Below, piece by piece: positions 1 through 64,000 of a DNA stretch of 64,000 nt (positions are counted from its first letter, which is position 1; each line of letters starts with the position of its first letter). The notes under the pieces are model-generated. The model did not search any database, was not told the DNA's origin, and was given only the letters and a program-made list of their open reading frames with translations. A program made the position numbers and the translations under genes. Origin of the DNA: Cellulomonas sp. APG4 (lineage in GTDB: Bacteria; Actinomycetota; Actinomycetes; Actinomycetales; Cellulomonadaceae); NCBI RefSeq assembly GCF_009996735.1, contig NZ_JAACYI010000015.1, forward strand, positions 1 through 64,000, given 5' to 3'.

Positions 1-5
1 GCGTA

Positions 6-38
6 TGGTCGGCAACGTCAGATGTGTATAGGGGACAG
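6..38 (+). other. Sequencing-adapter remnant (Nextera/Tn5 mosaic end)
   Basis: Bases 6-38 align without gaps to the 33-nt Illumina Nextera read-1 adapter, whose 3' part is the Tn5 mosaic end. 29 of 33 positions match; the mismatches are at 7, 15, 31 and 33. The adapter sequence comes from general knowledge. It is not biological sequence. Bases 1-5 lie outside the alignment and are probably artefactual too. Genomic sequence starts at about base 39. Confidence 0.9.
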
Positions 39-841
39 GGGGCCGGCTGCGCCGGGGCAGCGGCGGGTGGCGCGGGAGCGGGCGCGGGCGCGGGCGGCGG
101 GAGGGTGGCGGCGGGAGTCGGCTCGACGGACGCAGGGGATGCGTCCGTCTGCTCCCCGGTGGCGTGCTCGTCCACCGCCGGGGCAGGGGTGGCCGGTTCG
201 CCGCCTGCGGTGGTCGGCTCCGGGAGGGACGGCTCTGTGCTGAACGGCTCTGTGCTCGACGCCTCGCCGACCGACGCCTCGCTGACCGACGGCTCGGCGT
301 CCGGCTCGAGAGCAGCGTGCGCCCGCCGCCCGGACTGACCGCGACCGGGCGCCTCAGGAGCGGGTGCCGCCGCCGCGTCGGCGCCCGCGGCGGTGCCGAC
401 GTCGGCCCGAAGCCCGACGCGGACCTGCGACGCGCGCACGACCGCCGAGAGCACGGCGAGCGAGGCCTCGGGGGCGTCGGCGGCGCTGTCCGCTCGCACC
501 GTGACCGCGAGCGCGCCCTGCACCACGGCCTCGCTCCAGGTCGACACGTCGGGTGCGGTCAGCACGCGGCTGCCGCGGTCACCCACGACCTCGACCTCGA
601 CGTCCCCGCGCACGATCACGCGGACGAGTCCCGCGACGACCGAGACCATCGCGAACGGGGGCAGGGAGGTGATCCGCTCGCGCGTGAGCACGCCGAGGTG
701 GTCGGTGAGGTCCGTGTGCTCGCGCAGCGAGGTCCACATCTGGTCGAGAACGGTCGCATCCGTCTCGGGGGGCAGCAGCACGACGGTCCCGTCGCTCACG
801 ACGGCGTACCAGTCGCCAGGGGCGTAGCCGGGGACGATCAC
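39..841 (-). CDS. FHA-type regulatory protein, N-terminal part only (cut by assembly end)
   Basis: An open frame starts at GTG 841, overlaps the phosphatase stop by 4 nt (GTGA), and stays open to the assembly end, giving about 267 codons with no stop. The first ~150 residues look folded (VIVPGYAPGDWYAVVSDGTV..., then LPPFAMVSVVAGLVRVIVRG). The rest is a long Pro/Ala/Glu/Ser/Thr linker. I recall this N-terminal domain plus linker preceding a C-terminal FHA phosphothreonine-binding domain in Cellulomonas-type genomes, next to a PP2C phosphatase, but no FHA residues are present here. The assignment therefore rests on family memory and the phosphatase neighbour. It would act in the cytoplasm as a Ser/Thr phospho-signalling partner. 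Confidence 0.55.
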
Positions 842-1734
842 GGTGCCACCTCCGGGTGGTGGGGTCGGGTGGGGCGGGGCTGGGTCGCGCCGTCGACGTC
901 CTCGTCCCACACGTGGTGGACCGTGGCAGGCGGCACCGTGGTGTCGACGTCCGCGGCGTCGCGGGCCGCCGCCACGTCGACGACGACGGCGCTCACGTTG
1001 TCGTGGCCACCGGCCTCGACCGCCGACGCGACGAGGCTCCGAGCAGCCTCCTGCGGGTCCGGCTCGGTCGCGAGGAGTCGCGCGATCTGGGTGTCGTCGA
1101 GCTCGGTGGTGAGCCCGTCCGAGCAGATGAGCAGCCTGTCGGCGGGCGCTGCGGGGATGAGCCAGTAGTCCGGGTCCGGTTCGGACCGCGTGCCGACGGC
1201 GCGGGTGATCACGTGCCGCTCGGGATGCTCGCGCGCGTCGTCGGGGTGCAGCTCACCCGAGTCGACCATCTCCTGGACCACCGAGTGGTCCACGCTGATC
1301 TGCTCGAGCGTGCCCGCTGCCCAGCGGTAGACGCGCGAGTCGCCGATGTTGAAGACGAGCCAGTAGGCGGAGCCCTCGTGCGAGACGACCGCGGCGCCGG
1401 CCACGGTGGTCCCGGCGGACTGCGTGCCCACCGCGCCGCGCAGGCGTTCCGCCACACGCCCGATGCACGCGTGGACGTCGTCGGGGGTCACGGTCGCACG
1501 GCCCGCGAGCCGTCCGAACTCCTCGACCGCGAGCCTGCTCGCCACGTCGCCCGCCGAGTGCCCGCCCATGCCGTCGGCCACCATGAACACCGGCGGGTAG
1601 GCGAGCAGCGAGTCCTCGTTGTGCGGGCGCACGCGACCCCGGTCGGTGGCCGACCCCCACGTCGTGCGCACGGCCCTCCCCTCGTGGCTGCTCGTCCGGA
1701 CGAGTGACACATCGGCGCGTTCGGCCCCGGACAT
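838..1734 (-). CDS. PP2C-family serine/threonine protein phosphatase
   Basis: A 298-residue metal-dependent protein phosphatase (PppA/PstP type) that removes phosphate from Ser/Thr of proteins. The PP2C motifs are in order: RPHNEDS, VADGMGGHSAGD with the metal-binding Asp, FNIGDSRVYRW, LLICSDGLT, and GGHDNVSAVVVD with the final metal-binding Asp. It has no membrane segment, so it is cytoplasmic, unlike membrane-anchored PstP. ATG 1734 was chosen because everything upstream in the same frame is the shadow of the prenyl synthase. The start lies 28 nt after that gene's stop, and the stop overlaps the next gene. It sits at the tail of the nuo operon, which suggests co-transcription, but no functional tie to respiration is visible. 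Confidence 0.9.
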   Translation of the reverse strand: MSGAERADVSLVRTSSHEGRAVRTTWGSATDRGRVRPHNEDSLLAYPPVFMVADGMGGHSAGDVASRLAVEEFGRLAGRATVTPDDVHACIGRVAERLRGAVGTQSAGTTVAGAAVVSHEGSAYWLVFNIGDSRVYRWAAGTLEQISVDHSVVQEMVDSGELHPDDAREHPERHVITRAVGTRSEPDPDYWLIPAAPADRLLICSDGLTTELDDTQIARLLATEPDPQEAARSLVASAVEAGGHDNVSAVVVDVAAARDAADVDTTVPPATVHHVWDEDVDGATQPRPTRPHHPEVAP

Positions 1735-1762
1735 GAGCCGAACGGGTGAACGAGATGCGTCG

Positions 1763-2767
1763 TCAGGCGGCGCGGTCGACGAGCGCCTCGGTGAACGAGA
1801 CGAACGAGTCCCGCACGGCCCCGGGGGGAAGGGTACCCAGCGCGGTGACCGCCTCCCGTGCCCAACGGCCCGCGAGGTCACGCGTCTCGTCGAGCACCGG
1901 GTGCGCGCGCAGGGCCGCGACGGCCTGCGCCAGCGCCTCGTCGCCCGAGAGGTCCGAGTCCAGCAGCGCCACCAGGTCACGGTCCGCCTGCGCGGCCTGG
2001 GGCCGCGCCGCACGGGCGCGCAGCAGCAGCGCCGGCATCGTCGGGACCTTCTCGCGCAGGTCCGTCCCGGGGGTCTTGCCCGTCGCCGCACCGTCCACGG
2101 CGAGGTCGATCACGTCGTCGGCGAGCTGGAACGCCACGCCCACCTTCTCGCCGTACTGCACGAGGGTGTCCACCACGTCTGCCGGGCATCCCGCGAACAT
2201 CGCACCGAACCGGGCCGACGTCGCGATGAGCGACGCCGTCTTGTCGGCGAGCACCTGGAGGTAGTGCTCGACCGCGTCCGCACCGTCCGCCGGGCCGACC
2301 GTCTCGTGGAGCTGCCCGAGGCACAGCCGCTCGAAGGTCGCCGCCTGGATGCGGACGGCCTCCGGCCCGAGGCCCGCGACCAGGCCGGAGGCGCGTGCGA
2401 AGAGCAGGTCGCCCGTGAGGATCGCGACCTGGTTGCCCCAGACCTCGTGCGCCGCAGGGGCACCGCGCCGCAGCGGCGCCGAGTCCATGACGTCGTCGTG
2501 GTAGAGCGTCGCGAGGTGCGTGAGCTCGACGACGACGGCGGCGTCGACGACCTCGGGGCGACGGCCGTCGCCGAGCTGTGCCGCGAGCAGGCACAGCAGC
2601 GGCCGGAGCCGCTTGCCACCCGCGTTGACCAGGTGCCGTGACGCCGTGTCGGCGAGCACGTCGGTGTGGGTCACCGCGTCGCGCAGCCGCTCCTCGACGA
2701 GCGCGAGCCGACCGGTGAGCAGCTCCGAGAGCGCCGGGTCGGTGAGCGGCAGGGCGGGAGTGGTCAC
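1763..2767 (-). CDS. Polyprenyl diphosphate synthase (menaquinone side chain)
   Basis: A 334-residue all-trans polyprenyl synthase that condenses isopentenyl diphosphate onto allylic diphosphates. Both aspartate-rich motifs are present: YHDDVMD (first, DDxxD) and QLADDVID (second). The N-terminal GGKRLRP substrate-binding motif is also visible. The GTG start at 2767 overlaps the nuoN stop by 4 nt (GTGA), so translation is probably coupled to complex I. A prenyl synthase directly after nuoN is a known actinobacterial arrangement. Together with menA and geranylgeranyl reductase in this window it probably builds and trims the menaquinone tail. Chain length cannot be read from sequence by eye; residues before DDVMD (VELTHLATLYH) suggest a medium or long chain enzyme. 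Confidence 0.9.
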   Translation of the reverse strand: MTTPALPLTDPALSELLTGRLALVEERLRDAVTHTDVLADTASRHLVNAGGKRLRPLLCLLAAQLGDGRRPEVVDAAVVVELTHLATLYHDDVMDSAPLRRGAPAAHEVWGNQVAILTGDLLFARASGLVAGLGPEAVRIQAATFERLCLGQLHETVGPADGADAVEHYLQVLADKTASLIATSARFGAMFAGCPADVVDTLVQYGEKVGVAFQLADDVIDLAVDGAATGKTPGTDLREKVPTMPALLLRARAARPQAAQADRDLVALLDSDLSGDEALAQAVAALRAHPVLDETRDLAGRWAREAVTALGTLPPGAVRDSFVSFTEALVDRAA

Positions 2768-4350
2768 GGGACGAACGCCGCCACGTCCCCGAGCAGGTCG
2801 AGCACGGGCGACGGGAGCACCCCGAGCAGCACCGTGCCGACCACGGCCACACCCACCGCGACCGCGGTGAAGCCCTCCGAGCGGACGACCGTGGTGGTCT
2901 CCCCAGGGGTGCCCACCGCGTCCGTGAAGAACATCAGCACGATGAGGCGCACGTAGAAGAAGACGGCGGCCGCCGACGCCAGCACGCCGACCACGACGAG
3001 CCAGCCGAGGCCGCCCTCGAGCGCCGCGGTGAACACCGCGAACTTGCCGGTGAAGCCCGCCGTGAGGGGGATGCCCGCGAACGAGAGGAGGAAGAGCGCG
3101 AACGACCCTGCGAGCAGGGGGTGGCGACGTCCGAGCCCCGACCACTGCGACAGGTGCGTCGCCTCCGCGACGACGGCGCCGCCCGGGCCCGCGTTGACCT
3201 CACGCACGAGCGACACGACGCCGAACGCGCCGATCGTCGCGAGTCCGTAGGCCACCAGGTAGAAGAGCACCGAGCTGATCCCGCTCTGGGTCAGTGCCAC
3301 GACGCCGACGAGGACGAAGCCCGCGTGGGCGACCGACGAGTACGCGAGCATGCGCTTGACGTCGGTCTGCACGATCGCGACGACCGTGCCCACCAGCATC
3401 GTCAGCACCGCGACGCCCCACATCAGCGGCATGAGGTCCCACTCGAGCGGTGCGAGCACCACGTAGAGGACACGCAGCAGCGCGCCGAACGCGGCGATCT
3501 TGGTGCACGCCGCCATGAACCCGGTGACCGGCGTGGGTGACCCCTGGTACACGTCGGGCGTCCACGAGTGGAACGGGACGGCACCGACCTTGAACAGCAG
3601 CCCGACGAGCACGAGCAGGGCACCCGCGAGCAGCAGCGGGTCGAGCCCGCTGACGCCGCTGACGGCGAGCGAGATGTCGGCGAGTCGCACCGAGCCCGCG
3701 AACCCGTAGAGGAGCGCGACGCCGAACAGCAAGAACGCCGAGGCGAAGGCGCCGAGCAGGAAGTACTTGAGTGACGCCTCCTGGCTCAGGAGCCGGCGAC
3801 GACGGGCCATCCCCGCGAGCAGGTAGAGGGGCAGCGAGAGCACCTCGAGGGCGACGAACAGCGTGAGCAGGTCACCCGCGGCCGGGAAGATCATCATGCC
3901 GCCGAGCGCGAACATCACCAGCGGGAAGACCTCGGTCTGCGCGAGCCCGCGACGGCGCGCGAGCTCCTCGAAGTCCGACCCGGGCACGGCGGCCGCGGTG
4001 GGCGCGAACGCGTCCTCGGCGCCGTCCTCGGTCCGGTCGGCGACCACGAGGATCGAGACGAGACCCATGAGGGCCAGGACGCCCTGGAGCGCGAGTGCGG
4101 GGCCGTCGAGCACGTACGCGCCGCCGAGGTGCGACGCGCCGCCGGTCGCGAGCGTGTCCGACCACAGGGCCGCGACCGCGACGAGCGCGCCCGCGAGGGC
4201 CACGAAGGCGAGCACCAGCTGGGTGACGCGACGCGCGCGACGCGGCACGAACGCCTCGACGAGCACGCCCACCACCGCCGCGAGCAGCACGACCGCCACC
4301 GGCGTCAGCTCGGCCCAGGGGATCTCCGGAGCCACGAAGGCCGATGTCAC
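2764..4350 (-). CDS. nuoN: NADH-quinone oxidoreductase subunit N
   Basis: A 528-residue antiporter-like membrane subunit of complex I, with about 14 hydrophobic helices and the typical run FHSWTPDVYQGSPTPVTGFMA followed by DVKRMLAYSSVAHAGF. It forms one of the proton channels of the membrane arm. A hydrophilic insertion after helix 4 (about residues 108-135, TEDGAEDAFAPTAAAVPGSD) lengthens it relative to E. coli NuoN (about 485 residues). ATG 4350 overlaps the nuoM stop by 4 nt, and the stop overlaps the prenyl synthase start. Confidence 0.96.
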   Translation of the reverse strand: MTSAFVAPEIPWAELTPVAVVLLAAVVGVLVEAFVPRRARRVTQLVLAFVALAGALVAVAALWSDTLATGGASHLGGAYVLDGPALALQGVLALMGLVSILVVADRTEDGAEDAFAPTAAAVPGSDFEELARRRGLAQTEVFPLVMFALGGMMIFPAAGDLLTLFVALEVLSLPLYLLAGMARRRRLLSQEASLKYFLLGAFASAFLLFGVALLYGFAGSVRLADISLAVSGVSGLDPLLLAGALLVLVGLLFKVGAVPFHSWTPDVYQGSPTPVTGFMAACTKIAAFGALLRVLYVVLAPLEWDLMPLMWGVAVLTMLVGTVVAIVQTDVKRMLAYSSVAHAGFVLVGVVALTQSGISSVLFYLVAYGLATIGAFGVVSLVREVNAGPGGAVVAEATHLSQWSGLGRRHPLLAGSFALFLLSFAGIPLTAGFTGKFAVFTAALEGGLGWLVVVGVLASAAAVFFYVRLIVLMFFTDAVGTPGETTTVVRSEGFTAVAVGVAVVGTVLLGVLPSPVLDLLGDVAAFVP

Positions 4351-5954
4351 TGGTCGCTCCCGTCCTCGGAGATGGTGGTACTGGCCACCTGGGTCGCCTG
4401 CGGGTCGTCCACGCCGACCTGCGTGAGCGAGGTCTGCGCGGGCTCACGCACCAGGTCGAGCGCCGGGGCCGGGTAGAAGCCGAGCACGAGCATCGCGGCG
4501 ATCAGCGGCCCCACGACCCACTTCTCGCGCGCCGAGAGGTCCACGGTGGCGGCGAGCTCGGGACGCACCGGGCCGGTGAAGACCTTCTGGTAGGTCCACA
4601 GCACGTAGAGCGCGGCGAGGACCACCCCGAGCGTCGCCACGACGGCGGCCGGGCGGTTCGACGCGTAGGTGCCCACCAGCACGAGGAACTCGCTGACGAA
4701 CGTCGACAGGCCGGGCAGCGACAGCGCCGACAGACCCGCGACGAGGAACGTGCCCGCGAGCACGGGCACGACCTTCTGCAGGCCGCCGAAGTCGGCGATC
4801 CGCTGCGAGCCGCGGCGCGCGACCAGGAACCCGGCCAGCAGGAAGAGCGCCCCCGTGGAGAGCCCGTGGTTGACCATGTAGAACGAGGCGCCCTGGATGC
4901 TCACCGAGGTGAACGCGAAGATGCCCAGCACGATGAAGCCGAAGTGGCTCACCGAGGTGTAGGCGATCAGGCGCATGAGGTCGGCCTGACCGATCGCGAG
5001 CAGCGCACCGTAGAGGATCGAGATCACCGCGAGCACGATGATCACGGGTGCGGCCCAGCGTGACGCCTCGGGGAACAGCGGGAGGCACAGCGTGAGCATG
5101 CCGAACGTCCCGACCTTGTCGAGCACGCCCACGAGCAGCACGTTGGTGCCCGCCGGGGCCTGCTCGGCGGCGTCGGGGAGCCACGTGTGCACGGGCCACA
5201 TGGGTGCCTTGATCGCGAACGCGAGGAAGAACGCGAGGAAGATCAGGCGCTCGGTCGTGGTCGACATCTCCGCGCCCACGAGGTTCTCGACGAGGAACCC
5301 GTCGGGCCCACCGGGTCCCTGGAGGTAGAGCGCGATGACGCCGGCCAGCATCACGAGGCCGCCCGCGAGCGAGAACAGCAGGAACTTCACCGCCGCGTAG
5401 CGCCGCTGGAGGCCGCCGAAGGCACCGATCATGAAGTAGACCGGGATGAGCATGGCCTCGAAGAGGACGTAGAAGAGGAAGACGTCGCGCGCCGCGAAGA
5501 TCGCGACCATGAACGCCTCGAGCACCAGGACGAGGGCCATGTACCGGCGGATCCGGTCACCGGCGACGTCGCCCGCGGTCGCCTCGGCGGGGTCGAGCTC
5601 GCCGTCCGCCAGCGCGGCGTCGGGGTGCTCGCGCCAGGCCGCGAGGAGCACGAGCGGCACGAGCACGACCGACAGCAGCACGAGGGACAGGCCCACGCCG
5701 TCGACCCCGAGGGCGTAGCTCACGCCGAGCGCCGGGATCCAGGCCGCCTGCTCCGTGAGCTGGTGGGTCGCCGCCTGCGCGGTGTCGAACGCGAGCGTCG
5801 CGGCCACGCCGAGCGCGAGGACCACCAGGGAGACCGCGACCGCAACGGCGCGCGCGTGGCGCCGCGCGCCTCTGGGCAGCGCCCAGAGCACGGCCGCGCC
5901 CACCAGCGGCACCACGATCATCGCGGTGAGCCAGGGGAAGGTCTGTTCAGCCAT
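4347..5954 (-). CDS. nuoM: NADH-quinone oxidoreductase subunit M
   Basis: A 535-residue complex I antiporter-like membrane subunit. Recognisable stretches are MWPVHTWLPDAAEQAPAGTN, followed by QADLMRLIAYTSVSHFGFI and the conserved Lys/Glu channel region of the NuoL/M/N family. A charged loop near residues 115-130 (DPAEATAGDVAGDRIRR) lies between helices. ATG 5954 follows the nuoL stop by 16 nt, and the gene overlaps nuoN by 4 nt. It pumps protons in the membrane arm. The family identity is clear; M is distinguished from L and N by length, position and these motifs. Confidence 0.96.
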   Translation of the reverse strand: MAEQTFPWLTAMIVVPLVGAAVLWALPRGARRHARAVAVAVSLVVLALGVAATLAFDTAQAATHQLTEQAAWIPALGVSYALGVDGVGLSLVLLSVVLVPLVLLAAWREHPDAALADGELDPAEATAGDVAGDRIRRYMALVLVLEAFMVAIFAARDVFLFYVLFEAMLIPVYFMIGAFGGLQRRYAAVKFLLFSLAGGLVMLAGVIALYLQGPGGPDGFLVENLVGAEMSTTTERLIFLAFFLAFAIKAPMWPVHTWLPDAAEQAPAGTNVLLVGVLDKVGTFGMLTLCLPLFPEASRWAAPVIIVLAVISILYGALLAIGQADLMRLIAYTSVSHFGFIVLGIFAFTSVSIQGASFYMVNHGLSTGALFLLAGFLVARRGSQRIADFGGLQKVVPVLAGTFLVAGLSALSLPGLSTFVSEFLVLVGTYASNRPAAVVATLGVVLAALYVLWTYQKVFTGPVRPELAATVDLSAREKWVVGPLIAAMLVLGFYPAPALDLVREPAQTSLTQVGVDDPQATQVASTTISEDGSDQ

Positions 5955-5970
5955 CGTGTGTCTCTTCCCC

Positions 5971-7962
5971 TCAGATCCGGAACGCCAGGACGACGGCGAC
6001 CAGGACGACGACGCCGGCGACCATCGTCGCGGCGTACGAGCGTACGTATCCGTTCTGCACGCGCCGCACGAGCTCGCCCGAGCCGGCGACCACGCGGGCG
6101 AGGCCCGTGGCCGCTCCGTCGACGACGTGCCGGTCGCCGTACACGAGCGACCGGGTCAGGTACTGGCCCGGGCGCATCAGCAGCGCCTCGTTGACGTCGT
6201 CCTGGTACAGGTCGCGACGCGCGGCGCGCGTGAGCGCCGACCCGCGCGGCGGCACGACCGCGACCGGCGACGCGGCGTACTGGCGCCAGGCGAGGAACGC
6301 GCCGACGAGCACCAGCACGATCGTCGCGGCCATGATGACCGGCACCGGGAGCACCGGCTCGTGGTGCTCGGCGTGCCCGGTGACCGGCTCGAGCCACGTC
6401 ACGAAGCCGTTGCCGAGCGCGAGCACACCGCCGAGGGCGACCGAGCCGACGGCCAGCACGACCATCGGGCCGACCATGAGCACGGGCGACTCGTGCGGGT
6501 GACGCACCGGGAGGTCCGACGAGCCCGCGCCACCGTGCCCGTCCGTCCACCGGCGCTCGCCGTGGAACGTCATGAAGAACAGGCGCGACATGTAGAACGC
6601 GGTGATCCCGGCGCCCACGAGGGCGACGGTGCCGAAGACCCACGGCTGCCAGCCCTGGGCGTCGGCCGTCGCGAACGCGGACTCGATGATCTTGTCCTTG
6701 CTCCAGAACCCGGAGAACGGGGGCAGCCCGAGGATCGCGAGCCACCCGGCCGCGAACGTGAGCCACGTGATCTTCATGACCCGGCTCAGCCCGCCGAAGC
6801 GGCGCATGTCGACGTCGTCGGACATGCCGTGCATCACCGAGCCGGCACCCAGGAACATCCCGGCCTTGAAGAAGCCGTGGGTGATCAGGTGGAAGATCGC
6901 GAACGCGTAGCCGATCGGACCCAGGCCGGCGGCCAGCATCATGTAGCCGATCTGGCTCATGGTCGAGGCCGCGAGCGTCTTCTTGATGTCGTCCTTCGCG
7001 GTTCCGACGATCGCCCCGAACAGCAGCGTGAACGCGCCGATGATCGCGACCACGAGCAGCGCGGTCGGCGCACCCGCGTAGACGGGGGCCGAGCGCACGA
7101 CGAGGTAGACGCCGGCGGTCACCATGGTCGCGGCGTGGATGAGCGCCGAGACCGGCGTGGGGCCGGCCATCGCGTCGCCGAGCCACGACTGCAGCGGGAA
7201 CTGCGCGGACTTGCCCGTCGCGGCGAGGAGCAGCATGAGGCCGGCCGCCGTGAGCAGCCCCTCGTTCGCGCCCTCCGTGAGCGAGAAGACGGTCTCGAAG
7301 TCCGTCGCGCCGAAGGCGGCGAACAGGATCATGATCGCGACGAGCATGCCGATGTCGCCCACGCGGTTGGCCACGAAGGCCTTCTTGGCCGCGACCGAGT
7401 TGGGCATCTCGTGGTTCCAGAAGCCGATGAGCAGGTAGGACGCGAGACCCACGCCCTCCCAGCCCACGAAGAGCAGCACGTAGCTGTCCGCCAGCACCAG
7501 CAGCAGCATCGCCGCGACGAACAGGTTGAGGTACGAGAAGAAGCGACGCCGGTCGCGGTCGTGCTCCATGTAGGCGACCGAGTAGACGTGGATCAGCGTG
7601 CCGACGAAGGTGACCAGGAGGACGAAGGCGAGCGAGAGCGGGTCCACCCGCAGGCCCGCGGCGAGCTCGAACGCACCGGCCGTGATCCAGTCGAACAGGT
7701 GCAGGTCCTGGACGCGCTCCTCGGCCGGCAGCCCGAGCATCGCGACGAGCAGCACCGCACCGACCACGAAGGAGGAGGCCGAGGCGAGGACGCCGAGCCA
7801 GTGTCCCCAGCGGTCGCTGCGACGTCCGGCCAGCAGCAGCACCGCGGCACCGAGCAGCGGCAGCGCCACGAGCAGCCAGGCGCTCGTGAAGACGCCCTCG
7901 GCAGGCACGGCGTGGGCCATCTCGCCCGCGGCGGCGGGAAGGGCAGCAGGAAGTGTCGTCAC
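5971..7962 (-). CDS. nuoL: NADH-quinone oxidoreductase subunit L
   Basis: A 663-residue distal antiporter-like subunit of complex I. Hallmarks are [18 protein letters not shown], the [12 protein letters not shown] segment, [22 protein letters not shown], and [18 protein letters not shown]. The long C-terminal amphipathic lateral helix region is present, ending in a last transmembrane helix ([14 protein letters not shown]). GTG start at 7962; the nuoK stop is 13 nt upstream. Two His-rich stretches near residue 525 (TGHAEHHEP) are a lineage-specific loop. It carries the terminal proton channel. Confidence 0.96.
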
Positions 7963-7975
7963 CGTCGCGCGCTCC

Positions 7976-8275
7976 TCAGCTCTTCAGAAGGTTGGCGTCG
8001 TCGACCGAGGCCGAGCGTCGGGTGCGGAAGATCGCGACGATGATCGCGAGGCCGATGACCACCTCGGCGGCGGCCACGACCATCACGAAGAACGCGACGA
8101 CCTGCCCCTGGAGGTCACCGTGCATCCGCGCGAAGGTCACGAAGGCCAGGTTGGCCGCGTTGAGCATGAGCTCGACGCCCATGAAGACGATGATCGCGTT
8201 GCGGCGCAGCAGCACCGTCGTCGCGCCGATCGTGAACAGCAGCGCCGACAGCACCAGGTAGTTGCCGAGGTTCAT
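7976..8275 (-). CDS. nuoK: NADH-quinone oxidoreductase subunit K
   Basis: A 99-residue, three-helix membrane subunit of complex I, the MrpC-like part of the proton path. The conserved helix-2 segment [18 protein letters not shown] carries the membrane-embedded Glu. Length matches the family (about 100 residues). ATG 8275 overlaps the nuoJ stop by 4 nt (ATGA), indicating translational coupling. Confidence 0.96.
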
Positions 8276-9141
8276 CGCACCTGCTCCTCACCGGTGATCG
8301 AGCGCTCGGGCGGGGTCGAGCCGATGCCCGCGCCCCCCGGCCCCTCGTCCACGCCCTCGAGCTGCTCGTCCGCCACCGCGTCGCCGTTCGCGGCGACCTC
8401 GGCGATCGAGCGCTCCTGACCACGGATGCGCAGCACGCGCGGCACCGAGACGTCGAGCGGACGCCCGTCGGGCCCGAGGGCCGGCACGTCCATCGCGTTG
8501 CTGCGGGCGTACACGCCCGGTGCCGGCAGCGGCGTCAGGAGCCCACCGGCCGCGACGCGCGCGTCGGCCCGCTCCTTCTGGCCGATGCGTCGGGTCAGCC
8601 GCTCCCGGTGCGTCAGCACGAGCGCACCGAGCGCCGCGACCACCAGGAGGGTGCCGACCACCTCGAGCGTGAAGACGAAGTCGCCGAAGATCACGCGCGC
8701 GACGCCGACGGGGTTGCCGTCCGCGTTGGCCGCGGCGAGGCCCGCCGGGGCGATGTCGGTCGCCGTGAGCACCACACCCACGAGCACCACGCCGAGCCCC
8801 AGGCCGAGGAGGGCGCCGATCCAGCGCTGCGCGCGGATGGTCTCGACCAGCGAGTCGGAGGCGTCGACGCCCACGAGCATCAGCACGAACAGGAAGAGCA
8901 TCATCACGGCGCCCGTGTACACGATCACCTGCACGACGCCGAGGAACGGCGCCTCCTGGGCGACGTAGAGGATCGCGAGCGAGACCATGACGACGACGAC
9001 GCTCATCGCCGCGTGGACCGTCTTGCGCGCGAAGAGCAGGCCGAGGGCCGCGAGCACCATGACCGGCGCGAGGCACCAGAAGAGCACGGCCTCGGCGGTG
9101 GTGGTGCTGCCGGTCTCGGCCAGGGAGGTCAGGACGCTCAT
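8272..9141 (-). CDS. nuoJ: NADH-quinone oxidoreductase subunit J
   Basis: A 289-residue complex I membrane subunit with five hydrophobic helices in its first ~190 residues, including the segment [19 protein letters not shown] that contains the pi-bulge helix of the family. The C-terminal ~90 residues are hydrophilic and Pro/Gly-rich, ending [10 protein letters not shown], so the protein is longer than E. coli NuoJ (184 residues), as is common in actinomycetes. ATG 9141 overlaps the nuoI stop by 4 nt. Confidence 0.95.
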
Positions 9142-9830
9142 CGGCCTGCCTCGGTCCGCTGGACGTTCGCGAGCGAGGGCTCGTCCGGACGCCACTGCGC
9201 GACCCAGTCGATCTGCTCGGGCACGGGGCCGGTGACCTCGCCGCGGTAGTAGTCGTCGTCCTCGGTGCCGGGGACCATCGGGTGCGGTGCGGCCAGCATG
9301 CCCTCGCCGAGAGGCGCCAGCAGGTCCGTCTTCTCGTAGATCATCCCGCGGCGCGTGGGCCCGGCGAGCTCGTAGTCGTTCGTCATCGTCAGGGCGCGCG
9401 TGGGGCACGCCTCGATGCACAGCCCGCAGAAGATGCAGCGCAGGTAGTTGATCTGGTAGACGCGGCCGTACCGCTCACCTGGCGAGAACTGCGCGTCGGG
9501 CGTGTTGTCGGCGCCCTCGACGTAGATCGCGTCGGCCGGGCACGCCCACGCGCACAGCTCGCACCCGATGCACTTCTCGAGGCCGTCCGGGTACCGGTTG
9601 AGCTGGTGACGTCCGTGGTAGCGCGGCTTGGTCGGCACCTTCTCGAACGGGTACTGCTCGGTGACGGCCGGCTTGAACATGTTGGCGAAGGTGACGCCGA
9701 AGCCCGCCGCCGGAGCGAGCAGCTCGCCCAGGCCCTTCTTCGCCGGGATCAGGGACTCGTACTCCTGACCCGACGGCGCACCGACCTCGCCGGCGCCCTC
9801 GCGCCGGGAGATCTCCTTGTCGTCAGCCAC
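9138..9830 (-). CDS. nuoI: NADH-quinone oxidoreductase subunit I (8Fe ferredoxin-type)
   Basis: A 230-residue peripheral-arm subunit that holds two [4Fe-4S] clusters (N6a/N6b), bound by [12 protein letters not shown] and [12 protein letters not shown]. It hands electrons towards NuoB. GTG 9830 was chosen because it starts the natural sequence [19 protein letters not shown] and lies inside the end of nuoH (8-nt overlap). Longer in-frame extensions are shadows of nuoH. The N-terminal ~35 residues are charged and variable. Confidence 0.95.
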
Positions 9831-11232
9831 GGGTCCCCTCCTCGTCCTCGTCCTCGGGCGTGTCGGTCTGGTCGGGTGCGGCCGTGACGGCCAGGGTGCC
9901 GGTGCCTCCACCGCCCTCGGCCGCGCGCTCGGCACGCAGCCTCCGTGGGGACGGGGGCAGCGTCTGTCCGGGCAACGGCGGAACAGGGTAGCCGCCCGCG
10001 AACGCGTCGAACGGTTCCTCGGGTCCCGTGTCCACGGGCGCCTGGCGTCGCTCGGGCACGAGGAACGAGACCACCACGCCGACGACGGCGAGCCCCGCGA
10101 GCACGAACAGGAGCGTCTGGAGGTCGACGTCGGTGAACTGCCGCACACCCTGCACGGCGGCGACCGCAACGATCCACACGAGCGCGGCGGGGATGAGCAC
10201 CTTCCAGCCGAACTTCATGAACTGGTCGTAGCGGAAGCGCAGCAGGGTGCCGCGGATCCAGACGAACAGGAACATGAAGAACCAGAGCTTGGCCAGGAAC
10301 CACAGGACCGGCCACCAGCCCTCGTTGAACATGCCGTCGTTGATGGCCGAGATCGGCCACGGCGCGCGCCACCCACCGAAGAAGAGCGTCGTGGCCACGG
10401 CCGACACGTTGAGCATGTTGATGTACTCCGCGAGGAAGAACCACGCGAACTTCATCGACGAGTACTCCGTCATGAAGCCCGAGACGAGCTCGCCCTCGGC
10501 CTCGGGAAGGTCGAACGGCAGCCGGTTGACCTCACCGACCATCGAGATGAAGTAGATGACGAACGCGGGCAGCAGCGGCAGGAACCACCACACCTGCGTC
10601 TGCGACTCGACGATCTGCGAGGTCGACATCGAGCCTGCGAGGATGAACACGCTCACGAGGGACAGGCCCATGGCGAGCTCGTACGAGATCACCTGTGCGG
10701 TCGAGCGCACGGCACCCAGCAGCGGGTACGTCGAGCCCGAGGACCAGCCGCCGAGCACGATGCCGTACACGCCGAGCGACGTCGCCGCGAGGATGTAGAG
10801 CACCGCGACCGGGAAGTCCGTGAGCTGCAGCGGCGTCTCGATGCCGAACATGCTCACCTGCGGCCCCAGCGGGATCACGGCGAACGTGAGCAGCGCGCAG
10901 AACACCGAGATCATCGGCGCGACGATGTACACGACCTTGTCCGCCGCGCGCACCGTGATGTCCTCCTTGAGCAGGAGCTTCATCGCGTCGGCGAGCGACT
11001 GGAGCAGACCGAACGGGCCGTGCACGTTGGGGCCGGGCCGCACCTGCATGCGCGCGACGACCTTGCGCTCGAACCAGATCGCGATGAGCACGCTCGTGAG
11101 CAGGAACACGATGATGCCGACCGCCTTGATCAGGACGATCCACCACGTGTCGTTGCTGAAGTCGGCGGTCGCGACCTGGTCCCCGCTCACCTGCGCGAGC
11201 ACCGGCCCGGCCGGCGCCAGGAGTGCACCCAT
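9823..11232 (-). CDS. nuoH: NADH-quinone oxidoreductase subunit H
   Basis: A 469-residue membrane subunit at the junction of the two arms; it forms the quinone-entry chamber. Family signatures are [40 protein letters not shown] and [14 protein letters not shown]. After the last helix there is a hydrophilic tail of about 75 residues rich in Pro, Glu and Asp (ending [12 protein letters not shown]), absent from E. coli NuoH (325 residues). ATG 11232 shares its A with the nuoG stop; a GTG directly before it (11235) is an equally possible start. Confidence 0.95.
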
Positions 11233-13922
11233 CACCGCTCCTCACCTTCGGTCAGGGGCTGCGGCTGCGCCGCTCCCCCGGCTGGTCCGACCTCGGCGCG
11301 TGCGGCCCCGGGCAGCGCGGCGGCCTGCACGCGCACCACCGCGCCCGCGTCGACCCCGAGGGTCGCGCGCACGGCGGAGCCCGTCGAGGCCGTCGGGAGC
11401 CACACCACGCCGTCGGGCATGGGCGTCACCACCACGGGCAGGGTGACCTGCCCGCGCTCGGTGCGCACCGTGAGGCCGGCGCCCGTGTCGACGCCGAGGT
11501 GGCCGGCGAGCTCCGGCGAGACCCGGGCGACGGGCCGCTGCGCCGTGCCGGCCAGGAACGCCTCGCCGTCCTGGCAGCGACCTGCGTCGAGCAGCAGGTG
11601 CCACGTCGCGAGCACCGCCTCGCCGTCGGCGAGCGAGGGCGGCTCGGTCGCGGCGACGGAGGGGGCCGCGGCGCGGGCGCCGTCCCAGCCCCCGAGCTGG
11701 TCGATCTCGGCGCGCACCTGGCCGAACGTCCGCAGGCCGAGGGGCACGTCCATCGCGTCGGCGAGCGCGTCGAGCACGCGGTGGTCGGCCATCGCGGTCG
11801 ACGTGAGGGCCTGCGGGAAGGGCCGGGGCCGTCCCTCCCAGTTGAGGAAGGTCCCGGGCTTCTCGACCGGGGGCGCCACCGGGAGGACGACGTCGGCGAG
11901 CTGGGTCACCGCCGAGGCGCGCACCTCGAGCGAGACGAGGAAGCCGGCCGAGGCGAACGCCTCGCGCGCGAGCACCGGGTCCGCCAGGTCGTCGGGGTCC
12001 ACACCACCGACGACGAGGCCGCCCAGCTCACCCGCAGCCGCGGCCGCGAGGATCGCCGAGGCGTCACGGCCCGGGGTCTCGGGCAGCCGCTCGACGTCCC
12101 ACGCCGCCGCGACGTCCACGCGCGCGGCGCCGTCGGTCACCTGTCGCCCGCCCGGGAGCAGGCCGGGCAGGGTGCCGAGCTCGACGCCGCCCCGCTCACC
12201 TGCGCGGCGCGGGATCCAGACGAGCCGTGCACCCGTGCGCTCCGCGAGACGCAGCGCGGCCGAGTACGCACCCGGCACGGTCGCCAGACGCTCGCCCACG
12301 ACGACGACGGCGTCAGGGCCGAGCAGCCCAGCGGCCTCGCCGAGCACGCCGTCGGCGCCCGGGACGAGCGCGTCGAGCACCTCGGCCTCGGTCCCCGGCG
12401 CGGCCGGGACGAGCGTGCCCGAGAGGCGCTCGAGCCCGCGGCTCGCGAACGGCGCGACGGACACGACACGGTTGCGGTGCGCGCGCACGCCCTTGCGCAG
12501 ACGCAGGAAGACGATGCCGCCCTCGTCCTCGGGCTCGAAGCCCACGAGCAGCGTGGTCGGTGCCTTCTCGAGGTCGTCGAACGTGACGGACATCCGGGCG
12601 CCCGCCACGTGGTGCGCGAGGAACTCGGCCTCCTCGGCCGAGTGCGGACGAGCACGGTGGTCGACGTCGTTGGTGCCCAGGGCGACGCGCGCGAACTTGG
12701 CGTAGGCGTACGCGTCCTCGAGCGTGACGCGGCCGCCAGGGAGCACGCCGACGCCGCCCGCGTCACGTGCGGCGGCGAGCCCGGTGGCCGCGGCCTCGAG
12801 GGCCTCGCCCCAGCTCGCGGGGCGCAGCTCGCCACGCGTGCCGTCGGCCGCGCGCTCACGCACGAGCGGCACGGTCAGACGGTCGGGCATGCCCTGCCAC
12901 GGGTAGGCGAAGCGGTCCTTGTCGCTGATCCACTCCTCGTTGACGGCCGGGTCGTTGCCCGCGAGGCGGCGCAGGACGACGCCGCGGCGGTGGTCGACGC
13001 GGATGGCGGCACCGTTCGCGTCGTGCTCGGCGATGCCGGGGGTCGACACGAGGTCGAACGGACGCGAGCGGAACCGGTAGGCCGAGCTCGTGAGGGCGCC
13101 GACCGGGCAGATCTGCACGGTGTTGCCCGAGAAGTAGGACGCGAAGGGGCGGCCCGAGGTGTCGACGGTCGCCTGACCGGCGGGGCCCGCCGGGTCCTGC
13201 GCCGGGAGGCCCTCGGCCTTGCTGATCGGGGTGCCGTCGGGCTGGACGCCCCGGTACACCTCGGCCGGCTCCGAGCCCGCGAACCCGAGCACGCCCGGGT
13301 CGAACACACCGATCTGCTGACGCACGCCGCGCTGCTGGAGGTCGATGAACGGGTCGCCCGCGATCTCCTCCGAGAAGCGCGTGCAGCGCTGGCAGAGGAC
13401 GCAGCGGTCCCGGTCGAGCAGGATCTGCGTCGAGATCGCCAGCGGCTTGGGGAACGTGCGCTTGACGTCGTGGAAGCGGCTCGTCGGGCGGCCGTTGCTC
13501 ATCGCCTGGTTCTGCAGGGGGCACTCGCCGCCCTTGTCGCAGGTGGGGCAGTCGAGCGGATGGTTGATGAGCAGGAGCTCCATCACGCCGTGCTGGGCCT
13601 TGTCGGCGACCGCCGACGTGCGCTGCGTGCGCACGACCATGCCCGGCGTCGCCTCGAGCGTGCACGACGCCTGGGGCTTGGGCATGGGGCGCAGGTTGCC
13701 CTCGCGGTCCGGCGTCGAGACCTCGACGAGGCACTGCCGGCACGCGCCGACGGGCTCGAGCAGCGGGTGGTCGCAGAACCGCGGGATCGCGATGCCCATC
13801 TGCTCAGCCGCGCGGATCACGAGCGTGCCCTTGGGGACGGAGACCTCGACGTCGTCGATCGTCAGCGTCACCTGCTCGACGGGCGGGGCGCCCGTCGAGG
13901 CTGCGGGGGTCGTCGTCGTCAT
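11232..13922 (-). CDS. nuoG: NADH-quinone oxidoreductase subunit G
   Basis: An 896-residue Fe-S subunit of complex I. The N-terminal [2Fe-2S] ferredoxin domain has [10 protein letters not shown], the His/Cys cluster site lies in [20 protein letters not shown], and the [4Fe-4S] site is [15 protein letters not shown] molybdopterin-oxidoreductase-like fold without cofactor follows (residues ~230-800). An insertion around residues 210-245 is Pro/Ala-rich. ATG 13922 was chosen because it directly precedes the ferredoxin domain and overlaps the nuoF stop by 4 nt; in-frame sequence upstream is nuoF shadow. Confidence 0.95.
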
Positions 13923-15280
13923 GCTCCCACCGTTCCTGCCGCCACACCGGAGAGCGCGTGCACGTCGGCCCGCCGGTTGCGTGGGGTGTAGTCGAACTTG
14001 GCCGAGGCGACCGGGTCGAACGGGCACGCCCCGCCCGTGATGTGCGCTTCGAACTCCTCCCGGAACAGCGCGATGCCCGAGGTGATGGTCGAGGTCGCAC
14101 CGTCGCCGAGCGCGCAGAACGCGCGGCCCAGGATGTTGTCGCAGACGTCGAGGAGGGTGTCGAGGTCCTCCATGGTCCCGCGCCCGTGCTCGATCCGCGC
14201 GAGGATCTGCTTGAGCCAGTAGGTGCCCTCGCGGCACGGCGTGCACTTGCCGCACGACTCGTGCGCGTAGAACTCGGCCCAGCGCGTGATCGCGCGGACC
14301 ACGCACGTGCTGTCGTCGAAGATCTGCAGCGCGCGCGTGCCGAGCATCGACCCTGCGGCGCCCACCGACTCGTAGTCGAGCGGCACGTCGAGGTGCTCCG
14401 CCGTGAACAGCGGGGTCGACGAGCCTCCGGGGGTCCAGAACTTGAGCTCGTGGCCGCCGCGCACGCCACCCGCCATGTCGAGCAGCTCGCGCAGCGTGAT
14501 GCCGAGCGGCGCCTCGTACTGGCCGGGCCGCTCGACGTGGCCCGAGAGCGAGAAGATGCCGAACCCGGCGGACTTCTCGGTCCCCATCGAGCGGAACCAG
14601 TCGACCCCGCGGTCGATGATCGACGGGACCGAGGCGATCGACTCGACGTTGTTGACGACCGTCGGGCGCGCGTACAGGCCCGCGACCGCGGGGAACGGGG
14701 GCTTGAGCCGCGGCTGACCGCGGCGACCCTCGAGCGAGTCGAGCAGCGCGGTCTCCTCACCGCAGATGTACGCCCCGGCGCCCGCGTGCACCGTCACGTC
14801 GAGGTCGAAGCCCGAGCCGTGGATGTTCTTGCCGAGGTGCCCGGCCGCGTAGGCCTCCTCGACGGCGCGCAGCAGCCGTCGGTACACGTGCAGCACCTCG
14901 CCGCGCACGTAGATGAAGGCGTGCGTGCACCCGATCGCGAACGACGTGATCGCGACGCCCTCGACCAGCAGGTGGGGCGTGGCCATCATCAGCGGGATGT
15001 CCTTGCACGTCCCCGGCTCGGACTCGTCGGCGTTCACCACGAGGTAGCGCGGGCCGCCGTCGGGCTGGGGCAGGAAGCTCCACTTGAGACCGGTCGGGAA
15101 GCCGGCGCCACCGCGACCCCGCAGGCCCGAGTCCTTGACCGCGGTCACGACGTCGGCCGGGGCCATGCCCAGGGCGGTGCGCAGGGCGCGGTAGCCGCGA
15201 CCCTGCTCGTAGGTCGCGAGGGTCCAGGACCGCTCGGCGTCCCACTGGTCGCTCAGCACGGGGCTCAGGGTGGTGCTCAT
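13919..15280 (-). CDS. nuoF: NADH-quinone oxidoreductase subunit F (NADH/FMN-binding)
   Basis: A 453-residue subunit that binds NADH and FMN and begins electron transfer. The glycine-rich flavin/nucleotide site [16 protein letters not shown], the acidic loop [12 protein letters not shown] and the [4Fe-4S] motif [11 protein letters not shown] are all present. The ATG at 15280 shares one base with the nuoE stop; GTG 15283, one codon earlier, is also possible. The stop overlaps nuoG by 4 nt. Confidence 0.96.
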
Positions 15281-16116
15281 CACGACTCCTTGCTCGCGTC
15301 GGTACCGCGACCCGTGTCGCCGCCCTGGGTGCCGCCCTGGGGCGGTGCCGCGGGCTGGTCGACGCTCGAGTCACGCCCGCGCGTCATCCCCGCAGCCTGC
15401 CCGGCCGACGACGCCTCGGTGTCCGTGCTCTCGGCCGACGCGGGCCCGGCCGGGGCGGTCCAGCCCTTCTCGCGCGCGAGGCGACGGCCGACCACGGTCG
15501 CCTCGCCCGCGCCCACGCCCTCGTCCGCGCGGCCGTCCGGGAAGCCGGCCAGCACGCGCGACATCGCCTTGAACGAGCACACCGACGACGCCCCTCGCGT
15601 GGGTGCGACGGGCTCCCCCGACCGCAGCCGGTCGACCACCTGGGTCGCCGAGTCGGGCGTCTGGTTGTCGAAGAACTCCCAGTTGACCATCATCACGGGC
15701 GCGTAGTCGCACGCCGCGTTGCACTCGACGCGCTCGAGCGTGATCTTCCCGTCCTCGGTGGTCTCGTCGTGACCCACGCCGAGGTGCTCGCTGAGCTCGT
15801 CGAAGATCGCGTCGCCGCCCATGATCGCGCACAGCGTGTTGGTGCAGACACCGACGGTGTACTCGCCGTTGGGGTGTCGCTTGTACTGGGTGTAGAAGGT
15901 CGCGACGGCCGAGACCTCGGCCGTGGTGAGACCGAGCTGGCGCGCGCAGAACGCGATCCCGTCAGGGCTCACGTAGCCGTCCTCGGACTGCACCAGGTGC
16001 AGCAGTGGCAGCAGCGCCGAGCGCGTGTCCGGGTAGCGCGCCATGGCCTGCGCCGCGTCCCGCTCGAGCCGCTCGAGCTTGGTGCCCTCGTAGGGCTCGT
16101 ACGCCGTGGTCGCCAT
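15280..16116 (-). CDS. nuoE: NADH-quinone oxidoreductase subunit E
   Basis: A 278-residue thioredoxin-fold [2Fe-2S] subunit. The ligands lie in VGVCTNTLCAIMGG and VECNAACDYAP. The core ends near residue 180. The remaining ~95 residues are low complexity (Ala/Gly/Ser/Thr/Asp), ending GTQGGDTGRGTDASKES, against ~165 residues in E. coli. ATG 16116 shares its A with the nuoD stop. It accepts electrons from FMN (cluster N1a). Confidence 0.94.
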   Translation of the reverse strand: MATTAYEPYEGTKLERLERDAAQAMARYPDTRSALLPLLHLVQSEDGYVSPDGIAFCARQLGLTTAEVSAVATFYTQYKRHPNGEYTVGVCTNTLCAIMGGDAIFDELSEHLGVGHDETTEDGKITLERVECNAACDYAPVMMVNWEFFDNQTPDSATQVVDRLRSGEPVAPTRGASSVCSFKAMSRVLAGFPDGRADEGVGAGEATVVGRRLAREKGWTAPAGPASAESTDTEASSAGQAAGMTRGRDSSVDQPAAPPQGGTQGGDTGRGTDASKES

Positions 16117-17468
16117 CAGCGATCCACCCCTCCCAGCACAGGGTCGAGCGCGGCCACCGCGACGACGACGTCGGCGACCTGGCCGCCCTCGCACATGAGC
16201 GAGACGGCCTGCAGGTTGTTGAAGGACGGGTCGCGGAAGTGCGCCCGGTAGGGCCGCGTGCCGCCGTCGGACACGAGGTGCACGCCGAGCTCGCCGCGCG
16301 GCGCCTCGACGTTCTGCCACACCTGGCCCGCGGGGACGCGGAAGCCCTCGGTGACCAGCTTGAAGTGGTGGATCAGGGCCTCCATCGAGGTGCCCATGAT
16401 CTGCTTGATGTGGTCGAGCGAGTTGCCCATGCCGTCGGAGCCGATCGCGAGCTGCGCGGGCCACGCGATCTTCTTGTCCGCGACCATCACCGGTCCCGGC
16501 CCCATCTGCTGGAGACGGTCGACGCACTGCTCGACGATCCGCAGCGACTGGTAGATCTCCTCGAGACGCAGCACGGTCCGGGAGAACGAGTCGGCGTCGG
16601 TCGACGTGGGGACGTCGAAGTCGTACGTCTCGTAGCCGCAGTACGGCTGGGCCTTGCGCACGTCGTACGGGAGGCCCGTCGAGCGCAGCACGGGCCCGGT
16701 GATGCCGAGCGCCATGCACCCCGCGAGGCTCAGGTGGCCCACGCCGACGGTGCGGCCCTTGTAGATCGGGTTCGCGAGCATCAGGTCGCCGAGCTGGCCC
16801 GTGTAGTCGCGGACCTTGGGCAGCGCGTCGCGGATCGCCTCGAGCGCGCCGGGCGGGATGTCCTGGGCGACGCCTCCGGGTCGCACGTACGCGTGGTTCA
16901 TCCGCAGGCCCGTGATCAGCTCGAAGATCCGCAGGATCTCCTCGCGGCCCGTGAACGCCTGCGTCATGATCGTGGTCGCGCCGAGCTCGTTGCCGCCCGT
17001 GCCGAGCGCCACGAGGTGGGACGAGGCGCGGTTGAGCTCCATCATCAGCACGCGGATGACGGTCGCGCGCTCGGGGACGTCGTCGGTGATGCCGAGGAGC
17101 TTCTCGACGCCCAGGCAGAACGCGGTCTCCTGGAACAGCGGCGCGAGGTAGTCCATGCGCGTGCAGAACGTGGGGCCCTGGGACCAGGTCCGGTACTCCA
17201 TGTTCTTCTCGATGCCGGTGTGCAGGTAGCCGATGCCCGTGCGGGCCTCGGTCACCGTCTCGCCGTCGATCTCGAGCATGAGGCGGAGCACGCCGTGGGT
17301 CGACGGGTGCTGCGGGCCCATGTTGACGACGATGCGCTCCTCGCCCAGGCGCGCTGCCTCCTCGGCGATGTCCGACCAGTCGCCGCCCGAGGCCTCGAAG
17401 GTGGGCACGCCCTCGGTCGCCTCGTCGACGATGTGCGGGCTCGCGTGAGGGGTCTGTGAGGTGGCCAT
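16116..17468 (-). CDS. nuoD: NADH-quinone oxidoreductase subunit D
   Basis: A 450-residue 49-kDa-type subunit that, with NuoB, builds the quinone-reduction site. Signatures are [21 protein letters not shown] near residue 50 and [16 protein letters not shown]. The NiFe-hydrogenase ancestry shows in the C-terminal [12 protein letters not shown] 17468 shares one base with the nuoC stop, and the gene passes one base of overlap to nuoE. It has a typical length and no unusual feature. Confidence 0.96.
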
Positions 17469-18319
17469 CAGTTGTACGCCCTCCGCTCGTCGGGCGGCGG
17501 GATGCTCGCGCCCTTGTACTCGACCGGGACCCCGCCGAGCGGGTAGTCCTTGCGCTGGGGGTGCCCGGGCCAGTCGTCCGGCATCTCGATGCGCGCGAGG
17601 CCGGGGTGCCCGTCGAACACGATCCCGAAGAAGTCCCAGGTCTCACGCTCGTGCCAGTCGTGGCCCGGGTAGACCGACGTGGACGACGGGATGTGAGGGT
17701 CGGTCTCCGGCACGGACACCTCGAGCCGCAGCGAGCGCCCGTGCGTCACCGAGGTCAGGTGGTAGACCGCGTGCAGCTCGCGTCCCGCGTCGCCCGGGTA
17801 GTGCACACCCGAGACGCCGAGGCCGAGCTCGAAGCGCAGGTCCTGGTCGTCGCGCAGCGCCTGGCACACGGGCACCACGTGCTCCCGGGCGACGTGCAGC
17901 GTGAGCTCGCCGCGGTCGACGACGACCTTCTCGATCGCGTCGTCCCACGCGGTGCCGCCCTCGCCGAGCACCTCGGCGAGCACGTCCACGACCTCGTCGA
18001 ACCAGCCGCCGTACGGCCGCTCGCTCGGGCCAGGCATCGCGATGGTGCGCACGAGGCCGCCGTAGCCCGAGGTGTCACCCGCGTCTGCCACACCGAACAT
18101 GCCCGAGCGCACGTCGACGACATCGAGCTCGGGCCGCCCACCGGGGCCGACCTGACCCACGGCGTTCGCGGGGGCGTTCTGCGCGCCCGCCTCGAGCGCG
18201 GCCTCGCTCGTGGTCTGCGGCGTGCCGGGGTCAGGCGTGCCCACGGGTCCCGAGCCGCCCTTGGCGGCTGCCGCGGCGTCCTTCTCCTCGTCGGAGGGCT
18301 TCTTGGGGGCGTCGCTCAC
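17468..18319 (-). CDS. nuoC: NADH-quinone oxidoreductase subunit C
   Basis: A 283-residue 30-kDa-type subunit of the hydrophilic arm. The conserved C-terminal domain contains [19 protein letters not shown] and the signature [40 protein letters not shown]. The first ~65 residues are disordered-looking ([22 protein letters not shown]...), lengthening it beyond the usual 170-220 residues. GTG 18319 overlaps the nuoB stop by 4 nt (GTGA). Confidence 0.95.
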
Positions 18320-18870
18320 CGCAGCAGGCCCTTCATCTGGGAGGTCGGGGTGGCCTCGAGCGCCGCGGCCTCGGCGGCGCGGGCCGCCTCCTCGCGGTTG
18401 ACGCCGAGCGGCGAGGACTGGATCTGCTCGTGGAGCGTGAGGATCGCGTTGAGCAGCATCTCCGGCCGCGGCGGGCAGCCCGGCAGGTAGATGTCGACGG
18501 GCACGATGTGGTCCACGCCCTGCACGATCGCGTAGTTGTTGAACATCCCGCCCGAGGACGCGCACACGCCCATCGAGAGCACCCACTTGGGCTCGGACAT
18601 CTGGTCGTACACCTGGCGCACGACGGGCGCCATCTTCTGGCTCACGCGGCCGGCCACGATCATCAGGTCGGCCTGGCGCGGCGAGGCGCGGAAGACCTCC
18701 ATGCCGAACCGCGACATGTCGAAGCGCGGCGTGCCGGTGGCCATCATCTCGATCGCGCAGCACGCGAGACCGAAGGTCACGGGCCACAGCGACGCCTTGC
18801 GCATGTAGCCGGCGAAGCTCTCGATCGTCGTCAGCAGGAAGCCTGACGGCGCGGACTCCTCGATGCCCAT
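18316..18870 (-). CDS. nuoB: NADH-quinone oxidoreductase subunit B
   Basis: A 184-residue subunit carrying cluster N2, the last Fe-S centre before quinone. Cluster ligands are seen in [24 protein letters not shown] and [12 protein letters not shown] 18870 has a strong Shine-Dalgarno (GGGAGGAGC) just upstream; 22 nt separate it from the nuoA stop. Longer in-frame starts would cover that ribosome site and are rejected. Confidence 0.96.
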
Positions 18871-18892
18871 GGTGCTCCTCCCTCCTCGTCCC

Positions 18893-19255
18893 TCAGTCCC
18901 ACTCGAACCCGCCACGGCGCCACTCGTAGACGAACGGCACCGTGATGAGGACGAGGAAGGTGATCATCGCGACCACCCCGAACAGCGCGAGCTCGGAGAA
19001 CGCGACCGCCCAGGGGTACATGAACACGACCTCGATGTCGAAGACGATGAACGTCATCGCGACGAGGTAGTACTTGATCGGGAACCGACCGCCGCCGACG
19101 GCGTGCGGGGTGGGGTCGATCCCGCACTCGTAGGCCTCGAGCTTGGCCCGGTTGTAGCGGTGGGGGCCGATGATGCGGCTCGCGCCCACGCCACCCAGGG
19201 CCAGCACGGCTGCGACGCCCATGAGGACCAGGATCGGGATGTAGGGGTTCGTCAT
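18893..19255 (-). CDS. nuoA: NADH-quinone oxidoreductase subunit A
   Basis: A 120-residue, three-helix membrane subunit at the arm junction. Signatures are [30 protein letters not shown] and [16 protein letters not shown] 19255 has a good Shine-Dalgarno (GGAGGG). It begins the nuo gene order A-B-C-D-E-F-G-H-I-J-K-L-M-N, all on the minus strand with no gene missing. The geranylgeranyl reductase stop is 55 nt upstream, so nuoA is probably read from the promoter ahead of that gene. Confidence 0.96.
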
Positions 19256-19310
19256 CGGGCCCTCCAGGTCAGGCGCGGTCGCGGCGACGCCTCCGCCGAG
19301 TGTGGTCGGG

Positions 19311-20621
19311 TCATGCGGCCGGCGCAATCCGGGTCAGCGCCGCGATGAACCTGTCGGACAGGTCACCGCCGCGCGGCTCGTACACGTCGGCCAGGAGCTT
19401 GAGGGTGAGCCGCATCAGCGCCGGCCGGGGCAGGCCGTACCGCGTGCAGATCCGCATGACCTCGGGGTGCTCGATGAGCTTCACGAACACGCGGCCCAGC
19501 GTGTAGTAGCCGCCGAGCTCCTCGGCCATGATCCGCGGGTAGGTCGCGAGCGTGCTCTCGCGCGCCGCGTCGGTGGTCTTCGCGCGCGACTGCGCGACCA
19601 CCTCGGCCGCCCGACGCGCGGCCTGCATCGCGTAGGCGATGCCCTCGCCGTTGAACGGGTTGACCATCCCGCCAGAGTCGCCCACGAGCATGAGGCCGCG
19701 CGTGTAGTGCGGCTTGCGGTTGAACCCCATGGGCAGCGCGGCGCTGCGCACCGGGCCCACCTGGTTCTCGGGTGTGAACTCCCACGACGCGGGCGTGTTC
19801 GCGACCCAGCGCTGCAGCAGGTCCTTGTAGTCGATCTTCGTGGCGGCAGCCGTCGAGCTCACGCTGCCCAGGCCCACGTTCGCGGTGCCGTCGCCCAGGC
19901 CGAAGATCCAGCCGTAGCCCGGCAGCAGGTTGGACCGGTTCGGCGCGCCGTCCCACAGCTCGAGGTGGGACTCCATCCAGTCGTCGTCGTGCCGCCGGGT
20001 GCGGAAGTACGTGCGCACCGCGACGCCCATGGGCCGGCGCGGGTTCTTCTCGATGCCGAGCGCGAGCGCGAGGCGCCCCGAGACGCCGTCGGCCGAGATC
20101 ACGAGGGGTGCGCGGTAGGTGACCTCGTCCCCCGCGCGGCGGCCGGCCTCGTCGACCGGCCGGGCGGTGACACCGACCACGTGGCCGGTGCGCTCGTCGA
20201 GCACGGGGCCCGTGACGTTGGTCAGCTCCTGGATGCGCGCACCCGCGGCGCGCGCGTGCCGCGCGAGGGTGTCGTCGAAGTCGCGGCGGGTGCGGCTCAC
20301 GCCCCAGCTCGGGAACTCGTCGAGCTCGGGCCACGGGAGCTCGAGACGGTGGCCGCCGCCGTAGACCCGCAGGCCCTTGTTGCGGATCCAGCCGTCCTCC
20401 TCGCGCATGGGGACACCCATCGCGACGAGCTCGCGCACCGAACGCGGGGTGAAGCCGTCGCCGCACACCTTCTCGCGCGGGAAGGCCGACTTCTCGAGCA
20501 CGAGGACGTCGACGCCGTGCGTCGCGAGGTAGTACGCCGCGGTCGCGCCGGCGGGACCTGCGCCGACGACGATGACGTCCGCGTCCCCACCCATGCCCTG
20601 AGACCCCACGCCCCGCCTCAT
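19311..20621 (-). CDS. Geranylgeranyl reductase family FAD-dependent enzyme (menaquinone tail reductase, MenJ-like)
   Basis: A 436-residue flavoprotein that saturates double bonds of prenyl chains; in mycobacteria the homologue MenJ reduces one isoprene unit of menaquinone. Visible motifs are the FAD-binding GAGPAGATAAYYLA, then GDGFTPRSV, PGYGWIFGLGDGTANVGLG and MLVGDSGGMVNPFNGEGIAYAM. Neighbours menG (upstream) and nuoA (downstream) fit a quinone role. The start is uncertain: ATG 20621, GTG 20609 or ATG 20594 are possible. A GTG at 20639 would place the coding region over a Rex operator and is less likely. Confidence 0.87.
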   Translation of the reverse strand: MRRGVGSQGMGGDADVIVVGAGPAGATAAYYLATHGVDVLVLEKSAFPREKVCGDGFTPRSVRELVAMGVPMREEDGWIRNKGLRVYGGGHRLELPWPELDEFPSWGVSRTRRDFDDTLARHARAAGARIQELTNVTGPVLDERTGHVVGVTARPVDEAGRRAGDEVTYRAPLVISADGVSGRLALALGIEKNPRRPMGVAVRTYFRTRRHDDDWMESHLELWDGAPNRSNLLPGYGWIFGLGDGTANVGLGSVSSTAAATKIDYKDLLQRWVANTPASWEFTPENQVGPVRSAALPMGFNRKPHYTRGLMLVGDSGGMVNPFNGEGIAYAMQAARRAAEVVAQSRAKTTDAARESTLATYPRIMAEELGGYYTLGRVFVKLIEHPEVMRICTRYGLPRPALMRLTLKLLADVYEPRGGDLSDRFIAALTRIAPAA

Positions 20622-20624
20622 CCT

Positions 20625-20640
20625 TGTGAACGGATTCACC
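20625..20640 (-). promoter_or_regulatory. Rex (redox) operator at the head of the ggr-nuo operon
   Basis: TGTGAACGGATTCACC matches the actinobacterial Rex consensus TGTGAAC-N3-TTCACA at 12 of 13 fixed positions. It lies just downstream of a TAGACT -10 element (plus coordinates 20654-20659, read on minus), so it would cover roughly +7 to +22 of the transcript. A Rex gene is encoded at 39042-39698. Rex control of nuo is established in Streptomyces coelicolor; its operation here is inferred. Confidence 0.75.
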
Positions 20641-20678
20641 ACTGATCGCCGCGAGTCTAGTGCCCGTCCCGGGTGCCG

Positions 20679-20697
20679 TCTGGTGAGGCTTACCTTC
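20679..20697 (-). promoter_or_regulatory. Possible DtxR/IdeR iron box
   Basis: On the minus strand GAAGGTAAGCCTCACCAGA resembles the 19-bp DtxR/IdeR consensus (TTAGGTWAGSCTWACCTAA type), matching at about 13-15 of 19 positions depending on the degenerate bases allowed. It lies 20-40 nt upstream of the -10 element of the ggr-nuo promoter. The match is imperfect and could be chance. Confidence 0.3.
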
Positions 20698-20739
20698 CTT
20701 GGCCGCTCGCGCCCGGGCCCGGTGCGACGGCGGCGGTCG

Positions 20740-21438
20740 TCACGTCGACGGCCGCGTCGCGCGGTGCAGCGCGACGATCCCGCCCGAGAGGTTGCGGTAC
20801 GCGACGTCGGTCCAGCCCGCCGCACGGATGCGACGGCCCAGACCCTCCTGGTCGGGCCAGTCCCGGATCGACTCCGCGAGATAGGTGTAGGGACCCTCCT
20901 GACCCGTCACCGCGCGCGCGAGCCCCGGCAGCGCACGCACCAGGTAGCCCGAGTACACCGCACGGAACGGGGGCCAGGCGGGCGTCGAGAACTCGCACAC
21001 CACGAGGCGACCGCCCGGGCGCGTCACGCGCAGCATCTCGGCGAGGGCCGCGCCCGTGTCCACCACGTTGCGCAGGCCGAACGAGATGGTGACCGCGTCG
21101 AACGACGCGTCCGCGAACGGCAGGCGCGTCGCGTCGCCGGCGGTGAACGGCAGGTCCGGGCGGCGCGCCTTGCCCACCGCGAGCATGCCCACCGAGAAGT
21201 CGCACGGGACCACGTGCACGCCCGCGGCGTCGAAGGGCTCGCTCGACGTGCCGGTACCGGCCGCGAGGTCGAGCACGCGCTGGCCGGGACGCGCGTCGAC
21301 CGCGGCGATGGTCGCGGTGCGCCACCGGCGGTCCTGGCCGAGGGAGATCACGTCGTTCGTCAGGTCGTAGCGCTGCGCGATGCCGTCGAACATCGCGGCG
21401 ACCTCGTGCGGACGCTTCTCGAGGGAGGGGCGACTCAT
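20740..21438 (-). CDS. menG: Demethylmenaquinone methyltransferase
   Basis: A 232-residue UbiE/MenG-type SAM-dependent C-methyltransferase for the last step of menaquinone synthesis. Visible features are [24 protein letters not shown], the SAM-binding [35 protein letters not shown] and the C-terminal [12 protein letters not shown] 21438 is preferred because a GGGAGG ribosome site lies 9 nt upstream; ATG 21447 (three residues longer) would leave that site with no spacing. About 118 nt, including the regulatory sites described separately, lie between this gene and geranylgeranyl reductase. Confidence 0.93.
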
Positions 21439-21515
21439 GGTGGCCATCCTCCCAGGCCGTCACGTGGTGCGCGTGCGGCGGCCGAGGGCCCGCGGCGGTC
21501 CTACGCTGTACGGCG

Positions 21516-22820
21516 ATGAGCACCGACCCGTCCCCGACCGACCGGCCCGGCACGCCGGCCCTCCCTGGGCCGCTCGTGGCACGCACGGTCGAGGTCGACG
21601 TCGCCTCGCTCCCGGCGGTGCTGCTCGACCTGCTGCCCGCCCAGGGCGGTGCCGCCTGGGTGCGCCGCGGCGACGGCCTGGTCGCCTGGGGTGAGCTGCT
21701 GCGCGTCGAGACGCGAGGTGCCGGGCGCTTCGCCGAGGCCGAGGCCGCGTGGCGCCAGGTCGTGCGGCACGCCGTCGTGCGCGACGAGGTGCGGATGCCC
21801 GGCACGGGCCCGGTGGCGTTCGGCTCGTTCGCTTTCGCGGCGGGCTCCCCCGCGGGCGGGGCGCTCGTGGTGCCGCGCGTCGTCGTCGGCCGACGTGGCG
21901 GGCGGGCCTGGGTCACGTCGCTCGAGGTGGGGTCTGTCGCGCCCGTCCCGACGCCGACGACGGCGTCACGTCCGGTCGCGCCGGGCCGGGTGGCGCTCGC
22001 GCCCGGGTCCCTCGACCCCGAGGGCTGGAAGCACGCGGTGGCGCGGGCCGTCGCCGAGATCCGCGCGGGCCGCCTCGACAAGGTGGTGCTCGCACGAGAC
22101 GTGGTCGCGACCACCGCCGAGCCGCTCGACCCGCGCTGGGTGCTGCACCGCCTCGCCGAGGGGTACGCGTCGTGCTGGACGTTCAGCGTCGACGGGATGC
22201 TCGGCGCGACGCCCGAGCTGCTGCTGCGCAGCGAGAAGGGCCTGGTCACCTCGCGCGTGCTCGCGGGGACCATCCGCCGCACGGGCGACGACGACGCCGA
22301 CCTCGCGCGCGCCGCGATCCTCGCCCACTCGTCCAAGGACCTCGAGGAGCACGAGTACGCGGTCGAGTCGCTCACCCGCGCCCTCGGTCCGTTCTGCTCG
22401 TCGACCAACGTGCCCGAGACCCCGTTCGTGCTGCACCTGCCGAACGTGCTGCACCTCGCGACCGACGTCACCGGCGTGCTCACGGCCGGGCCGGGCGAGG
22501 GGCCCACGAGCCTCGGGCTCGCCGCCGCGCTGCACCCGACCGCCGCGGTCGCGGGCACCCCCACCGAGGCGGCCTGCGAGCTGATCGGCGAGGTCGAGGT
22601 GATGGACCGGGGCCGGTACGCGGGACCGGTGGGCTGGCTCGGGGCCGACGGCGACGGCGAGTGGGGCATCGCGCTGCGCTCGGCCGAGCTCGACCCGGCC
22701 GACCCGCACCGTCTGCGCCTGTTCGCGGGCTGCGGGATCGTCGCGGCCTCCGACCCGGCGGCGGAGCTCGCCGAGTCGGAGGCCAAGCTCGAGCCGATGC
22801 GCCACGCGCTCGGCGGCTGA
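21516..22820 (+). CDS. menF: Isochorismate synthase
   Basis: A 434-residue chorismate-binding enzyme that converts chorismate to isochorismate, the first committed menaquinone step. Catalytic-domain motifs are KVVLARDVV, GATPELLLR, AGTIRRTGDDD, SSKDLEEHEYAVESL, HPTAAVAGTP and RGRYAGPVGWLG. Placement beside menG, menD and menC supports MenF over a siderophore EntC. A -10-like TACGCT (21502-21507) sits 8 nt before ATG 21516 with no Shine-Dalgarno, so the message may be nearly leaderless. It is divergent from menG (77 nt between starts). Confidence 0.92.
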   Translation: MSTDPSPTDRPGTPALPGPLVARTVEVDVASLPAVLLDLLPAQGGAAWVRRGDGLVAWGELLRVETRGAGRFAEAEAAWRQVVRHAVVRDEVRMPGTGPVAFGSFAFAAGSPAGGALVVPRVVVGRRGGRAWVTSLEVGSVAPVPTPTTASRPVAPGRVALAPGSLDPEGWKHAVARAVAEIRAGRLDKVVLARDVVATTAEPLDPRWVLHRLAEGYASCWTFSVDGMLGATPELLLRSEKGLVTSRVLAGTIRRTGDDDADLARAAILAHSSKDLEEHEYAVESLTRALGPFCSSTNVPETPFVLHLPNVLHLATDVTGVLTAGPGEGPTSLGLAAALHPTAAVAGTPTEAACELIGEVEVMDRGRYAGPVGWLGADGDGEWGIALRSAELDPADPHRLRLFAGCGIVAASDPAAELAESEAKLEPMRHALGG

Positions 22821-22831
22821 CGGCCGGGAAC

Positions 22832-24208
22832 TCAGCCGCGCCCGAACATGTCCCAGGGGAAGCCGCCGCGGTCCGGCAGCTGCTGCTGCTCCTGCTCCTG
22901 CTGCTGCGGCGTCTCCTCGTCGGCCTGACGCACCGCGAACGTCACCGTCACCTCGGTCGTCGAGCCGCCTCGCACCACGGTCAGCACCGCGGTGTCCCCC
23001 GCGCCGTGCTCGCGCACGTGCGCGGTGAGCGACTCGGCACCGCTCACGGGCGAGCCGTCGATCGCGACGACGACGTCTCCCGAGCGCAGCCCGGCGTCAG
23101 CGGCCGGGGAACCGTCGCTGACCTGCTCGACCTGGGCGCCGCGCCGGGTGGTGCCGTCGGCCGAGGCCGTGCCGTCCACGAGACCCACGCCGAGGAACGC
23201 GTGCTCGGCGGTCCCGTCGGTGATGAGCTGCTCGGCGATGCGGCTCGCGAGGTTGGACGGGATCGCGAAGCCGAGCCCGATCGAGCCGTTGCTCGAGCCG
23301 TCGGTCGCGATGGACGACGTGATCCCCACCACGGCCCCCTGCGCGTCGAACAGCGGGCCGCCGCTGTTGCCGGGATTGATCGCGGCGTCGATCTGGATCG
23401 CGTTGGTGACCACGGTCGAGCCGCCGTCGGAGGTCGACACCGGCCGGTCGACGGCCGAGACGATGCCCGTGGTCGCGGTGCTGTCGAGGCCCAGCGGGTT
23501 GCCCACGGCCATGACCGACTCCCCGACCTCGACCTCGTCCGAGCTGCCGATCTGCGCGGGAGCGAGGTCGGCGGGCGGGTCGACCAGGCGGATGACCGCG
23601 AGGTCGGTGGTGGGGTCGAGCCCCACGACCTCGGCCTCGTACACGCGGCCGTCGGACAGCGTGACCCGCAGGCCGTCGTCGACGGCGTCGCCCACGACGT
23701 GGTCGTTGGTCAGCACGTGCCCCTCGGTGTCGATGAGCACGCCCGAGCCCGTGCCTGCGCCCTGCGCGGTGCGCACGTCGATCGCGACCACCGACGGCCG
23801 CACGGCGTCCGCGACGGCCTCCCAGTCGGGCTGCTGCGAGCTCGAGCCGGCGACGGGCACCGTGGTCGACGTGGCGGGCTCCTCGGCCGCGCGGGTGGAC
23901 GTGGTCGCCGGGGTCGCGTCGAACGCGCCCACGAGGCCCGCGGTCGCGAGGCTCGCGACGAGGGCGGCGCCCGTGGCCGTCCCGACGAGCGCGAGCCACG
24001 GCGTGCGTCGCGTCGCCGCGGCGGACGCGGGCGTCGGGGCCTGCGTGGCAGGGCCGTACGCGGGCGTGGGCGCCGATCCCCCGTCGGGCGTCCCGGCGGG
24101 AGCCGGCCCGGGGTGTCCGGGCGGTGCGAAGTGCGGGGCCTGCGGCGCCTGGGTGGGCACCACCTGGGTGGGCTGCTGGGGGTCGGTGGGTCCGGTCTGC
24201 TGCGTCAT
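22832..24208 (-). CDS. HtrA/DegP-type membrane-anchored serine protease
   Basis: A 458-residue trypsin-like protease with PDZ domain, probably for envelope protein quality control. The N-terminal ~60 residues are a Pro/Gln-rich cytoplasmic segment, followed by one membrane helix (ALVGTATGAALVASLATAGLVG). The catalytic triad is visible: His in VLTNDHVV, Asp in TTDLAVIRL, Ser in NPGNSGGPLF. The PDZ domain (GSPAADAGLRSGDVVVAIDG) is near residues 340-420, and the tail is Gln/Glu-rich. ATG 24208 has a GAGGAGGA ribosome site. Its 3' end converges with menF 12 nt away. Confidence 0.93.
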   Translation of the reverse strand: MTQQTGPTDPQQPTQVVPTQAPQAPHFAPPGHPGPAPAGTPDGGSAPTPAYGPATQAPTPASAAATRRTPWLALVGTATGAALVASLATAGLVGAFDATPATTSTRAAEEPATSTTVPVAGSSSQQPDWEAVADAVRPSVVAIDVRTAQGAGTGSGVLIDTEGHVLTNDHVVGDAVDDGLRVTLSDGRVYEAEVVGLDPTTDLAVIRLVDPPADLAPAQIGSSDEVEVGESVMAVGNPLGLDSTATTGIVSAVDRPVSTSDGGSTVVTNAIQIDAAINPGNSGGPLFDAQGAVVGITSSIATDGSSNGSIGLGFAIPSNLASRIAEQLITDGTAEHAFLGVGLVDGTASADGTTRRGAQVEQVSDGSPAADAGLRSGDVVVAIDGSPVSGAESLTAHVREHGAGDTAVLTVVRGGSTTEVTVTFAVRQADEETPQQQEQEQQQLPDRGGFPWDMFGRG

Positions 24209-24275
24209 GGGTCCTCCTCGGGTGTCGCACCCCAGGAGACCCCATGGGCCTTGTCGCAGGCTGGGCCGCACCTGG

Positions 24276-24293
24276 GAGGTTCCTGGGAACCTC
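24276..24293 (-). terminator. Hairpin at menD 3' end
   Basis: GAGGTTC / GAACCTC, 7-bp stem with a 4-nt loop, overlapping the menD stop codon and preceding the protease gene by ~70 nt. There is no T-run, as is usual in this GC range. It could end the gdx-menC-menD transcript. Confidence 0.45.
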
Positions 24294-26070
24294 AGGCACC
24301 CCGCAGGGTGGAGTCGTCGGCGAGGCGTTCGGCCACGGCCCGCGCGACCGCGCGGTCGAGAGCGCGCCGGCCCACGCGGTCGACGACGGCCTCCACGACG
24401 CGCACCCCACGCACCTGCGCACGCAGCGCGCCCTCGAGCGCGACCTCGTCGTGGACCCGCACGTGGGGCACGCCGTAACCCGCGCACAGCGCCGCGAGGT
24501 CGGCACCGTGGGGCGTGCCGAAGACCCGCTCGAACACTCCCTCGCCACCCTCCTGACCGTGCTCGAGGGTCGCGAAGATCGAGCCGCCGTCGTCGTTGGC
24601 GACCACGAGCGTGAGGTCGGGACGCTGCTCGAGCGGGCCCACGAGCAGTCCCCCGACGTCGTGCAGGAACGTCAGGTCGCCCACGAGCGCGCGCACGGGG
24701 CGCCCGAGCCCGAGGCCCACGCCGACGGCCGTCGAGACGACGCCGTCGATGCCCGCGAGCCCGCGGTTCGCGTGCACCAGGGGCGGCTCGTCCCAGGCCG
24801 CGACGAGGGCCAGGTCACGCACCGGGTTGCTGGACCCGACCACGAGCACGTCGTCGCGTCCGCAGGCCCTCGCCACGGTGCGCGCGACCACGGGACCCGT
24901 GAGGCGGTCGGTCGTCGCCAGCACGTGGGCGACGGCGTCCGACGCGAGCGCACCCGCCTGCGCCCAGGCCTCGGCCCAGCCCTCGGGCCCTGTCCCCGGG
25001 AGCCCCGCACGCAGCTCGTCGGGGACGCCCGCCAGCACGCGGTCGGCCGCGCGCGGTGCGTCGGTCCACTCCGGGTCCGGGCCGCCCACCACGACCGTCT
25101 CGACGTCCTCGCGCGCGAGCAGCCTCTGGACGGCACGGTCGAGGGTCGGTCGCCCGAGGACGAGGACGCGCTCGACGGCGTCGGCGAGGGGCGAGGTCAG
25201 CACGTGCCGGTAGGCGCGCACCAGCCGTGGTCCGCCGGCGGCCCCCGAGCTCGGCTCGGCCACGAGCGGCCAGCCGTTGGCCTCGGCGACCTCGCGGGCC
25301 ACCGGCCCGGCACCGTCGCCGGCGACCACGAGCGTGCGCGGCGCGGGCGACCAGCCCGGGTCGGACGGCGGTGCGGGCACCCGCGGCTCGACCACGGGCA
25401 CGCCCTCGCGCGCGCGCGCCGGCCAGGGCGCCCCGTCGGGCACGAGCGGCTCGCGGAAGGCGAGGTTCAGGTGCACGGGGCCCGGGCGGGCCGTGCGCAG
25501 CCCGAGCGCCGTCGCGACCGCTCGCACGCCCACGTGGCGGATGTCGCGGTCCTCCCCCGGCCGCCCCGTGGGCGCGGGGACGTCCAGCGTGCGCAGCGCG
25601 GGCGGCAGCAGGCCCACCTGGTCGGTGGTCTGGTTCGCACCCGTGCCGCGCAGCTCGTGCGGACGGTCGGCCGTCAGGAGCAGCAGCGGGAGGCCCGCGT
25701 GGCGCGCCTCGAGCGTCGCGGGCAGCAGGTTCGCGACGGCCGTGCCCGACGTCGTCACGACGGCCACCGGGCGCGACGAGCCCTCGGCCCGGGCGGCCGC
25801 CGCGAGGCCGAGCGCGAGGAACGCGGCGGCTCGCTCGTCGACACGGACGTGCAGTCGCAGGGCCGGCGCGTGCGGGTCGCGCACGCGGTCGTCGGCCGCG
25901 GCCTCCGCGACCGCGTAGGCGAGCGGGGCCGAGCGCGACCCCGGCGCGAGCACCACGTCGCGCAGGCCGAGGCCCGCGAGCGCCTGGAGCAGCACGCGCG
26001 CCGCGTGCACGGCGGGCGAGGGCACCGCGGGCGAGGGTACGGCCGGCGGAGGCGGGGCGGGCGCGCTCAT
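24292..26070 (-). CDS. menD: 2-succinyl-5-enolpyruvyl-6-hydroxy-3-cyclohexene-1-carboxylate synthase
   Basis: A 592-residue thiamine-diphosphate enzyme that adds 2-oxoglutarate-derived succinic semialdehyde to isochorismate. Motifs are VVLAPGSRSAPLAYA, TTSGTAVANLLPATLEA, ANRGLAGIDGVVSTAVGVG, and the ThDP-binding GDLTFLHDVGGLL...NDDGGSIF. ATG 26070 overlaps the menC stop by 4 nt, so translation is coupled. The N-terminal ~20 residues are a Pro/Ala repeat. Confidence 0.95.
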   Translation of the reverse strand: MSAPAPPPPAVPSPAVPSPAVHAARVLLQALAGLGLRDVVLAPGSRSAPLAYAVAEAAADDRVRDPHAPALRLHVRVDERAAAFLALGLAAAARAEGSSRPVAVVTTSGTAVANLLPATLEARHAGLPLLLLTADRPHELRGTGANQTTDQVGLLPPALRTLDVPAPTGRPGEDRDIRHVGVRAVATALGLRTARPGPVHLNLAFREPLVPDGAPWPARAREGVPVVEPRVPAPPSDPGWSPAPRTLVVAGDGAGPVAREVAEANGWPLVAEPSSGAAGGPRLVRAYRHVLTSPLADAVERVLVLGRPTLDRAVQRLLAREDVETVVVGGPDPEWTDAPRAADRVLAGVPDELRAGLPGTGPEGWAEAWAQAGALASDAVAHVLATTDRLTGPVVARTVARACGRDDVLVVGSSNPVRDLALVAAWDEPPLVHANRGLAGIDGVVSTAVGVGLGLGRPVRALVGDLTFLHDVGGLLVGPLEQRPDLTLVVANDDGGSIFATLEHGQEGGEGVFERVFGTPHGADLAALCAGYGVPHVRVHDEVALEGALRAQVRGVRVVEAVVDRVGRRALDRAVARAVAERLADDSTLRGA

Positions 26071-27014
26071 GCGGCCTCCTCGACGGCCGCGACCCGGGCA
26101 CGCCAGCGCGCCTCGAGCTCGGGTGGCGCCGCGTGCGCACGGAGCAGCGCGGGATCCGCCTCGATCCGGCGGACCTCGATCGCGCCGTCGCACGGGAGGA
26201 GGGACGGGGCGACGTCGTCGGCCAGGAGGTGCGCGGTCGCGAGCCCGCACGCGTGCTCGAGCTCGGGCAGGGCTGCGGCGAGCGCGAGCCCTGCGGCGAG
26301 CCCGACGGAGGTCTCGAGTGCCGACGACACCACGACCGGCAGGCCGACCTGCTCGGCGAGCCGGAGGCATGCGCGCACGCCACCGAGCGGCTGCACCTTG
26401 AGGACGATGACGTCCGCGGCCTGCGCCCGCACCACCGCGAGCGGGTCGGCCGCGCGACGGATCGACTCGTCGGCGGCGACGGGTACGTGAGACCCGCGCC
26501 GGACGGCCGCGAGCTCCTCGACGCTCGCGCACGGCTGCTCGACGTACTCGAGCCCGCCCGCGGCTCGGTCGAGCACGCGCAGCCGTGCGCGCGCCGTGCC
26601 GACGTCCCACGCGCCGTTGGCGTCGACGCGGATGCGCCCGTCCGGACCCAGGGCGTCGCGCACGGCCTCGAGCCGCTCGACCTCGTCCACCTCGGTCTGG
26701 CCCGGCTCGGCGACCTTGACCTTCGCGGTGCGGCACCCGCCCGAGCCGCGCACGATCGCGTGCGCACGGACGCCGTCGACCGCGGGCACCGTGACGTTCA
26801 CCGGGACGCGGGTGCGCACGGGCGTGGGCCACCCCTCGTCGGCAGCCTCGACCGCAGCGGCCCACCACGCACGCGCCTCGGCGTCGTCGTAGTCCCAGAA
26901 CGGGGAGAACTCGCCCCAGCCGGCCGGGCCGCGCAGGAGCACCCCGTCGCGCTCGGTCAGGCCGCGGAACCGCGTCCGCAGGCCGACGCGGTAGACGTGC
27001 AGGTCACGACTCAC
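26067..27014 (-). CDS. menC: o-Succinylbenzoate synthase
   Basis: A 315-residue enolase-superfamily dehydratase that makes o-succinylbenzoate. The catalytic Lys pair lies in TAKVKVAE. Metal ligands are Asp in IRVDANGAWD, Glu in YVEQPC and Asp in VAADESIRR, and the second-half Lys is in VLKVQPLGG. GTG 27014 overlaps the gdx stop by 4 nt (GTGA), which makes gdx the first gene of a gdx-menC-menD operon. Confidence 0.93.
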   Translation of the reverse strand: MSRDLHVYRVGLRTRFRGLTERDGVLLRGPAGWGEFSPFWDYDDAEARAWWAAAVEAADEGWPTPVRTRVPVNVTVPAVDGVRAHAIVRGSGGCRTAKVKVAEPGQTEVDEVERLEAVRDALGPDGRIRVDANGAWDVGTARARLRVLDRAAGGLEYVEQPCASVEELAAVRRGSHVPVAADESIRRAADPLAVVRAQAADVIVLKVQPLGGVRACLRLAEQVGLPVVVSSALETSVGLAAGLALAAALPELEHACGLATAHLLADDVAPSLLPCDGAIEVRRIEADPALLRAHAAPPELEARWRARVAAVEEAA

Positions 27015-27397
27015 TCGGCCACCGTAGTCACGTCGCTCGCCGTCACGTCACCGCCCCCGCCCGCAGCGGCGGCGGCCTCGTCGCCGCCGAACAGGTGCAG
27101 CCCCACGATGCCCGCGACGATGAGCAGGATCGAGACGATCTTCCCGACCGACACGAGCTCATCCAGCCAGAGCATCCCGGCGACCGCGGTGACGACGGCG
27201 CCCACACCGGTCCACACGGCGTACGCGACCCCCACGGGGAGGGTGCGCAGGGCCCAGCCGAGGCCCGCCATCGAGAGCACGAGCAGCACGCCGAACGCGA
27301 TCGTCGGGCCGAGGCGCGTGAAGCCCTCGGACGCCTTGAGGCTCAGAGCCCAACCGGCCTCGAGCAGTCCTGACACGATGAGCACGGCCCAGGCCAT
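27011..27397 (-). CDS. gdx: SMR-family guanidinium exporter (Gdx/SugE type)
   Basis: A 128-residue four-helix small multidrug resistance protein. It follows E. coli SugE/Gdx closely: GLLEAGWALSLKASEGFTRL carries the central Glu and the Gdx-type KxxxGF, and LPVGVAYAVWTGVGAV matches helix 3. The C-terminal 20 residues (AAAAAGGGGDVTASDVTTVAE) are an extra cytoplasmic tail. Family members of this type export guanidinium in exchange for protons. ATG 27397 follows a GGGAGAGA ribosome site. Upstream lies a guanidine-II-like leader, which supports the Gdx rather than the Qac assignment. The gene overlaps menC by 4 nt. Confidence 0.9.
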   Translation of the reverse strand: MAWAVLIVSGLLEAGWALSLKASEGFTRLGPTIAFGVLLVLSMAGLGWALRTLPVGVAYAVWTGVGAVVTAVAGMLWLDELVSVGKIVSILLIVAGIVGLHLFGGDEAAAAAGGGGDVTASDVTTVAE

Positions 27398-27413
27398 GTT
27401 CTCTCCCGTCGTC

Positions 27414-27466
27414 GTGCCGGGTCGTCCCGTCACGGGTCTGGCGTCGCCTGGCCGGGCCGTCCCGGC
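27414..27466 (-). promoter_or_regulatory. Guanidine-II (mini-ykkC)-like riboswitch
   Basis: The RNA (minus strand) forms two hairpins with the class-defining ACGR loops. Hairpin 1, 27466-27451, is a perfect 6-bp stem GCCGGG/CCCGGC closed by ACGG. Hairpin 2, 27433-27414, is GTGaCGGG/CCCGgCAC (one A-G mismatch) closed by ACGA. A 17-nt linker joins them. Hairpin 2 ends 16 nt before the ATG of a Gdx-type exporter, and the ribosome site lies in that gap. A -10-like TAGCAT (27502-27497) would start a leader of ~90 nt, which also has a perfect 8-bp hairpin at 27489-27469. Guanidine-II RNAs work as paired ACGR hairpins ahead of SMR genes; ligand binding here is inferred. Confidence 0.72.
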
Positions 27467-27515
27467 GGGGGTCGCCACGACGGCGACCCGCGGTCGATGC
27501 TAGCGGCGCGCTGGC

Positions 27516-27521
27516 TACTGT
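27516..27521 (+). promoter_or_regulatory. -10 element for leaderless menB
   Basis: TACTGT lies 7 nt before the menB ATG with no Shine-Dalgarno, so transcription probably starts at or next to the start codon. The divergent -10 for gdx (TAGCAT) is 14 nt away. Confidence 0.55.
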
Positions 27522-27528
27522 GACGCCC

Positions 27529-28473
27529 ATGAGCTCGCTGCCCGCCCCCGTCTCGCAGACCTTCGACCCTCGGCGCTGGCGCACGGTCGCGGGGTTCGAG
27601 GACCTCGTCGACCTCACGTACCACCGGGGGGTCGACCGCACGGGTCCGGACGAGCGCGACCTGCCGGTGGTCCGCGTCGCGTTCGACCGCCCCGAGGTGC
27701 GCAACGCCTTCCGCCCCGGCACCGTCGACGAGCTCTACCGCGTGCTCGACCACGCACGGCAGAGTCCCGACGTGGGCGTCGTGCTGCTCACGGGCAACGG
27801 CCCGAGCCCCAAGGACGGCGGCTGGGCGTTCTGCTCGGGCGGCGACCAGCGGATCCGCGGCCGCGACGGCTACCGCTACGCCGACGGCGAGACGGCGGAC
27901 GCGATCGACCCGGCGCGCGCCGGTCGCCTGCACGTGCTCGAGGTGCAGCGTCTCATCCGCACCATGCCCAAGGTGGTCGTCGCCGTCGTCGACGGCTGGG
28001 CCGCGGGCGGCGGGCACTCGCTGCACGTGGTCGCGGACCTGACGATCGCGTGCCGCGAGCACGGCCGCTTCAAGCAGACCGACGCCGACGTCGGCTCGTT
28101 CGACGGCGGCTACGGCTCGGCCTACCTCGCACGTCAGGTGGGCCAGAAGCGTGCGCGCGAGATCTTCTTCCTCGCTCGCGAGTACTCGGCCGACGACGCC
28201 GAGCGCTGGGGGGCGGTCAACGAGGTCGCCGACCACGACGCGCTCGAGCAGCTCGCGCTGGCGTACGCGCGGACGATCGCGGGCAAGTCCCCGCAGGCCG
28301 TGCGGATGCTGAAGTTCGCCTTCAACCTCGCGGACGACGGCCTCATGGGCCAGCAGGTCTTCGCGGGGGAGGCGACGCGGCTCGCCTACATGACGGACGA
28401 GGCGGTCGAGGGCCGGGACGCGTTCCTCGAGAAGCGGACGCCCGACTGGTCGGGCTTCCCGTACCACTTCTGA
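27529..28473 (+). CDS. menB: 1,4-Dihydroxy-2-naphthoyl-CoA synthase
   Basis: A 314-residue crotonase-fold enzyme that cyclises o-succinylbenzoyl-CoA. Signatures are FCSGGDQRIRGRDGY, VDGWAAGGGHSLHVVADLT, KQTDADVGSFDGGYGSAYLA (ring-closure site) and the C-terminal DWSGFPYHF. Length matches actinobacterial MenB. ATG 27529 is chosen over GTG 27520 because the latter would overlap the -10 element. Confidence 0.96.
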   Translation: MSSLPAPVSQTFDPRRWRTVAGFEDLVDLTYHRGVDRTGPDERDLPVVRVAFDRPEVRNAFRPGTVDELYRVLDHARQSPDVGVVLLTGNGPSPKDGGWAFCSGGDQRIRGRDGYRYADGETADAIDPARAGRLHVLEVQRLIRTMPKVVVAVVDGWAAGGGHSLHVVADLTIACREHGRFKQTDADVGSFDGGYGSAYLARQVGQKRAREIFFLAREYSADDAERWGAVNEVADHDALEQLALAYARTIAGKSPQAVRMLKFAFNLADDGLMGQQVFAGEATRLAYMTDEAVEGRDAFLEKRTPDWSGFPYHF

Positions 28474-28481
28474 GCGCCCCA

Positions 28482-28503
28482 CCCACGGCGGGGTCGCCGT
28501 GGG
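28482..28503. terminator. Bidirectional terminator between menB and a small membrane gene
   Basis: A perfect 9-bp hairpin CCCACGGCG / CGCCGTGGG with a GGGT loop, 9 nt after the menB stop and 8 nt before the stop of the converging small gene. It can serve both strands. Confidence 0.65.
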
Positions 28504-28510
28504 CGGCCCG

Positions 28511-28714
28511 TCAGCCCGCGCTGAGCAGCCAGACGCCGAAGTCGAGGACGTCCTTGAGGGCGATCCCGGCGACGACGACCACGCCGAGCAGCAGCGCGAA
28601 CGCGACGGTCACGGGGACCACCGAACGCAGGGTGTCGTGGGGCCGTTCCTCGTCGCCCCGCGGGGCGTCGGCGGGCTCGTGGTCGAGGTGGTGGTGGACG
28701 GTGATCTGGGCCAT
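28511..28714 (-). CDS. Small single-helix membrane protein, unknown function
   Basis: A 67-residue product with a hydrophilic His/Asp/Arg-rich N-terminus (MAQITVHHHLDHEPADAPRG), then one clear membrane helix (VPVTVAFALLLGVVVVAGIAL) and a short C-terminus. I do not recognise a family. It is supported by the plausible topology, the hairpins on both sides, and the lack of a better gene in 28474-28834. The ribosome site is weak (GGAG 12 nt upstream). Confidence 0.5.
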   Translation of the reverse strand: MAQITVHHHLDHEPADAPRGDEERPHDTLRSVVPVTVAFALLLGVVVVAGIALKDVLDFGVWLLSAG

Positions 28715-28773
28715 GGCACCAGCCTGCTCCGGGGCACCCGGCCCGCGGATCGGCCCCTGGGACCCACCTGCAC

Positions 28774-28811
28774 GTCGGCCCCTCCGCCCGGGGTGGGGCG
28801 CAGGGGCCGAC
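28774..28811 (-). terminator. Terminator of the DUF3048 gene
   Basis: GTCGGCCCCT / AGGGGCCGAC, a perfect 10-bp stem whose interior (CGCCC...GGGCG) can extend the hairpin. It lies 24 nt past the stop of the DUF3048 gene. Confidence 0.6.
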
Positions 28812-28834
28812 GGGTCATCCTCAGGTCGTAGGGG

Positions 28835-29920
28835 TCAGCTCACGGTGAGCGAGCCCGAGCCCAGGGGGACCAGCTCGACCCAGGTGTTGCCGGGCGCGAG
28901 CGTCAACGGCTCGCCGGCCTCGTCGAGCAGCACGAGCGGCGCCTCGGGCGACTCCTTGGACCACGTGCCGTCGAGGTACTTGCCTCCGGTCGCGACCGTC
29001 GCGGAACCCGAGCCCACGAGCTCGTAGGTGGGCACCGCCGCACCGCCCTGCGCGCGGAAGCCGCTCGCGACGTGCGCGGCGTCGATCGCCACGACGTTGA
29101 CCGCGGAGAGCCGATCGCCGTCGGGCGTGGTCGCGGGCGTCGAGCCCTCGGCACGCAGCCACCTGCCGGCCTCCGCATCCCACGTCCACGTGGGGCGGGC
29201 CTGGGAGGACATCCGGAACGCGAGCGTGGTCGCGGGGGCCCCGGCCACCACGGCCGAGGCGTCCTCGGCCGTGCGCGCGAACGCGAACTGCTCGGCCGGC
29301 GGCGCCGAGTGACCCGCGTCGGCCGCGGCCCAGAACGTCTCGGGCTCGCCGTAGACGTTGTGCGGCGCCCGGCGGAAACTCACGCGGTACATGCCGGGCG
29401 CACCGGCGTCGTGGCTGAGCGACTGCACGCCGCTGCCCTGGACCTGGCTGAGGATCCCGGACTGACCGCCCGAGTAGGCGAGCAGGCCCTGGAGCGGCGC
29501 CACGACGAGCGGGTCCATGGGGCGCACCGAGCGGATCGGCCCCACCTCGGCGGGGACCTGCGAGTGGAAGACCGCGATGAACCGCGAGACCTCGAACTCG
29601 ACGATCGTCTCCCACACCACGTCCGCCTGGTCCAGACCCGTCTGCGGGCGGGCCGAGGTGGTGTTCTCGACCTTGACGGCGAGCGCCGGGCGCGCGGCGA
29701 CCTCCTCGGTCTCGACGCCGGTGAGCGGCCACACCACCGGGATCACGGGCTCGGGCGGCGCCGAACGGTCGGCCTCGACCGTGGGCGTCACGGTGACCGG
29801 AGCCGGCACCTCGGGCTCTGCGGGCGAGCACGCCGCGAGGAGGGCGGTCGCGAGCACGGCGAGGGCGACGGTCGCGCGGGACCGGCGCGGTGTGCGGGTG
29901 TGGGTCGTGGGCAGGGCCAC
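28835..29920 (-). CDS. DUF3048 domain lipoprotein (YerB-like)
   Basis: A 361-residue secreted lipoprotein. The signal peptide carries a lipobox: VALAVLATALLAAC, with Cys near residue 28. It is followed by a Pro/Glu/Val-rich spacer and the DUF3048 core (PLTGVETEE..., RPALAVKVENTTSARPQTGLDQADVVWE, FHSQVPAEVGPIRSVRP, APHNVYG) to the C-terminus. It is anchored to the outer membrane face; the molecular role of the family is not known. GTG 29920 has a GGAGAT ribosome site and gives a proper signal peptide. It stands alone, divergent from menE. Confidence 0.85.
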   Translation of the reverse strand: MALPTTHTRTPRRSRATVALAVLATALLAACSPAEPEVPAPVTVTPTVEADRSAPPEPVIPVVWPLTGVETEEVAARPALAVKVENTTSARPQTGLDQADVVWETIVEFEVSRFIAVFHSQVPAEVGPIRSVRPMDPLVVAPLQGLLAYSGGQSGILSQVQGSGVQSLSHDAGAPGMYRVSFRRAPHNVYGEPETFWAAADAGHSAPPAEQFAFARTAEDASAVVAGAPATTLAFRMSSQARPTWTWDAEAGRWLRAEGSTPATTPDGDRLSAVNVVAIDAAHVASGFRAQGGAAVPTYELVGSGSATVATGGKYLDGTWSKESPEAPLVLLDEAGEPLTLAPGNTWVELVPLGSGSLTVS

Positions 29921-30034
29921 GGGGCATCTCCTTCGCGCCGGCGGACCGGCTCGTTCGCGTACGTCAGCGCGGTCGCGGATGACCGCGGTGCGAGGCCCGC
30001 ACGGGCCGGGCACCGCCCAACTGTACGGCGCGCC

Positions 30035-30040
30035 TAGGGT
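30035..30040 (+). promoter_or_regulatory. -10 element for leaderless menE
   Basis: TAGGGT lies exactly 6 nt before the GTG start of menE. No ribosome site precedes the start, so the mRNA is probably leaderless. Confidence 0.5.
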
Positions 30041-30046
30041 GAGGAC

Positions 30047-31285
30047 GTGGAACGCGCCCTCCTCCCGGTGCCCGCGGGGACGCCCGACGACGGCTCGGTG
30101 ACCCGTCTGCTGAGCGCGCTCGAGGCTGCGCTCGAGGGCACCGGACCCGCGCTCGCGCCCGGGCGGCCGCGGTTCGAGGCCGAGGGTGACCGCGCGGGTG
30201 ACGCCGACGGCGGCGCCACCCGTGCCGGGCACGTGACGGTGCCCGGGGAGGTCGCCGTCGTGCTGCGGACGTCGGGCTCGACGGGCGACCCGCGCGACGT
30301 GATGATCGACGCCGCGGCCCTGCACGCCTCGGCCCGTGCCACCCACGCCCGGCTCGGCGGCCCCGGCCGGTGGGTGCTCGCCCTGCCCACCGACCATGTC
30401 GCGGGCGTCCAGGTGCTCGTGCGGTCGCTCGACGCCGGCCGGGCACCCGTGGTGGTGCGCCCGGGCAGGTTCGACCCGGCGGCCCTCGCGTCGGCGGTCG
30501 CGCGCGCCGCCGCCGACGGTGCGCCCGTGCACACCGCGCTCGTCCCGACCCAGCTGCACCGCGTGGTCGAGGCCGCGGGCGACGCGCTCACCGGCGACCT
30601 CGCACCGCTCCTCGACCTCACCTCGGTGCTCGTGGGCGGCGCCGGGACGCCCGCGCCGCTGCTCGACCGCGCCCATGCGCTGGGCCTGCCCGTGATCACC
30701 ACCTACGGCATGACCGAGACCGCGGGCGGCTGCGTGTACGACGGGACCCCGCTCGACGGCGTGAGCGTGCGCACCGAGCCCGACGGCCGCGTGCTCCTCG
30801 CGGGCCCGGTGCTCGCCCGCGGCGTGCTGGGACGACCCGAGCTCGACGCCCGGCTGTTCGTCGAGCACGACGGGCGCCGCTGGCTGCGCACGACCGACGT
30901 GGGTGAGATGACGCACGGCGCGCTGCGCGTGCTGGGCCGCGCGGACGACGTGATCGTCACCGGGGGTGTCAACGTGGCACCCGCGGCGGTCGAGGACGTC
31001 ATCACGGCCCTCGCCGGCGTCCGCGGGGCGTGCGTGGTCGGGGTCCCCGACCCGGAGTGGGGCCGCTCGGTGGTCGCCGTCGTCGTCCCGGCGGGGGCGG
31101 CGCCCTCGCTCGACCAGGTGCGCGACGCCGTGCGCCGTAGGCTGGGACCCGCGGCCGCTCCGCGGCACCTCGTGCTCGTCGACGCCCTCCCGGAACGGGG
31201 GCCCGGCAAGACCGACCGGGCCGGGGCGGCACGACTGGCAGCCCACCGCCTCGCCGTCGGCCCGGAGGGGCTGAGCGCCCCGTAG
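30047..31285 (+). CDS. menE: o-Succinylbenzoate-CoA ligase
   Basis: A 412-residue acyl-CoA synthetase of the adenylating superfamily that activates o-succinylbenzoate. Motifs are the P-loop RTSGSTGDPRDVMI, ITTYGMTETAGGCVYDG (A5), the A7-like RTTDVG, VTGGVNVAPAAVE (A8) and the catalytic-Lys region PGKTDRAG (A10). In the P-loop the usual PKxV is PRDV, so the Lys is replaced by Arg. The enzyme is shorter than E. coli MenE (451) because its N-terminal domain is trimmed. It precedes menA by 60 nt. GTG start. Confidence 0.92.
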   Translation: MERALLPVPAGTPDDGSVTRLLSALEAALEGTGPALAPGRPRFEAEGDRAGDADGGATRAGHVTVPGEVAVVLRTSGSTGDPRDVMIDAAALHASARATHARLGGPGRWVLALPTDHVAGVQVLVRSLDAGRAPVVVRPGRFDPAALASAVARAAADGAPVHTALVPTQLHRVVEAAGDALTGDLAPLLDLTSVLVGGAGTPAPLLDRAHALGLPVITTYGMTETAGGCVYDGTPLDGVSVRTEPDGRVLLAGPVLARGVLGRPELDARLFVEHDGRRWLRTTDVGEMTHGALRVLGRADDVIVTGGVNVAPAAVEDVITALAGVRGACVVGVPDPEWGRSVVAVVVPAGAAPSLDQVRDAVRRRLGPAAAPRHLVLVDALPERGPGKTDRAGAARLAAHRLAVGPEGLSAP

Positions 31286-31345
31286 ACCGCCGGCCCGTCC
31301 GGCCCCGCACGCAGCCGGCCCGACCGGCCCGACCTCCGGAGGACC

Positions 31346-32215
31346 ATGGCCACGCCCGCCGAGTGGCTCGAGGGAGCCCGCCCGCGCACGCTGCCCGCCG
31401 CCGTCGCGCCCGTCCTCGTGGGGACCGGCGCGGCCGCGCAGCTCGGTGCCGCCTCGGTGGGCCGCGCGCTGCTCGCCGCGGGCGTCGCCCTCGCGCTCCA
31501 GGTGGGCGTCAACTACGCGAACGACTACTCGGACGGCGTGCGCGGCACCGACCTCGACCGCGTGGGCCCGCTGCGGCTCACCGCGTCCGGGGCCGCCCGG
31601 CCGGGCCACGTCCGTGCGGCGGCGTTCGGGGCGCTCGGCGTGGGCGCCGCGCTGGGGCTCGCGCTGGTCGCCGTGAGCGGCCACTGGTGGCTGCTCGCGG
31701 TGGGTGCGGCGTCGGTCGTCGCAGCCTGGTACTACACCGGCGGGCGGCGCCCCTACGGGTACCTCGGCCTGGGCGAGGTGGGCGTCTTCGTCTTCTTCGG
31801 CCTCGTCGCGACGCTCGGCACCACCTACACGCAGGCCGACCGGGTCTCCTGGGCGGCGGTCGCCGGGGCGACGGGCATCGGCCTGCTCGCCTGCGCGCTG
31901 CTCATGGTCAACAACATCCGCGACATCCCGACCGACGCCCCGGCCGGCAAGCGCACGCTCGCGGTACGCCTGGGAGACCGGCGCGCCCGGCGCGTGTACG
32001 CGGGACTCGTCGCGGTCGCGATCCTGCTGGGCCTCGCGTGCGCGCTCGTCGCGCCGTGGTCACTGCTGGTGCTGCTGCTGACCGTCCCCGCCGGGATCCT
32101 CGTGGGAACCGTCCTGCTCGGGGCGCGCGGCGTCCTGCTGCGCCCCGTCCTCGCCGCGACCGGCGCGCTCGAGCTCGCCTACGGCGTGCTGCTCGGCCTC
32201 GGCCTGGCCATGTGA
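31346..32215 (+). CDS. menA: 1,4-Dihydroxy-2-naphthoate polyprenyltransferase
   Basis: A 289-residue UbiA-superfamily membrane enzyme that joins DHNA to the polyprenyl tail. The prenyl-diphosphate/Mg site VNYANDYSDGVRGTDLDRVG is the classic MenA motif, with a second site NNIRDIPTDAPAGKRTLAVRLG. About eight or nine helices are present. ATG 31346 has a CGGAGGA ribosome site. Its last 156 nt are overlapped on the other strand by the DUF4229 gene. It is probably co-transcribed with menE. Confidence 0.95.
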   Translation: MATPAEWLEGARPRTLPAAVAPVLVGTGAAAQLGAASVGRALLAAGVALALQVGVNYANDYSDGVRGTDLDRVGPLRLTASGAARPGHVRAAAFGALGVGAALGLALVAVSGHWWLLAVGAASVVAAWYYTGGRRPYGYLGLGEVGVFVFFGLVATLGTTYTQADRVSWAAVAGATGIGLLACALLMVNNIRDIPTDAPAGKRTLAVRLGDRRARRVYAGLVAVAILLGLACALVAPWSLLVLLLTVPAGILVGTVLLGARGVLLRPVLAATGALELAYGVLLGLGLAM

Positions 32216-32521
32216 GCGCGGCTGCGGGGCCGGCACGGTGCTCCGGCTCCCGAGCCGCTCGGCCTCGGCGTCCTCCGCGGCGTCGTCGGCATCGACGTGC
32301 GCGCTGATCCGCCGGCCTGAGGCACGCCGCCGCTCGGCGCGCTCGGCGAGCCACGTCGCCGCGGCCGCGCGCCGGCCGTTGAGCACGAGGTACGAGACCG
32401 CCCACGCGACCACCGTGGCGACGACCACCAGGAGCCAGCCACGCATGCCCACGGCCCAGCCCGCGACGACCGCGGCGACGAGCAGGGCCAGCCTGAGCAG
32501 CGAGTAGACGACGAGGGGCAC
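32060..32521 (-). CDS. DUF4229 small membrane protein
   Basis: A 153-residue product. Two helices (MPLVVYSLLRLALLVAAVVAGWAVG and LVVVATVVAWAVSYLVL) are followed by the family pattern NGRRAAAATWLAERAERRRASG and an acidic stretch (DADDAAEDAEAE). That matches DUF4229, a family of unknown role usually about 100 residues long. The last ~50 residues (GQAEAEQHAVGELERAGRGEDG...) come from the strand opposite menA and look non-native, so the stop may have been lost. GTG 32521 is leaderless. Confidence 0.7.
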   Translation of the reverse strand: MPLVVYSLLRLALLVAAVVAGWAVGMRGWLLVVVATVVAWAVSYLVLNGRRAAAATWLAERAERRRASGRRISAHVDADDAAEDAEAERLGSRSTVPAPQPRSHGQAEAEQHAVGELERAGRGEDGAQQDAARPEQDGSHEDPGGDGQQQHQQ

Positions 32522-32527
32522 GGACCC

Positions 32528-32552
32528 AGCGTAGGCGCAGCCCGCTTACGCT
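32528..32552. promoter_or_regulatory. Back-to-back -10 elements of two leaderless genes
   Basis: Only 37 nt separate the divergent start codons 32521 (minus) and 32559 (plus). TACGCT read on minus at 32533-32528 is 6 nt from the GTG, and TACGCT on plus at 32547-32552 is 6 nt from the ATG. There is no room for ribosome sites. Confidence 0.6.
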
Positions 32553-32558
32553 GGAGTC

Positions 32559-32912
32559 ATGCTCAGGGCCCTGGTCTACATCGTCCCCGTGGCGCTCGCC
32601 GTCTACGCGCTCGTCGACCTCGCACGCAGCCGCGAGGAGGAACGCTCGGGTCTGTCGGCGCTCGCGTGGGTCGCGATCGTGGTGCTGCTGCCGGTGGTGG
32701 GACCGATCGTCTGGATCGTGCTGAGCCGACGCGCAGCGGGGGCCCAGGGCGCTCGGCCGGGTGGTGGCGGTCGCCCAGGCCCGCGGCGTGGCGGGCCTGT
32801 CGCCCCCGACGACGACCCGGACTTCCTGTGGCGCCTCGAGCAGGAGCAGCGGCGCCGCCGGGCCCGCGACGAGACGGCCCCCGAGGACGAGTCGGGCGGC
32901 TCCTCCGCCTGA
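32559..32912 (+). CDS. PLDc_N-domain small membrane protein
   Basis: A 117-residue protein with two helices (LVYIVPVALAVYALVDLA and LAWVAIVVLLPVVGPIVWIVL) separated by a charged loop. This is the pattern of the phospholipase-D N-terminal (PLDc_N) helical module, which lacks catalytic residues. The C-terminal half is Gly/Arg/Glu-rich and ends DFLWRLEQEQRRRRARDE...SGGSSA. Function unknown. It converges with ccsB, 4 nt between stops. Confidence 0.75.
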   Translation: MLRALVYIVPVALAVYALVDLARSREEERSGLSALAWVAIVVLLPVVGPIVWIVLSRRAAGAQGARPGGGGRPGPRRGGPVAPDDDPDFLWRLEQEQRRRRARDETAPEDESGGSSA

Positions 32913-32916
32913 GACC

Positions 32917-33906
32917 TCAGCTCCCGCCGGGGACGCCGCCGTAGTCGTGCAGGCCCTGGAAGAACAGGTTCACGCCCGTGAAGTTGAAGACCACGGTCGC
33001 GAAGCCCACCACGACGAACCACGCAGCACGGCGACCCGACCAGCCACGCGTGGTCCGCGCGTGCAGGTAGGCCGCATAGACGACCCACACGACGAAGCTC
33101 CAGACCTCCTTGGGGTCCCAGCCCCAGTAGCGGCCCCACGTGTGCTCGGCCCACACGGCCCCCGCCATGACGGTGAACGTCCACAGGACGAAGCCCACCG
33201 CGGTGACGCGGAACGACAGGGCCTCGAGCTCACGCGTCGACGGCAGCACGTCGAGCGCCCGCCACCGCTCGCCCGCCAGGCGCGGGGAGCCCGCGGCGCG
33301 CGAGTCCTTGAGCAGGTGCAGCACGCTGGTCGCGAACGAGACGGCGAAGAGCCCCGTCGCGACGATCGCGATCGAGACGTGGATGACCAGCCAGTAGCTC
33401 TGCAGGGCGGGCTCGACGGCGCTCGCGGGCGTGTAGAAGACGGCGAGGCCCACGCCGAGCGCGAGCACGGCGATCCCGACGACGATCGTGCCGAGGAACC
33501 GCAGGTCCCGGCGCCGGCACAGCCCGAGGAACACCCCGACGGCGACGAGCGCGCCCACCAGGGCGAACTCGTACATGTTGGCCCACGGCACGCGCCCGGC
33601 CGCGAGGCCCCGCGTCACCGCGGCAGCGAGGTGCAGGCCGAAGCCCGCCGTCGTCGTCGCCATCGCGATGCCGACGGCGCGGGTGCGGCTCGCCAGCACC
33701 GCGGCCGGGGCGTCCGGCGCGTCGTCGGCGGCGGGTGGGACGCCCGGTGCGCCCGCGGTCGCGAGCACGGACCGGCCCGCACGGGCCCGCTCGACGCCCA
33801 TCCGGTCGGCGAGGCGCGCGAGGTCCATCGCGAACGCGACCAGGGCGATCGCGTACGCCGTGGTCGCACCCCATGCCAGCAGCTGGCTGATCTCTCCGAG
33901 GCTCAT
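32917..33906 (-). CDS. ccsB: Cytochrome c biogenesis protein CcsB (heme delivery)
   Basis: A 329-residue CcsA/ResC-family membrane protein of System II cytochrome c maturation. The WWD heme-handling motif WGRYWGWDPKEVWSFVVW is intact, and candidate heme-ligand His residues lie in YWLVIHVSIAI and VWAEHTWG. The N-terminal loop (residues ~40-75) is Pro/Asp/Ala-rich. ATG 33906 overlaps the resB stop by 4 nt. With ResB it exports and attaches heme to apocytochrome c outside the membrane. Confidence 0.93.
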   Translation of the reverse strand: MSLGEISQLLAWGATTAYAIALVAFAMDLARLADRMGVERARAGRSVLATAGAPGVPPAADDAPDAPAAVLASRTRAVGIAMATTTAGFGLHLAAAVTRGLAAGRVPWANMYEFALVGALVAVGVFLGLCRRRDLRFLGTIVVGIAVLALGVGLAVFYTPASAVEPALQSYWLVIHVSIAIVATGLFAVSFATSVLHLLKDSRAAGSPRLAGERWRALDVLPSTRELEALSFRVTAVGFVLWTFTVMAGAVWAEHTWGRYWGWDPKEVWSFVVWVVYAAYLHARTTRGWSGRRAAWFVVVGFATVVFNFTGVNLFFQGLHDYGGVPGGS

Positions 33907-35516
33907 TCCCGTCCTTCGTCCAGGTCCCGCACGGCGCGCAGCACGCGCTCGAGCTCGTCGGGCAGCCCGACGTCGTCCCCGCGCGCGAGGGCCGCCGCGC
34001 CGACCACTGTACGTCCGTCCCGCTCGGTCACCCGGAGCCAGATCCGGCGCCGGGGCGTGAAGAGCGACACCGCGAGGCCCACGAGCGCGGCGACGGCGAA
34101 CCCCGCGAGCCACGGCAGGGCCGGGTCGTGCCGCAGGTCGAGCGCGACGAACCGCGGCAGGTCCGTCCACGTGAGGGTGCCCAGGCCGTCGGGCAGCTCG
34201 ACCGGCGTCCCCGGCTCGACGACGAGGGTCACGGGCGTCCCCGCGTCGTCGACCGCCTGCGTCATCGCCTCCGAGTCGAGCTCGTAGACGTTCTGGGGCA
34301 CGCCGTCGTCGAGCCCCAGGTCACCGGACCACACCGTGAGCACGAGGCGGGGGTCCGCCGGCTGCGGGAACACCGAGCGCACACCCAGGGGGGTGACCTC
34401 GGCCGTGGGCAGGAGGTAGCCGACGAGGCCGATCTGCGGCCCGGTCGAGACGTCGGGCACCTTGATGACCCCGCGCGAGGTGTAGACGCCGTCCTCGGGG
34501 AGGAACGGCACGGCCCCCGCGAACGCGAGCTCACCCGCGGCGTCCCGGATCTCGACCGTGGGCGCGTAGCCGTTGCCCTGCAGGTAGATCTTGGCCCCGC
34601 CGGCCGTGATCGGGTGGTTCACGCGGATCTCCCGCTGGCGCGGCTCACCGCCCGTCGAAGGGTCGATGAGCGTGACGTCGGCGACGAAGTCGCGCGGGCG
34701 GGCGTCGGCGAAGAAGTCGGCCGTGAAACGGTCGAGCCGCATGGTGAACGGGACGAGCGTGGACGCGTCGAAGAACGTCCCGGCCTCGAACGTGTCGTAG
34801 TCCGTGACCGCGTTGGCGAAGCCGCGACCCTCGACCACGATCGCCTGGCCGCGGTACTCGAGCATCTGCCCGGCCGCGACGCTCACGAGGATGCCCAGCA
34901 GGGCGAGGTGGAACGCGATGTTGCCCGTCTCGCGCAGGTAGCCGCGCTCGGCCGCGACGGTCGCGGCGACGCCGTCCCGCGGCGACCGCTCGACCTCGGT
35001 GCGGAACCGCGGCAGGCGCGCGAGGGGCCCGCGCAGCACGGGCTCGACCGCCGCGAGCACCTGCGCGGGCGTCGCGTCGGTCACCACCTCGTCGTGCACC
35101 GCGAAGCGCTCCAGCCGGCGCGGCACGCGCGGCGGCCGCGCGCGCACGGCCCGCAGGTGCAGCCGCAGCCGCGGCACGATGCAGCCGACGAGCGAGACGA
35201 AGAGCAGCAGGTAGACGGCCGAGAACCACACGCTCGCGTAGACGTCGAAGAAGCCGAGGCGGTCGAGCCACGGGCCCAGGCCCGGGTTGTCCTCGAGGTA
35301 CCGCGCGACGTCGGCGGGCGACTGCGGGCGCTGCGGGAGCACCGACCCGGGCACGGCCACCACCGCGAGCAGCATCAGCAGCATGAGCGCGACGCGCATC
35401 GACGTGAGCTGGCGCCAGGTCCAGCGCAGCAGCCCCACGACGCCCACGGCCGGCAGCGTGGGCGCGTCGTCGGGCCGTGTGCCCGGTGGGCGGGGGGTCT
35501 GCTCGTCGCCCGCCAT
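33903..35516 (-). CDS. resB: Cytochrome c biogenesis protein ResB (Ccs1)
   Basis: A 537-residue ResB-family protein, partner of CcsB in System II. Three helices near the N-terminus (SMRVALMLLMLLAVVAVPGSVLPQRP and SVWFSAVYLLLFVSLVGCIVPR) and one at ~190 precede a large extracytoplasmic domain. Conserved features are ETGNIAFHLALLGILVSVAAG, the Gly/Tyr strand EYRGQAIVVEGRGF, and a final helix (LAGFAVAALVGLAVSLFTPRRR). ATG 35516 shares one base with the ccdA stop. Confidence 0.93.
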   Translation of the reverse strand: MAGDEQTPRPPGTRPDDAPTLPAVGVVGLLRWTWRQLTSMRVALMLLMLLAVVAVPGSVLPQRPQSPADVARYLEDNPGLGPWLDRLGFFDVYASVWFSAVYLLLFVSLVGCIVPRLRLHLRAVRARPPRVPRRLERFAVHDEVVTDATPAQVLAAVEPVLRGPLARLPRFRTEVERSPRDGVAATVAAERGYLRETGNIAFHLALLGILVSVAAGQMLEYRGQAIVVEGRGFANAVTDYDTFEAGTFFDASTLVPFTMRLDRFTADFFADARPRDFVADVTLIDPSTGGEPRQREIRVNHPITAGGAKIYLQGNGYAPTVEIRDAAGELAFAGAVPFLPEDGVYTSRGVIKVPDVSTGPQIGLVGYLLPTAEVTPLGVRSVFPQPADPRLVLTVWSGDLGLDDGVPQNVYELDSEAMTQAVDDAGTPVTLVVEPGTPVELPDGLGTLTWTDLPRFVALDLRHDPALPWLAGFAVAALVGLAVSLFTPRRRIWLRVTERDGRTVVGAAALARGDDVGLPDELERVLRAVRDLDEGRE

Positions 35517-36322
35517 CACACGACCGTCTCGAAGCCGCCGACGAGGCCCTGGAGCGACTGGGTCCACGCGGCCCACACGCCCGTGACCAGGGCGAGCCCG
35601 ACGAGCACGAGCACCACGCCGCCGGCTCGCATGAGCAGCACGCGGTGGTCACGCAGCACGCGCAGCACCCGGGTCGAGCGCTCGAACGCGAGCGCGACCA
35701 GCACGAACGGCAGGCCCAGGCCCAGGCAGTACGCGACCGCGAGCGCGGCACCGCGGCCGGCCGACGCCTCGTCGAGCGCGAGGGTGTAGACCGCGATCAG
35801 GGTGGGCCCGATGCACGGGACCCACCCGAGGCCGAAGACGACGCCCAGCAGCGGCGCACCCCACAGGCCGGCCCGGGGCGCGAGGTGCAGGCGGCGCTCG
35901 CGCTGCCCCACGGGCAGCCAGCCCGCGAAGCTGAGTCCGAGCAGCACCACGACCACCCCGAGCACGCGGGTCACGACGTCGCTCGCGCGCAGCAGGCTCG
36001 CCCCCAGGGAACCCGCGAGCACCCCGAGCGCCACGAAGACCACCGTGAAGCCGAGGACGAACAGCCCCATGCCCGCGAGCATCCGGCCGCGGCCGGCATC
36101 GGCGAGCCGTGCGGGTGCTGCGCCACCCGTGGCGCCCGACGACGTCCCGGTGGTCGCCCCGGCCATGCCGGTCACGTAGCCCAGGTAGCCGGGCACGAGC
36201 GGCAGGACGCACGGCGACGCGAACGACACGAGGCCCGCGAGCACGGCGAACGGCAGCGCGAGCAGCATCGACCCGCCGAGCACGGTCTGGGCGAACGTGT
36301 CCCCGATCGACAGCAGGGTCAC
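35516..36322 (-). CDS. ccdA: Thiol-disulfide electron carrier CcdA
   Basis: A 268-residue, six-helix DsbD/CcdA-type membrane protein that carries reducing power from cytoplasmic thioredoxin to the outside. Its two redox Cys lie in SFASPCVLPLVPGYLGYVTG and LGWVPCIGPTLIAVYTL. GTG 36322 overlaps the upstream tlpA stop by 4 nt. It supplies electrons that keep the apocytochrome CxxCH reduced, most likely through the TlpA-like protein encoded just upstream. Confidence 0.93.
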   Translation of the reverse strand: MTLLSIGDTFAQTVLGGSMLLALPFAVLAGLVSFASPCVLPLVPGYLGYVTGMAGATTGTSSGATGGAAPARLADAGRGRMLAGMGLFVLGFTVVFVALGVLAGSLGASLLRASDVVTRVLGVVVVLLGLSFAGWLPVGQRERRLHLAPRAGLWGAPLLGVVFGLGWVPCIGPTLIAVYTLALDEASAGRGAALAVAYCLGLGLPFVLVALAFERSTRVLRVLRDHRVLLMRAGGVVLVLVGLALVTGVWAAWTQSLQGLVGGFETVV

Positions 36323-36939
36323 GCGCCCTCGCCCTCGGCGAGCACGTCGTCGACGAGGCCGCGCAGCGTCGAGCCCTCGACCTTGCCGAGCACCCGGGCC
36401 GCGACCATGCCCTCGCGGTCGAGCACCACGGTGGTGGGCACGGCGTTGAGCACGACGACGCCCTGGAGCGCCGCCACCGCGGCGCCGTCGGCGTCGTGCA
36501 GCGACGGGTAGGGCACCTCGAACGTGCGCTCGAAGGCCAGCGCTGCGCCCGCGTCGTCGGTCGAGTTGATGCCGAGCAGGTGCACGCCGTCGTCGGCGTA
36601 CTCCTCGGCGACGGCCACGAGGTCGGGTGCCTCGGCGCGGCACGGCGGGCAGGCGGCGTACCAGGTGTTGAGGACCACGACGTCACCGGCCCAGTCGGCG
36701 GTGTCCACGGCCTCGCCGTCGAAGTCGAGCCCGCTGACGGTCACGGGGCCCTCGCGCTCGCCCACCGGCCACGTCGTCACCGACGTGTCCGCCGAGACGT
36801 AGCCCGCACGCTCGCCGTCGTCGGTGAAGCCTCCGCCCACCTGCGAGCCGCAGCCCGCGAGCGCCGCGACGAGCACCAGCGCGGCGGCGGTGCGCGCGCG
36901 CCGGGCGGCGCGGCGCGGCGCGGGGGCGGTCCGGCTCAT
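36319..36939 (-). CDS. TlpA/ResA-type thioredoxin lipoprotein
   Basis: A 206-residue lipoprotein thiol-disulfide oxidoreductase. The Arg-rich signal peptide ends in lipobox LVAALAGC (Cys near residue 30). The thioredoxin-fold active site is NTWYAACPPCRAEAPDL, with cis-Pro in LNAVPTTVVLD. It would reduce apocytochrome c disulfides, taking electrons from CcdA. ATG 36939 overlaps the upstream phosphatase stop by 4 nt. Confidence 0.92.
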   Translation of the reverse strand: MSRTAPAPRRAARRARTAAALVLVAALAGCGSQVGGGFTDDGERAGYVSADTSVTTWPVGEREGPVTVSGLDFDGEAVDTADWAGDVVVLNTWYAACPPCRAEAPDLVAVAEEYADDGVHLLGINSTDDAGAALAFERTFEVPYPSLHDADGAAVAALQGVVVLNAVPTTVVLDREGMVAARVLGKVEGSTLRGLVDDVLAEGEGA

Positions 36940-37595
36940 GCGCCCGGCACCTGCCGCGCGCCGGGCAGCAGGTCGCCCGCGGGCTCGGAGTAGGTGACCC
37001 CCGTGAAGGCGCCGTCGGTCCAGTGCAGCGAGGTCAGCGACGCGACGCTGCACTCGCGACGCCGCGGGTCGTGCCAGAGCCGGCGGCCCTCGAGCGCCTG
37101 CCGCGTCACCCAGATGGGAAGCTGGTGGCTCACGACGACGGCCTCGTGGCCGGCCGCCGCGTCGCGAGCCGCGGCGATGCCCGCGAGCATCCGGGCGACC
37201 TGGGCGCGGTACGGCTCACCCCACGAGGGCCGGAACGGGTTCCACAGCCGCGGCCAGTGGCGCGGGTAGCGCAGCGAGCCGTCGCCGACGCCGAACGTCA
37301 TTCCCTCGAAGTGGTTCTCGGCCTCGAGGAAGCGCTCGTCGGTCGCGACCTCGAGCCCGAACGCGGCGGCGAGCGGTGCCGCGGTCTCCTGCGCGCGCTG
37401 GAGGGGTGAGGCGACCACGTGCACGACGTCGTGCCGTGCGCCGCCCTCGGCGCCGGACAGGTGGGCCGCGACCCGCTCGGCCATCGCGAGGCCGCGCTCG
37501 GAGAGCCGGTAGCCCTCGAGGCGTCCGTAGAGGATGCCCTCGGGGTTGTGGACCTCGCCGTGCCGGAGCAGGTGGACCGTCGTGGTGGTGGGCAT
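36936..37595 (-). CDS. Histidine phosphatase family protein
   Basis: A 219-residue branch-1 histidine phosphatase (phosphoglycerate-mutase fold). The active site is HLLRHGEVHNPEGILYGRL, with a second His in VVVSHQLPIWV. Substrate unknown. Such a gene commonly opens the ccdA-resB-ccsB operon in actinomycetes, which supports co-expression but does not reveal the substrate. ATG 37595 is leaderless: a GACAAT -10 lies 6 nt upstream, and the stop overlaps the tlpA-like start. Confidence 0.9.
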   Translation of the reverse strand: MPTTTTVHLLRHGEVHNPEGILYGRLEGYRLSERGLAMAERVAAHLSGAEGGARHDVVHVVASPLQRAQETAAPLAAAFGLEVATDERFLEAENHFEGMTFGVGDGSLRYPRHWPRLWNPFRPSWGEPYRAQVARMLAGIAAARDAAAGHEAVVVSHQLPIWVTRQALEGRRLWHDPRRRECSVASLTSLHWTDGAFTGVTYSEPAGDLLPGARQVPGA

Positions 37596-37601
37596 GGGCC
37601 C

Positions 37602-37607
37602 ATTGTC
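37602..37607 (-). promoter_or_regulatory. -10 element for the leaderless cytochrome c maturation operon
   Basis: GACAAT on the minus strand lies 6 nt before the ATG of the histidine phosphatase, the first gene of the ccdA-resB-ccsB group. Confidence 0.45.
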
Positions 37608-37662
37608 GCTCACGCGCACGCGTGCACGGGAATCGCGCGGCGGCACCGGCCGCCCGGCGCGG

Positions 37663-38181
37663 TCAGCCCGTGACGTCGCTCGCGTCGCGCGCCGGGCCGC
37701 GTGCGACGGCGCCCATCGCCTCGCCCAGCGCCGCGAACTGCCCCGCGGGCAGCAGGTCCACGAGGTTCTCGCGCACGGCGCGCACGTGCCCGGGAGCGCT
37801 GCGCACGAGGAGCTGCCAGCCGGCCTCCGTCATCACGCAGTTGACCCCGCGGCCGTCGTCGAGGCACGTACGACGGTCGACCAGGCCGCGCTTCTGCATG
37901 CGGGTGACGGTGTGCGTGACGCGGCTGCGCGAGTGCATGAGCGAGGCGGCGAGCTCGGACATGCGGATGGTGCGCAACGGTGCCTCGGACAGGCGCACGA
38001 GGATCTCGTACTCGCTGAGCGAGATGCCCGCGTCCTCCTCGAGCTGGCGGTTGAGCGCCTCGGCGAGGCGCGCGCTCCCCAGCAGGTACGAGCGCCATGC
38101 GACCTGCTCGTCGGCCGTGAGCCAGCGCGGCTCGTCCGCGGGTCCCACGGCCTGCGCGGGACGGGGGGTCGTCTCGGCCAT
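37663..38181 (-). CDS. MarR-family transcriptional regulator
   Basis: A 172-residue winged-helix regulator. Helix-turn-helix and wing are seen in GISLSEYEILVRLSEAPLRTIRMSELAASLMHSRSRVTHTVTRMQKRGLVDRR and in CLDDGRGVNCVMTEAG. ATG 38181 has a GGAGAGGGGAC ribosome site. It is divergent from yceI with inverted repeats between them, so it probably represses yceI and itself. The ligand is unknown; redox or lipophilic compounds are typical of this pairing. Confidence 0.9.
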   Translation of the reverse strand: MAETTPRPAQAVGPADEPRWLTADEQVAWRSYLLGSARLAEALNRQLEEDAGISLSEYEILVRLSEAPLRTIRMSELAASLMHSRSRVTHTVTRMQKRGLVDRRTCLDDGRGVNCVMTEAGWQLLVRSAPGHVRAVRENLVDLLPAGQFAALGEAMGAVARGPARDASDVTG

Positions 38182-38314
38182 GGTGGTCCCCTCTCCGTCC
38201 TGTCGGGGCACCCGGGTGCGGACCGGGTGCGTCGCGTGTGCGTCGCGTCGCGCGTGGGGGCAAGCCTGCCACCTCGCTCCGACGAGACGTGGGACGAGCC
38301 CCTTGCGCGCTGCC

Positions 38315-38365
38315 CTCAACTGTAGTAAAAACGTCAACGAAACCGATAGTTGAGACTTCAATCAA
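38315..38365. promoter_or_regulatory. MarR-type operators ahead of yceI
   Basis: A strikingly AT-rich island. CTCAACT (38315-38321) and AGTTGAG (38348-38354) form a perfect 7-bp inverted repeat 26 nt apart. The right arm is also part of a local palindrome TTGA-GACT-TCAA (38350-38361). The layout suggests two MarR dimer sites flanking or covering the yceI promoter. Confidence 0.55.
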
Positions 38366-38391
38366 GCCCGCCAGGGCGAGAAGGGGACACC

Positions 38392-38943
38392 ATGACCACC
38401 ACCACGCTGCCCGCCGGCCTCACCACCGGCACCTGGAACGTCGACGCCTCGCACAGCTCGGCCTCGTTCACCGTGCGCCACGCCGGCATCGCCAAGGTGC
38501 GCGGCACCGTGGCCATCACCGAGGGCACCATCGTCATCGGTGAGGACCTCGCGTCGAGCTCGGTCACGGCGACCCTGGACCCCGCGACCATCGACACCAA
38601 GGACGCGAACCGCGACGGCCACCTCAAGAGCGCCGACTTCTTCGACGTCGAGAACCACGGCACCTGGACCTTCACCTCGACCTCGGTCGAGCAGGCCGGC
38701 GACGACTACGTGGTCCGTGGCGACCTGACCATCCACGGCGTGACGCGCCCGGTCGCGCTCGCGACCGAGTTCCACGGCGCGGCGACCGACCCGTTCGGCA
38801 ACGCGCGCACGGGCTTCGAGGCGACCACGGAGGTCTCGCGCAAGGAGTTCGGCCTCACCTGGAACGCCGCGCTCGAGACCGGTGGCGTGCTCGTGGGCGA
38901 CACCGTCAAGATCGCGATCGACGTCTCGGCCGTCCGGGCCTGA
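38392..38943 (+). CDS. YceI-family polyisoprenoid-binding lipocalin-like protein
   Basis: A 183-residue YceI protein with no signal peptide (cytoplasmic). Signatures are GTWNVDASHSSASFTVRHAGIAKVRGTV, KDANRDGHLKSADFFDVENHGTWTF, LTIHGVTRPVALATEFHG and SRKEFGLTWNAALETGGVLVGD. The fold binds isoprenoid chains, so a link to menaquinone lipids is conceivable. ATG 38392 has a GAAGGGGAC ribosome site. It is regulated by the divergent MarR. Confidence 0.93.
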   Translation: MTTTTLPAGLTTGTWNVDASHSSASFTVRHAGIAKVRGTVAITEGTIVIGEDLASSSVTATLDPATIDTKDANRDGHLKSADFFDVENHGTWTFTSTSVEQAGDDYVVRGDLTIHGVTRPVALATEFHGAATDPFGNARTGFEATTEVSRKEFGLTWNAALETGGVLVGDTVKIAIDVSAVRA

Positions 38944-38980
38944 CCCCCCACGTCCCCGGCTCTCCCCCTGGCCGGGTGAC

Positions 38981-39020
38981 CACGACGCCGTCGGCGCCCT
39001 CGGGCACCGGCGGCGTCGTG
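38981..39020. terminator. Terminator between yceI and rex
   Basis: CACGACGCCG / CGGCGTCGTG, a perfect 10-bp stem with a 20-nt loop, midway between the converging yceI and rex stops. Either strand could use it. Confidence 0.55.
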
Positions 39021-39041
39021 CTGCCCGGGACGTGCCGACCG

Positions 39042-39698
39042 TCAGCCGACGGGCTCCGCACTCGCCTGGCGCGCGGCCTTGCGCCGCTCGTGGAACGCGA
39101 GGATCTGCAGCTCGCTCGCCAGGTCGACGGTGCGCACGTCCACGCCGTCGGGCACCTGGAGCACGCGCGGGACGAAGCTCAGCAGGCCCGTGACACCGAC
39201 GGCTACGAGCCGGTCGCACAGGTCCTGCGCCACCTCCGCCGGCGTCGCGAGCACGCCGATGCGGGCACCCTCACGCCGCACCACGCCCTCGAGCCCGTCG
39301 ACGTGCTCGACGCGCAGGCCCGCGACGGTGCGGCCGACGACGGCGGGATCGGCGTCCACCAGCGCCGCGACCCGGAAGCCCGAGCCCGCACCCGCCACGT
39401 AGTTGGCGAACGCGTTCCCCAGGTTGCCGACCCCGACGAGCACCACGACGAGGTCCCCCGTCACACCCAGCGCCGCCGCGACCTGCGTGGTCAGGTGCTC
39501 GACGTCGTAGCCGACCCCCCGCACGCCGTGCGACCCCAGGAACGACAGGTCCCGGCGCAGCTGGGCCGGGTTGACCCCGGCGAGGGCCGCGAGCTCGCCC
39601 GACGACGTCGTCGTGACCTCCTGCTGGGCGAGCTGCTCGAGCGCGCGCAGGTAGACGGGCAGGCGCGCGACCGTCGACGCCGGGACCGCCCGCGTCAT
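39042..39698 (-). CDS. rex: Redox-sensing transcriptional repressor Rex
   Basis: A 218-residue NADH/NAD+ sensor. The winged helix (SGELAALAGVNPAQLRRDLSFLGSHGVRGVGYDV) is at residues ~30-70. The Rossmann site VLVGVGNLGNAFANYV and the C-terminal swap helix (VDLASELQILAFHER) follow. It represses respiratory genes when NADH is low, and is released by NADH. A matching operator lies before the ggr-nuo operon at 20625. ATG 39698 overlaps the thioredoxin-like gene stop by 4 nt. The frequent downstream neighbour hemA is absent here. Confidence 0.94.
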   Translation of the reverse strand: MTRAVPASTVARLPVYLRALEQLAQQEVTTTSSGELAALAGVNPAQLRRDLSFLGSHGVRGVGYDVEHLTTQVAAALGVTGDLVVVLVGVGNLGNAFANYVAGAGSGFRVAALVDADPAVVGRTVAGLRVEHVDGLEGVVRREGARIGVLATPAEVAQDLCDRLVAVGVTGLLSFVPRVLQVPDGVDVRTVDLASELQILAFHERRKAARQASAEPVG

Positions 39699-39943
39699 CC
39701 CGTGACCCCGAGCGCCCGGCGCAGCCGCGGCGCCTCCACGCGCCAGAAGGCCTGCTGCACGCCGTCGACCGTCACCACGGGCACGTACTCGCCGTGCCGG
39801 GCCACGAGCACCGGGTCGGTGTCGACGTCGACCTCCACCCACTGCTCACCCGCCTCGGCCGCGACCTGCGCGACCACGGGCCGGGCCTCGTCGCACAGGT
39901 GGCAGCCGGCCCTCGTGTACAGGACCACGCGGGGTGAGCTCAT
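39695..39943 (-). CDS. Glutaredoxin/thioredoxin-like protein
   Basis: An 82-residue thioredoxin fold of the DUF836/glutaredoxin-like type. The active site is YTRAGCHLCDEARPVV (CxxC at residues ~14-17), with cis-Pro in YVPVVTVDG. It is coupled to rex by a 4-nt overlap, a common actinobacterial pairing that suggests a redox role. ATG 39943 is leaderless. Confidence 0.88.
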   Translation of the reverse strand: MSSPRVVLYTRAGCHLCDEARPVVAQVAAEAGEQWVEVDVDTDPVLVARHGEYVPVVTVDGVQQAFWRVEAPRLRRALGVTG

Positions 39944-39949
39944 GGGTCA

Positions 39950-39971
39950 ACCCTAGGCCGGTGACTACAGT
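39950..39971. promoter_or_regulatory. Back-to-back -10 elements (grx-rex and HAD gene)
   Basis: Only 34 nt separate start codons 39943 (minus) and 39978 (plus). TAGGGT on minus (39955-39950) and TACAGT on plus (39966-39971) each lie 6 nt from their start. Both genes look leaderless. Confidence 0.6.
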
Positions 39972-39977
39972 GGCCGG

Positions 39978-40850
39978 GTGGCCGAGCCGAACCGCGTCGC
40001 CCCCGACGGCGACCCCCGACGGGCTCCGCAGGACTCGGCCGAGGCCGTCGTCGAGGCCGCGCACGAGCACCTGCGGCCCGCCCGCGTCGCCGCGTTCTTC
40101 GACCTCGACAACACGATCATCCGAGGGGCGAGCGCGTTCCACCTCGCGGTGGGTCTGCGCCGCCGCGGGTTCTTCGGGACACGGGACCTGCTGGGCTTCG
40201 CCCTGCACCAGTCGCGCTACCTGATGATGGGCGAGAACCTCCGCCAGATCGACCAGGTGCGGGCGCGCGCCCTGTCGATCGTGGCCGGCCGCTCGGTCGC
40301 CGAGATCACGGCGATCGGCGAGGAGGTCTGGGACGAGGTCCTGTCGCTGCGCGTGTTCGCCGGGACGCAGGAGCTGCTCACCCAGCACCTGCGCGCGGGC
40401 CACCAGGTGTGGATCATCACCGCGAGCCCCGTCGAGATCGGCGAGCTCATCGGCCGCAGGCTCGGGGTCACGGGAGCGCTCGGCACCGTCGCCGAGCACG
40501 TCGACGGCTTCTACACCGGGCGCCTGGTGGGCGACATGATGCACGGGCGCGCCAAGGCGCGCGCCGTCGCCGAGCTCGCCGAGGTCGAGCACCTGGACCT
40601 CGGCGCGTGCTACGCCTACGGCGACTCGACGAACGACGTCCCGATCCTGTCGAGCGTGGGCCACCCCGTGGCGATCAACCCCGACGCACGGCTTCGCCGT
40701 CACGCGCGCGCGGCCGGGTGGCCCGTGCGCGAGTTCCGCGGACGGCGCCGCACCGCGGTGCGCCGCAGCACGCACGCCGCGAGCCTCGCGGGCGGCGCCT
40801 GGGCCGCGAGCCTCGTGATCCGCGCGGCCCGGCGCGCGCTCCAGCGCTGA
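39978..40850 (+). CDS. HAD-IB family phosphatase (SerB-like)
   Basis: A 290-residue haloacid dehalogenase hydrolase. Motif I is FFDLDNTIIRG, motif II ITASP, and motif III/IV K...YGDSTNDVPILSSVG. A helical cap (residues 60-140) resembles SerB2-like HAD-IB enzymes, which often act on phospholipid or phosphoserine substrates. A C-terminal Ala/Arg-rich amphipathic helix (SLAGGAWAASLVIRAARRALQ) may touch the membrane. GTG start. It converges with the GH51 gene. Confidence 0.88.
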   Translation: MAEPNRVAPDGDPRRAPQDSAEAVVEAAHEHLRPARVAAFFDLDNTIIRGASAFHLAVGLRRRGFFGTRDLLGFALHQSRYLMMGENLRQIDQVRARALSIVAGRSVAEITAIGEEVWDEVLSLRVFAGTQELLTQHLRAGHQVWIITASPVEIGELIGRRLGVTGALGTVAEHVDGFYTGRLVGDMMHGRAKARAVAELAEVEHLDLGACYAYGDSTNDVPILSSVGHPVAINPDARLRRHARAAGWPVREFRGRRRTAVRRSTHAASLAGGAWAASLVIRAARRALQR

Positions 40851-40872
40851 CCGCGCCGACGGCGGTGACGCC

Positions 40873-42381
40873 TCAGGCGGTCCGCAGGCGCAGCATCGAC
40901 CACGAGACGGCCGGGAGCTCGACCCGCACGCGCCCGTCCTCGGCCGCGGCCGTCGCGTTCGGACGCGGCACGAGCGAGTCCTCGTCGTCGGCGCTGCTGC
41001 GCGCGTGGACGTCCGGGTTCGCGAGCGTGACCGCCTCGACCACCTCCACGCGACCGAACGCCCGGAGGTCCACGTCGAGCGTGAGTGGCCCGTCGACCGA
41101 GCGGTTGACCGCGAACACCGTGATCGCCCCCGACTCGTCGTCATGGGTCGCGACCGCGTCCAGCAACGGGGTCTCGCCGAACTTCGCGGTCTGCGTCGTC
41201 GGCGTGCGGACCTCGGGTCGCAGCACCTGACCTGCCGCGTGCCGCGACGTCAGGGCGAACGGGTGGAACGTGGTCTGGCGCCACACGCGCCCGTCGGGCT
41301 CGGTGACGATGGGGGCGATCACGTTGACGAGCTGGGCGAGGCTCGCGGCGTGCACGCGGTCCGTGTGCCGCAGCAGCGAGATCAGCAGGTTGCCCACGAC
41401 GACGGCGTCCGCGACGTTGTAGCGGTCCTCGAGCAGCGCGGGGGCCACCGGCCAGTCCTCGCGCGGCGGGGCCGACGGGCCCGAGTTCATGTACCAGACG
41501 TTCCACTCGTCGAACGAGATCGCGATGCGCTTGTCGACGCCGCGCTCGGCGCGCACCGAGTCCGCGGTGTGCACGACGTCGTCGATGAAGCGGTCCATGT
41601 CGAGGGCCGACCCCAGGAAGCTCGCGAGGTCCCCGTCCTGCTCCCAGTAGTAGGCGTGCGCCGAGACCATGTCCACCAGGTCGTACGTCTCGCCCAGCAC
41701 GGTGCGCTCCCACGCGCCGAAGGTCGGCATCGCGCGGCCCGAGCTGCCGCACGCGACCAGCTCGACGTCACGGTCGACCATGCGCATCGCGCGCGCGGTC
41801 TCGGCTGCGAGCCGGCCGTACTCCGCCGCCGTCTTGTGACCCACCTGCCACGGCCCGTCCATCTCGTTGCCGAGGCACCACAGGCGGATGCCGTGCGGCT
41901 GCTCGCTGCCGTGCGCGCGCCGCAGGTCGGACCAGTGGGTGCCACCGGGCACGTTGCAGTACTCGAGCAGGTCGAGCGCCTCCTGGACGCCGCGGGTCCC
42001 GAGGTTGACCGCCATCATCGGCTCGACGCCCGCCTTGGTGCACCACCGCACGAACTCGTCGACACCCACGGTGTTCGGCTCGGTGGTGTGCCAGGCCAGG
42101 TCGAGGCGGCGGGGACGCTGGTCCACCGGGCCGATCCCGTCCTCCCAGCGGTAGCCCGAGACGAAGTTGCCGCCTGGGTAGCGCACGGTCGAGACACCGA
42201 GCTCGCGGACCAGCGCGAGCACGTCGCCGCGGAACCCGTCCGCGTCCGCGCTCGGGTGCTCGGGGTCGTGGATGCCTCCGTAGACGCAGCGGCCGAGGTG
42301 CTCGACGAAGCTGCCGAAGGTGCGTCGCCGGACGGGGCCGACGGTGAAGGCGGGGTCGAGGACGACGGTGGCCTGGGACAT
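40873..42381 (-). CDS. GH51 alpha-L-arabinofuranosidase
   Basis: A 502-residue intracellular enzyme (no signal peptide) that releases L-arabinose from imported arabino-oligosaccharides. The N-terminal TIM barrel has RTFGSFVEHLGRCVYGGI, VRYPGGNFVSGYRWEDGIGP, the acid/base Glu in WCLGNEMDGPW, and the nucleophile Glu in ISFDEWNVWY. A C-terminal beta domain follows. Length matches the family. It is probably part of the arabinan regulon with the GH43 protein and araBDA. ATG 42381; ribosome site weak (GGAGAG). Confidence 0.93.
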   Translation of the reverse strand: MSQATVVLDPAFTVGPVRRRTFGSFVEHLGRCVYGGIHDPEHPSADADGFRGDVLALVRELGVSTVRYPGGNFVSGYRWEDGIGPVDQRPRRLDLAWHTTEPNTVGVDEFVRWCTKAGVEPMMAVNLGTRGVQEALDLLEYCNVPGGTHWSDLRRAHGSEQPHGIRLWCLGNEMDGPWQVGHKTAAEYGRLAAETARAMRMVDRDVELVACGSSGRAMPTFGAWERTVLGETYDLVDMVSAHAYYWEQDGDLASFLGSALDMDRFIDDVVHTADSVRAERGVDKRIAISFDEWNVWYMNSGPSAPPREDWPVAPALLEDRYNVADAVVVGNLLISLLRHTDRVHAASLAQLVNVIAPIVTEPDGRVWRQTTFHPFALTSRHAAGQVLRPEVRTPTTQTAKFGETPLLDAVATHDDESGAITVFAVNRSVDGPLTLDVDLRAFGRVEVVEAVTLANPDVHARSSADDEDSLVPRPNATAAAEDGRVRVELPAVSWSMLRLRTA

Positions 42382-42487
42382 GCGGCGGACTCTCCAACCT
42401 GCGGGGCACGGGGCGGCAGTACCCACACTGCCAGGGTCCGACGCGGCCGTGAGACCGACGGCAGACGCCTCTGCATCGATGTAGAAC

Positions 42488-42528
42488 AGCGAGTGCTCAC
42501 GCTCCCAGCAGCGCGTCCGGCTTGTCAA
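42488..42528 (-). promoter_or_regulatory. Candidate GH51 promoter with LacI-like palindrome
   Basis: On minus, a TTGACA -35 (42528-42523) is followed 19 nt later by AGCGTGAGCACTCGCT (42503-42488). That sequence is a symmetric AGCG-N-G-N-GC-N-C-N-CGCT element, and its GTGAGC half resembles the araB and GH43 operators (about 9 of 14 positions). No clear -10 is seen. This is the weakest member of the proposed regulon. Confidence 0.35.
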
Positions 42529-42559
42529 TCGACCAGGACGGCGGCCCGTCCCGGGACGC

Positions 42560-42592
42560 CGAAGGGCCCGGCCGTGACGGCCGGGCCCTTCG
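42560..42592 (-). terminator. Strong terminator after the bS22 gene
   Basis: CGAAGGGCCCGGCC / GGCCGGGCCCTTCG, a perfect 14-bp stem with loop GTGAC, starting 10 nt past the bS22 stop. It insulates GH51 from the HTH-bS22 transcript. Confidence 0.85.
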
Positions 42593-42602
42593 GGGAACGT
42601 GA

Positions 42603-42701
42603 CTACTTCTTGTTGCGGCGCTGGTGGCGCGTCTTGCGCAGCAGCTTGCGGTGCTTCTTCTTGGCCATGCGCTTGCGGCGCTTCTTGATGACGGAGCCCA
42701 C
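42603..42701 (-). CDS. Small ribosomal protein bS22 (AURKAIP1/COX24-domain)
   Basis: A 32-residue, extremely basic protein: it starts VGSVIKKRRKRMAKKKHR and ends RHQRRNKK. This matches the bS22 protein found in the mycobacterial 30S subunit, where the gene (33 residues in M. tuberculosis) also lies beside a small helix-turn-helix gene. GTG 42701 has a GAGGA ribosome site. A dedicated strong terminator follows. It is probably highly expressed. Confidence 0.9.
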   Translation of the reverse strand: MGSVIKKRRKRMAKKKHRKLLRKTRHQRRNKK

Positions 42702-42850
42702 GGGTCCTCGCAGTCTGATCGGGTCTGCGCGGACCGCTGTCAGTGCCGACGACGTGCCGTCGTCCGGCTCGGCAGGACCCCGCGCGCGGAAAAGTCCGTC
42801 GCCCACTCTACCCGGTCCCCCGCGTCGACGCGGAACGACGGGTGCCGGGC

Positions 42851-43096
42851 TCAGGAGCTCAGGCGGCCCTCGCCCTCGCGGCGCTCGTCGACGGGCTCCT
42901 CGAGGTGCTCGACGGACGACGTCGCGAGGAAGGCGTCGAGCGCGTCCTGCGGCACGCGGAACGAGCGCCCCACGCGGACGGCGGGCAGCTCACCACCGTG
43001 CACGAGGCGGTAGACGGTCATGCGCGAGACGCGCATGAGCTCGGCGACCTCGGCCACCGTGAGGTAGCGCACCCGCGGCTGGGGCCCGTTCTGCAT
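42851..43096 (-). CDS. Excisionase-type helix-turn-helix protein
   Basis: An 81-residue MerR/excisionase-like DNA-binding protein. YLTVAEVAELMRVSRMTVYRLVHGGELPAVRVGRSFRVPQDALDAFL spans the HTH and wing, and the tail is acidic. Its position directly before bS22 is conserved in actinobacteria, so this is chromosomal housekeeping rather than phage. Target unknown. ATG 43096; 149 nt to the bS22 start. Confidence 0.88.
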   Translation of the reverse strand: MQNGPQPRVRYLTVAEVAELMRVSRMTVYRLVHGGELPAVRVGRSFRVPQDALDAFLATSSVEHLEEPVDERREGEGRLSS

Positions 43097-43248
43097 GACG
43101 CCTCGCTCCGACTGTCCGTGGGCGCACGGCCCGCGGTGCGTGGCCCTGCGCCGCGCACGTGAACCCTAGGGCCTGGAGGGACGCGAGTGAAAGGGCGCGA
43201 CCTCTGCGACGCATGTGACATCACCCGAACAGCCCCGTCGGCGTCGGG

Positions 43249-44445
43249 TCAGTCGTAGAGGGGGTCGAGGTCGTACCAGTCGAAGACGGCCTGGCGCGTC
43301 GCCAGCACGGTGCGGTCGACGTCGTCGGCGGGGTCGTACCCCTCCGACCACGCGCGCGGGCGGCGCAGGTCGGGCTCGTCGCTCATCGTCAGCGGCGCCT
43401 CGAGCCCCAGGCGCTCGTGCACGAGCACGCGCCAGGCCTCGGGCACCGGCGCCACCGGGTCGAGAGGGCGGTGGGCAGCGATCGCCACGAGGTGCGTCCA
43501 CACGAGCGGCACGACGTGCGCGACGGCGTACCCGCCGCCGCCGAGCGCCAGCCAGCGTCCGCCGCTCACCTCGTGCGCGAGCTCGTGCATCGCCTCGATC
43601 CCGACGCGCTGGGCCTCGACCGAGACGTCCAGGTGGGTGAGCGGGTCCTCGCCGTGCGCGTCGCACCCGTGCTGGCTCACGACGACGTCGGGCGCGAACG
43701 CGCGCACGAGCGGCACCGCGACCGACTCCACAGCACGCAGCCACCGCGAGCCCGACGTGCGGAGCGGCAGGGCCACGTTGACCGCGCGGCCGCGGGCGTG
43801 GGCGCCGCCCACGTCGTTCGCGTGCCCCGTGCCGGGGAAGAGGGTGCGGCCGCTCTCGTGCACCGAGACCGTCAGCACGCGGGGGTCGTCCCAGAACGCG
43901 CGCTCGACGCCGTCGCCGTGGTGCGCGTCGAGGTCGACGTACGCGACGCGCTCCGCTCCCTCGTCGAGCAGGCGACGGATCGCCGCGACGGCGTCGTTGT
44001 ACACGCAGAAGCCCGACGCGCGGTCCCGCATCGCGTGGTGCATCCCGCCCGCCACGTTCACGCCGTGCAGCGCCCGGCCGGACCACACGGCCTCGGCGGC
44101 CGCGACGCTGCCCGCGACGATGCGGGCGGCCGCCTCGTGCATGCCCGGGAACACCGGGTCGTCCTCGGTGCCGAGACCGTGCGGCACGTCGGGCTCCCCC
44201 GTGCGCGAGGCCGCACGCACCGCGGCGACGTACGCCGGGTCGTGCGCGAGGGCCAGCACGTCGTCGGGCGCCGGGGCGGCCCCCACCACGCGCACGCCCG
44301 GCGCGTCGAGCAGTCCGAGCGCGTCGGCGAGCGCGAACGTGAGCTCGAGCCGGACCGGCGCCATCGGGTGACCCCGGCCGAAGTCGTAGCCCAGCATCTC
44401 GGGCGACCACACCACGTGCGCCGTGGTCTGTCCGGGTGGGCCCAT
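43249..44445 (-). CDS. acuC: AcuC-type histone deacetylase family protein
   Basis: A 398-residue class I/II deacetylase fold. Zn and catalytic residues lie in RDRASGFCVYNDAVAAIR, YVDLDAHHGDGVERAFWDDPRV (tandem His), and VSQHGCDAHGEDPLTHLDVS (Asp ligand). AcuC-type enzymes deacetylate acetyl-CoA synthetase and other lysines; the acetyltransferase partner is not in this window. ATG 44445 is leaderless. It is divergent from ktrB. Confidence 0.88.
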   Translation of the reverse strand: MGPPGQTTAHVVWSPEMLGYDFGRGHPMAPVRLELTFALADALGLLDAPGVRVVGAAPAPDDVLALAHDPAYVAAVRAASRTGEPDVPHGLGTEDDPVFPGMHEAAARIVAGSVAAAEAVWSGRALHGVNVAGGMHHAMRDRASGFCVYNDAVAAIRRLLDEGAERVAYVDLDAHHGDGVERAFWDDPRVLTVSVHESGRTLFPGTGHANDVGGAHARGRAVNVALPLRTSGSRWLRAVESVAVPLVRAFAPDVVVSQHGCDAHGEDPLTHLDVSVEAQRVGIEAMHELAHEVSGGRWLALGGGGYAVAHVVPLVWTHLVAIAAHRPLDPVAPVPEAWRVLVHERLGLEAPLTMSDEPDLRRPRAWSEGYDPADDVDRTVLATRQAVFDWYDLDPLYD

Positions 44446-44451
44446 GGGTGC

Positions 44452-44457
44452 ACGCTA
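44452..44457 (-). promoter_or_regulatory. -10 element for leaderless acuC
   Basis: TAGCGT on the minus strand lies 6 nt before the acuC ATG; there is no ribosome site. Confidence 0.5.
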
Positions 44458-44560
44458 GCGCCCGGCGACCGGCCGTGGCGCGTGCGGGCCCGTGGCCGTG
44501 GGACGTGCCAGAGTTGCCTTGGCGCGCAGCAGCTCGTCGACGGCCCCGGGAAGGAGCGGC

Positions 44561-45931
44561 GTGGAGGTCCCCCGTCCGTTCCTGCTCGCGCGCGAGAAGG
44601 TCGACCAGGTCGCCCGCCAGTCGCCCGCCCGGCTCGCCCTCACGGTGTTCGCGAGCGTCATCGCGGTCTTCACGGCGCTGCTCCTGACGCCCCAGGCCAC
44701 GGCGTCGGGTCGGAGCGCCCCCTTCGCGGACGCGCTGTTCACCGCGACGTCGGCCGTGTGCGTCACGGGTCTGGTGACCGTGCCCACGGGCACCTACTGG
44801 TCGGGGTTCGGGCAGGCCGTGATCCTCGCGGGCATCCAGGTGGGCGGCCTGGGCGTCATGACGCTCGCCTCGCTGCTGGGCATGGCCGTCTCGCGCCGCA
44901 TCGGGCTGACGCAGCGCCTCCTCACGGCGTCGGAGACCAAGACCGCGCGCCTCGGCGAGGTCGGCTCGCTCGTGCGCGTGGTCATCCTGACCTCGCTCGT
45001 CCTCGAGGTCGCGATCGCCGTCGTGCTCGTGCCGCGCTTCCTGACGCTGGGCGACAGCCTGGGCGACGCGCTGTGGTACGGCGTCTTCTACGCCGTCTCG
45101 GCGTTCAACAACGCCGGCTTCGTGCCGACCGAGGAAGGGCTGATGCCCTACGTCGGTGACTGGTGGATGGGCCTGCCGATCATCCTGGGCGTGTTCATCG
45201 GGTCGCTCGGCTTCCCGGTGATCCTCAACATCGCCAACCGGGGCCGTGACGTCGCGCGCTGGAGCCTGCACACCAAGCTCACGCTCGCCACGTCAGGGCT
45301 GCTCGTGCTCGCGGGCAGCGTGCTCATCGGCGCGTTCGAGTGGCGCCGCGACGAGACGTTCGGCGGCCTCGACCTGCCGACCAAGATCCTGGCCTCGCTG
45401 TTCGCCGGGGTGATGCCGCGCTCGGGCGGGTTCTCGACCGTCGACACGGGCGAGATGCACGAGGCGACGTGGCTGCTCACCGACGCGCTCATGTTCGTGG
45501 GCGGCGGCAGCGCCTCGACCGCGGGCGGCATCAAGGTCACGACCCTCGCCGTCATGCTGCTCGCGATCCTCGCGGAGGCACGCGGAGACCAGGACGTCGA
45601 GGCGTTCGGTCGCAGGGTCCCGCGCGACACCCTGCGCCTGGCCGTCGCCGTCGTGTTCATCGGCGCGTCCACCGTGCTGGTCGCGAGCCTGTTGCTGCTC
45701 GAGATCACCGGGTGGACGCTGGACGTCGTGCTCTTCGAGGTGCTCTCGGCGTTCGCGACCGTGGGGCTGAGCACCGGCGTCACCGCCGACCTGCCCGAGA
45801 CTGGCAAGTACGTCCTGACCGCGCTCATGTTCGTGGGGCGCACCGGGACCATGACCGTGGCGGCGGCCCTCGCCCTACGCGACCGGCGCAGGGTGATCCG
45901 CTACCCCGAGGAGAGGCCGATCATTGGCTGA
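44561..45931 (+). CDS. ktrB: TrkH/KtrB-type potassium uptake channel subunit
   Basis: A 456-residue cation translocator with four M1-P-M2 repeats. The selectivity-loop segments are TATSAVCVTGLV, AVSAFNNAGFV, MPRSGGFSTVDTG and FATVGLSTGV, each with the conserved Gly. Length fits KtrB/Ktr-like subunits. GTG 44561 was chosen for its AAGGAG ribosome site 4 nt upstream. The stop region overlaps the downstream regulator by 8 nt, forming a two-gene K+ uptake operon. Confidence 0.93.
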   Translation: MEVPRPFLLAREKVDQVARQSPARLALTVFASVIAVFTALLLTPQATASGRSAPFADALFTATSAVCVTGLVTVPTGTYWSGFGQAVILAGIQVGGLGVMTLASLLGMAVSRRIGLTQRLLTASETKTARLGEVGSLVRVVILTSLVLEVAIAVVLVPRFLTLGDSLGDALWYGVFYAVSAFNNAGFVPTEEGLMPYVGDWWMGLPIILGVFIGSLGFPVILNIANRGRDVARWSLHTKLTLATSGLLVLAGSVLIGAFEWRRDETFGGLDLPTKILASLFAGVMPRSGGFSTVDTGEMHEATWLLTDALMFVGGGSASTAGGIKVTTLAVMLLAILAEARGDQDVEAFGRRVPRDTLRLAVAVVFIGASTVLVASLLLLEITGWTLDVVLFEVLSAFATVGLSTGVTADLPETGKYVLTALMFVGRTGTMTVAAALALRDRRRVIRYPEERPIIG

Positions 45932-46691
45932 CACGCACCGCCCCGAACCGTCGAGCCTGCTGGGCGCGCTCGAGGTGCCCGTCGACGAGGGCGTCCCCGT
46001 CCCGCAGCCGCGACCTCGCGGCCGGGACAAGGACGCCGACAAGCGCGATGCGGGCGTGCTGGTCATCGGGCTCGGCCGGTTCGGCTCCTCGATCGCCCTC
46101 ACGCTCGAGCGCCTCGGGCACGAGGTGCTCGCGGTCGAGCGTTCCCCCGAGCTCGTGCAGCACTACACGGGCCGCTTCCCGCTCGTCGAGGCCGACGCGA
46201 CCAACCCCGAGGCCCTCGTGCAGCTCGGTGCGCGCGACTTCGGCGTCGCCGTGGTGGGCGTGGGGACGTCGCTCGAGGCGAGCGTGCTCGTCACGGGCAA
46301 CCTGGTGGACCTCGGCACGCCCCAGATCTGGGCCAAGGCGATCTCGAGCGAGCACGCGCGGATCCTGCACCGGATCGGCGCCCACCACGTGGTGCTCCCC
46401 GAGGCCGACGCCGGCAACCGGGTGGCCCACCTCGTCTCGGGCAAGCTCCTCGACTACATCGAGGTCGAGGACGGCTTCACGATCGTCAAGATGCGTCCGC
46501 CGCGCGAGACGCAGGGCTTCACCGTGGGTCAGTCGCAGATCCGCAAGAAGTACGGCGTGACGGTGATCGGCGTGAAGCCCCCGGGCGAGGACTTCGTCTA
46601 CGCGACCGAGGAGACCCGCATCTCGGGCAACGACCTGCTCATCGTCTCGGGCCACGCGGACCTGCTCGAGCGCTTCGCCGCGCGTCCCTGA
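45924..46691 (+). CDS. ktrA: TrkA/KtrA-type potassium uptake regulator (RCK)
   Basis: A 255-residue cytoplasmic gating subunit. A TrkA-N Rossmann domain (VLVIGLGRFGSSIALTLERLG, residues ~45-165) is followed by TrkA-C (residues ~175-250, ending ISGNDLLIVSGHADLLERF). The N-terminal 40 residues are an extra Pro/Arg/Asp-rich segment. The start is TTG 45924 with a GAGGAGAGG ribosome site, inside the last codons of ktrB. Usually binds nucleotides (ADP/ATP or NAD) to gate the channel. Confidence 0.92.
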   Translation: MADTHRPEPSSLLGALEVPVDEGVPVPQPRPRGRDKDADKRDAGVLVIGLGRFGSSIALTLERLGHEVLAVERSPELVQHYTGRFPLVEADATNPEALVQLGARDFGVAVVGVGTSLEASVLVTGNLVDLGTPQIWAKAISSEHARILHRIGAHHVVLPEADAGNRVAHLVSGKLLDYIEVEDGFTIVKMRPPRETQGFTVGQSQIRKKYGVTVIGVKPPGEDFVYATEETRISGNDLLIVSGHADLLERFAARP

Positions 46692-46713
46692 CCCGCGGCG
46701 GGTCAGGGACGCG
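46681..46713. terminator. Bidirectional terminator at ktrA / GH43 convergence
   Basis: CGCGTCCCTGACCC / GGGTCAGGGACGCG, a perfect 14-bp stem with loop GCGGC. The left arm includes the last codons and stop of ktrA. The GH43 stop is 18 nt beyond it, so it can serve both genes. Confidence 0.8.
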
Positions 46714-46730
46714 CGGCGCGGCCGCTCAGG

Positions 46731-49700
46731 TCACCGCAGGGACCACCTGCCCCTCGGTGCCGCGCGGACGGTGAGGGTCACGGTGTCCTCGCTCGTCGCG
46801 AAGCGGTCGTCACCGCCGTAGCGCACCGTCAGCTCGTGCCGCCCGGGCGCCAGGCCGTCCGTGAGCACGGCGGCCAGGCCGATGCCGAGCACCACGGGAC
46901 CCTCACCGATCACGTCGTCGCCCGCGAGCACCTCGATCCGGCCCGACGGACGATCCCACAGGCGGACCCGCTCGTCGGACGAGATCCTGGCGAGCACGAG
47001 GGCCGGCCAGCCCTCGCGCACGGACCCCGGGACCACCTGGGCGCGCACGCTGGTCCCCGTGAGCGGGGCGAGCACCGTCACGACGGCCTCGGCCCGCACC
47101 GAGACGCCGTCGGCGAACCGCCCGCCCACGGTGAAGGTGCCCGGCGCCGCGTACGCCGTCGGGTCCACCGCGTCCCACGTGACCGCACGCTCCTCGGTCG
47201 CCCCGTCGCCGAGGGTCACGGCGACGGCGCCGGGGAGCACGGGCGCCTCGCCCACGTCGACCGTCACCTCGACGGGCGCGGCCGAGACCACGAGCGCATC
47301 GGGCTGGTACGCGGCCAGCAGCCTGTCGTGCTCGGCCTGCGTGATCGGCAGGACGGTCCCGTGCCGCGGACTGCTGGGCAGCTGCGCCGTCGGCACCGAG
47401 GTCCACTCGCCGGACGACAGGTCGTCGGTTTCGAACGCCATGTAGCCCTGCCCGCCGTGGTACGACGGCTGGTCCATGAACAGGTACACGTGCGACGGGT
47501 CGGCGTTGTCCCGGAAGACGAGCGGTCCCTCACCCTGCGTGAAGGTCCCGCCCCACGGGTTGGGCTGCCCGGTCCCCACCTGCTCCGCGACCAGCTGCCA
47601 CGGGGACGACGTCGTCGTGGGCAGCGTGCCCTCGACCGTGGCGTCGAGCTCGGGCGACCGCTCCTGCCGGATCGTCATGGACGCCTCGTCCTTGAGGAAC
47701 CGGTGGTAGGTGTCGCCGTCGCGGATCACCGTCGCGTCGATCATCCCTCGGCCCGCGCCGCGCCGGACGTCGACCCACGGCTGCGGGTCGCTGAACGTCA
47801 CGAAGTCCCGCGTGGTGGCGTACATCATCCGGTTGTAGGTGGTGCCGACGTCGCGACCCGCCTGCTCCGTGGACGGGTAGAGGTTCGACGCCCAGTACAC
47901 GACGTAGTGGCCGGCCTCGGCGTCGTAGAACGCCTCGGGCGCCCACGTGTTGCCCGCGTACGCCGACGAGACCTCGACGGCGCGCTCGTCGGTCCACGTG
48001 ACGAGGTCCGTGGACTCCCACACGACGATGCTCCGGCTGCCCCGCTCCTGCGCGGAGCCGAAGTCGTAGCGGCCGTAGCGGTCGTGCATGTTGAGGTCCG
48101 TCGCGATGAGGAAGAACCTGTCGCCCTCGGGCGAGCGGAGGATGAACGGGTCGCGCACGCCCTCCTCGCCCACCCCGGACCGCAGCACGGATGCGCCGTC
48201 GTTGAGCTCGCGCCAGCGCAGCGGGTCGTCGCCCCTGCTGACGGAGAAGTACACCTCCTCGAACGTGGTGTCCGTCTCGCCCTTGAAGTAGGGGAAGAAG
48301 TACGCCTCGAGGTCGTCGAGCTCCACCGCCGGCTGGACGAGCAGGGTGAAGGTGCGGCTGTCGGACACCTCGCCCTTCGCCGCCACGACCTCGAGCACCA
48401 CCTCGACCGGGGCCGAGCCCGGCGCGGGACGCGTGACCTCACCCGTGGTCGTGACGACCGCGGGCGCGCTCGACGCCCACGTGAACGACGTGCCGTTCTC
48501 ACCCTCGGCCGGGAGCGTGACGTTGCCGCGCACGTCGTCGGCGTTCGGGATGTCCAGGGCCGCGAGGTCGCGCGCGACGGACGTCGCGTCGTCGGCCTCG
48601 CCGTACGCGTTCTGCAGCGCGCGCCACTCCGCGGCGGTCACGGGGAGCACCGTGCCATGGCGGTACCGGCTCGGGAAGGAGTACTCGCCCTCGGCGACCA
48701 TCTCCCACTCGCCGGTGGACAGGTCCGTCGTCGTGAACGGGACGTAGCCGCGGCCGCCGTACTCGTCGATGAACATGTACCAGCGCTCCTCGGTGTTCGA
48801 CCTGAACACCAGGGGGCCCTCGCCGCGGTCGATGCCGGGGCTCGTGGCGGTCCCGGCGCCGATGCAGTCGGCCACGAGCTCGTAGTCGGTCGAGCGCAGG
48901 TCCGCCGACCGCTCGCCCGTGATGAACTTCGAGCAGGGCGTGCTCGAGGTGTTGTTCCGCTCGTCCTTGGTGTAGCGGTAGTAGACGCCCTCGTGCTCGA
49001 CGACGGTCGAGTCGATCACCGAGTAGCCCGGGTCGATCCACACCTGGGGCTCGCTGAACGTGCGGAAGTCGCGCGTCGTCGCGTACATCATCCGGTTGTG
49101 CGTGCTGCCCGCGTGGTCGGGGTCGTCGTCGGCGTAGAGCTTGGACGCCCAGAACACGACGTACGCCCCGATCGACTCGTCCCAGAACGCCTCGGGTGCC
49201 CACGCGTTGCCCGCCTCGGACGGCGCGACCTCGGCCACCCAGCTCTCGGACCACGTGACCAGGTCGGTCGACTCCCAGACCACGATGTTGCGGCTGCCGT
49301 GCCGCTGGACGTCGTCCCAGCTCCCGCTCGAGGAGTTCCACATGCGCAGGTCGGTCGCGATCTGGAAGAACTTGTCACCCTCGGGCGAGCGGATGATGTA
49401 CGGGTCACGCAGGCCCATCTCGCCGCTGCGCGAGACCATCACCGGCTCACCGTCGTTGAGGTCGGTGTACGCGAGCGGGTCGTTCCCCTCGCTGAGCGCG
49501 AAGTAGACCTGCTCTCCGTCCTCGAGGCCCTCACCCAGGAAGTGCGAGAAGAGGTAGCCCTCGTAGTCCGCGCGCTCGGGCAGCGCCGGGACCGTCGCGG
49601 GCAGCACCCGCGTCACCGACGCCGTGCCGACCGTCACGGTCGCGGTGAGCTCGACGACGACGGCGTCCTCGCCGGTCGCCGGGCGGGAGACCTCACCCGT

Positions 49701-50906
49701 CGGTGTGATCACCTCGGGCACCGAGCTCTCCCAGGCCACCGAGCTGCCGTCCGGGCCGCCGGTGGGCAGCGTGAGGTTGCCGCGGACGTCGTCGAGGTTC
49801 GGCACCGTGAGGGCCGCAGCCGCGGCCTGTGCCCTGGTCGTGTCGTCGAGCTGGGGCAGCACCGTCACCTCGAAGTCCTTGGTCGCGGTGGCACCGCGCT
49901 GGGAGAGCGTCGCGGTGAGCGTCGCCGTCGCCGGGTCCTCCCCCGCGGCGGGCCGGGTGACCTCGCCGGTCGCGGTGACCACTCCCGCGTCGGACGTCGC
50001 CCACGTCACGCTCGAGCCTCCCGCACTCACCGCGGGGAGGTCGAGGTCCGCCTCGACCGCCGACGTGTCGCCGATCGTGAACGCGGCGACGTCGGCCGCG
50101 AGGGCCGCAGCCGCGTTGGCCGCCGTCAGCTCACCCACCTCGTCGGCGCCCAGCGCGCGGTCGTAGATGCGGAAGTCGTGCACCGAGCCCTTGAACAGCG
50201 GGTCGCCCGGGTAGACCGAGCGGCCGATGAAGTTCTCCGTGGTGCGGCCGTCGCCGATGCTGCCCGGCGTGAGGGTGAGGTCCGTGCGACGTGCCACCTC
50301 GACGCCGTCCTCGTAGAGCACGGCCGTGCCGCCGTCGAGCGTGTAGGTGAGGTGCTTCCAGACCCCGCGCGCGAGGTTGCGCGGCGGCGTGGTCTCGAGG
50401 TTCTGCTCGGTCGACCAGTTGCCCGAGGCGATCGCCGTGCGCAGCGGGTTCGCCTCCGCGAACAGGTAGCCGTCCCCCGCGGAGCCGGTCGTGTTGCCGA
50501 GCCCGTAGATGAAGTGGACGCCGCCGAGCGACGGGTCGACCTTGACGTCGAACGCGACGGTGATCGCGTCGAGGCCGGCCATGACGTCGTCGGGCAGGTC
50601 GACGTAGTCGTCGACGCCGTCGAGGGTGATCCCCGTGGCGTCGACGGTCGCGCCGCCGACGACGGTCCCGTCGCGGCCCGCACCCGACAGGTCGGGCACG
50701 GTGGTGCCGTCGAGCGTGTCGAGCGCGTAGTGCAGGACGAGGCCGTCGGACGAGGGCTCTGCCACTGCAGCGGTGGGCACGGCCGCGGCCAGTCCGGCGG
50801 CCAGCGCGAGGGACGTCGCAGCGGCGACGAGGGGCCGCCGGGTGAATCCTGAGGCGGACGTGGGATCAGCGGGCCCGCGGGCCCGTCGGTGAGAGAGGAT
50901 CATCAT
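46731..50906 (-). CDS. Secreted multimodular LamG / tandem-GH43 arabinan-degrading protein
   Basis: A 1391-residue extracellular protein. The signal peptide (twin Arg in GFTRRPLVAAA, cleavage near residue 49) looks Tat-like. Order: LamG/concanavalin-like domain (~55-245), two atrophied Ig-like repeats (~250-430), GH43 beta-propeller 1 (~444-760), another Ig-like repeat, GH43 propeller 2 (~860-1190), then Ig-like C-terminal modules. There is no sortase or membrane anchor. Both propellers keep the GH43 acids in LRDPYII/VRDPFIL, VIDSTVV/MIDATVI and GEGPLVF. They are clear duplicates (shared GSRxIVVWESTDLVTW and NRMMYATTRDF). Likely substrates are arabinan or arabinoxylan, given GH51 and araBDA nearby; fine specificity is not readable. 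ATG 50906 or 50903. Confidence 0.87.
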   Translation of the reverse strand: MMILSHRRARGPADPTSASGFTRRPLVAAATSLALAAGLAAAVPTAAVAEPSSDGLVLHYALDTLDGTTVPDLSGAGRDGTVVGGATVDATGITLDGVDDYVDLPDDVMAGLDAITVAFDVKVDPSLGGVHFIYGLGNTTGSAGDGYLFAEANPLRTAIASGNWSTEQNLETTPPRNLARGVWKHLTYTLDGGTAVLYEDGVEVARRTDLTLTPGSIGDGRTTENFIGRSVYPGDPLFKGSVHDFRIYDRALGADEVGELTAANAAAALAADVAAFTIGDTSAVEADLDLPAVSAGGSSVTWATSDAGVVTATGEVTRPAAGEDPATATLTATLSQRGATATKDFEVTVLPQLDDTTRAQAAAAALTVPNLDDVRGNLTLPTGGPDGSSVAWESSVPEVITPTGEVSRPATGEDAVVVELTATVTVGTASVTRVLPATVPALPERADYEGYLFSHFLGEGLEDGEQVYFALSEGNDPLAYTDLNDGEPVMVSRSGEMGLRDPYIIRSPEGDKFFQIATDLRMWNSSSGSWDDVQRHGSRNIVVWESTDLVTWSESWVAEVAPSEAGNAWAPEAFWDESIGAYVVFWASKLYADDDPDHAGSTHNRMMYATTRDFRTFSEPQVWIDPGYSVIDSTVVEHEGVYYRYTKDERNNTSSTPCSKFITGERSADLRSTDYELVADCIGAGTATSPGIDRGEGPLVFRSNTEERWYMFIDEYGGRGYVPFTTTDLSTGEWEMVAEGEYSFPSRYRHGTVLPVTAAEWRALQNAYGEADDATSVARDLAALDIPNADDVRGNVTLPAEGENGTSFTWASSAPAVVTTTGEVTRPAPGSAPVEVVLEVVAAKGEVSDSRTFTLLVQPAVELDDLEAYFFPYFKGETDTTFEEVYFSVSRGDDPLRWRELNDGASVLRSGVGEEGVRDPFILRSPEGDRFFLIATDLNMHDRYGRYDFGSAQERGSRSIVVWESTDLVTWTDERAVEVSSAYAGNTWAPEAFYDAEAGHYVVYWASNLYPSTEQAGRDVGTTYNRMMYATTRDFVTFSDPQPWVDVRRGAGRGMIDATVIRDGDTYHRFLKDEASMTIRQERSPELDATVEGTLPTTTSSPWQLVAEQVGTGQPNPWGGTFTQGEGPLVFRDNADPSHVYLFMDQPSYHGGQGYMAFETDDLSSGEWTSVPTAQLPSSPRHGTVLPITQAEHDRLLAAYQPDALVVSAAPVEVTVDVGEAPVLPGAVAVTLGDGATEERAVTWDAVDPTAYAAPGTFTVGGRFADGVSVRAEAVVTVLAPLTGTSVRAQVVPGSVREGWPALVLARISSDERVRLWDRPSGRIEVLAGDDVIGEGPVVLGIGLAAVLTDGLAPGRHELTVRYGGDDRFATSEDTVTLTVRAAPRGRWSLR

Positions 50907-51240
50907 GCTCCAACGCTCGGCAAGGGTGGGGAGTCGCCCGCAGGGGGCGTGGTTCGGGATCTCCTTCCTGGTCACGTCCGGCTGTGGCCGCCGCACGTCG
51001 GGAGGGGGCAACCTCCTGGCGTGCGGTGCCGCGTCCGAGGGCGGGAGACGGGGTGGTCGGGCGCTCGGGCTCCGTCACATGGCGCTGTACCGAGGGCCGA
51101 GAGCGCGGTCCGCCGCGGCGTCACGTGCGTCCTCCTCGTCGCGCGCCCCTCGGCCACGACCTGCCCGAACACCCGCGACGTCGCGGGTTGGCGGGCGGTC
51201 CGTGTGACCGGACGAGTCGTCCTCGACCCGTCGACGCCAA
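50907..51240 (-). other. Long untranslated leader of the GH43 gene
   Basis: About 330 nt lie between the inferred transcription start (near 51233) and the GH43 start codon. No credible gene is seen on either strand; short open frames here are Arg/Pro-rich and lack ribosome sites. I see no known riboswitch. Confidence 0.5.
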
Positions 51241-51268
51241 TTGTTAGCGCTCACAACGGCGCTCACAA
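51241..51268 (-). promoter_or_regulatory. GH43 promoter with embedded LacI-family operator
   Basis: On the minus strand: -35 TTGTGA (51268-51263), 16-nt spacer, -10 TAACAA (51246-51241). The operator TGTGAGCGCTAACA (51255-51242) covers the spacer and -10. A second half-site TTGTGAGCGC overlaps the -35. The araB promoter has the same geometry and a 13/14 identical operator. Confidence 0.72.
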
Positions 51269-51356
51269 GACGCCCAGGTCACATTCCGATAACGCCGTGC
51301 AACGCGACGCGTGCGGAACCGCTCCCACTCGCCGCCTGCCGCTCCCGGCCGCGCTC

Positions 51357-51472
51357 GCTCAACGGTTCGCCCGCGGTCGGCACTCGCTCAACGGGTCACC
51401 CGCGGTCGTGCCCAGCTCAACGGGTCACCCGTGGTCGCGTCTCGCTCAACAGGTCGCCCGCGGTCGGCACTC
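51357..51472. repeat. Four tandem 29-nt repeats
   Basis: Units start at 51357, 51386, 51415 and 51444 with no spacer. The consensus first part is GCTCAACGGGTCRCCCGCGG. Units 1 and 4 share 27 of 29 bases, and the last ~6 bases vary in units 2 and 3. Units 2 and 3 contain the palindrome CGGGTCACCCG. They lie in the ~470-nt gap between the GH43 promoter and the ABC-operon terminator, and are not coding. Confidence 0.85.
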
Positions 51473-51570
51473 GCCCGCGCGGTCCGCCCATGCGGTGCGC
51501 GTGACGAGAGTGGCCCTCGGGGCGGCTGGGTGGACTCCCGCGCCTCACGGGGCACGCCCGTCACACGCCC

Positions 51571-51630
51571 CGCGTGGGCCGACCGCGGCGCGCGTGGGCC
51601 GACCGCGGCGCGCGTGGGCCGACGGCGGCC
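51571..51630. repeat. Three tandem 20-nt repeats
   Basis: CGCGTGGGCCGACCGCGGCG occurs twice exactly (51571-51590, 51591-51610), and a third copy (51611-51630) differs at 2 positions. Non-coding, 76 nt before the ABC-operon terminator. Confidence 0.85.
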
Positions 51631-51706
51631 GGCACGGGAGTCCTTCGGCGTGCGGCAGCGACGTGCCCCGGACGCCGTCGTCTCGGCAGCAGGCCGGGTG
51701 CAGGGA

Positions 51707-51745
51707 CGCACGAAGGCCCCGGAGGGTGTCCGGGGCCTTCGTGCG
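51707..51745 (-). terminator. Terminator of the sugar ABC transporter operon
   Basis: A perfect 17-bp stem (left arm 51707-51723, right arm 51729-51745, core CGAAGGCCCCGGA) with loop GGGTG, 46 nt past the permease stop. Confidence 0.85.
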
Positions 51746-51791
51746 ACGCGTGGGGCGTCGGGCCGGCGGGGTGGGCCGCCGGTGCGTGGGG

Positions 51792-52970
51792 TCAGCGACC
51801 GCCGGCGGCGCGACGCTTGTTGAACACGTCGAACGCGACGGCCAGGAGCAGCACCAGACCCTTGGTGACCTGCTGCACGGACTGGTCGACGCCCATGAGC
51901 TGCATGCCGTTGCTCATGACCGCCATGATCAGACCGCCGATCATCGCGCCTGTCACGCGGCCCACGCCGCCGGTCACCGCGGCGCCACCGATGAAGCACG
52001 CGGCGATCGCGTCGAGCTCGAACATCTCGCCGGCTCCCGGCTGTGCACCGTTCATGCGCGAGGAGAACACGATGCCGGCCACCGACGCGAGGAAGCCCAT
52101 GTTCACGAAGATCGCGAAGTTGACCTTGCGCACCTTGACGCCCGACAGCTGCGCGGCGTTGAGGTTCCCGCCGATGGCGTAGACGTGGCGCCCGAAGACG
52201 CTGCGCTGGGTCACGAGCGAGTACACGATGATCAGGATCGCGAGCAGGATCAGCACGTTCGGCAGGCCACGGCTCTGCGCGAGCTGGTACGCGAACCACA
52301 TGACGACGGCGCCCACGACGACGATGCGCAGGACGAACAGCGGCAGCGCCTCGACCGCCTGCTGGTAGCGCAGGGCTCCCTGACGGTTCCGCCACGCGCT
52401 CACCGCGTAGCCCACCACCGCGATGCCGAAGATCAGCAGGGTGAACACGTCGTAGCCGTAGCCACCGAGCAGGCCGTTCTGGAAGCCGTTGGCGATCTGG
52501 TAGTACGTCCCGCCGAACGGCGAGAGCGAGATGCTGTCGAGGACGAGCCAGGTCAGCCCACGGAACAGGAGCATGCCCGCGAGCGTCACGATGAACGCGG
52601 GGATACCGACGAAGGCCACCCAGAAGCCCTGCCAGAGCCCGGCGATCAGGCCGACCACGATCGCCGCGAGCACACCCATCCACCAGGGCATCCCCTCGCG
52701 GACCACGACCGTCGCCGCGACGGCTCCCGTGAGGGCCACGAGGGAGCCGACCGAGAGGTCGATGTGACCCGCGATGATCACGATGACCATGCCGATCGCG
52801 AGGATCAGGATGTAGGAGTACTGCAGGACGATGTTCGTCAGGTTCCCGGGGCTCAGGAAGTTGGGGTGCAGGAACGAGAACAGGGCCACGATCGCCACGA
52901 AGGCGATCATGATCCCGCTCTGCCGCAGGTTGCGGGTGGCGATCTCCCGCAGGGAGGCGATGGCGGTCAT
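51792..52970 (-). CDS. mmsB: Multiple-monosaccharide ABC transporter permease (GguB/MmsB type)
   Basis: A 392-residue integral membrane subunit of a CUT2 sugar importer, about 10 helices. Family features are [22 protein letters not shown]..., [21 protein letters not shown], and [21 protein letters not shown] (the cytoplasmic coupling loop). Its length (~390, with an extra hydrophilic/helix insert at 165-215) fits the GguB/MmsB subgroup rather than XylH or RbsC. ATG 52970 overlaps the ATPase stop by 4 nt. Confidence 0.92.
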
Positions 52971-54508
52971 CGGGCCGTTTCCTTTTCCATGGTCATGAGC
53001 TCCATCAGGCGCTCCTGGGTGGCACCCTCGGCGGGGACCTCGCCGGTGATCCGGCCGAAGGCGAGGGTGTAGATGCGGTCACACGTGCCGAGCAGCTCGG
53101 GCAGCTCGGAGGAGATGACCACGACCGCCTTCCCGGCGGCGACCATCCGGTTGATGATCGTGTAGATCTCGTACTTGGCCCCGACGTCGATCCCGCGCGT
53201 GGGCTCGTCGAGGATCAGCACGTCGGCATCGGTGTAGATCCACTTGCTCAGGACGACCTTCTGCTGATTGCCGCCCGAGAGCTTGCCGACGACCGAGAGC
53301 ACGCTGGGAGCCTTGATGTTCAGGTCCCGGCGGTACTCCTCGGCGACCTTGAGCTCCTCGTTGCCGTTGACCCAGCCACGACGCGCGAGCTTGCCCAGGC
53401 CCGCGGCGGAGATGTTGCGCCGGATGTCCTCGATGAGGTTGAGCCCGTAGCGCTTGCGGTCCTCGGTCGCGTACGCGAGCCCGTGCGCGATGGCCTCGGA
53501 GACCGACCGCAGCCTGATCTCCTCGCCGCGCTTGTAGACGCGGCCCGTGATGTTGCTCCCGTAGCTGCGCCCGAACAGGCTCATCGCGAGCTCGGTGCGC
53601 CCCGCACCCATGAGGCCGGCGATGCCGACGACCTCACCCTCGCGCACCGTGAAGCTCGCGTCCTCGACGACGACGCGCTCGTGCTGCGTGGGGTGGTGCA
53701 CCGTCCAGCCCTCGACGCGAAGCATCTCCTCGCCGATCTGAGGCGTGCGCTCGGGAAAGCGGTGCTCGAGGTCGCGGCCGACCATCCCGCGGATGATGCG
53801 GTCCTGCGTGGAGGCAGGGTCCTTCATGTCGATGGTCTCGATCGTGCGACCGTCGCGGATGATGGTCGTCCGGTCGGCGATCTCGGCGATCTCGTTGAGC
53901 TTGTGCGAGATCATGATGCAGGTGATGCCCTGGGCGTTGAGCTGCCGCAGGAGCTCGAGCAGGTGCTCGGAGTCGTTGTCGTTCAGGGCCGCCGTGGGCT
54001 CGTCCAGGATGAGGAGCTTGACCTCCTTGGACAGCGCCTTGGCGATCTCGACGAGCTGCTGCTTGCCCACGCCCAGCTGGCTGATGGGCGTGACGGGGAG
54101 CTCGGCGAGCCCGACGCGCTCGAGCAGCGCCGCCGCCTCGGAGTTCGCCTTGTGCCAGTCGATGAGCCCTGCGCGGCCGCGGGTCTCGTTGCCGAGGAAG
54201 ATGTTCTCGGCGACCGACAGGTACGGCACCAGCGCGAGCTCCTGGTGGATGATGACGATGCCGCGGTCCTCGCTCGCGTTGATCGAGCCGAACCGGGCCT
54301 CCTGGCCCTCGAACACGATCTCGCCGGTGTAGGTGCCGTGCGGGTACACACCCGACAGCACCTTCATGAGGGTCGACTTGCCGGCGCCGTTCTCGCCGCA
54401 GATGGCGTGGATCTCACCGCGCCGCACCTCGAGGGTGACGTCCTGGAGCGCCTTGACGCCGGGGAACGTCTTGGTGATGCCGCGCATCTCCAGAATGTTG
54501 TCGCTCAT
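52967..54508 (-). CDS. mmsA: Multiple-monosaccharide ABC transporter ATPase (GguA/MmsA type)
   Basis: A 513-residue CUT2 ATPase with two ABC domains. Walker A in domain 1 is GENGAGKST, signature [14 protein letters not shown], Walker [12 protein letters not shown]. In domain 2 the Walker A is degenerate (GLMGAGRTE) with signature [14 protein letters not shown] and LILDEPTRG, normal for this family. ATG 54508 has GAGGA upstream; a GTG at 54523 is an alternative. An unusually stable hairpin separates it from the binding-protein gene. Confidence 0.94.
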
Positions 54509-54553
54509 GCGACGGGTCCTCACTGCTCGGGGCCGGGAACCCGGCCGTCCGGT

Positions 54554-54592
54554 GCGCCCGGCCCGGCGGAGGGGGACCGCCGGGCCGGGCGC
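54554..54592 (-). other. Stable intercistronic hairpin (binding protein / ATPase)
   Basis: GCGCCCGGCCCGGCGG / CCGCCGGGCCGGGCGC, a perfect 16-bp stem with a 7-nt loop, in the 101-nt gap between the binding-protein stop and the ATPase start. Such hairpins typically act as partial terminators or RNase barriers that keep binding-protein mRNA in excess. Confidence 0.75.
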
Positions 54593-54609
54593 GGGTTCAC
54601 GTCAGCCGA

Positions 54610-55773
54610 TCACTCGGCGACGCCGGACTCGACCTCCTCGGCCGTCCAGTAGCCCGAGTCCACGAGCAGCGACTGGATGTTGTCGGCGTAGACGATGTCC
54701 GACTCGAGCAGGTACGAGGGGACGACCTTGACGCCGTTCTCGTACGTCTCGGTGTCGTTCGCCTCGGGCTCCTCACCCTGCAGGTATGCCTCGGCCGCGA
54801 CCACGGCCTGCTCGGCGAGCTTGCGGGTGTCCTTGAAGATCGAGGCGAACTGCACGCCGTCGGCGATGAGCTTGACCGAGGCGATCTCGGCGTCCTGACC
54901 GGTCACGACCGGCAGGCCCTCGGCGATCGTCGGGCCCATGCCCACGCCCTGGAGCGCGGTGATGATGCCGCGCGACAGGCCGTCGTACGGCGAGAGCACG
55001 CCGTGCAGCTCGGTGCCGTCGCTGTACGACGCGGTCAGCAGGTCCTCCATGCGCTTCTGCGCGGTCTCCTGCTGCCAGCGCAAGATCGCCGCCTGCTCGA
55101 TGTCCATCTGGCCCGACGGGACCACGAGCGTGCCGTCGTCGAAGTACGGCTGGAGGGTGTCCATCGCGCCCTTCCAGAAGAAGTGCGCGTTGTTGTCGTC
55201 GAGCGAGCCCGCGAAGAGCTCGACGTTGAACGGACCGGTCGCGTCGCCCTCGGAGCCGTCCTGGTTGAGCAGGCCGAGGCCCACCAGCAGCGAGGTCGCC
55301 TGCTGCACGCCGACGTTGTAGTTGTCGAACGTGACGTAGAAGTCGACGTTCTCGCTGTCGCGGATGAGCCGGTCGTACGAGATGACCGGGATGTTCGCCG
55401 CCGCGGCCGCGTCGAGCTGGCTCGTCAGCGCCGTGCCGTCGATCGCCGCGATGATCAGCGCCTTGGCGCCGTTGGTGATCATCTGGTCGATCTGCTGCGA
55501 CTGGGTCGGGATGTCGTCGTTGGCGAACTGGAGCTCGACCTCGTAGCCCGCGTCGGTGAGCCCGGCCTCGACGGCCTCGCCGTCGGCGATCCACCGCTCG
55601 GAGGTCTGGGTCGGCATCGAGACGCCGATCAGGCCACCTTCCTCGACGGTGCCCGAGTCGCCGCCGGCGTCGGTGTCACCGCTCGTGTCGCCCGCGCCGC
55701 CGCCGCCGCACGCGGCGAGGCCCATCGCGAGCGTGATGCCCGCCGCGACCGCGGCGAACTTCCTGGTGCTCAT
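54610..55773 (-). CDS. chvE: Sugar-binding lipoprotein of the ABC transporter (ChvE-like)
   Basis: A 387-residue periplasmic-binding-protein-type lipoprotein. The lipobox is LAMGLAACGGGG (Cys near 22), followed by a Gly/Asp/Thr spacer and the fold GLIGVSMPTQTSERW..., AKALIIAAIDGTALTSQLDAAAAANIPVISYDRLI and DNYNVGVQQATSLL. The close match to ChvE (binds several aldoses including L-arabinose) together with the ara context suggests arabinose uptake. ATG 55773 has a GAGGAGGAGAC ribosome site. Confidence 0.92.
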   Translation of the reverse strand: MSTRKFAAVAAGITLAMGLAACGGGGAGDTSGDTDAGGDSGTVEEGGLIGVSMPTQTSERWIADGEAVEAGLTDAGYEVELQFANDDIPTQSQQIDQMITNGAKALIIAAIDGTALTSQLDAAAAANIPVISYDRLIRDSENVDFYVTFDNYNVGVQQATSLLVGLGLLNQDGSEGDATGPFNVELFAGSLDDNNAHFFWKGAMDTLQPYFDDGTLVVPSGQMDIEQAAILRWQQETAQKRMEDLLTASYSDGTELHGVLSPYDGLSRGIITALQGVGMGPTIAEGLPVVTGQDAEIASVKLIADGVQFASIFKDTRKLAEQAVVAAEAYLQGEEPEANDTETYENGVKVVPSYLLESDIVYADNIQSLLVDSGYWTAEEVESGVAE

Positions 55774-55871
55774 GTCTCCTCCTCGAGAACTGTCTTCCTG
55801 TGGGGGCTGGCCCTGGATCTCCACGGCCGGCCGAGCGACCTGACCTTCGACCGGCCAGGAAGTGCGTGGGT

Positions 55872-56675
55872 CTACTCGACCCGGACCACCTCGACGCCCT
55901 CACGGCGCAGACGGGTGATCTCGTGCATCGGGGCCGAGGCCCCGGTGAGCACGGTGTGGACGGCCGACGCGTCGACGACCTTGCCCAGGTGGGCCTGACC
56001 GAGCTTCGAGCCGTCGCACACGACGACCGCGCGCGCGGCGGCCCGGACCATCTGCTGCTTGACCTCGGCCTCGGGGAGGTTGAGGTTCGTGACCCCGTGC
56101 TCCGCGTCCACGCCGTTGCAGCCGATGAATGCGAGGTCCGCCCGCAGGCCGCCCAGCAGCACGTTGGCGAGCGGGTTCACGAGCGAGTGCTGGAGCCTGC
56201 GGAGCGTCCCGCCGGTGACGACCACGGTGAACCGTCCGATCGCGGCCTCGAGCTCGAGGGCGATGTTGAGCCCGTTCGTGATGACCGTGACCTGGTCGAG
56301 GTCCGCGCGGGCCACGAGTGCGCGTGCGACGGCCGTGGTCGTCGTCCCGACGTCGAGGATCACGCTCATCCCCGACGACACGAGCGAGGCGGCATACTCG
56401 CCGATGCGCTGCTTCTCCCCCGCGTACTCGACCAGGGCCTCCTCGAAGGAGGGCTCGGTGCGGCTCGAGCGGGCGGGTGCCATCGCGCCGCCGCGGACGC
56501 GCCGCAGGCCGTGCGAGAGCTCGAGGGCGGCGAGGTCCGCGCGCACGGTGACCTCGGAGATGCCGAAGGCCTCGGCCAGCTCCGTGACGCGCACGAAGTC
56601 GCGCTCGGTGACCTGCTGCAGCATGCGTTCACGCCGCAGGTTCACCGGCAGGACCTCGGTCTCCTCATTGAGCAC
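55872..56675 (-). CDS. DeoR-family transcriptional regulator
   Basis: A 267-residue repressor. The N-terminal HTH (RRERMLQQVTERDFVRVTELAEAFGISEVTVRADLAAL) is followed by the DeoR C-terminal sugar-phosphate sensor (VILDVGTTTTAVARAL, TVVVTGGTLRRLQHSLVNPLAN, DLAFIGCNGVDAEHGVTN). It is transcribed ahead of the sugar ABC operon (98 nt gap), so it probably regulates itself and the transporter in response to a sugar phosphate. Start ATG 56675; the upstream region is AT-rich with repeats. Confidence 0.9.
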   Translation of the reverse strand: MLNEETEVLPVNLRRERMLQQVTERDFVRVTELAEAFGISEVTVRADLAALELSHGLRRVRGGAMAPARSSRTEPSFEEALVEYAGEKQRIGEYAASLVSSGMSVILDVGTTTTAVARALVARADLDQVTVITNGLNIALELEAAIGRFTVVVTGGTLRRLQHSLVNPLANVLLGGLRADLAFIGCNGVDAEHGVTNLNLPEAEVKQQMVRAAARAVVVCDGSKLGQAHLGKVVDASAVHTVLTGASAPMHEITRLRREGVEVVRVE

Positions 56676-56706
56676 GGGACAACTGTGGAGGAGGCTTCAA
56701 CGCTGC

Positions 56707-56743
56707 GTCAACTTCCTGAAGTCAACTTTTGATTGCGAAATCA
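56707..56743 (-). promoter_or_regulatory. Candidate DeoR operator upstream of its own gene
   Basis: Direct repeats AAGTTGAC (minus strand; plus 56707-56714 and 56721-56728) are 14 nt apart, and a 5-bp inverted repeat TGATT-GCGA-AATCA follows at 56730-56743. The island is AT-rich in a 73-75% GC setting and lies just before the deoR start. Confidence 0.5.
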
Positions 56744-56879
56744 TAACGTCCGACACATTCGCCCTGACGAGGCAGAGTCGAGGCGCACAGCGCGTCACGT
56801 AGGGGCTGTGACCTGCGACGACGTGCAGCCCAAGGTCAGCGACGGCGCGCTCTCGACGCCTCGCTCCTCCGATCCGCAC

Positions 56880-56905
56880 GTTGTCATATCGAAAGTCACG
56901 ACAAC
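56880..56905. promoter_or_regulatory. Inverted repeat in the araA-deoR gap
   Basis: GTTGTC / GACAAC (6-bp arms 14 nt apart) around ATATCGAAAG. Between the araA stop and the deoR start; it could be a second regulator site or part of the deoR promoter. The rest of the 267-nt gap (56676-56942) shows nothing I can name. Confidence 0.3.
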
Positions 56906-56942
56906 CACACAGCGACCCTCCGGCCGCGACCGGCGCCCCTCG

Positions 56943-58451
56943 TCAGAACCCCTGGGCGAGCCGGTGGTAGGCCTGGTTCCACCGCAGCTCGCGGGCGAAC
57001 CCGCGGCTCGTGGTGTCCTCGTCGATGAGCAGCAGCTCGGTGCGCGCGATGTCCGCGAAGTCCGCGAACACGTCCGCGCCCACCTGCGTCGACAGCACCG
57101 TGTGGTGCGCCGCGCCCGCCATGAGCCACGCCTCGGCCGACGTCGCGAAGTCGGGCTGGGGCTTCCACACCGCACGCGCGACCGGCAGGTGCGGCAGTGG
57201 CGCGTCGGGCGGGATGACCTCCACGACGTTCGCCGTCAGCCGGAACCGGTCCCGCATGTCCGACAGCGCCACGACCACGCCCGGCCCCGGGTCGGTGTCG
57301 AAGACCAGGCGCACCGGGTCCTCACGGCCGCCGATGCCCAGCGGGTGGATCTCGAGCGACGGGCGCTGGGTGGTGAGCGACGGGCAGATCTCGAGCATGT
57401 GGGCCCCGAGGATCTTCTCGTCGCCCGGCGTGAGGTCGTAGGTGTAGTCCTCCATGAGCGAGGCGCCGCCCGGCAGGCCTGCACCCATCACCTTGGCCGC
57501 GCGCACGAGGATCGCCGTCTTCCAGTCGCCCTCGGCACCGAAGCCGTACCCCGCGGCCATGAGCCGCTGCACCGCGAGGCCCGGCAGCTGGCGCAGCCCG
57601 CCCAGGTCCTCGAACGTCGTCGTGAACGCGTGCGCGCCCACGCCCTCGAGGAACCCGCGCAGCGCGATCTCCTGGCGCGCGCCGTAGCGCAGCGACTCGT
57701 GCCGCTCGGCGCCGCGTCGCAGCTCGGGTGCTACGTCGTAGAGCTCCTCGTACTCGGCCACGAGCGCGTCGACCGCGGCGTCGTCCACCGCGTCGACCGC
57801 GGCCACGAGGTCGTTGACGCCCCACGTGTTGACCGAGACGCCGAAGCGCAGCTCGGCCTCGGTCTTGTCGCCCTCCGTCACCGCGACGTTGCGCATGTTG
57901 TCGCCGAAGCGCACCAGCCGGAGCTCGTGCGTCGCGGCCCAGCCGGCCGCCGCACGCACCCAGGTGCCGACCTTGCGCTGCACCACGGGGTTCGAGACGT
58001 GCCCGACGACGGTCTTGCGCGCCACGCCGAGCCGCGACTGGATGTAGCCGAACTCGCGGTCGCCGTGCGCGGCCTGGTTGAGGTTCATGAAGTCGAAGTC
58101 GATCGTCGACCACGGCAGCTCGACGTTCGCCTGCGTGTGCAGGTGCAGCAGCGGCGTGCGGAGCGCGTCGAGCCCGGCGATCCACATCTTGGCGGGCGAG
58201 AACGTGTGCATCCAGGCGATCACGCCCAGGCACGCGTCGTCGGCGTTGGCCTCGAGCGCGAGCCGGCGGATCGCGTCGGAGTCCTTGAGCACGGGCTTCC
58301 ACACCACGCGCACCGGGACGTCCGAGGACGCGTCGAGGGCCGCCGCGATCGCCTGCGACTGCTCGGCCACCTGACGCAGGGTGTCCTCGCCGTAGAGGTC
58401 CTGGCTTCCGGTGCAGAACCAGACCTCACGGTCGGCGTAGGGCTTGCTCAT
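56943..58451 (-). CDS. araA: L-Arabinose isomerase
   Basis: A 502-residue enzyme that converts L-arabinose to L-ribulose. Signatures are [71 protein letters not shown] and [21 protein letters not shown]. Length equals E. coli AraA (500). The ATG at 58451 lies within the araD 3' end (26-nt overlap) with a GAGGAGGA ribosome site. Confidence 0.97.
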
Positions 58452-59184
58452 GCGGGTCCTCCTCGACCTGGACCGGGGCGGAGTCGCCCTGGCCGTAGAC
58501 GTTCTGGTAGCGGGCGTACAGGGAGTCGACGTCGGCCTGCGGGATCGGCACGGGCTCGCCGAGCTGACGCGAGATGTGCACCGTGCGCGCGACCTCCTCG
58601 ACCATGACGGCGGCCTTGACGGCGTCCTTCGCGTCACGGCCGATCGTGAACGGGCCGTGGTTGCGCATGAGCACCGCCCGGCTGCGCGAGCCTCGCAGCG
58701 TCTCGACGATGCCGCGGCCGATCGAGTCGTCGCCGATCAGTGCGAACGGACCGATCGGGATGGGGCCGCCGAACTCGTCGGCCATCATCGTGAGCACGCA
58801 CGGCACCTCCTCGCCGCGCGCCGCCCACGCCGTGGCGTAGGTCGAGTGGGTGTGCACCACGCCGCCCACGTGCGGCATGTGCGCGTAGACGTAGGCGTGG
58901 GCCGCGGTGTCCGACGACGGCGCGCGGGTCCCGTCGACGAGGTTGCCGTCGAGGTCGCAGACCACCATCGCCTCGGGCGTGAGCTCGTCGTAGGTCACGC
59001 CGCTGGGCTTGATGACGAAGAGGTCCGCGGTGGTGAGCCGCTGCGAGACGTTGCCCGCGGTCCACACGACGAGCTCCCAGCGCGGCAGCTCGGCGTGCAG
59101 GCGTGCGACCACCTCGCGCACGCGTGCGACCTCCTCGTGCACCTCGGGTCCGTAGGCGTCCAGGCCCGGCACGGTCGCGGTCAT
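58426..59184 (-). CDS. araD: L-Ribulose-5-phosphate 4-epimerase
   Basis: A 252-residue class II aldolase-family enzyme that epimerises L-ribulose-5-P to D-xylulose-5-P. Features are [33 protein letters not shown], Zn-site [11 protein letters not shown], the His in RNHGPFTIG, and the C-terminal YGQ. ATG 59184 overlaps the araB stop by 4 nt. Confidence 0.95.
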
Positions 59185-60779
59185 CGGTCCATCACCTCCA
59201 CGGCGGTGCGCTGCAGCGCGAGGCCCGCCGTCCAGCGCTCGAGGTACGCCGCGTACCCCGCGACGTCGTCGGGGTCGGGCTCGACCACCTCGGCCGCGGC
59301 GTCGGCGAAGACGCGCGTCGCGAGGAACTCCCCCAGGCTCTGCTCGTCCGCCGCGTCGAGGTAGGCGGCGAGCAGGGCCATGCCCCACGGTCCGCCCTCG
59401 CTCGCCGTCGCGGCCACGGCCACGGGAGCGCCGACGGCGGCGGCGAGCAGGCGCTGCGCGACGCCCGCGGTGCGGAACATGCCGCCGTGCGCGAAGAGCG
59501 TGTCGACCTCGACGCCCTCGGCCTCGAGCACGCGCATCCCGACACTGAGCGTCGCGAAGGCGCCGTGCAGCTGCGCGCGCACGAGGTTGCCGAGCGTGAA
59601 GTCGGCGCCCGGTGTCCGGGCGACCAGGGGCCGTCCCGCGTCGAGCCCGGTGATCGGCTCGCCCGAGAGGTTGTTGTACGCCAGGACGCCGCCCGCGTCG
59701 GCCTCGGCGTCCGCGGCCTCGGCGAGCAGCGCGCCGAAGACGGCGTCGGCCTCGGTCGGGTGGCCGAGCGCCTCGGCGAACCGACCGAACACGGCCGCCC
59801 AGGCACCGACCTCGCTCGCGCCGTTGTTGCAGTGGACCATCGCGACCAGGTCGCCCACGGGCGTGGTGACGACGTCGAGCTCGTGGTGCACCCGTGCGAG
59901 CGGGCGCTCGAGCACGACCATGGCGAAGATGCTCGTCCCCACGCTCACGTTGCCCGTGCGCGGCGCGACGGCCTGCGTCGCGACCATGCCCGTGCCGGCG
60001 TCGCCCTCGGGCGGGCACAGCCGGGCGCCGGGCTCGAGGGTGCCGCTCGGGTCGAGCATCGCCGCGCCGGCCTCGCTGAGCCGTCCGGCCTCCTGCCCCG
60101 CGACGAGCACGTCGGGCAGCAGGGGGCGCAGGCGCAGACCGGGCCTGCGCGCCTCGAGCAGCTCGTCGACGCGCGCGAGCATCGCGGCGTCGTAGTCGCG
60201 CGTGGCCGGGTCCACCGGGAACACGCCGCTCGCGTCCCCCACGCCCAGCACGGTGCGTCCCGTGAGCTGCGTGTGCACCCAGCCCGCGAGCGTCGTGAGG
60301 GACGCCAGGCGGCTGAGGTGGGGCTCGTCGTCGAGCACGGCCTGGTAGAGGTGCGCGACGGACCAGCGCAGCGGGACGTTGAAGGAGAGCGCCTCCGTGA
60401 GCTCGGCCGCAGCCGGGCCCGTCGAGGTGTTGCGCCACGTGCGGAACGGCACGAGCAGCTCGCCGTCAGCGTCGAGGGCGAGGTAGCCGTGCATCATCGC
60501 CGAGAGCCCGAGCGTGGCGACCCGGCGCAGGGTCTCGCCGTGCCTGCGGGTGACGTCGGCGTGCAGGTCCGTCACGCACGCGGCGAGGCCCGTGCGTACC
60601 GCGTCGAGCGGGTAGGTCCAGACGCCGTCGACCAGGTCGTTCTCCCACGCGTGCGCACCGCTCGCGAGGACGACGCCGTCGGGCGTGGTCAGCACCGCCT
60701 TGATCCGGGTCGAGCCCAGCTCGATGCCGAGGGCTGCGCGGCCCTCGGCGATCACGGATCGCGCGTCGTCGTGCGGCAT
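59181..60779 (-). CDS. araB: L-Ribulokinase (FGGY family)
   Basis: A 532-residue sugar kinase; phosphorylates L-ribulose. It shows the FGGY N-terminal GIELGSTRIKAVL, ATP-domain features FAHGGMFRTAGVAQRLLAAAV and VHCNNGASEVG. The araB assignment rests on the araD/araA operon; by sequence alone other FGGY substrates are possible. ATG 60779 is preferred because AAGGGGTGGGAG precedes it; ATG 60797 (six residues longer) has no comparable ribosome site. Confidence 0.88.
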   Translation of the reverse strand: MPHDDARSVIAEGRAALGIELGSTRIKAVLTTPDGVVLASGAHAWENDLVDGVWTYPLDAVRTGLAACVTDLHADVTRRHGETLRRVATLGLSAMMHGYLALDADGELLVPFRTWRNTSTGPAAAELTEALSFNVPLRWSVAHLYQAVLDDEPHLSRLASLTTLAGWVHTQLTGRTVLGVGDASGVFPVDPATRDYDAAMLARVDELLEARRPGLRLRPLLPDVLVAGQEAGRLSEAGAAMLDPSGTLEPGARLCPPEGDAGTGMVATQAVAPRTGNVSVGTSIFAMVVLERPLARVHHELDVVTTPVGDLVAMVHCNNGASEVGAWAAVFGRFAEALGHPTEADAVFGALLAEAADAEADAGGVLAYNNLSGEPITGLDAGRPLVARTPGADFTLGNLVRAQLHGAFATLSVGMRVLEAEGVEVDTLFAHGGMFRTAGVAQRLLAAAVGAPVAVAATASEGGPWGMALLAAYLDAADEQSLGEFLATRVFADAAAEVVEPDPDDVAGYAAYLERWTAGLALQRTAVEVMDR

Positions 60780-60809
60780 CGGCTCCCACCCCTTCATGGC
60801 TCGCCTGCG

Positions 60810-60837
60810 ATGTTAACGCTCACACGATGTCAGTCAA
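60810..60837 (-). promoter_or_regulatory. araB promoter with embedded LacI-family operator
   Basis: On minus: -35 TTGACT (60837-60832), exactly 16-nt spacer, -10 TAACAT (60815-60810). The operator TGTGAGCGTTAACA (60824-60811) covers the spacer and -10. Repressor binding would directly block RNA polymerase. Confidence 0.78.
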
Positions 60838-60867
60838 AGCGGGGTCGCGCACGGACCTTCGTCCCGT

Positions 60868-61479
60868 TCACCCGGCCGCCCCCGTGAGACCGCGCAGACC
60901 ACCCATCACCTGCCGCGCGACGGCATCCGCGAAGCCCTCCGCTCCGGTCGTCTCACCCCGGCGCCAGCGCCCGATCACCGCCACGAGGATCGCGCCCACC
61001 GCGGCGTCCGCGGCGACCCGCACGTCGGCGACGTCGAGCTCGCCCGCCCGCGCCGCCTCGGTGAGGAGCGCCCGCACGGGTGCGACGACCACGTCGTCGG
61101 CGGCCGCGAGCGCGCCGCCGGCCTCCGGCCCCGAGCCGGCGAGCAGGCCCGCGCACACGCCGGGGTGCTCGGCGAGGTGCGCGGCGGCCGCACGCACGAC
61201 GGCAGCCAGGCGGTCGGCAGGTCCACCCGCGGCTCCGTCGGCCGCCCGGGCGAGCACCTCGGCGCCCTCGGCGAGATGACGCGTGACGAGGAAGTCGCGC
61301 AGGTCGTCCTGGCCGGCGAAGTAGTAGTAGAGCCGCGCACGGGACGTGCCCACGAGCCGCGCGACGTCCTCGAGCCGGAGCCCGGGCTCGGTCAGCACGT
61401 GCTCGGCATGGGCGACGAGCGCGTCGGCGAGCTCGACAGGCGGGGTGCGCACCGCCCCAGCGTAGGTCTCGACGCGCAC
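60868..61479 (-). CDS. TetR-family transcriptional regulator
   Basis: A 203-residue repressor. The N-terminal HTH (GLRLEDVARLVGTSRARLYYYFAGQDDLRDFLVTRHL) is typical TetR; the C-terminal helical ligand domain is Ala-rich. GTG 61479 is chosen because a TGTAAT -10 lies ~12 nt upstream in the shared operator. It is divergent from a two-gene reductase/peroxiredoxin-like operon that it probably controls. The inducer is unknown. Confidence 0.88.
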   Translation of the reverse strand: MRVETYAGAVRTPPVELADALVAHAEHVLTEPGLRLEDVARLVGTSRARLYYYFAGQDDLRDFLVTRHLAEGAEVLARAADGAAGGPADRLAAVVRAAAAHLAEHPGVCAGLLAGSGPEAGGALAAADDVVVAPVRALLTEAARAGELDVADVRVAADAAVGAILVAVIGRWRRGETTGAEGFADAVARQVMGGLRGLTGAAG

Positions 61480-61484
61480 GCCTG

Positions 61485-61502
61485 TTTGGATTACAGTCCA
61501 AA
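61485..61502. promoter_or_regulatory. TetR operator overlapping two -10 elements
   Basis: TTTGGA-TTACAG-TCCAAA is a perfect 6-bp inverted repeat. It contains the plus-strand -10 TACAGT (61492-61497), 7 nt from the ATG 61505 of the leaderless reductase, and the minus-strand TGTAAT of tetR. One bound dimer would shut both promoters. Confidence 0.75.
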
Positions 61503-61504
61503 TC

Positions 61505-62023
61505 ATGATCCAACCCAACATCCCGACGCCGCGCGAAGGTCGTCGCCTGCCACCCGGCGTGCGCGAGGCCGCACGTCTCCCCGCGCGCCTGCTCGCGCTC
61601 GGCCTGCCCCTCGGTCCGCTCCGGCTGCTACGCACACGCGGCCGCCGCAGCGGCCGCACCCACGTGGTCCCCGTCGTCGTGCTCCGCCACCGCGGGCGCA
61701 CGTGGCTGGTCTCACCGTTCGGCGACACCGCATGGGTCCACAACGCCCGCGCCGATCCACGCGCCGAGCTCGAGCACCTGCGCCGGGCGCACGCCGTCGA
61801 GCTGGTCGAGGTGACCGGCGCCGAACGGCTCGCGGTGCTCCGGCGCTACCGCACGCGCTTCGCTGCGATCGGCTACGTGCGGACCGCCTTCGCGGGCACA
61901 CCCCTGCACGACGACGACGCGATGGCGCACCTCGCCGCCCGTCACCCCGTCTTCGCGGTCAGCTCCGCACCCGCCGTCCGCACCGCACGCACCGTCCAGA
62001 CCGCACCAGGGAGCCCCGCATGA
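61505..62023 (+). CDS. F420-dependent (DDN-type) oxidoreductase
   Basis: A 172-residue split-beta-barrel protein of the nitroreductase/deazaflavin-dependent family. The cofactor motif LRTRGRRSGRTHVVPVVVL...WLVSPFGDTAWVHNARADPR matches the DDN consensus (TxGRxSG, GG/GDxxxPxWyHNLrA). Members reduce quinones or nitro compounds with F420H2. ATG 61505 overlaps nothing upstream and is leaderless; the stop overlaps the next gene (ATGA). Confidence 0.85.
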   Translation: MIQPNIPTPREGRRLPPGVREAARLPARLLALGLPLGPLRLLRTRGRRSGRTHVVPVVVLRHRGRTWLVSPFGDTAWVHNARADPRAELEHLRRAHAVELVEVTGAERLAVLRRYRTRFAAIGYVRTAFAGTPLHDDDAMAHLAARHPVFAVSSAPAVRTARTVQTAPGSPA

Positions 62024-62478
62024 CCGAGACCACGGCCGCCGAGGTGGGCGCCCGCCTGCCCGACATCGAGCTCGTCGGCCCGGACGGGACCGTCGCGACC
62101 CTCGCCACGGTGCGCGACGGGCGTGGGGCCGTCGTCTACTTCATGCGCTCGAGCACGTGCCCGGTGTGCCACCGCCACGTCGCGAACCTCGTCGACCTCG
62201 CCGCGTCGGGGCGCCTCGGTGACCGCGCGCTCGTGGTGCTCGCCCCGGGCGACGCGGCGGACGCCGCGACCGTGCGTGCCCGCCACGCCTCGCCGCTCGC
62301 CCGCGTGCACGCGACGGGTTCGGGCCACGCGCAGGTGGGCCTGGGCGTGTTCCTCGCGCTCCAGCACAGCGGGGTGCTCGTGGTGGACGACGACGGCGTG
62401 GTGACCTACCGCCGCACGGGCGCCGTCCCGGTCGGCAACCTCGACCCGGCCGAGCTGCTCGCGGCGCTGGCGGGCTGA
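62020..62478 (+). CDS. Peroxiredoxin-like thioredoxin-fold protein
   Basis: A 152-residue AhpC/TSA-like protein. The N-terminal VGARLPDIELVGPDGTVATL and active-site region YFMRSSTCPVCHRHVANL (CxxC) fit a peroxiredoxin/redoxin fold with no export signal. It is translationally coupled to the F420-type reductase by a 4-nt overlap, so it is probably induced together in a detoxification response. Confidence 0.8.
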   Translation: MTETTAAEVGARLPDIELVGPDGTVATLATVRDGRGAVVYFMRSSTCPVCHRHVANLVDLAASGRLGDRALVVLAPGDAADAATVRARHASPLARVHATGSGHAQVGLGVFLALQHSGVLVVDDDGVVTYRRTGAVPVGNLDPAELLAALAG

Positions 62479-62520
62479 GGCGCCAGCGCGGGCGCACGCT
62501 CGTGCGTCCGCGCCGGCGCC
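62479..62520. terminator. Bidirectional terminator
   Basis: Long hairpin with arms GGCGCC...GCGCGG-CGCAC and complement (one mismatch and one G-T), tetraloop GCTC, filling the gap between converging stops at 62478 and 62528. Confidence 0.6.
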
Positions 62521-62527
62521 GGCAGGT

Positions 62528-63538
62528 TCAGTGGGACGGCGCGCCGCTGCTCGCCCGCACCACCAGGCTCGGCTCGATGAGCGCGCCCGCCACGTGCTCA
62601 CCCTCGATCGCGGCGAGCAGCGTCGCGAGGCAGCGCGCGCCGAGCGTCCGGAACTCCTGGCGCACCGTGGTGAGCGGCGGGTAGAAGTTGGACGAGCCGT
62701 CGACGTCGTCGAAACCCACCACCGAGACGTCGTCGGGCACGCGTACGCCCGCCTCGGCGAACGCGCGCAGGAGCCCGAGGGCGAGCTGGTCGTTGGCCGC
62801 GAAGACCGCGCTCGGCAGCCCTGAGGCGACGAGCTCTCGCCCCACCTCGTAGCCCCGGCCCGCACTCCAGTCGCCCGCCACCGGCGCTCCGGGCTCGATG
62901 CCTGCGGCGCGCAGCTCGGCCTCCCAGCCCGCGACGCGTGAGCGGGCGTCGAGCCAGTCGACGGGGCCCGCGAGGTGCAGCACGGACGCATGACCGAGGT
63001 CGAGCAGGTGCCGCGTCGCGAGCCGTGCGCCCGCGACCTGGTCCACCGCCACCGAGTGCACGGGCCCCGGCAGGTCCGCCGGGCCGACCATCACCACCGG
63101 CACGGGGGAGGCGAAGTCCTGGACCGCCGCGACGGCGTCGTCGTGCGAGGCGATCGCCACCACGCCCTCGACGCCCTGGGACATGAAGTGCTCGAGGGCG
63201 CGCCGCACCGCCTCGACCTCCCACCGGGCCACGGTCGCGACGCTCACGAAGTACGACGCGTCCCGCGCGGCCTCCTCGACCGCGATGAGCGTGCTCGTGG
63301 GGCCGAAGAGCGCGGACCCCGACGTGACCACGCCGATGGTCCCCGTGCGCCGGGTCACGAGCGCACGCGCCGCGGTGTTGCGGCGGTAGCCGAGCTGCGC
63401 GATCGCGTCGAGCACCCGGCGGCGGGTCTCGGGGCGCACGCTCGGGTGGTCGTTGAGCACGCGGGAGACGGTCTGGTGCGAGACGCCCGCGACGGCCGCG
63501 ACGTCGCTCATCGCGGGCGGGCGGGCGGCGGCGCTCAC
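62528..63538 (-). CDS. LacI-family transcriptional regulator (candidate arabinose repressor)
   Basis: A 336-residue LacI/GalR regulator. The HTH is MSDVAAVAGVSHQTVSRVLNDHPSVRPETRRRVLDAIAQLGYRRN, then a periplasmic-binding-like sensor. It is the only LacI-type protein in the window and lies beside the ara operon, so it is the natural partner of the TGTGAGCGYTAACA operators at araB and GH43; that link is inferred. GTG 63538 overlaps the proC stop by 4 nt; ATG 63511 would start directly at the HTH. Confidence 0.9.
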   Translation of the reverse strand: MSAAARPPAMSDVAAVAGVSHQTVSRVLNDHPSVRPETRRRVLDAIAQLGYRRNTAARALVTRRTGTIGVVTSGSALFGPTSTLIAVEEAARDASYFVSVATVARWEVEAVRRALEHFMSQGVEGVVAIASHDDAVAAVQDFASPVPVVMVGPADLPGPVHSVAVDQVAGARLATRHLLDLGHASVLHLAGPVDWLDARSRVAGWEAELRAAGIEPGAPVAGDWSAGRGYEVGRELVASGLPSAVFAANDQLALGLLRAFAEAGVRVPDDVSVVGFDDVDGSSNFYPPLTTVRQEFRTLGARCLATLLAAIEGEHVAGALIEPSLVVRASSGAPSH

Positions 63539-64000
63539 CCGTCGAGCTCGCGCGCGAGGTCGCGCGAGCGGTCGCGTGCCGCCTCGGCCGCCGCGAGCAC
63601 CGCGGCACGCACCCCGTGGGCGTCGAGCTCACGCAGCGCGGCGACCGTGGTGCCGCCCGGCGACGAGACCCGCTCGCGCAGCACCACGGGGTGCTCGCCG
63701 GTCTCCTCGAGCAGGTGGGCCGCGCCGGCGAACGTCGCGACCGCGAGCTCGCGGGCCTGGGCCCGGCCCAGGCCGAGCAGCACGCCCGCCTCGGCGAGCG
63801 CGTCCACGAGGTAGAAGACGTAGGCCGGGCCCGAGCCTGAGACCGCGGTCACCGCGTCGAGATCAGCCTCGGGGACGGTGACGACCAGCCCGGTGGCCGC
63901 GAGCAGGGCGGTGACGCGCTCGAGGTGCTCGGGCGTGGCCGCGGCGCCGCCCGCGATCGCGCTCGCGCCCCGACCCACCACCGCGGGCGTGTTGGGCATC
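63535..64000 (-). CDS. proC: Pyrroline-5-carboxylate reductase, C-terminal part (cut by window end)
   Basis: The last ~155 residues of ProC, which makes proline from P5C with NADPH. MPNTPAVVGRGASAIAGG follows the usual RVMPNTP motif, and SGSGPAYVFYLVDALAEAGVLLGL and SPGGTTVAALRELDAHGVRAAV are the active-site and dimer signatures. The NADPH-binding N-terminus lies beyond base 64000. The stop overlaps the lacI-type gene start, an unusual coupling. Confidence 0.93.
   Translation of the reverse strand, partial: MPNTPAVVGRGASAIAGGAAATPEHLERVTALLAATGLVVTVPEADLDAVTAVSGSGPAYVFYLVDALAEAGVLLGLGRAQARELAVATFAGAAHLLEETGEHPVVLRERVSSPGGTTVAALRELDAHGVRAAVLAAAEAARDRSRDLARELDG

Follow-up and report, generated by a model that had tools for sequence, protein, structure and literature searches.

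Does the short leader of an exporter gene in the 64-kb window (the whole stretch of Cellulomonas sp. APG4 DNA analysed here) carry a guanidine-II (mini-ykkC) riboswitch, or are its two hairpins a chance product of GC-rich DNA? Guanidine-II RNAs are defined by a tandem pair of GC-rich stem-loops, each capped by an ACGR tetraloop (PMC5486947) and separated by a linker of 7-40 nt (PMC7544219). A 2025 paper gives 1977 bacterial representatives and quotes a guanidine range of about 60 uM for bacterial examples (PMC12335538). A review places the class mostly in Proteobacteria and assigns guanidine-III chiefly to Actinobacteria (PMC12186494). Judged from sequence, it is fairly likely that the 5' leader of gdx holds an isolated, slightly divergent riboswitch of this class that would control gdx. 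The element is a probable but unconfirmed member: its readable structural features agree with the class, and its Rfam score and conservation do not.

Sequence comparison identifies the gene behind the hairpins as an SMR protein of the Gdx type, in line with the Gdx/SugE subtype proposed in the preliminary description. The best PDB match of its product is 6wk5, which we take to be Gdx-Clo, at 78 bits against 41 bits for EmrE. The product belongs to Pfam PF00893 (SMR), and the NCBIfam SugE model ranks first, yet stays under its cut-off (97 vs 126 bits). A 122-nt gap separates gdx, whose ATG start codon lies at 27397-27395 on the minus strand, from the divergent menB (start 27520 or 27529), identified by NCBIfam NF006186 at 553 bits. 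Read along the minus strand, this gap holds P0, P1, P2, GGGAGAG and the gdx ATG in that order, with a -10-like hexamer ahead of P0:

27497..27502, minus strand: TAGCAT, a possible -10 element, from its sequence and a similarly placed TACnnT in relatives
27469..27489, minus strand: P0, a perfect 8-bp palindrome, GGGTCGCC-GTCGT-GGCGACCC, candidate operator or leader hairpin (sequence; folds)
27451..27466, minus strand: P1, hairpin GCCGGG-ACGG-CCCGGC, 6 bp, loop ACGG (sequence; RF01068 alignment)
27435..27450, minus strand: P1-P2 linker, 16 nt (21 nt up to the P2 core), which may form a GGC-GAC-GCC mini-hairpin (sequence; folds)
27413..27434, minus strand: P2, hairpin CGTG-A-CGGG-ACGA-CCCG-G-CACG, loop ACGA (sequence; RF01068 alignment 27468-27417; fold)
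27401..27407, minus strand: GGGAGAG, Shine-Dalgarno-like, upstream of the gdx start (putative, from sequence)
27014..27397, minus strand: gdx, SMR protein of guanidine exporter type, 128 aa (PDB, NCBIfam and Pfam profile matches; stop codon 27011-27013)

If TAGCAT is the -10 element, transcription would start near 27490; a scan for consensus promoters and terminators returned no match. A coding leader was also considered, given that the gdx frame can be extended from a GTG as far up as 27478. This reading is disfavored because position 1 of both the Pfam profile and the PDB chain aligns with the ATG and a Shine-Dalgarno sequence precedes it.

That two tandem hairpins stand before gdx is confirmed. 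P1 lies at 27466-27451 as first described, while P2, previously placed at 27433-27414, is one outer pair longer (27434-27413) and contains an A27430-G27417 mismatch, formerly unmentioned, between its 4-bp core (27429-27418) and an outer helix of 4 bp. Instead of 17 nt, the linker spans 16 nt if P2 is taken to begin at its outermost pair and 21 nt if it is taken to begin at its core, and the spacing from P2 to the ATG is 15 nt (20 nt from the core) instead of 16 nt. Folding predicts the closing pairs of P1 and P2 with a probability of at least 0.90, that of P2 reaching 0.90-0.98.

Comparison with the published class shows extensive agreement. Both GC-rich stem-loops end in ACGR tetraloops, each adjoined by the conserved helix with its G-C closing pair (GG-ACGR-CC in P1 and P2), and the linker falls within the published range by either measure. 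The element also precedes a gene that sequence matching assigns to the guanidine exporter type. It shares with RF01068 its tandem GC-rich ACGR hairpins, G-C closure, variable linker and closeness to a gdx/sugE start; it differs in its sub-gathering score, the internal A-G mismatch of P2 and a loop-to-loop distance of 35 nt. The claim of a mini-ykkC-like architecture in the right position before the right gene holds up, and the family model matches from end to end.

The covariance search gave a divided answer. RF01068 aligns with P1 and P2 over its full length at 27.5 bits and places them first among the 26 matches listed in the 3.74-Mb genome, the next reaching 22.1 bits (5.4 lower), but the gathering score of 32, an operational and non-structural criterion, is not reached. 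Rfam at gathering score gave no match in the window. The search itself works, since the positive controls from E. coli and Caulobacter both exceed the cut-off; in large groups of genomes, RNA searches ran with stricter filters and scored part of the candidates. Among genomes of the window's family, an RF01068 match at E<=0.01 occurs in 58 of 221 and one over the cut-off in 8 of 221, and 37 of the 68 family matches listed rank above the window element. In the 30 loci fetched, no SMR gene lies within about 1.5 kb of the match. The E-values are therefore too optimistic in GC-rich DNA, and the family-wide matches were rejected as support.

Position before gdx, rather than the RF01068 score, is what counts. 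A pattern scan for two GGACGRCC cores followed by an MxW-type start codon matched 13 of 396 genomes in the order, 6 of 396 in the phylum and 7 of 220 in the family. The backwards control matched 11, 5 and 7 (tables counted by eye), nearly as many, so most pattern matches are background. Among the 24 distinct loci, both stems form at least four pairs (G-T allowed) in three: L188, L189 and the window (L194). Each of these has an SMR gene downstream. The remaining 21 include one such gene, behind L192, where P1 has one broken pair. L188, L189 and L192 exceed the RF01068 cut-off.

The preliminary description had suggested that the locus may extend the class to actinomycetes. That suggestion fails, because two further families of the order already have guanidine-II elements over the cut-off upstream of SMR genes (44.9, 42.4 and 33.5 bits). 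A 2013 paper also lists an RF01068 prediction in Corynebacterium glutamicum at 33.5 bits, marked as unobserved in RNA-seq (PMC3890552); with RF01068 as it now stands, the control genome of this species stays below the cut-off. Absence of the class from actinomycetes is thus refuted by the printed prediction and by over-cut-off elements in a sister family, f3 (Actinomycetaceae-like, as a guess). What is new may be limited to its presence in the window's family; a literature search that covered few subscription papers found nothing joining mini-ykkC and Cellulomonas. Another actinomycete, Nocardia cyriacigeorgica, uses another guanidine class at this type of gene: a gdx-like leader there (L074, 1913-1984) matches the guanidine-III riboswitch RF01763 at 49.6 bits (gathering score 36).

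The sister family offers the closest comparison. An RF01068 match over the cut-off occurs in 31 of 200 f3 genomes, with scores up to 44.9 bits, and an SMR gene of gdx type lies downstream in 17 of the 30 loci fetched. In an alignment of 25 f3 sequences that excludes the window, 8 of the 13 P1/P2 pairs change on both sides, and covariation is 0.221, against 0.112 when shuffled and 0.05-0.13 when slid. These elements (L188, L189 and some of L201-L230) share with the window the gene type, the hairpin cores and a similar distance to the start: 13-24 nt from P2 in the 15 of 17 SMR loci measured, against 20 nt from the P2 core in the window. They differ in scoring higher, in a shorter loop-to-loop distance (28-33 nt in 26 loci, against 35 nt) and in loop order, as ACGG in P1 and ACGA in P2 reverse the arrangement of most of the 25 aligned sequences. 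Three further f3 loci (L216, L228 and L229) have no SMR gene, and the tandem search found nothing there; they may be chance matches. A covariance model trained on the f3 elements with the window excluded (R3) gave the whole window element 20.0 bits at E 0.37, fifth of the 26 matches listed in the genome, and 12 of 59 decoy loci outscored it. In an unfiltered R3 scan of the window (85 matches), the two best were P2 at 21.7 bits and P1 at 17.5 bits.

A separate group of f3 loci concerns another gene. In 10 of the 30 loci fetched (L205, L207, L208, L214, L218, L220, L222, L223, L225 and L227), guanidine-II elements over the cut-off stand directly before Na/Ca-exchanger-like genes. These belong to PF01699 in all nine run against Pfam, and L208 was assigned because its start resembles that of L207. 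No SMR match at E<=1e-5 occurs in five of the ten genomes. Na/Ca-exchanger-like proteins are candidates for a second type of guanidinium exporter; among the papers listed by a literature search, none linked them with guanidine-II.

Relatives within the window's own family tell a different story about conservation. Seventy gdx leaders were compiled: the window's own, 29 loci, 38 of 39 regions (L153 was dropped, having no anchor) and two named records. L069 duplicates L063, leaving 69 distinct leaders, and L173 has only 86 nt. The set represents higher-scoring Gdx orthologues. SMR matches are present in 175 of 220 genomes; lower-scoring SMR paralogues, found in about 100 genomes, were covered by the pattern scan alone. 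None of the other 69 leaders has tandem ACGR hairpins, including all five from the same genus; a separate set of 80 loci, built without a known positive, likewise gave none in 80 leaders, one of them only 26 nt long. The preliminary description had named homologous leaders without both ACGR loops as evidence against the riboswitch, and the leaders examined are of exactly this kind. Conservation and covariation in homologous leaders were not found, and with no second tandem among these leaders covariation is undemonstrable within the family.

Several types of gdx leader occur in the family. In the same genus, L040-L044 have short leaders without P1 and P2, and menB adjoins gdx in all five. Assignment of the genus labeled g3 to Cellulomonas rests on the leader of L063 being identical to that of the named record L069. 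The five same-genus Gdx orthologues are 77-82% identical to the window's, against 48-51% for Gdx of L188 and L189, so the window leader did not arrive with its gene from f3. Inheritance of gdx within the genus, with menB adjoining, and the lack of the hairpins in every relative examined underlie the reading of an independent origin. If the element works, an independent or relict origin is likely. More specifically, it is possible, though we hold this with reserve, that a guanidine-II aptamer consisting of a 16-nt and a 22-nt hairpin arose de novo in the window's lineage, which would be a convergent origin of a metabolite sensor.

Many of these relatives carry elements of their own before gdx. 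A conserved RNA-like motif of the form stem-GACGGCGGnnnnTGCCACCCGG-stem is present in 54 of the 70 leaders (e.g. L048, L050, L057 and L183) and absent from the window. Alignment A1, built from 32 of the 48 distinct motif sequences in these 54 leaders, shows a single long covarying stem around GACGGCGG...CACCCGG; all eight outer-stem pairs have two-sided changes, and covariation is 0.426 against 0.153 when shuffled. No Rfam match to the motif was found at E<=0.5 in 15 loci (seven with the motif), nor at E<=10 in the L048 leader. It is possibly the GGAM-2 motif, for which one paper gives 129 examples in Actinobacteria, exclusively before sugE, with guanidine binding not seen (PMC7736828). Across 198 genomes of the order, the motif model R1 gave four matches, three before SMR genes of the family and one (L249) with no SMR gene nearby. 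A palindrome, TGGTACnnnnGTAC[CT]A, occurs in 58 of the 70 leaders (e.g. L046, L048 and L057), overlaps the -10-like TACnnT and often lies immediately upstream of the RNA motif. It is perhaps a TetR-type operator, as a guess, and together with the RNA motif may put a single exporter gene under two tiers of regulation.

Chance is the most serious rival, namely that two GC-rich hairpins with ACGR loops happen to lie in a GC-rich leader and bind no ligand. As first cautioned, a GGG-ACGR-CCC hairpin can arise by chance in such DNA, and the window contains more copies of the single core GGGACGRCCC than expected (6 observed vs 1.96 expected, with none of 100 shuffles reaching 6). The bare relatives' leaders, the sub-cut-off RF01068 score, the many chance RF01068 matches in family genomes and a family pattern scan equal to its backwards control (7 of 220 genomes each) point the same way. 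The tandem itself is another matter. Defined as two stems of at least four Watson-Crick pairs with loops 22-45 nt apart, it occurs a single time in the window, counting both strands, and when the gdx leader is shuffled with its dinucleotides kept it arises in 9 of 50,000 cases; the other 69 leaders, none of which has it, yield it in 2 of 34,500 shuffles. Moreover, the top RF01068 match listed in the genome sits exactly before the classic target gene, and pattern loci with both stems formed precede SMR genes in three of three cases. Taken with these observations, chance is an unlikely explanation that nevertheless keeps some weight.

Two further readings would explain the leader through elements known from relatives. 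In one, the P1/P2 region descends by shortening or decay from the family's covarying motif, which belongs to the leader of the orthologous gene in Cellulomonas and its neighbors. P2 resembles that motif by eye (CGTGACGG...CCCGGCACG), and there is local likeness to L050 at the same gene and place. R1, however, had no match in the window leader under its filters and gave nothing convincing there with filters off (9.2 bits on P0, 5.8 bits on P2), and the best L050 alignment is no better than shuffled sequence, 201 of 300 shuffles reaching it. P2 as a decayed family motif was rejected on these grounds, and the reading is highly improbable. The other holds that control is exerted mainly on DNA, with P0 as an operator near the promoter and P1 and P2 incidental. 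Relatives do carry the palindrome TGGTACnnnnGTACCA over the -10 element, operator-like palindromes are present in 58 of 70 leaders, and the perfect 8-bp P0 follows directly behind TAGCAT, between it and P1. Yet the P0 sequence is unlike the relatives' palindrome, its 7-bp-arm core occurs at four places in the genome, and P1 and P2 would be left unexplained, which makes this account very unlikely as well.

The riboswitch reading brings with it a mechanism. In characterized members, guanidinium joins both loops via C-G pairs and favors translation (PMC5486947, PMC7544219, PMC12186494). The loops, closing pairs and linker of the window would allow such loop kissing. Here, guanidinium would cause the two ACGR loops to kiss and stabilize both hairpins; the stabilized hairpins would free the ribosome-binding site beside P2, and the exporter would be made as guanidine accumulates, giving a translational ON switch. 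That the gdx transcript starts upstream of P1, binds guanidine and is regulated in its translation is what we infer for this locus.

Predicted folds give no clear ligand switch or expression platform. The Shine-Dalgarno sequence and AUG pair with early codons despite formation of P1 and P2, and opening the start region costs 11.6 kcal/mol with both hairpins forced, against 9.0 without. The CCCG of the P2 3' arm is complementary to CGGG in the Shine-Dalgarno region over 4 nt, a match reached by 322 of 1,000 shuffles; in f3, a match of at least 4 nt occurs in 8 of 15 measured examples, mostly not above shuffles. The leader as a whole folds mildly better than shuffled sequence (z -1.86; 9 of 200 as good). 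Within P0, CCGTCGT (27483-27477) has its complement in ACGACGG (27412-27406), which lies at the Shine-Dalgarno sequence.

The window element leaves the general picture of the class in actinomycetes unchanged, and the A1 motif and the exchanger-linked guanidine-II elements may outweigh it in importance. If functional, it would be one isolated occurrence of a very small guanidine sensor in a family whose remaining examined members carry other elements before gdx. It would then show how freely the class is gained or lost, and would offer a test case for the independent origin of a riboswitch.
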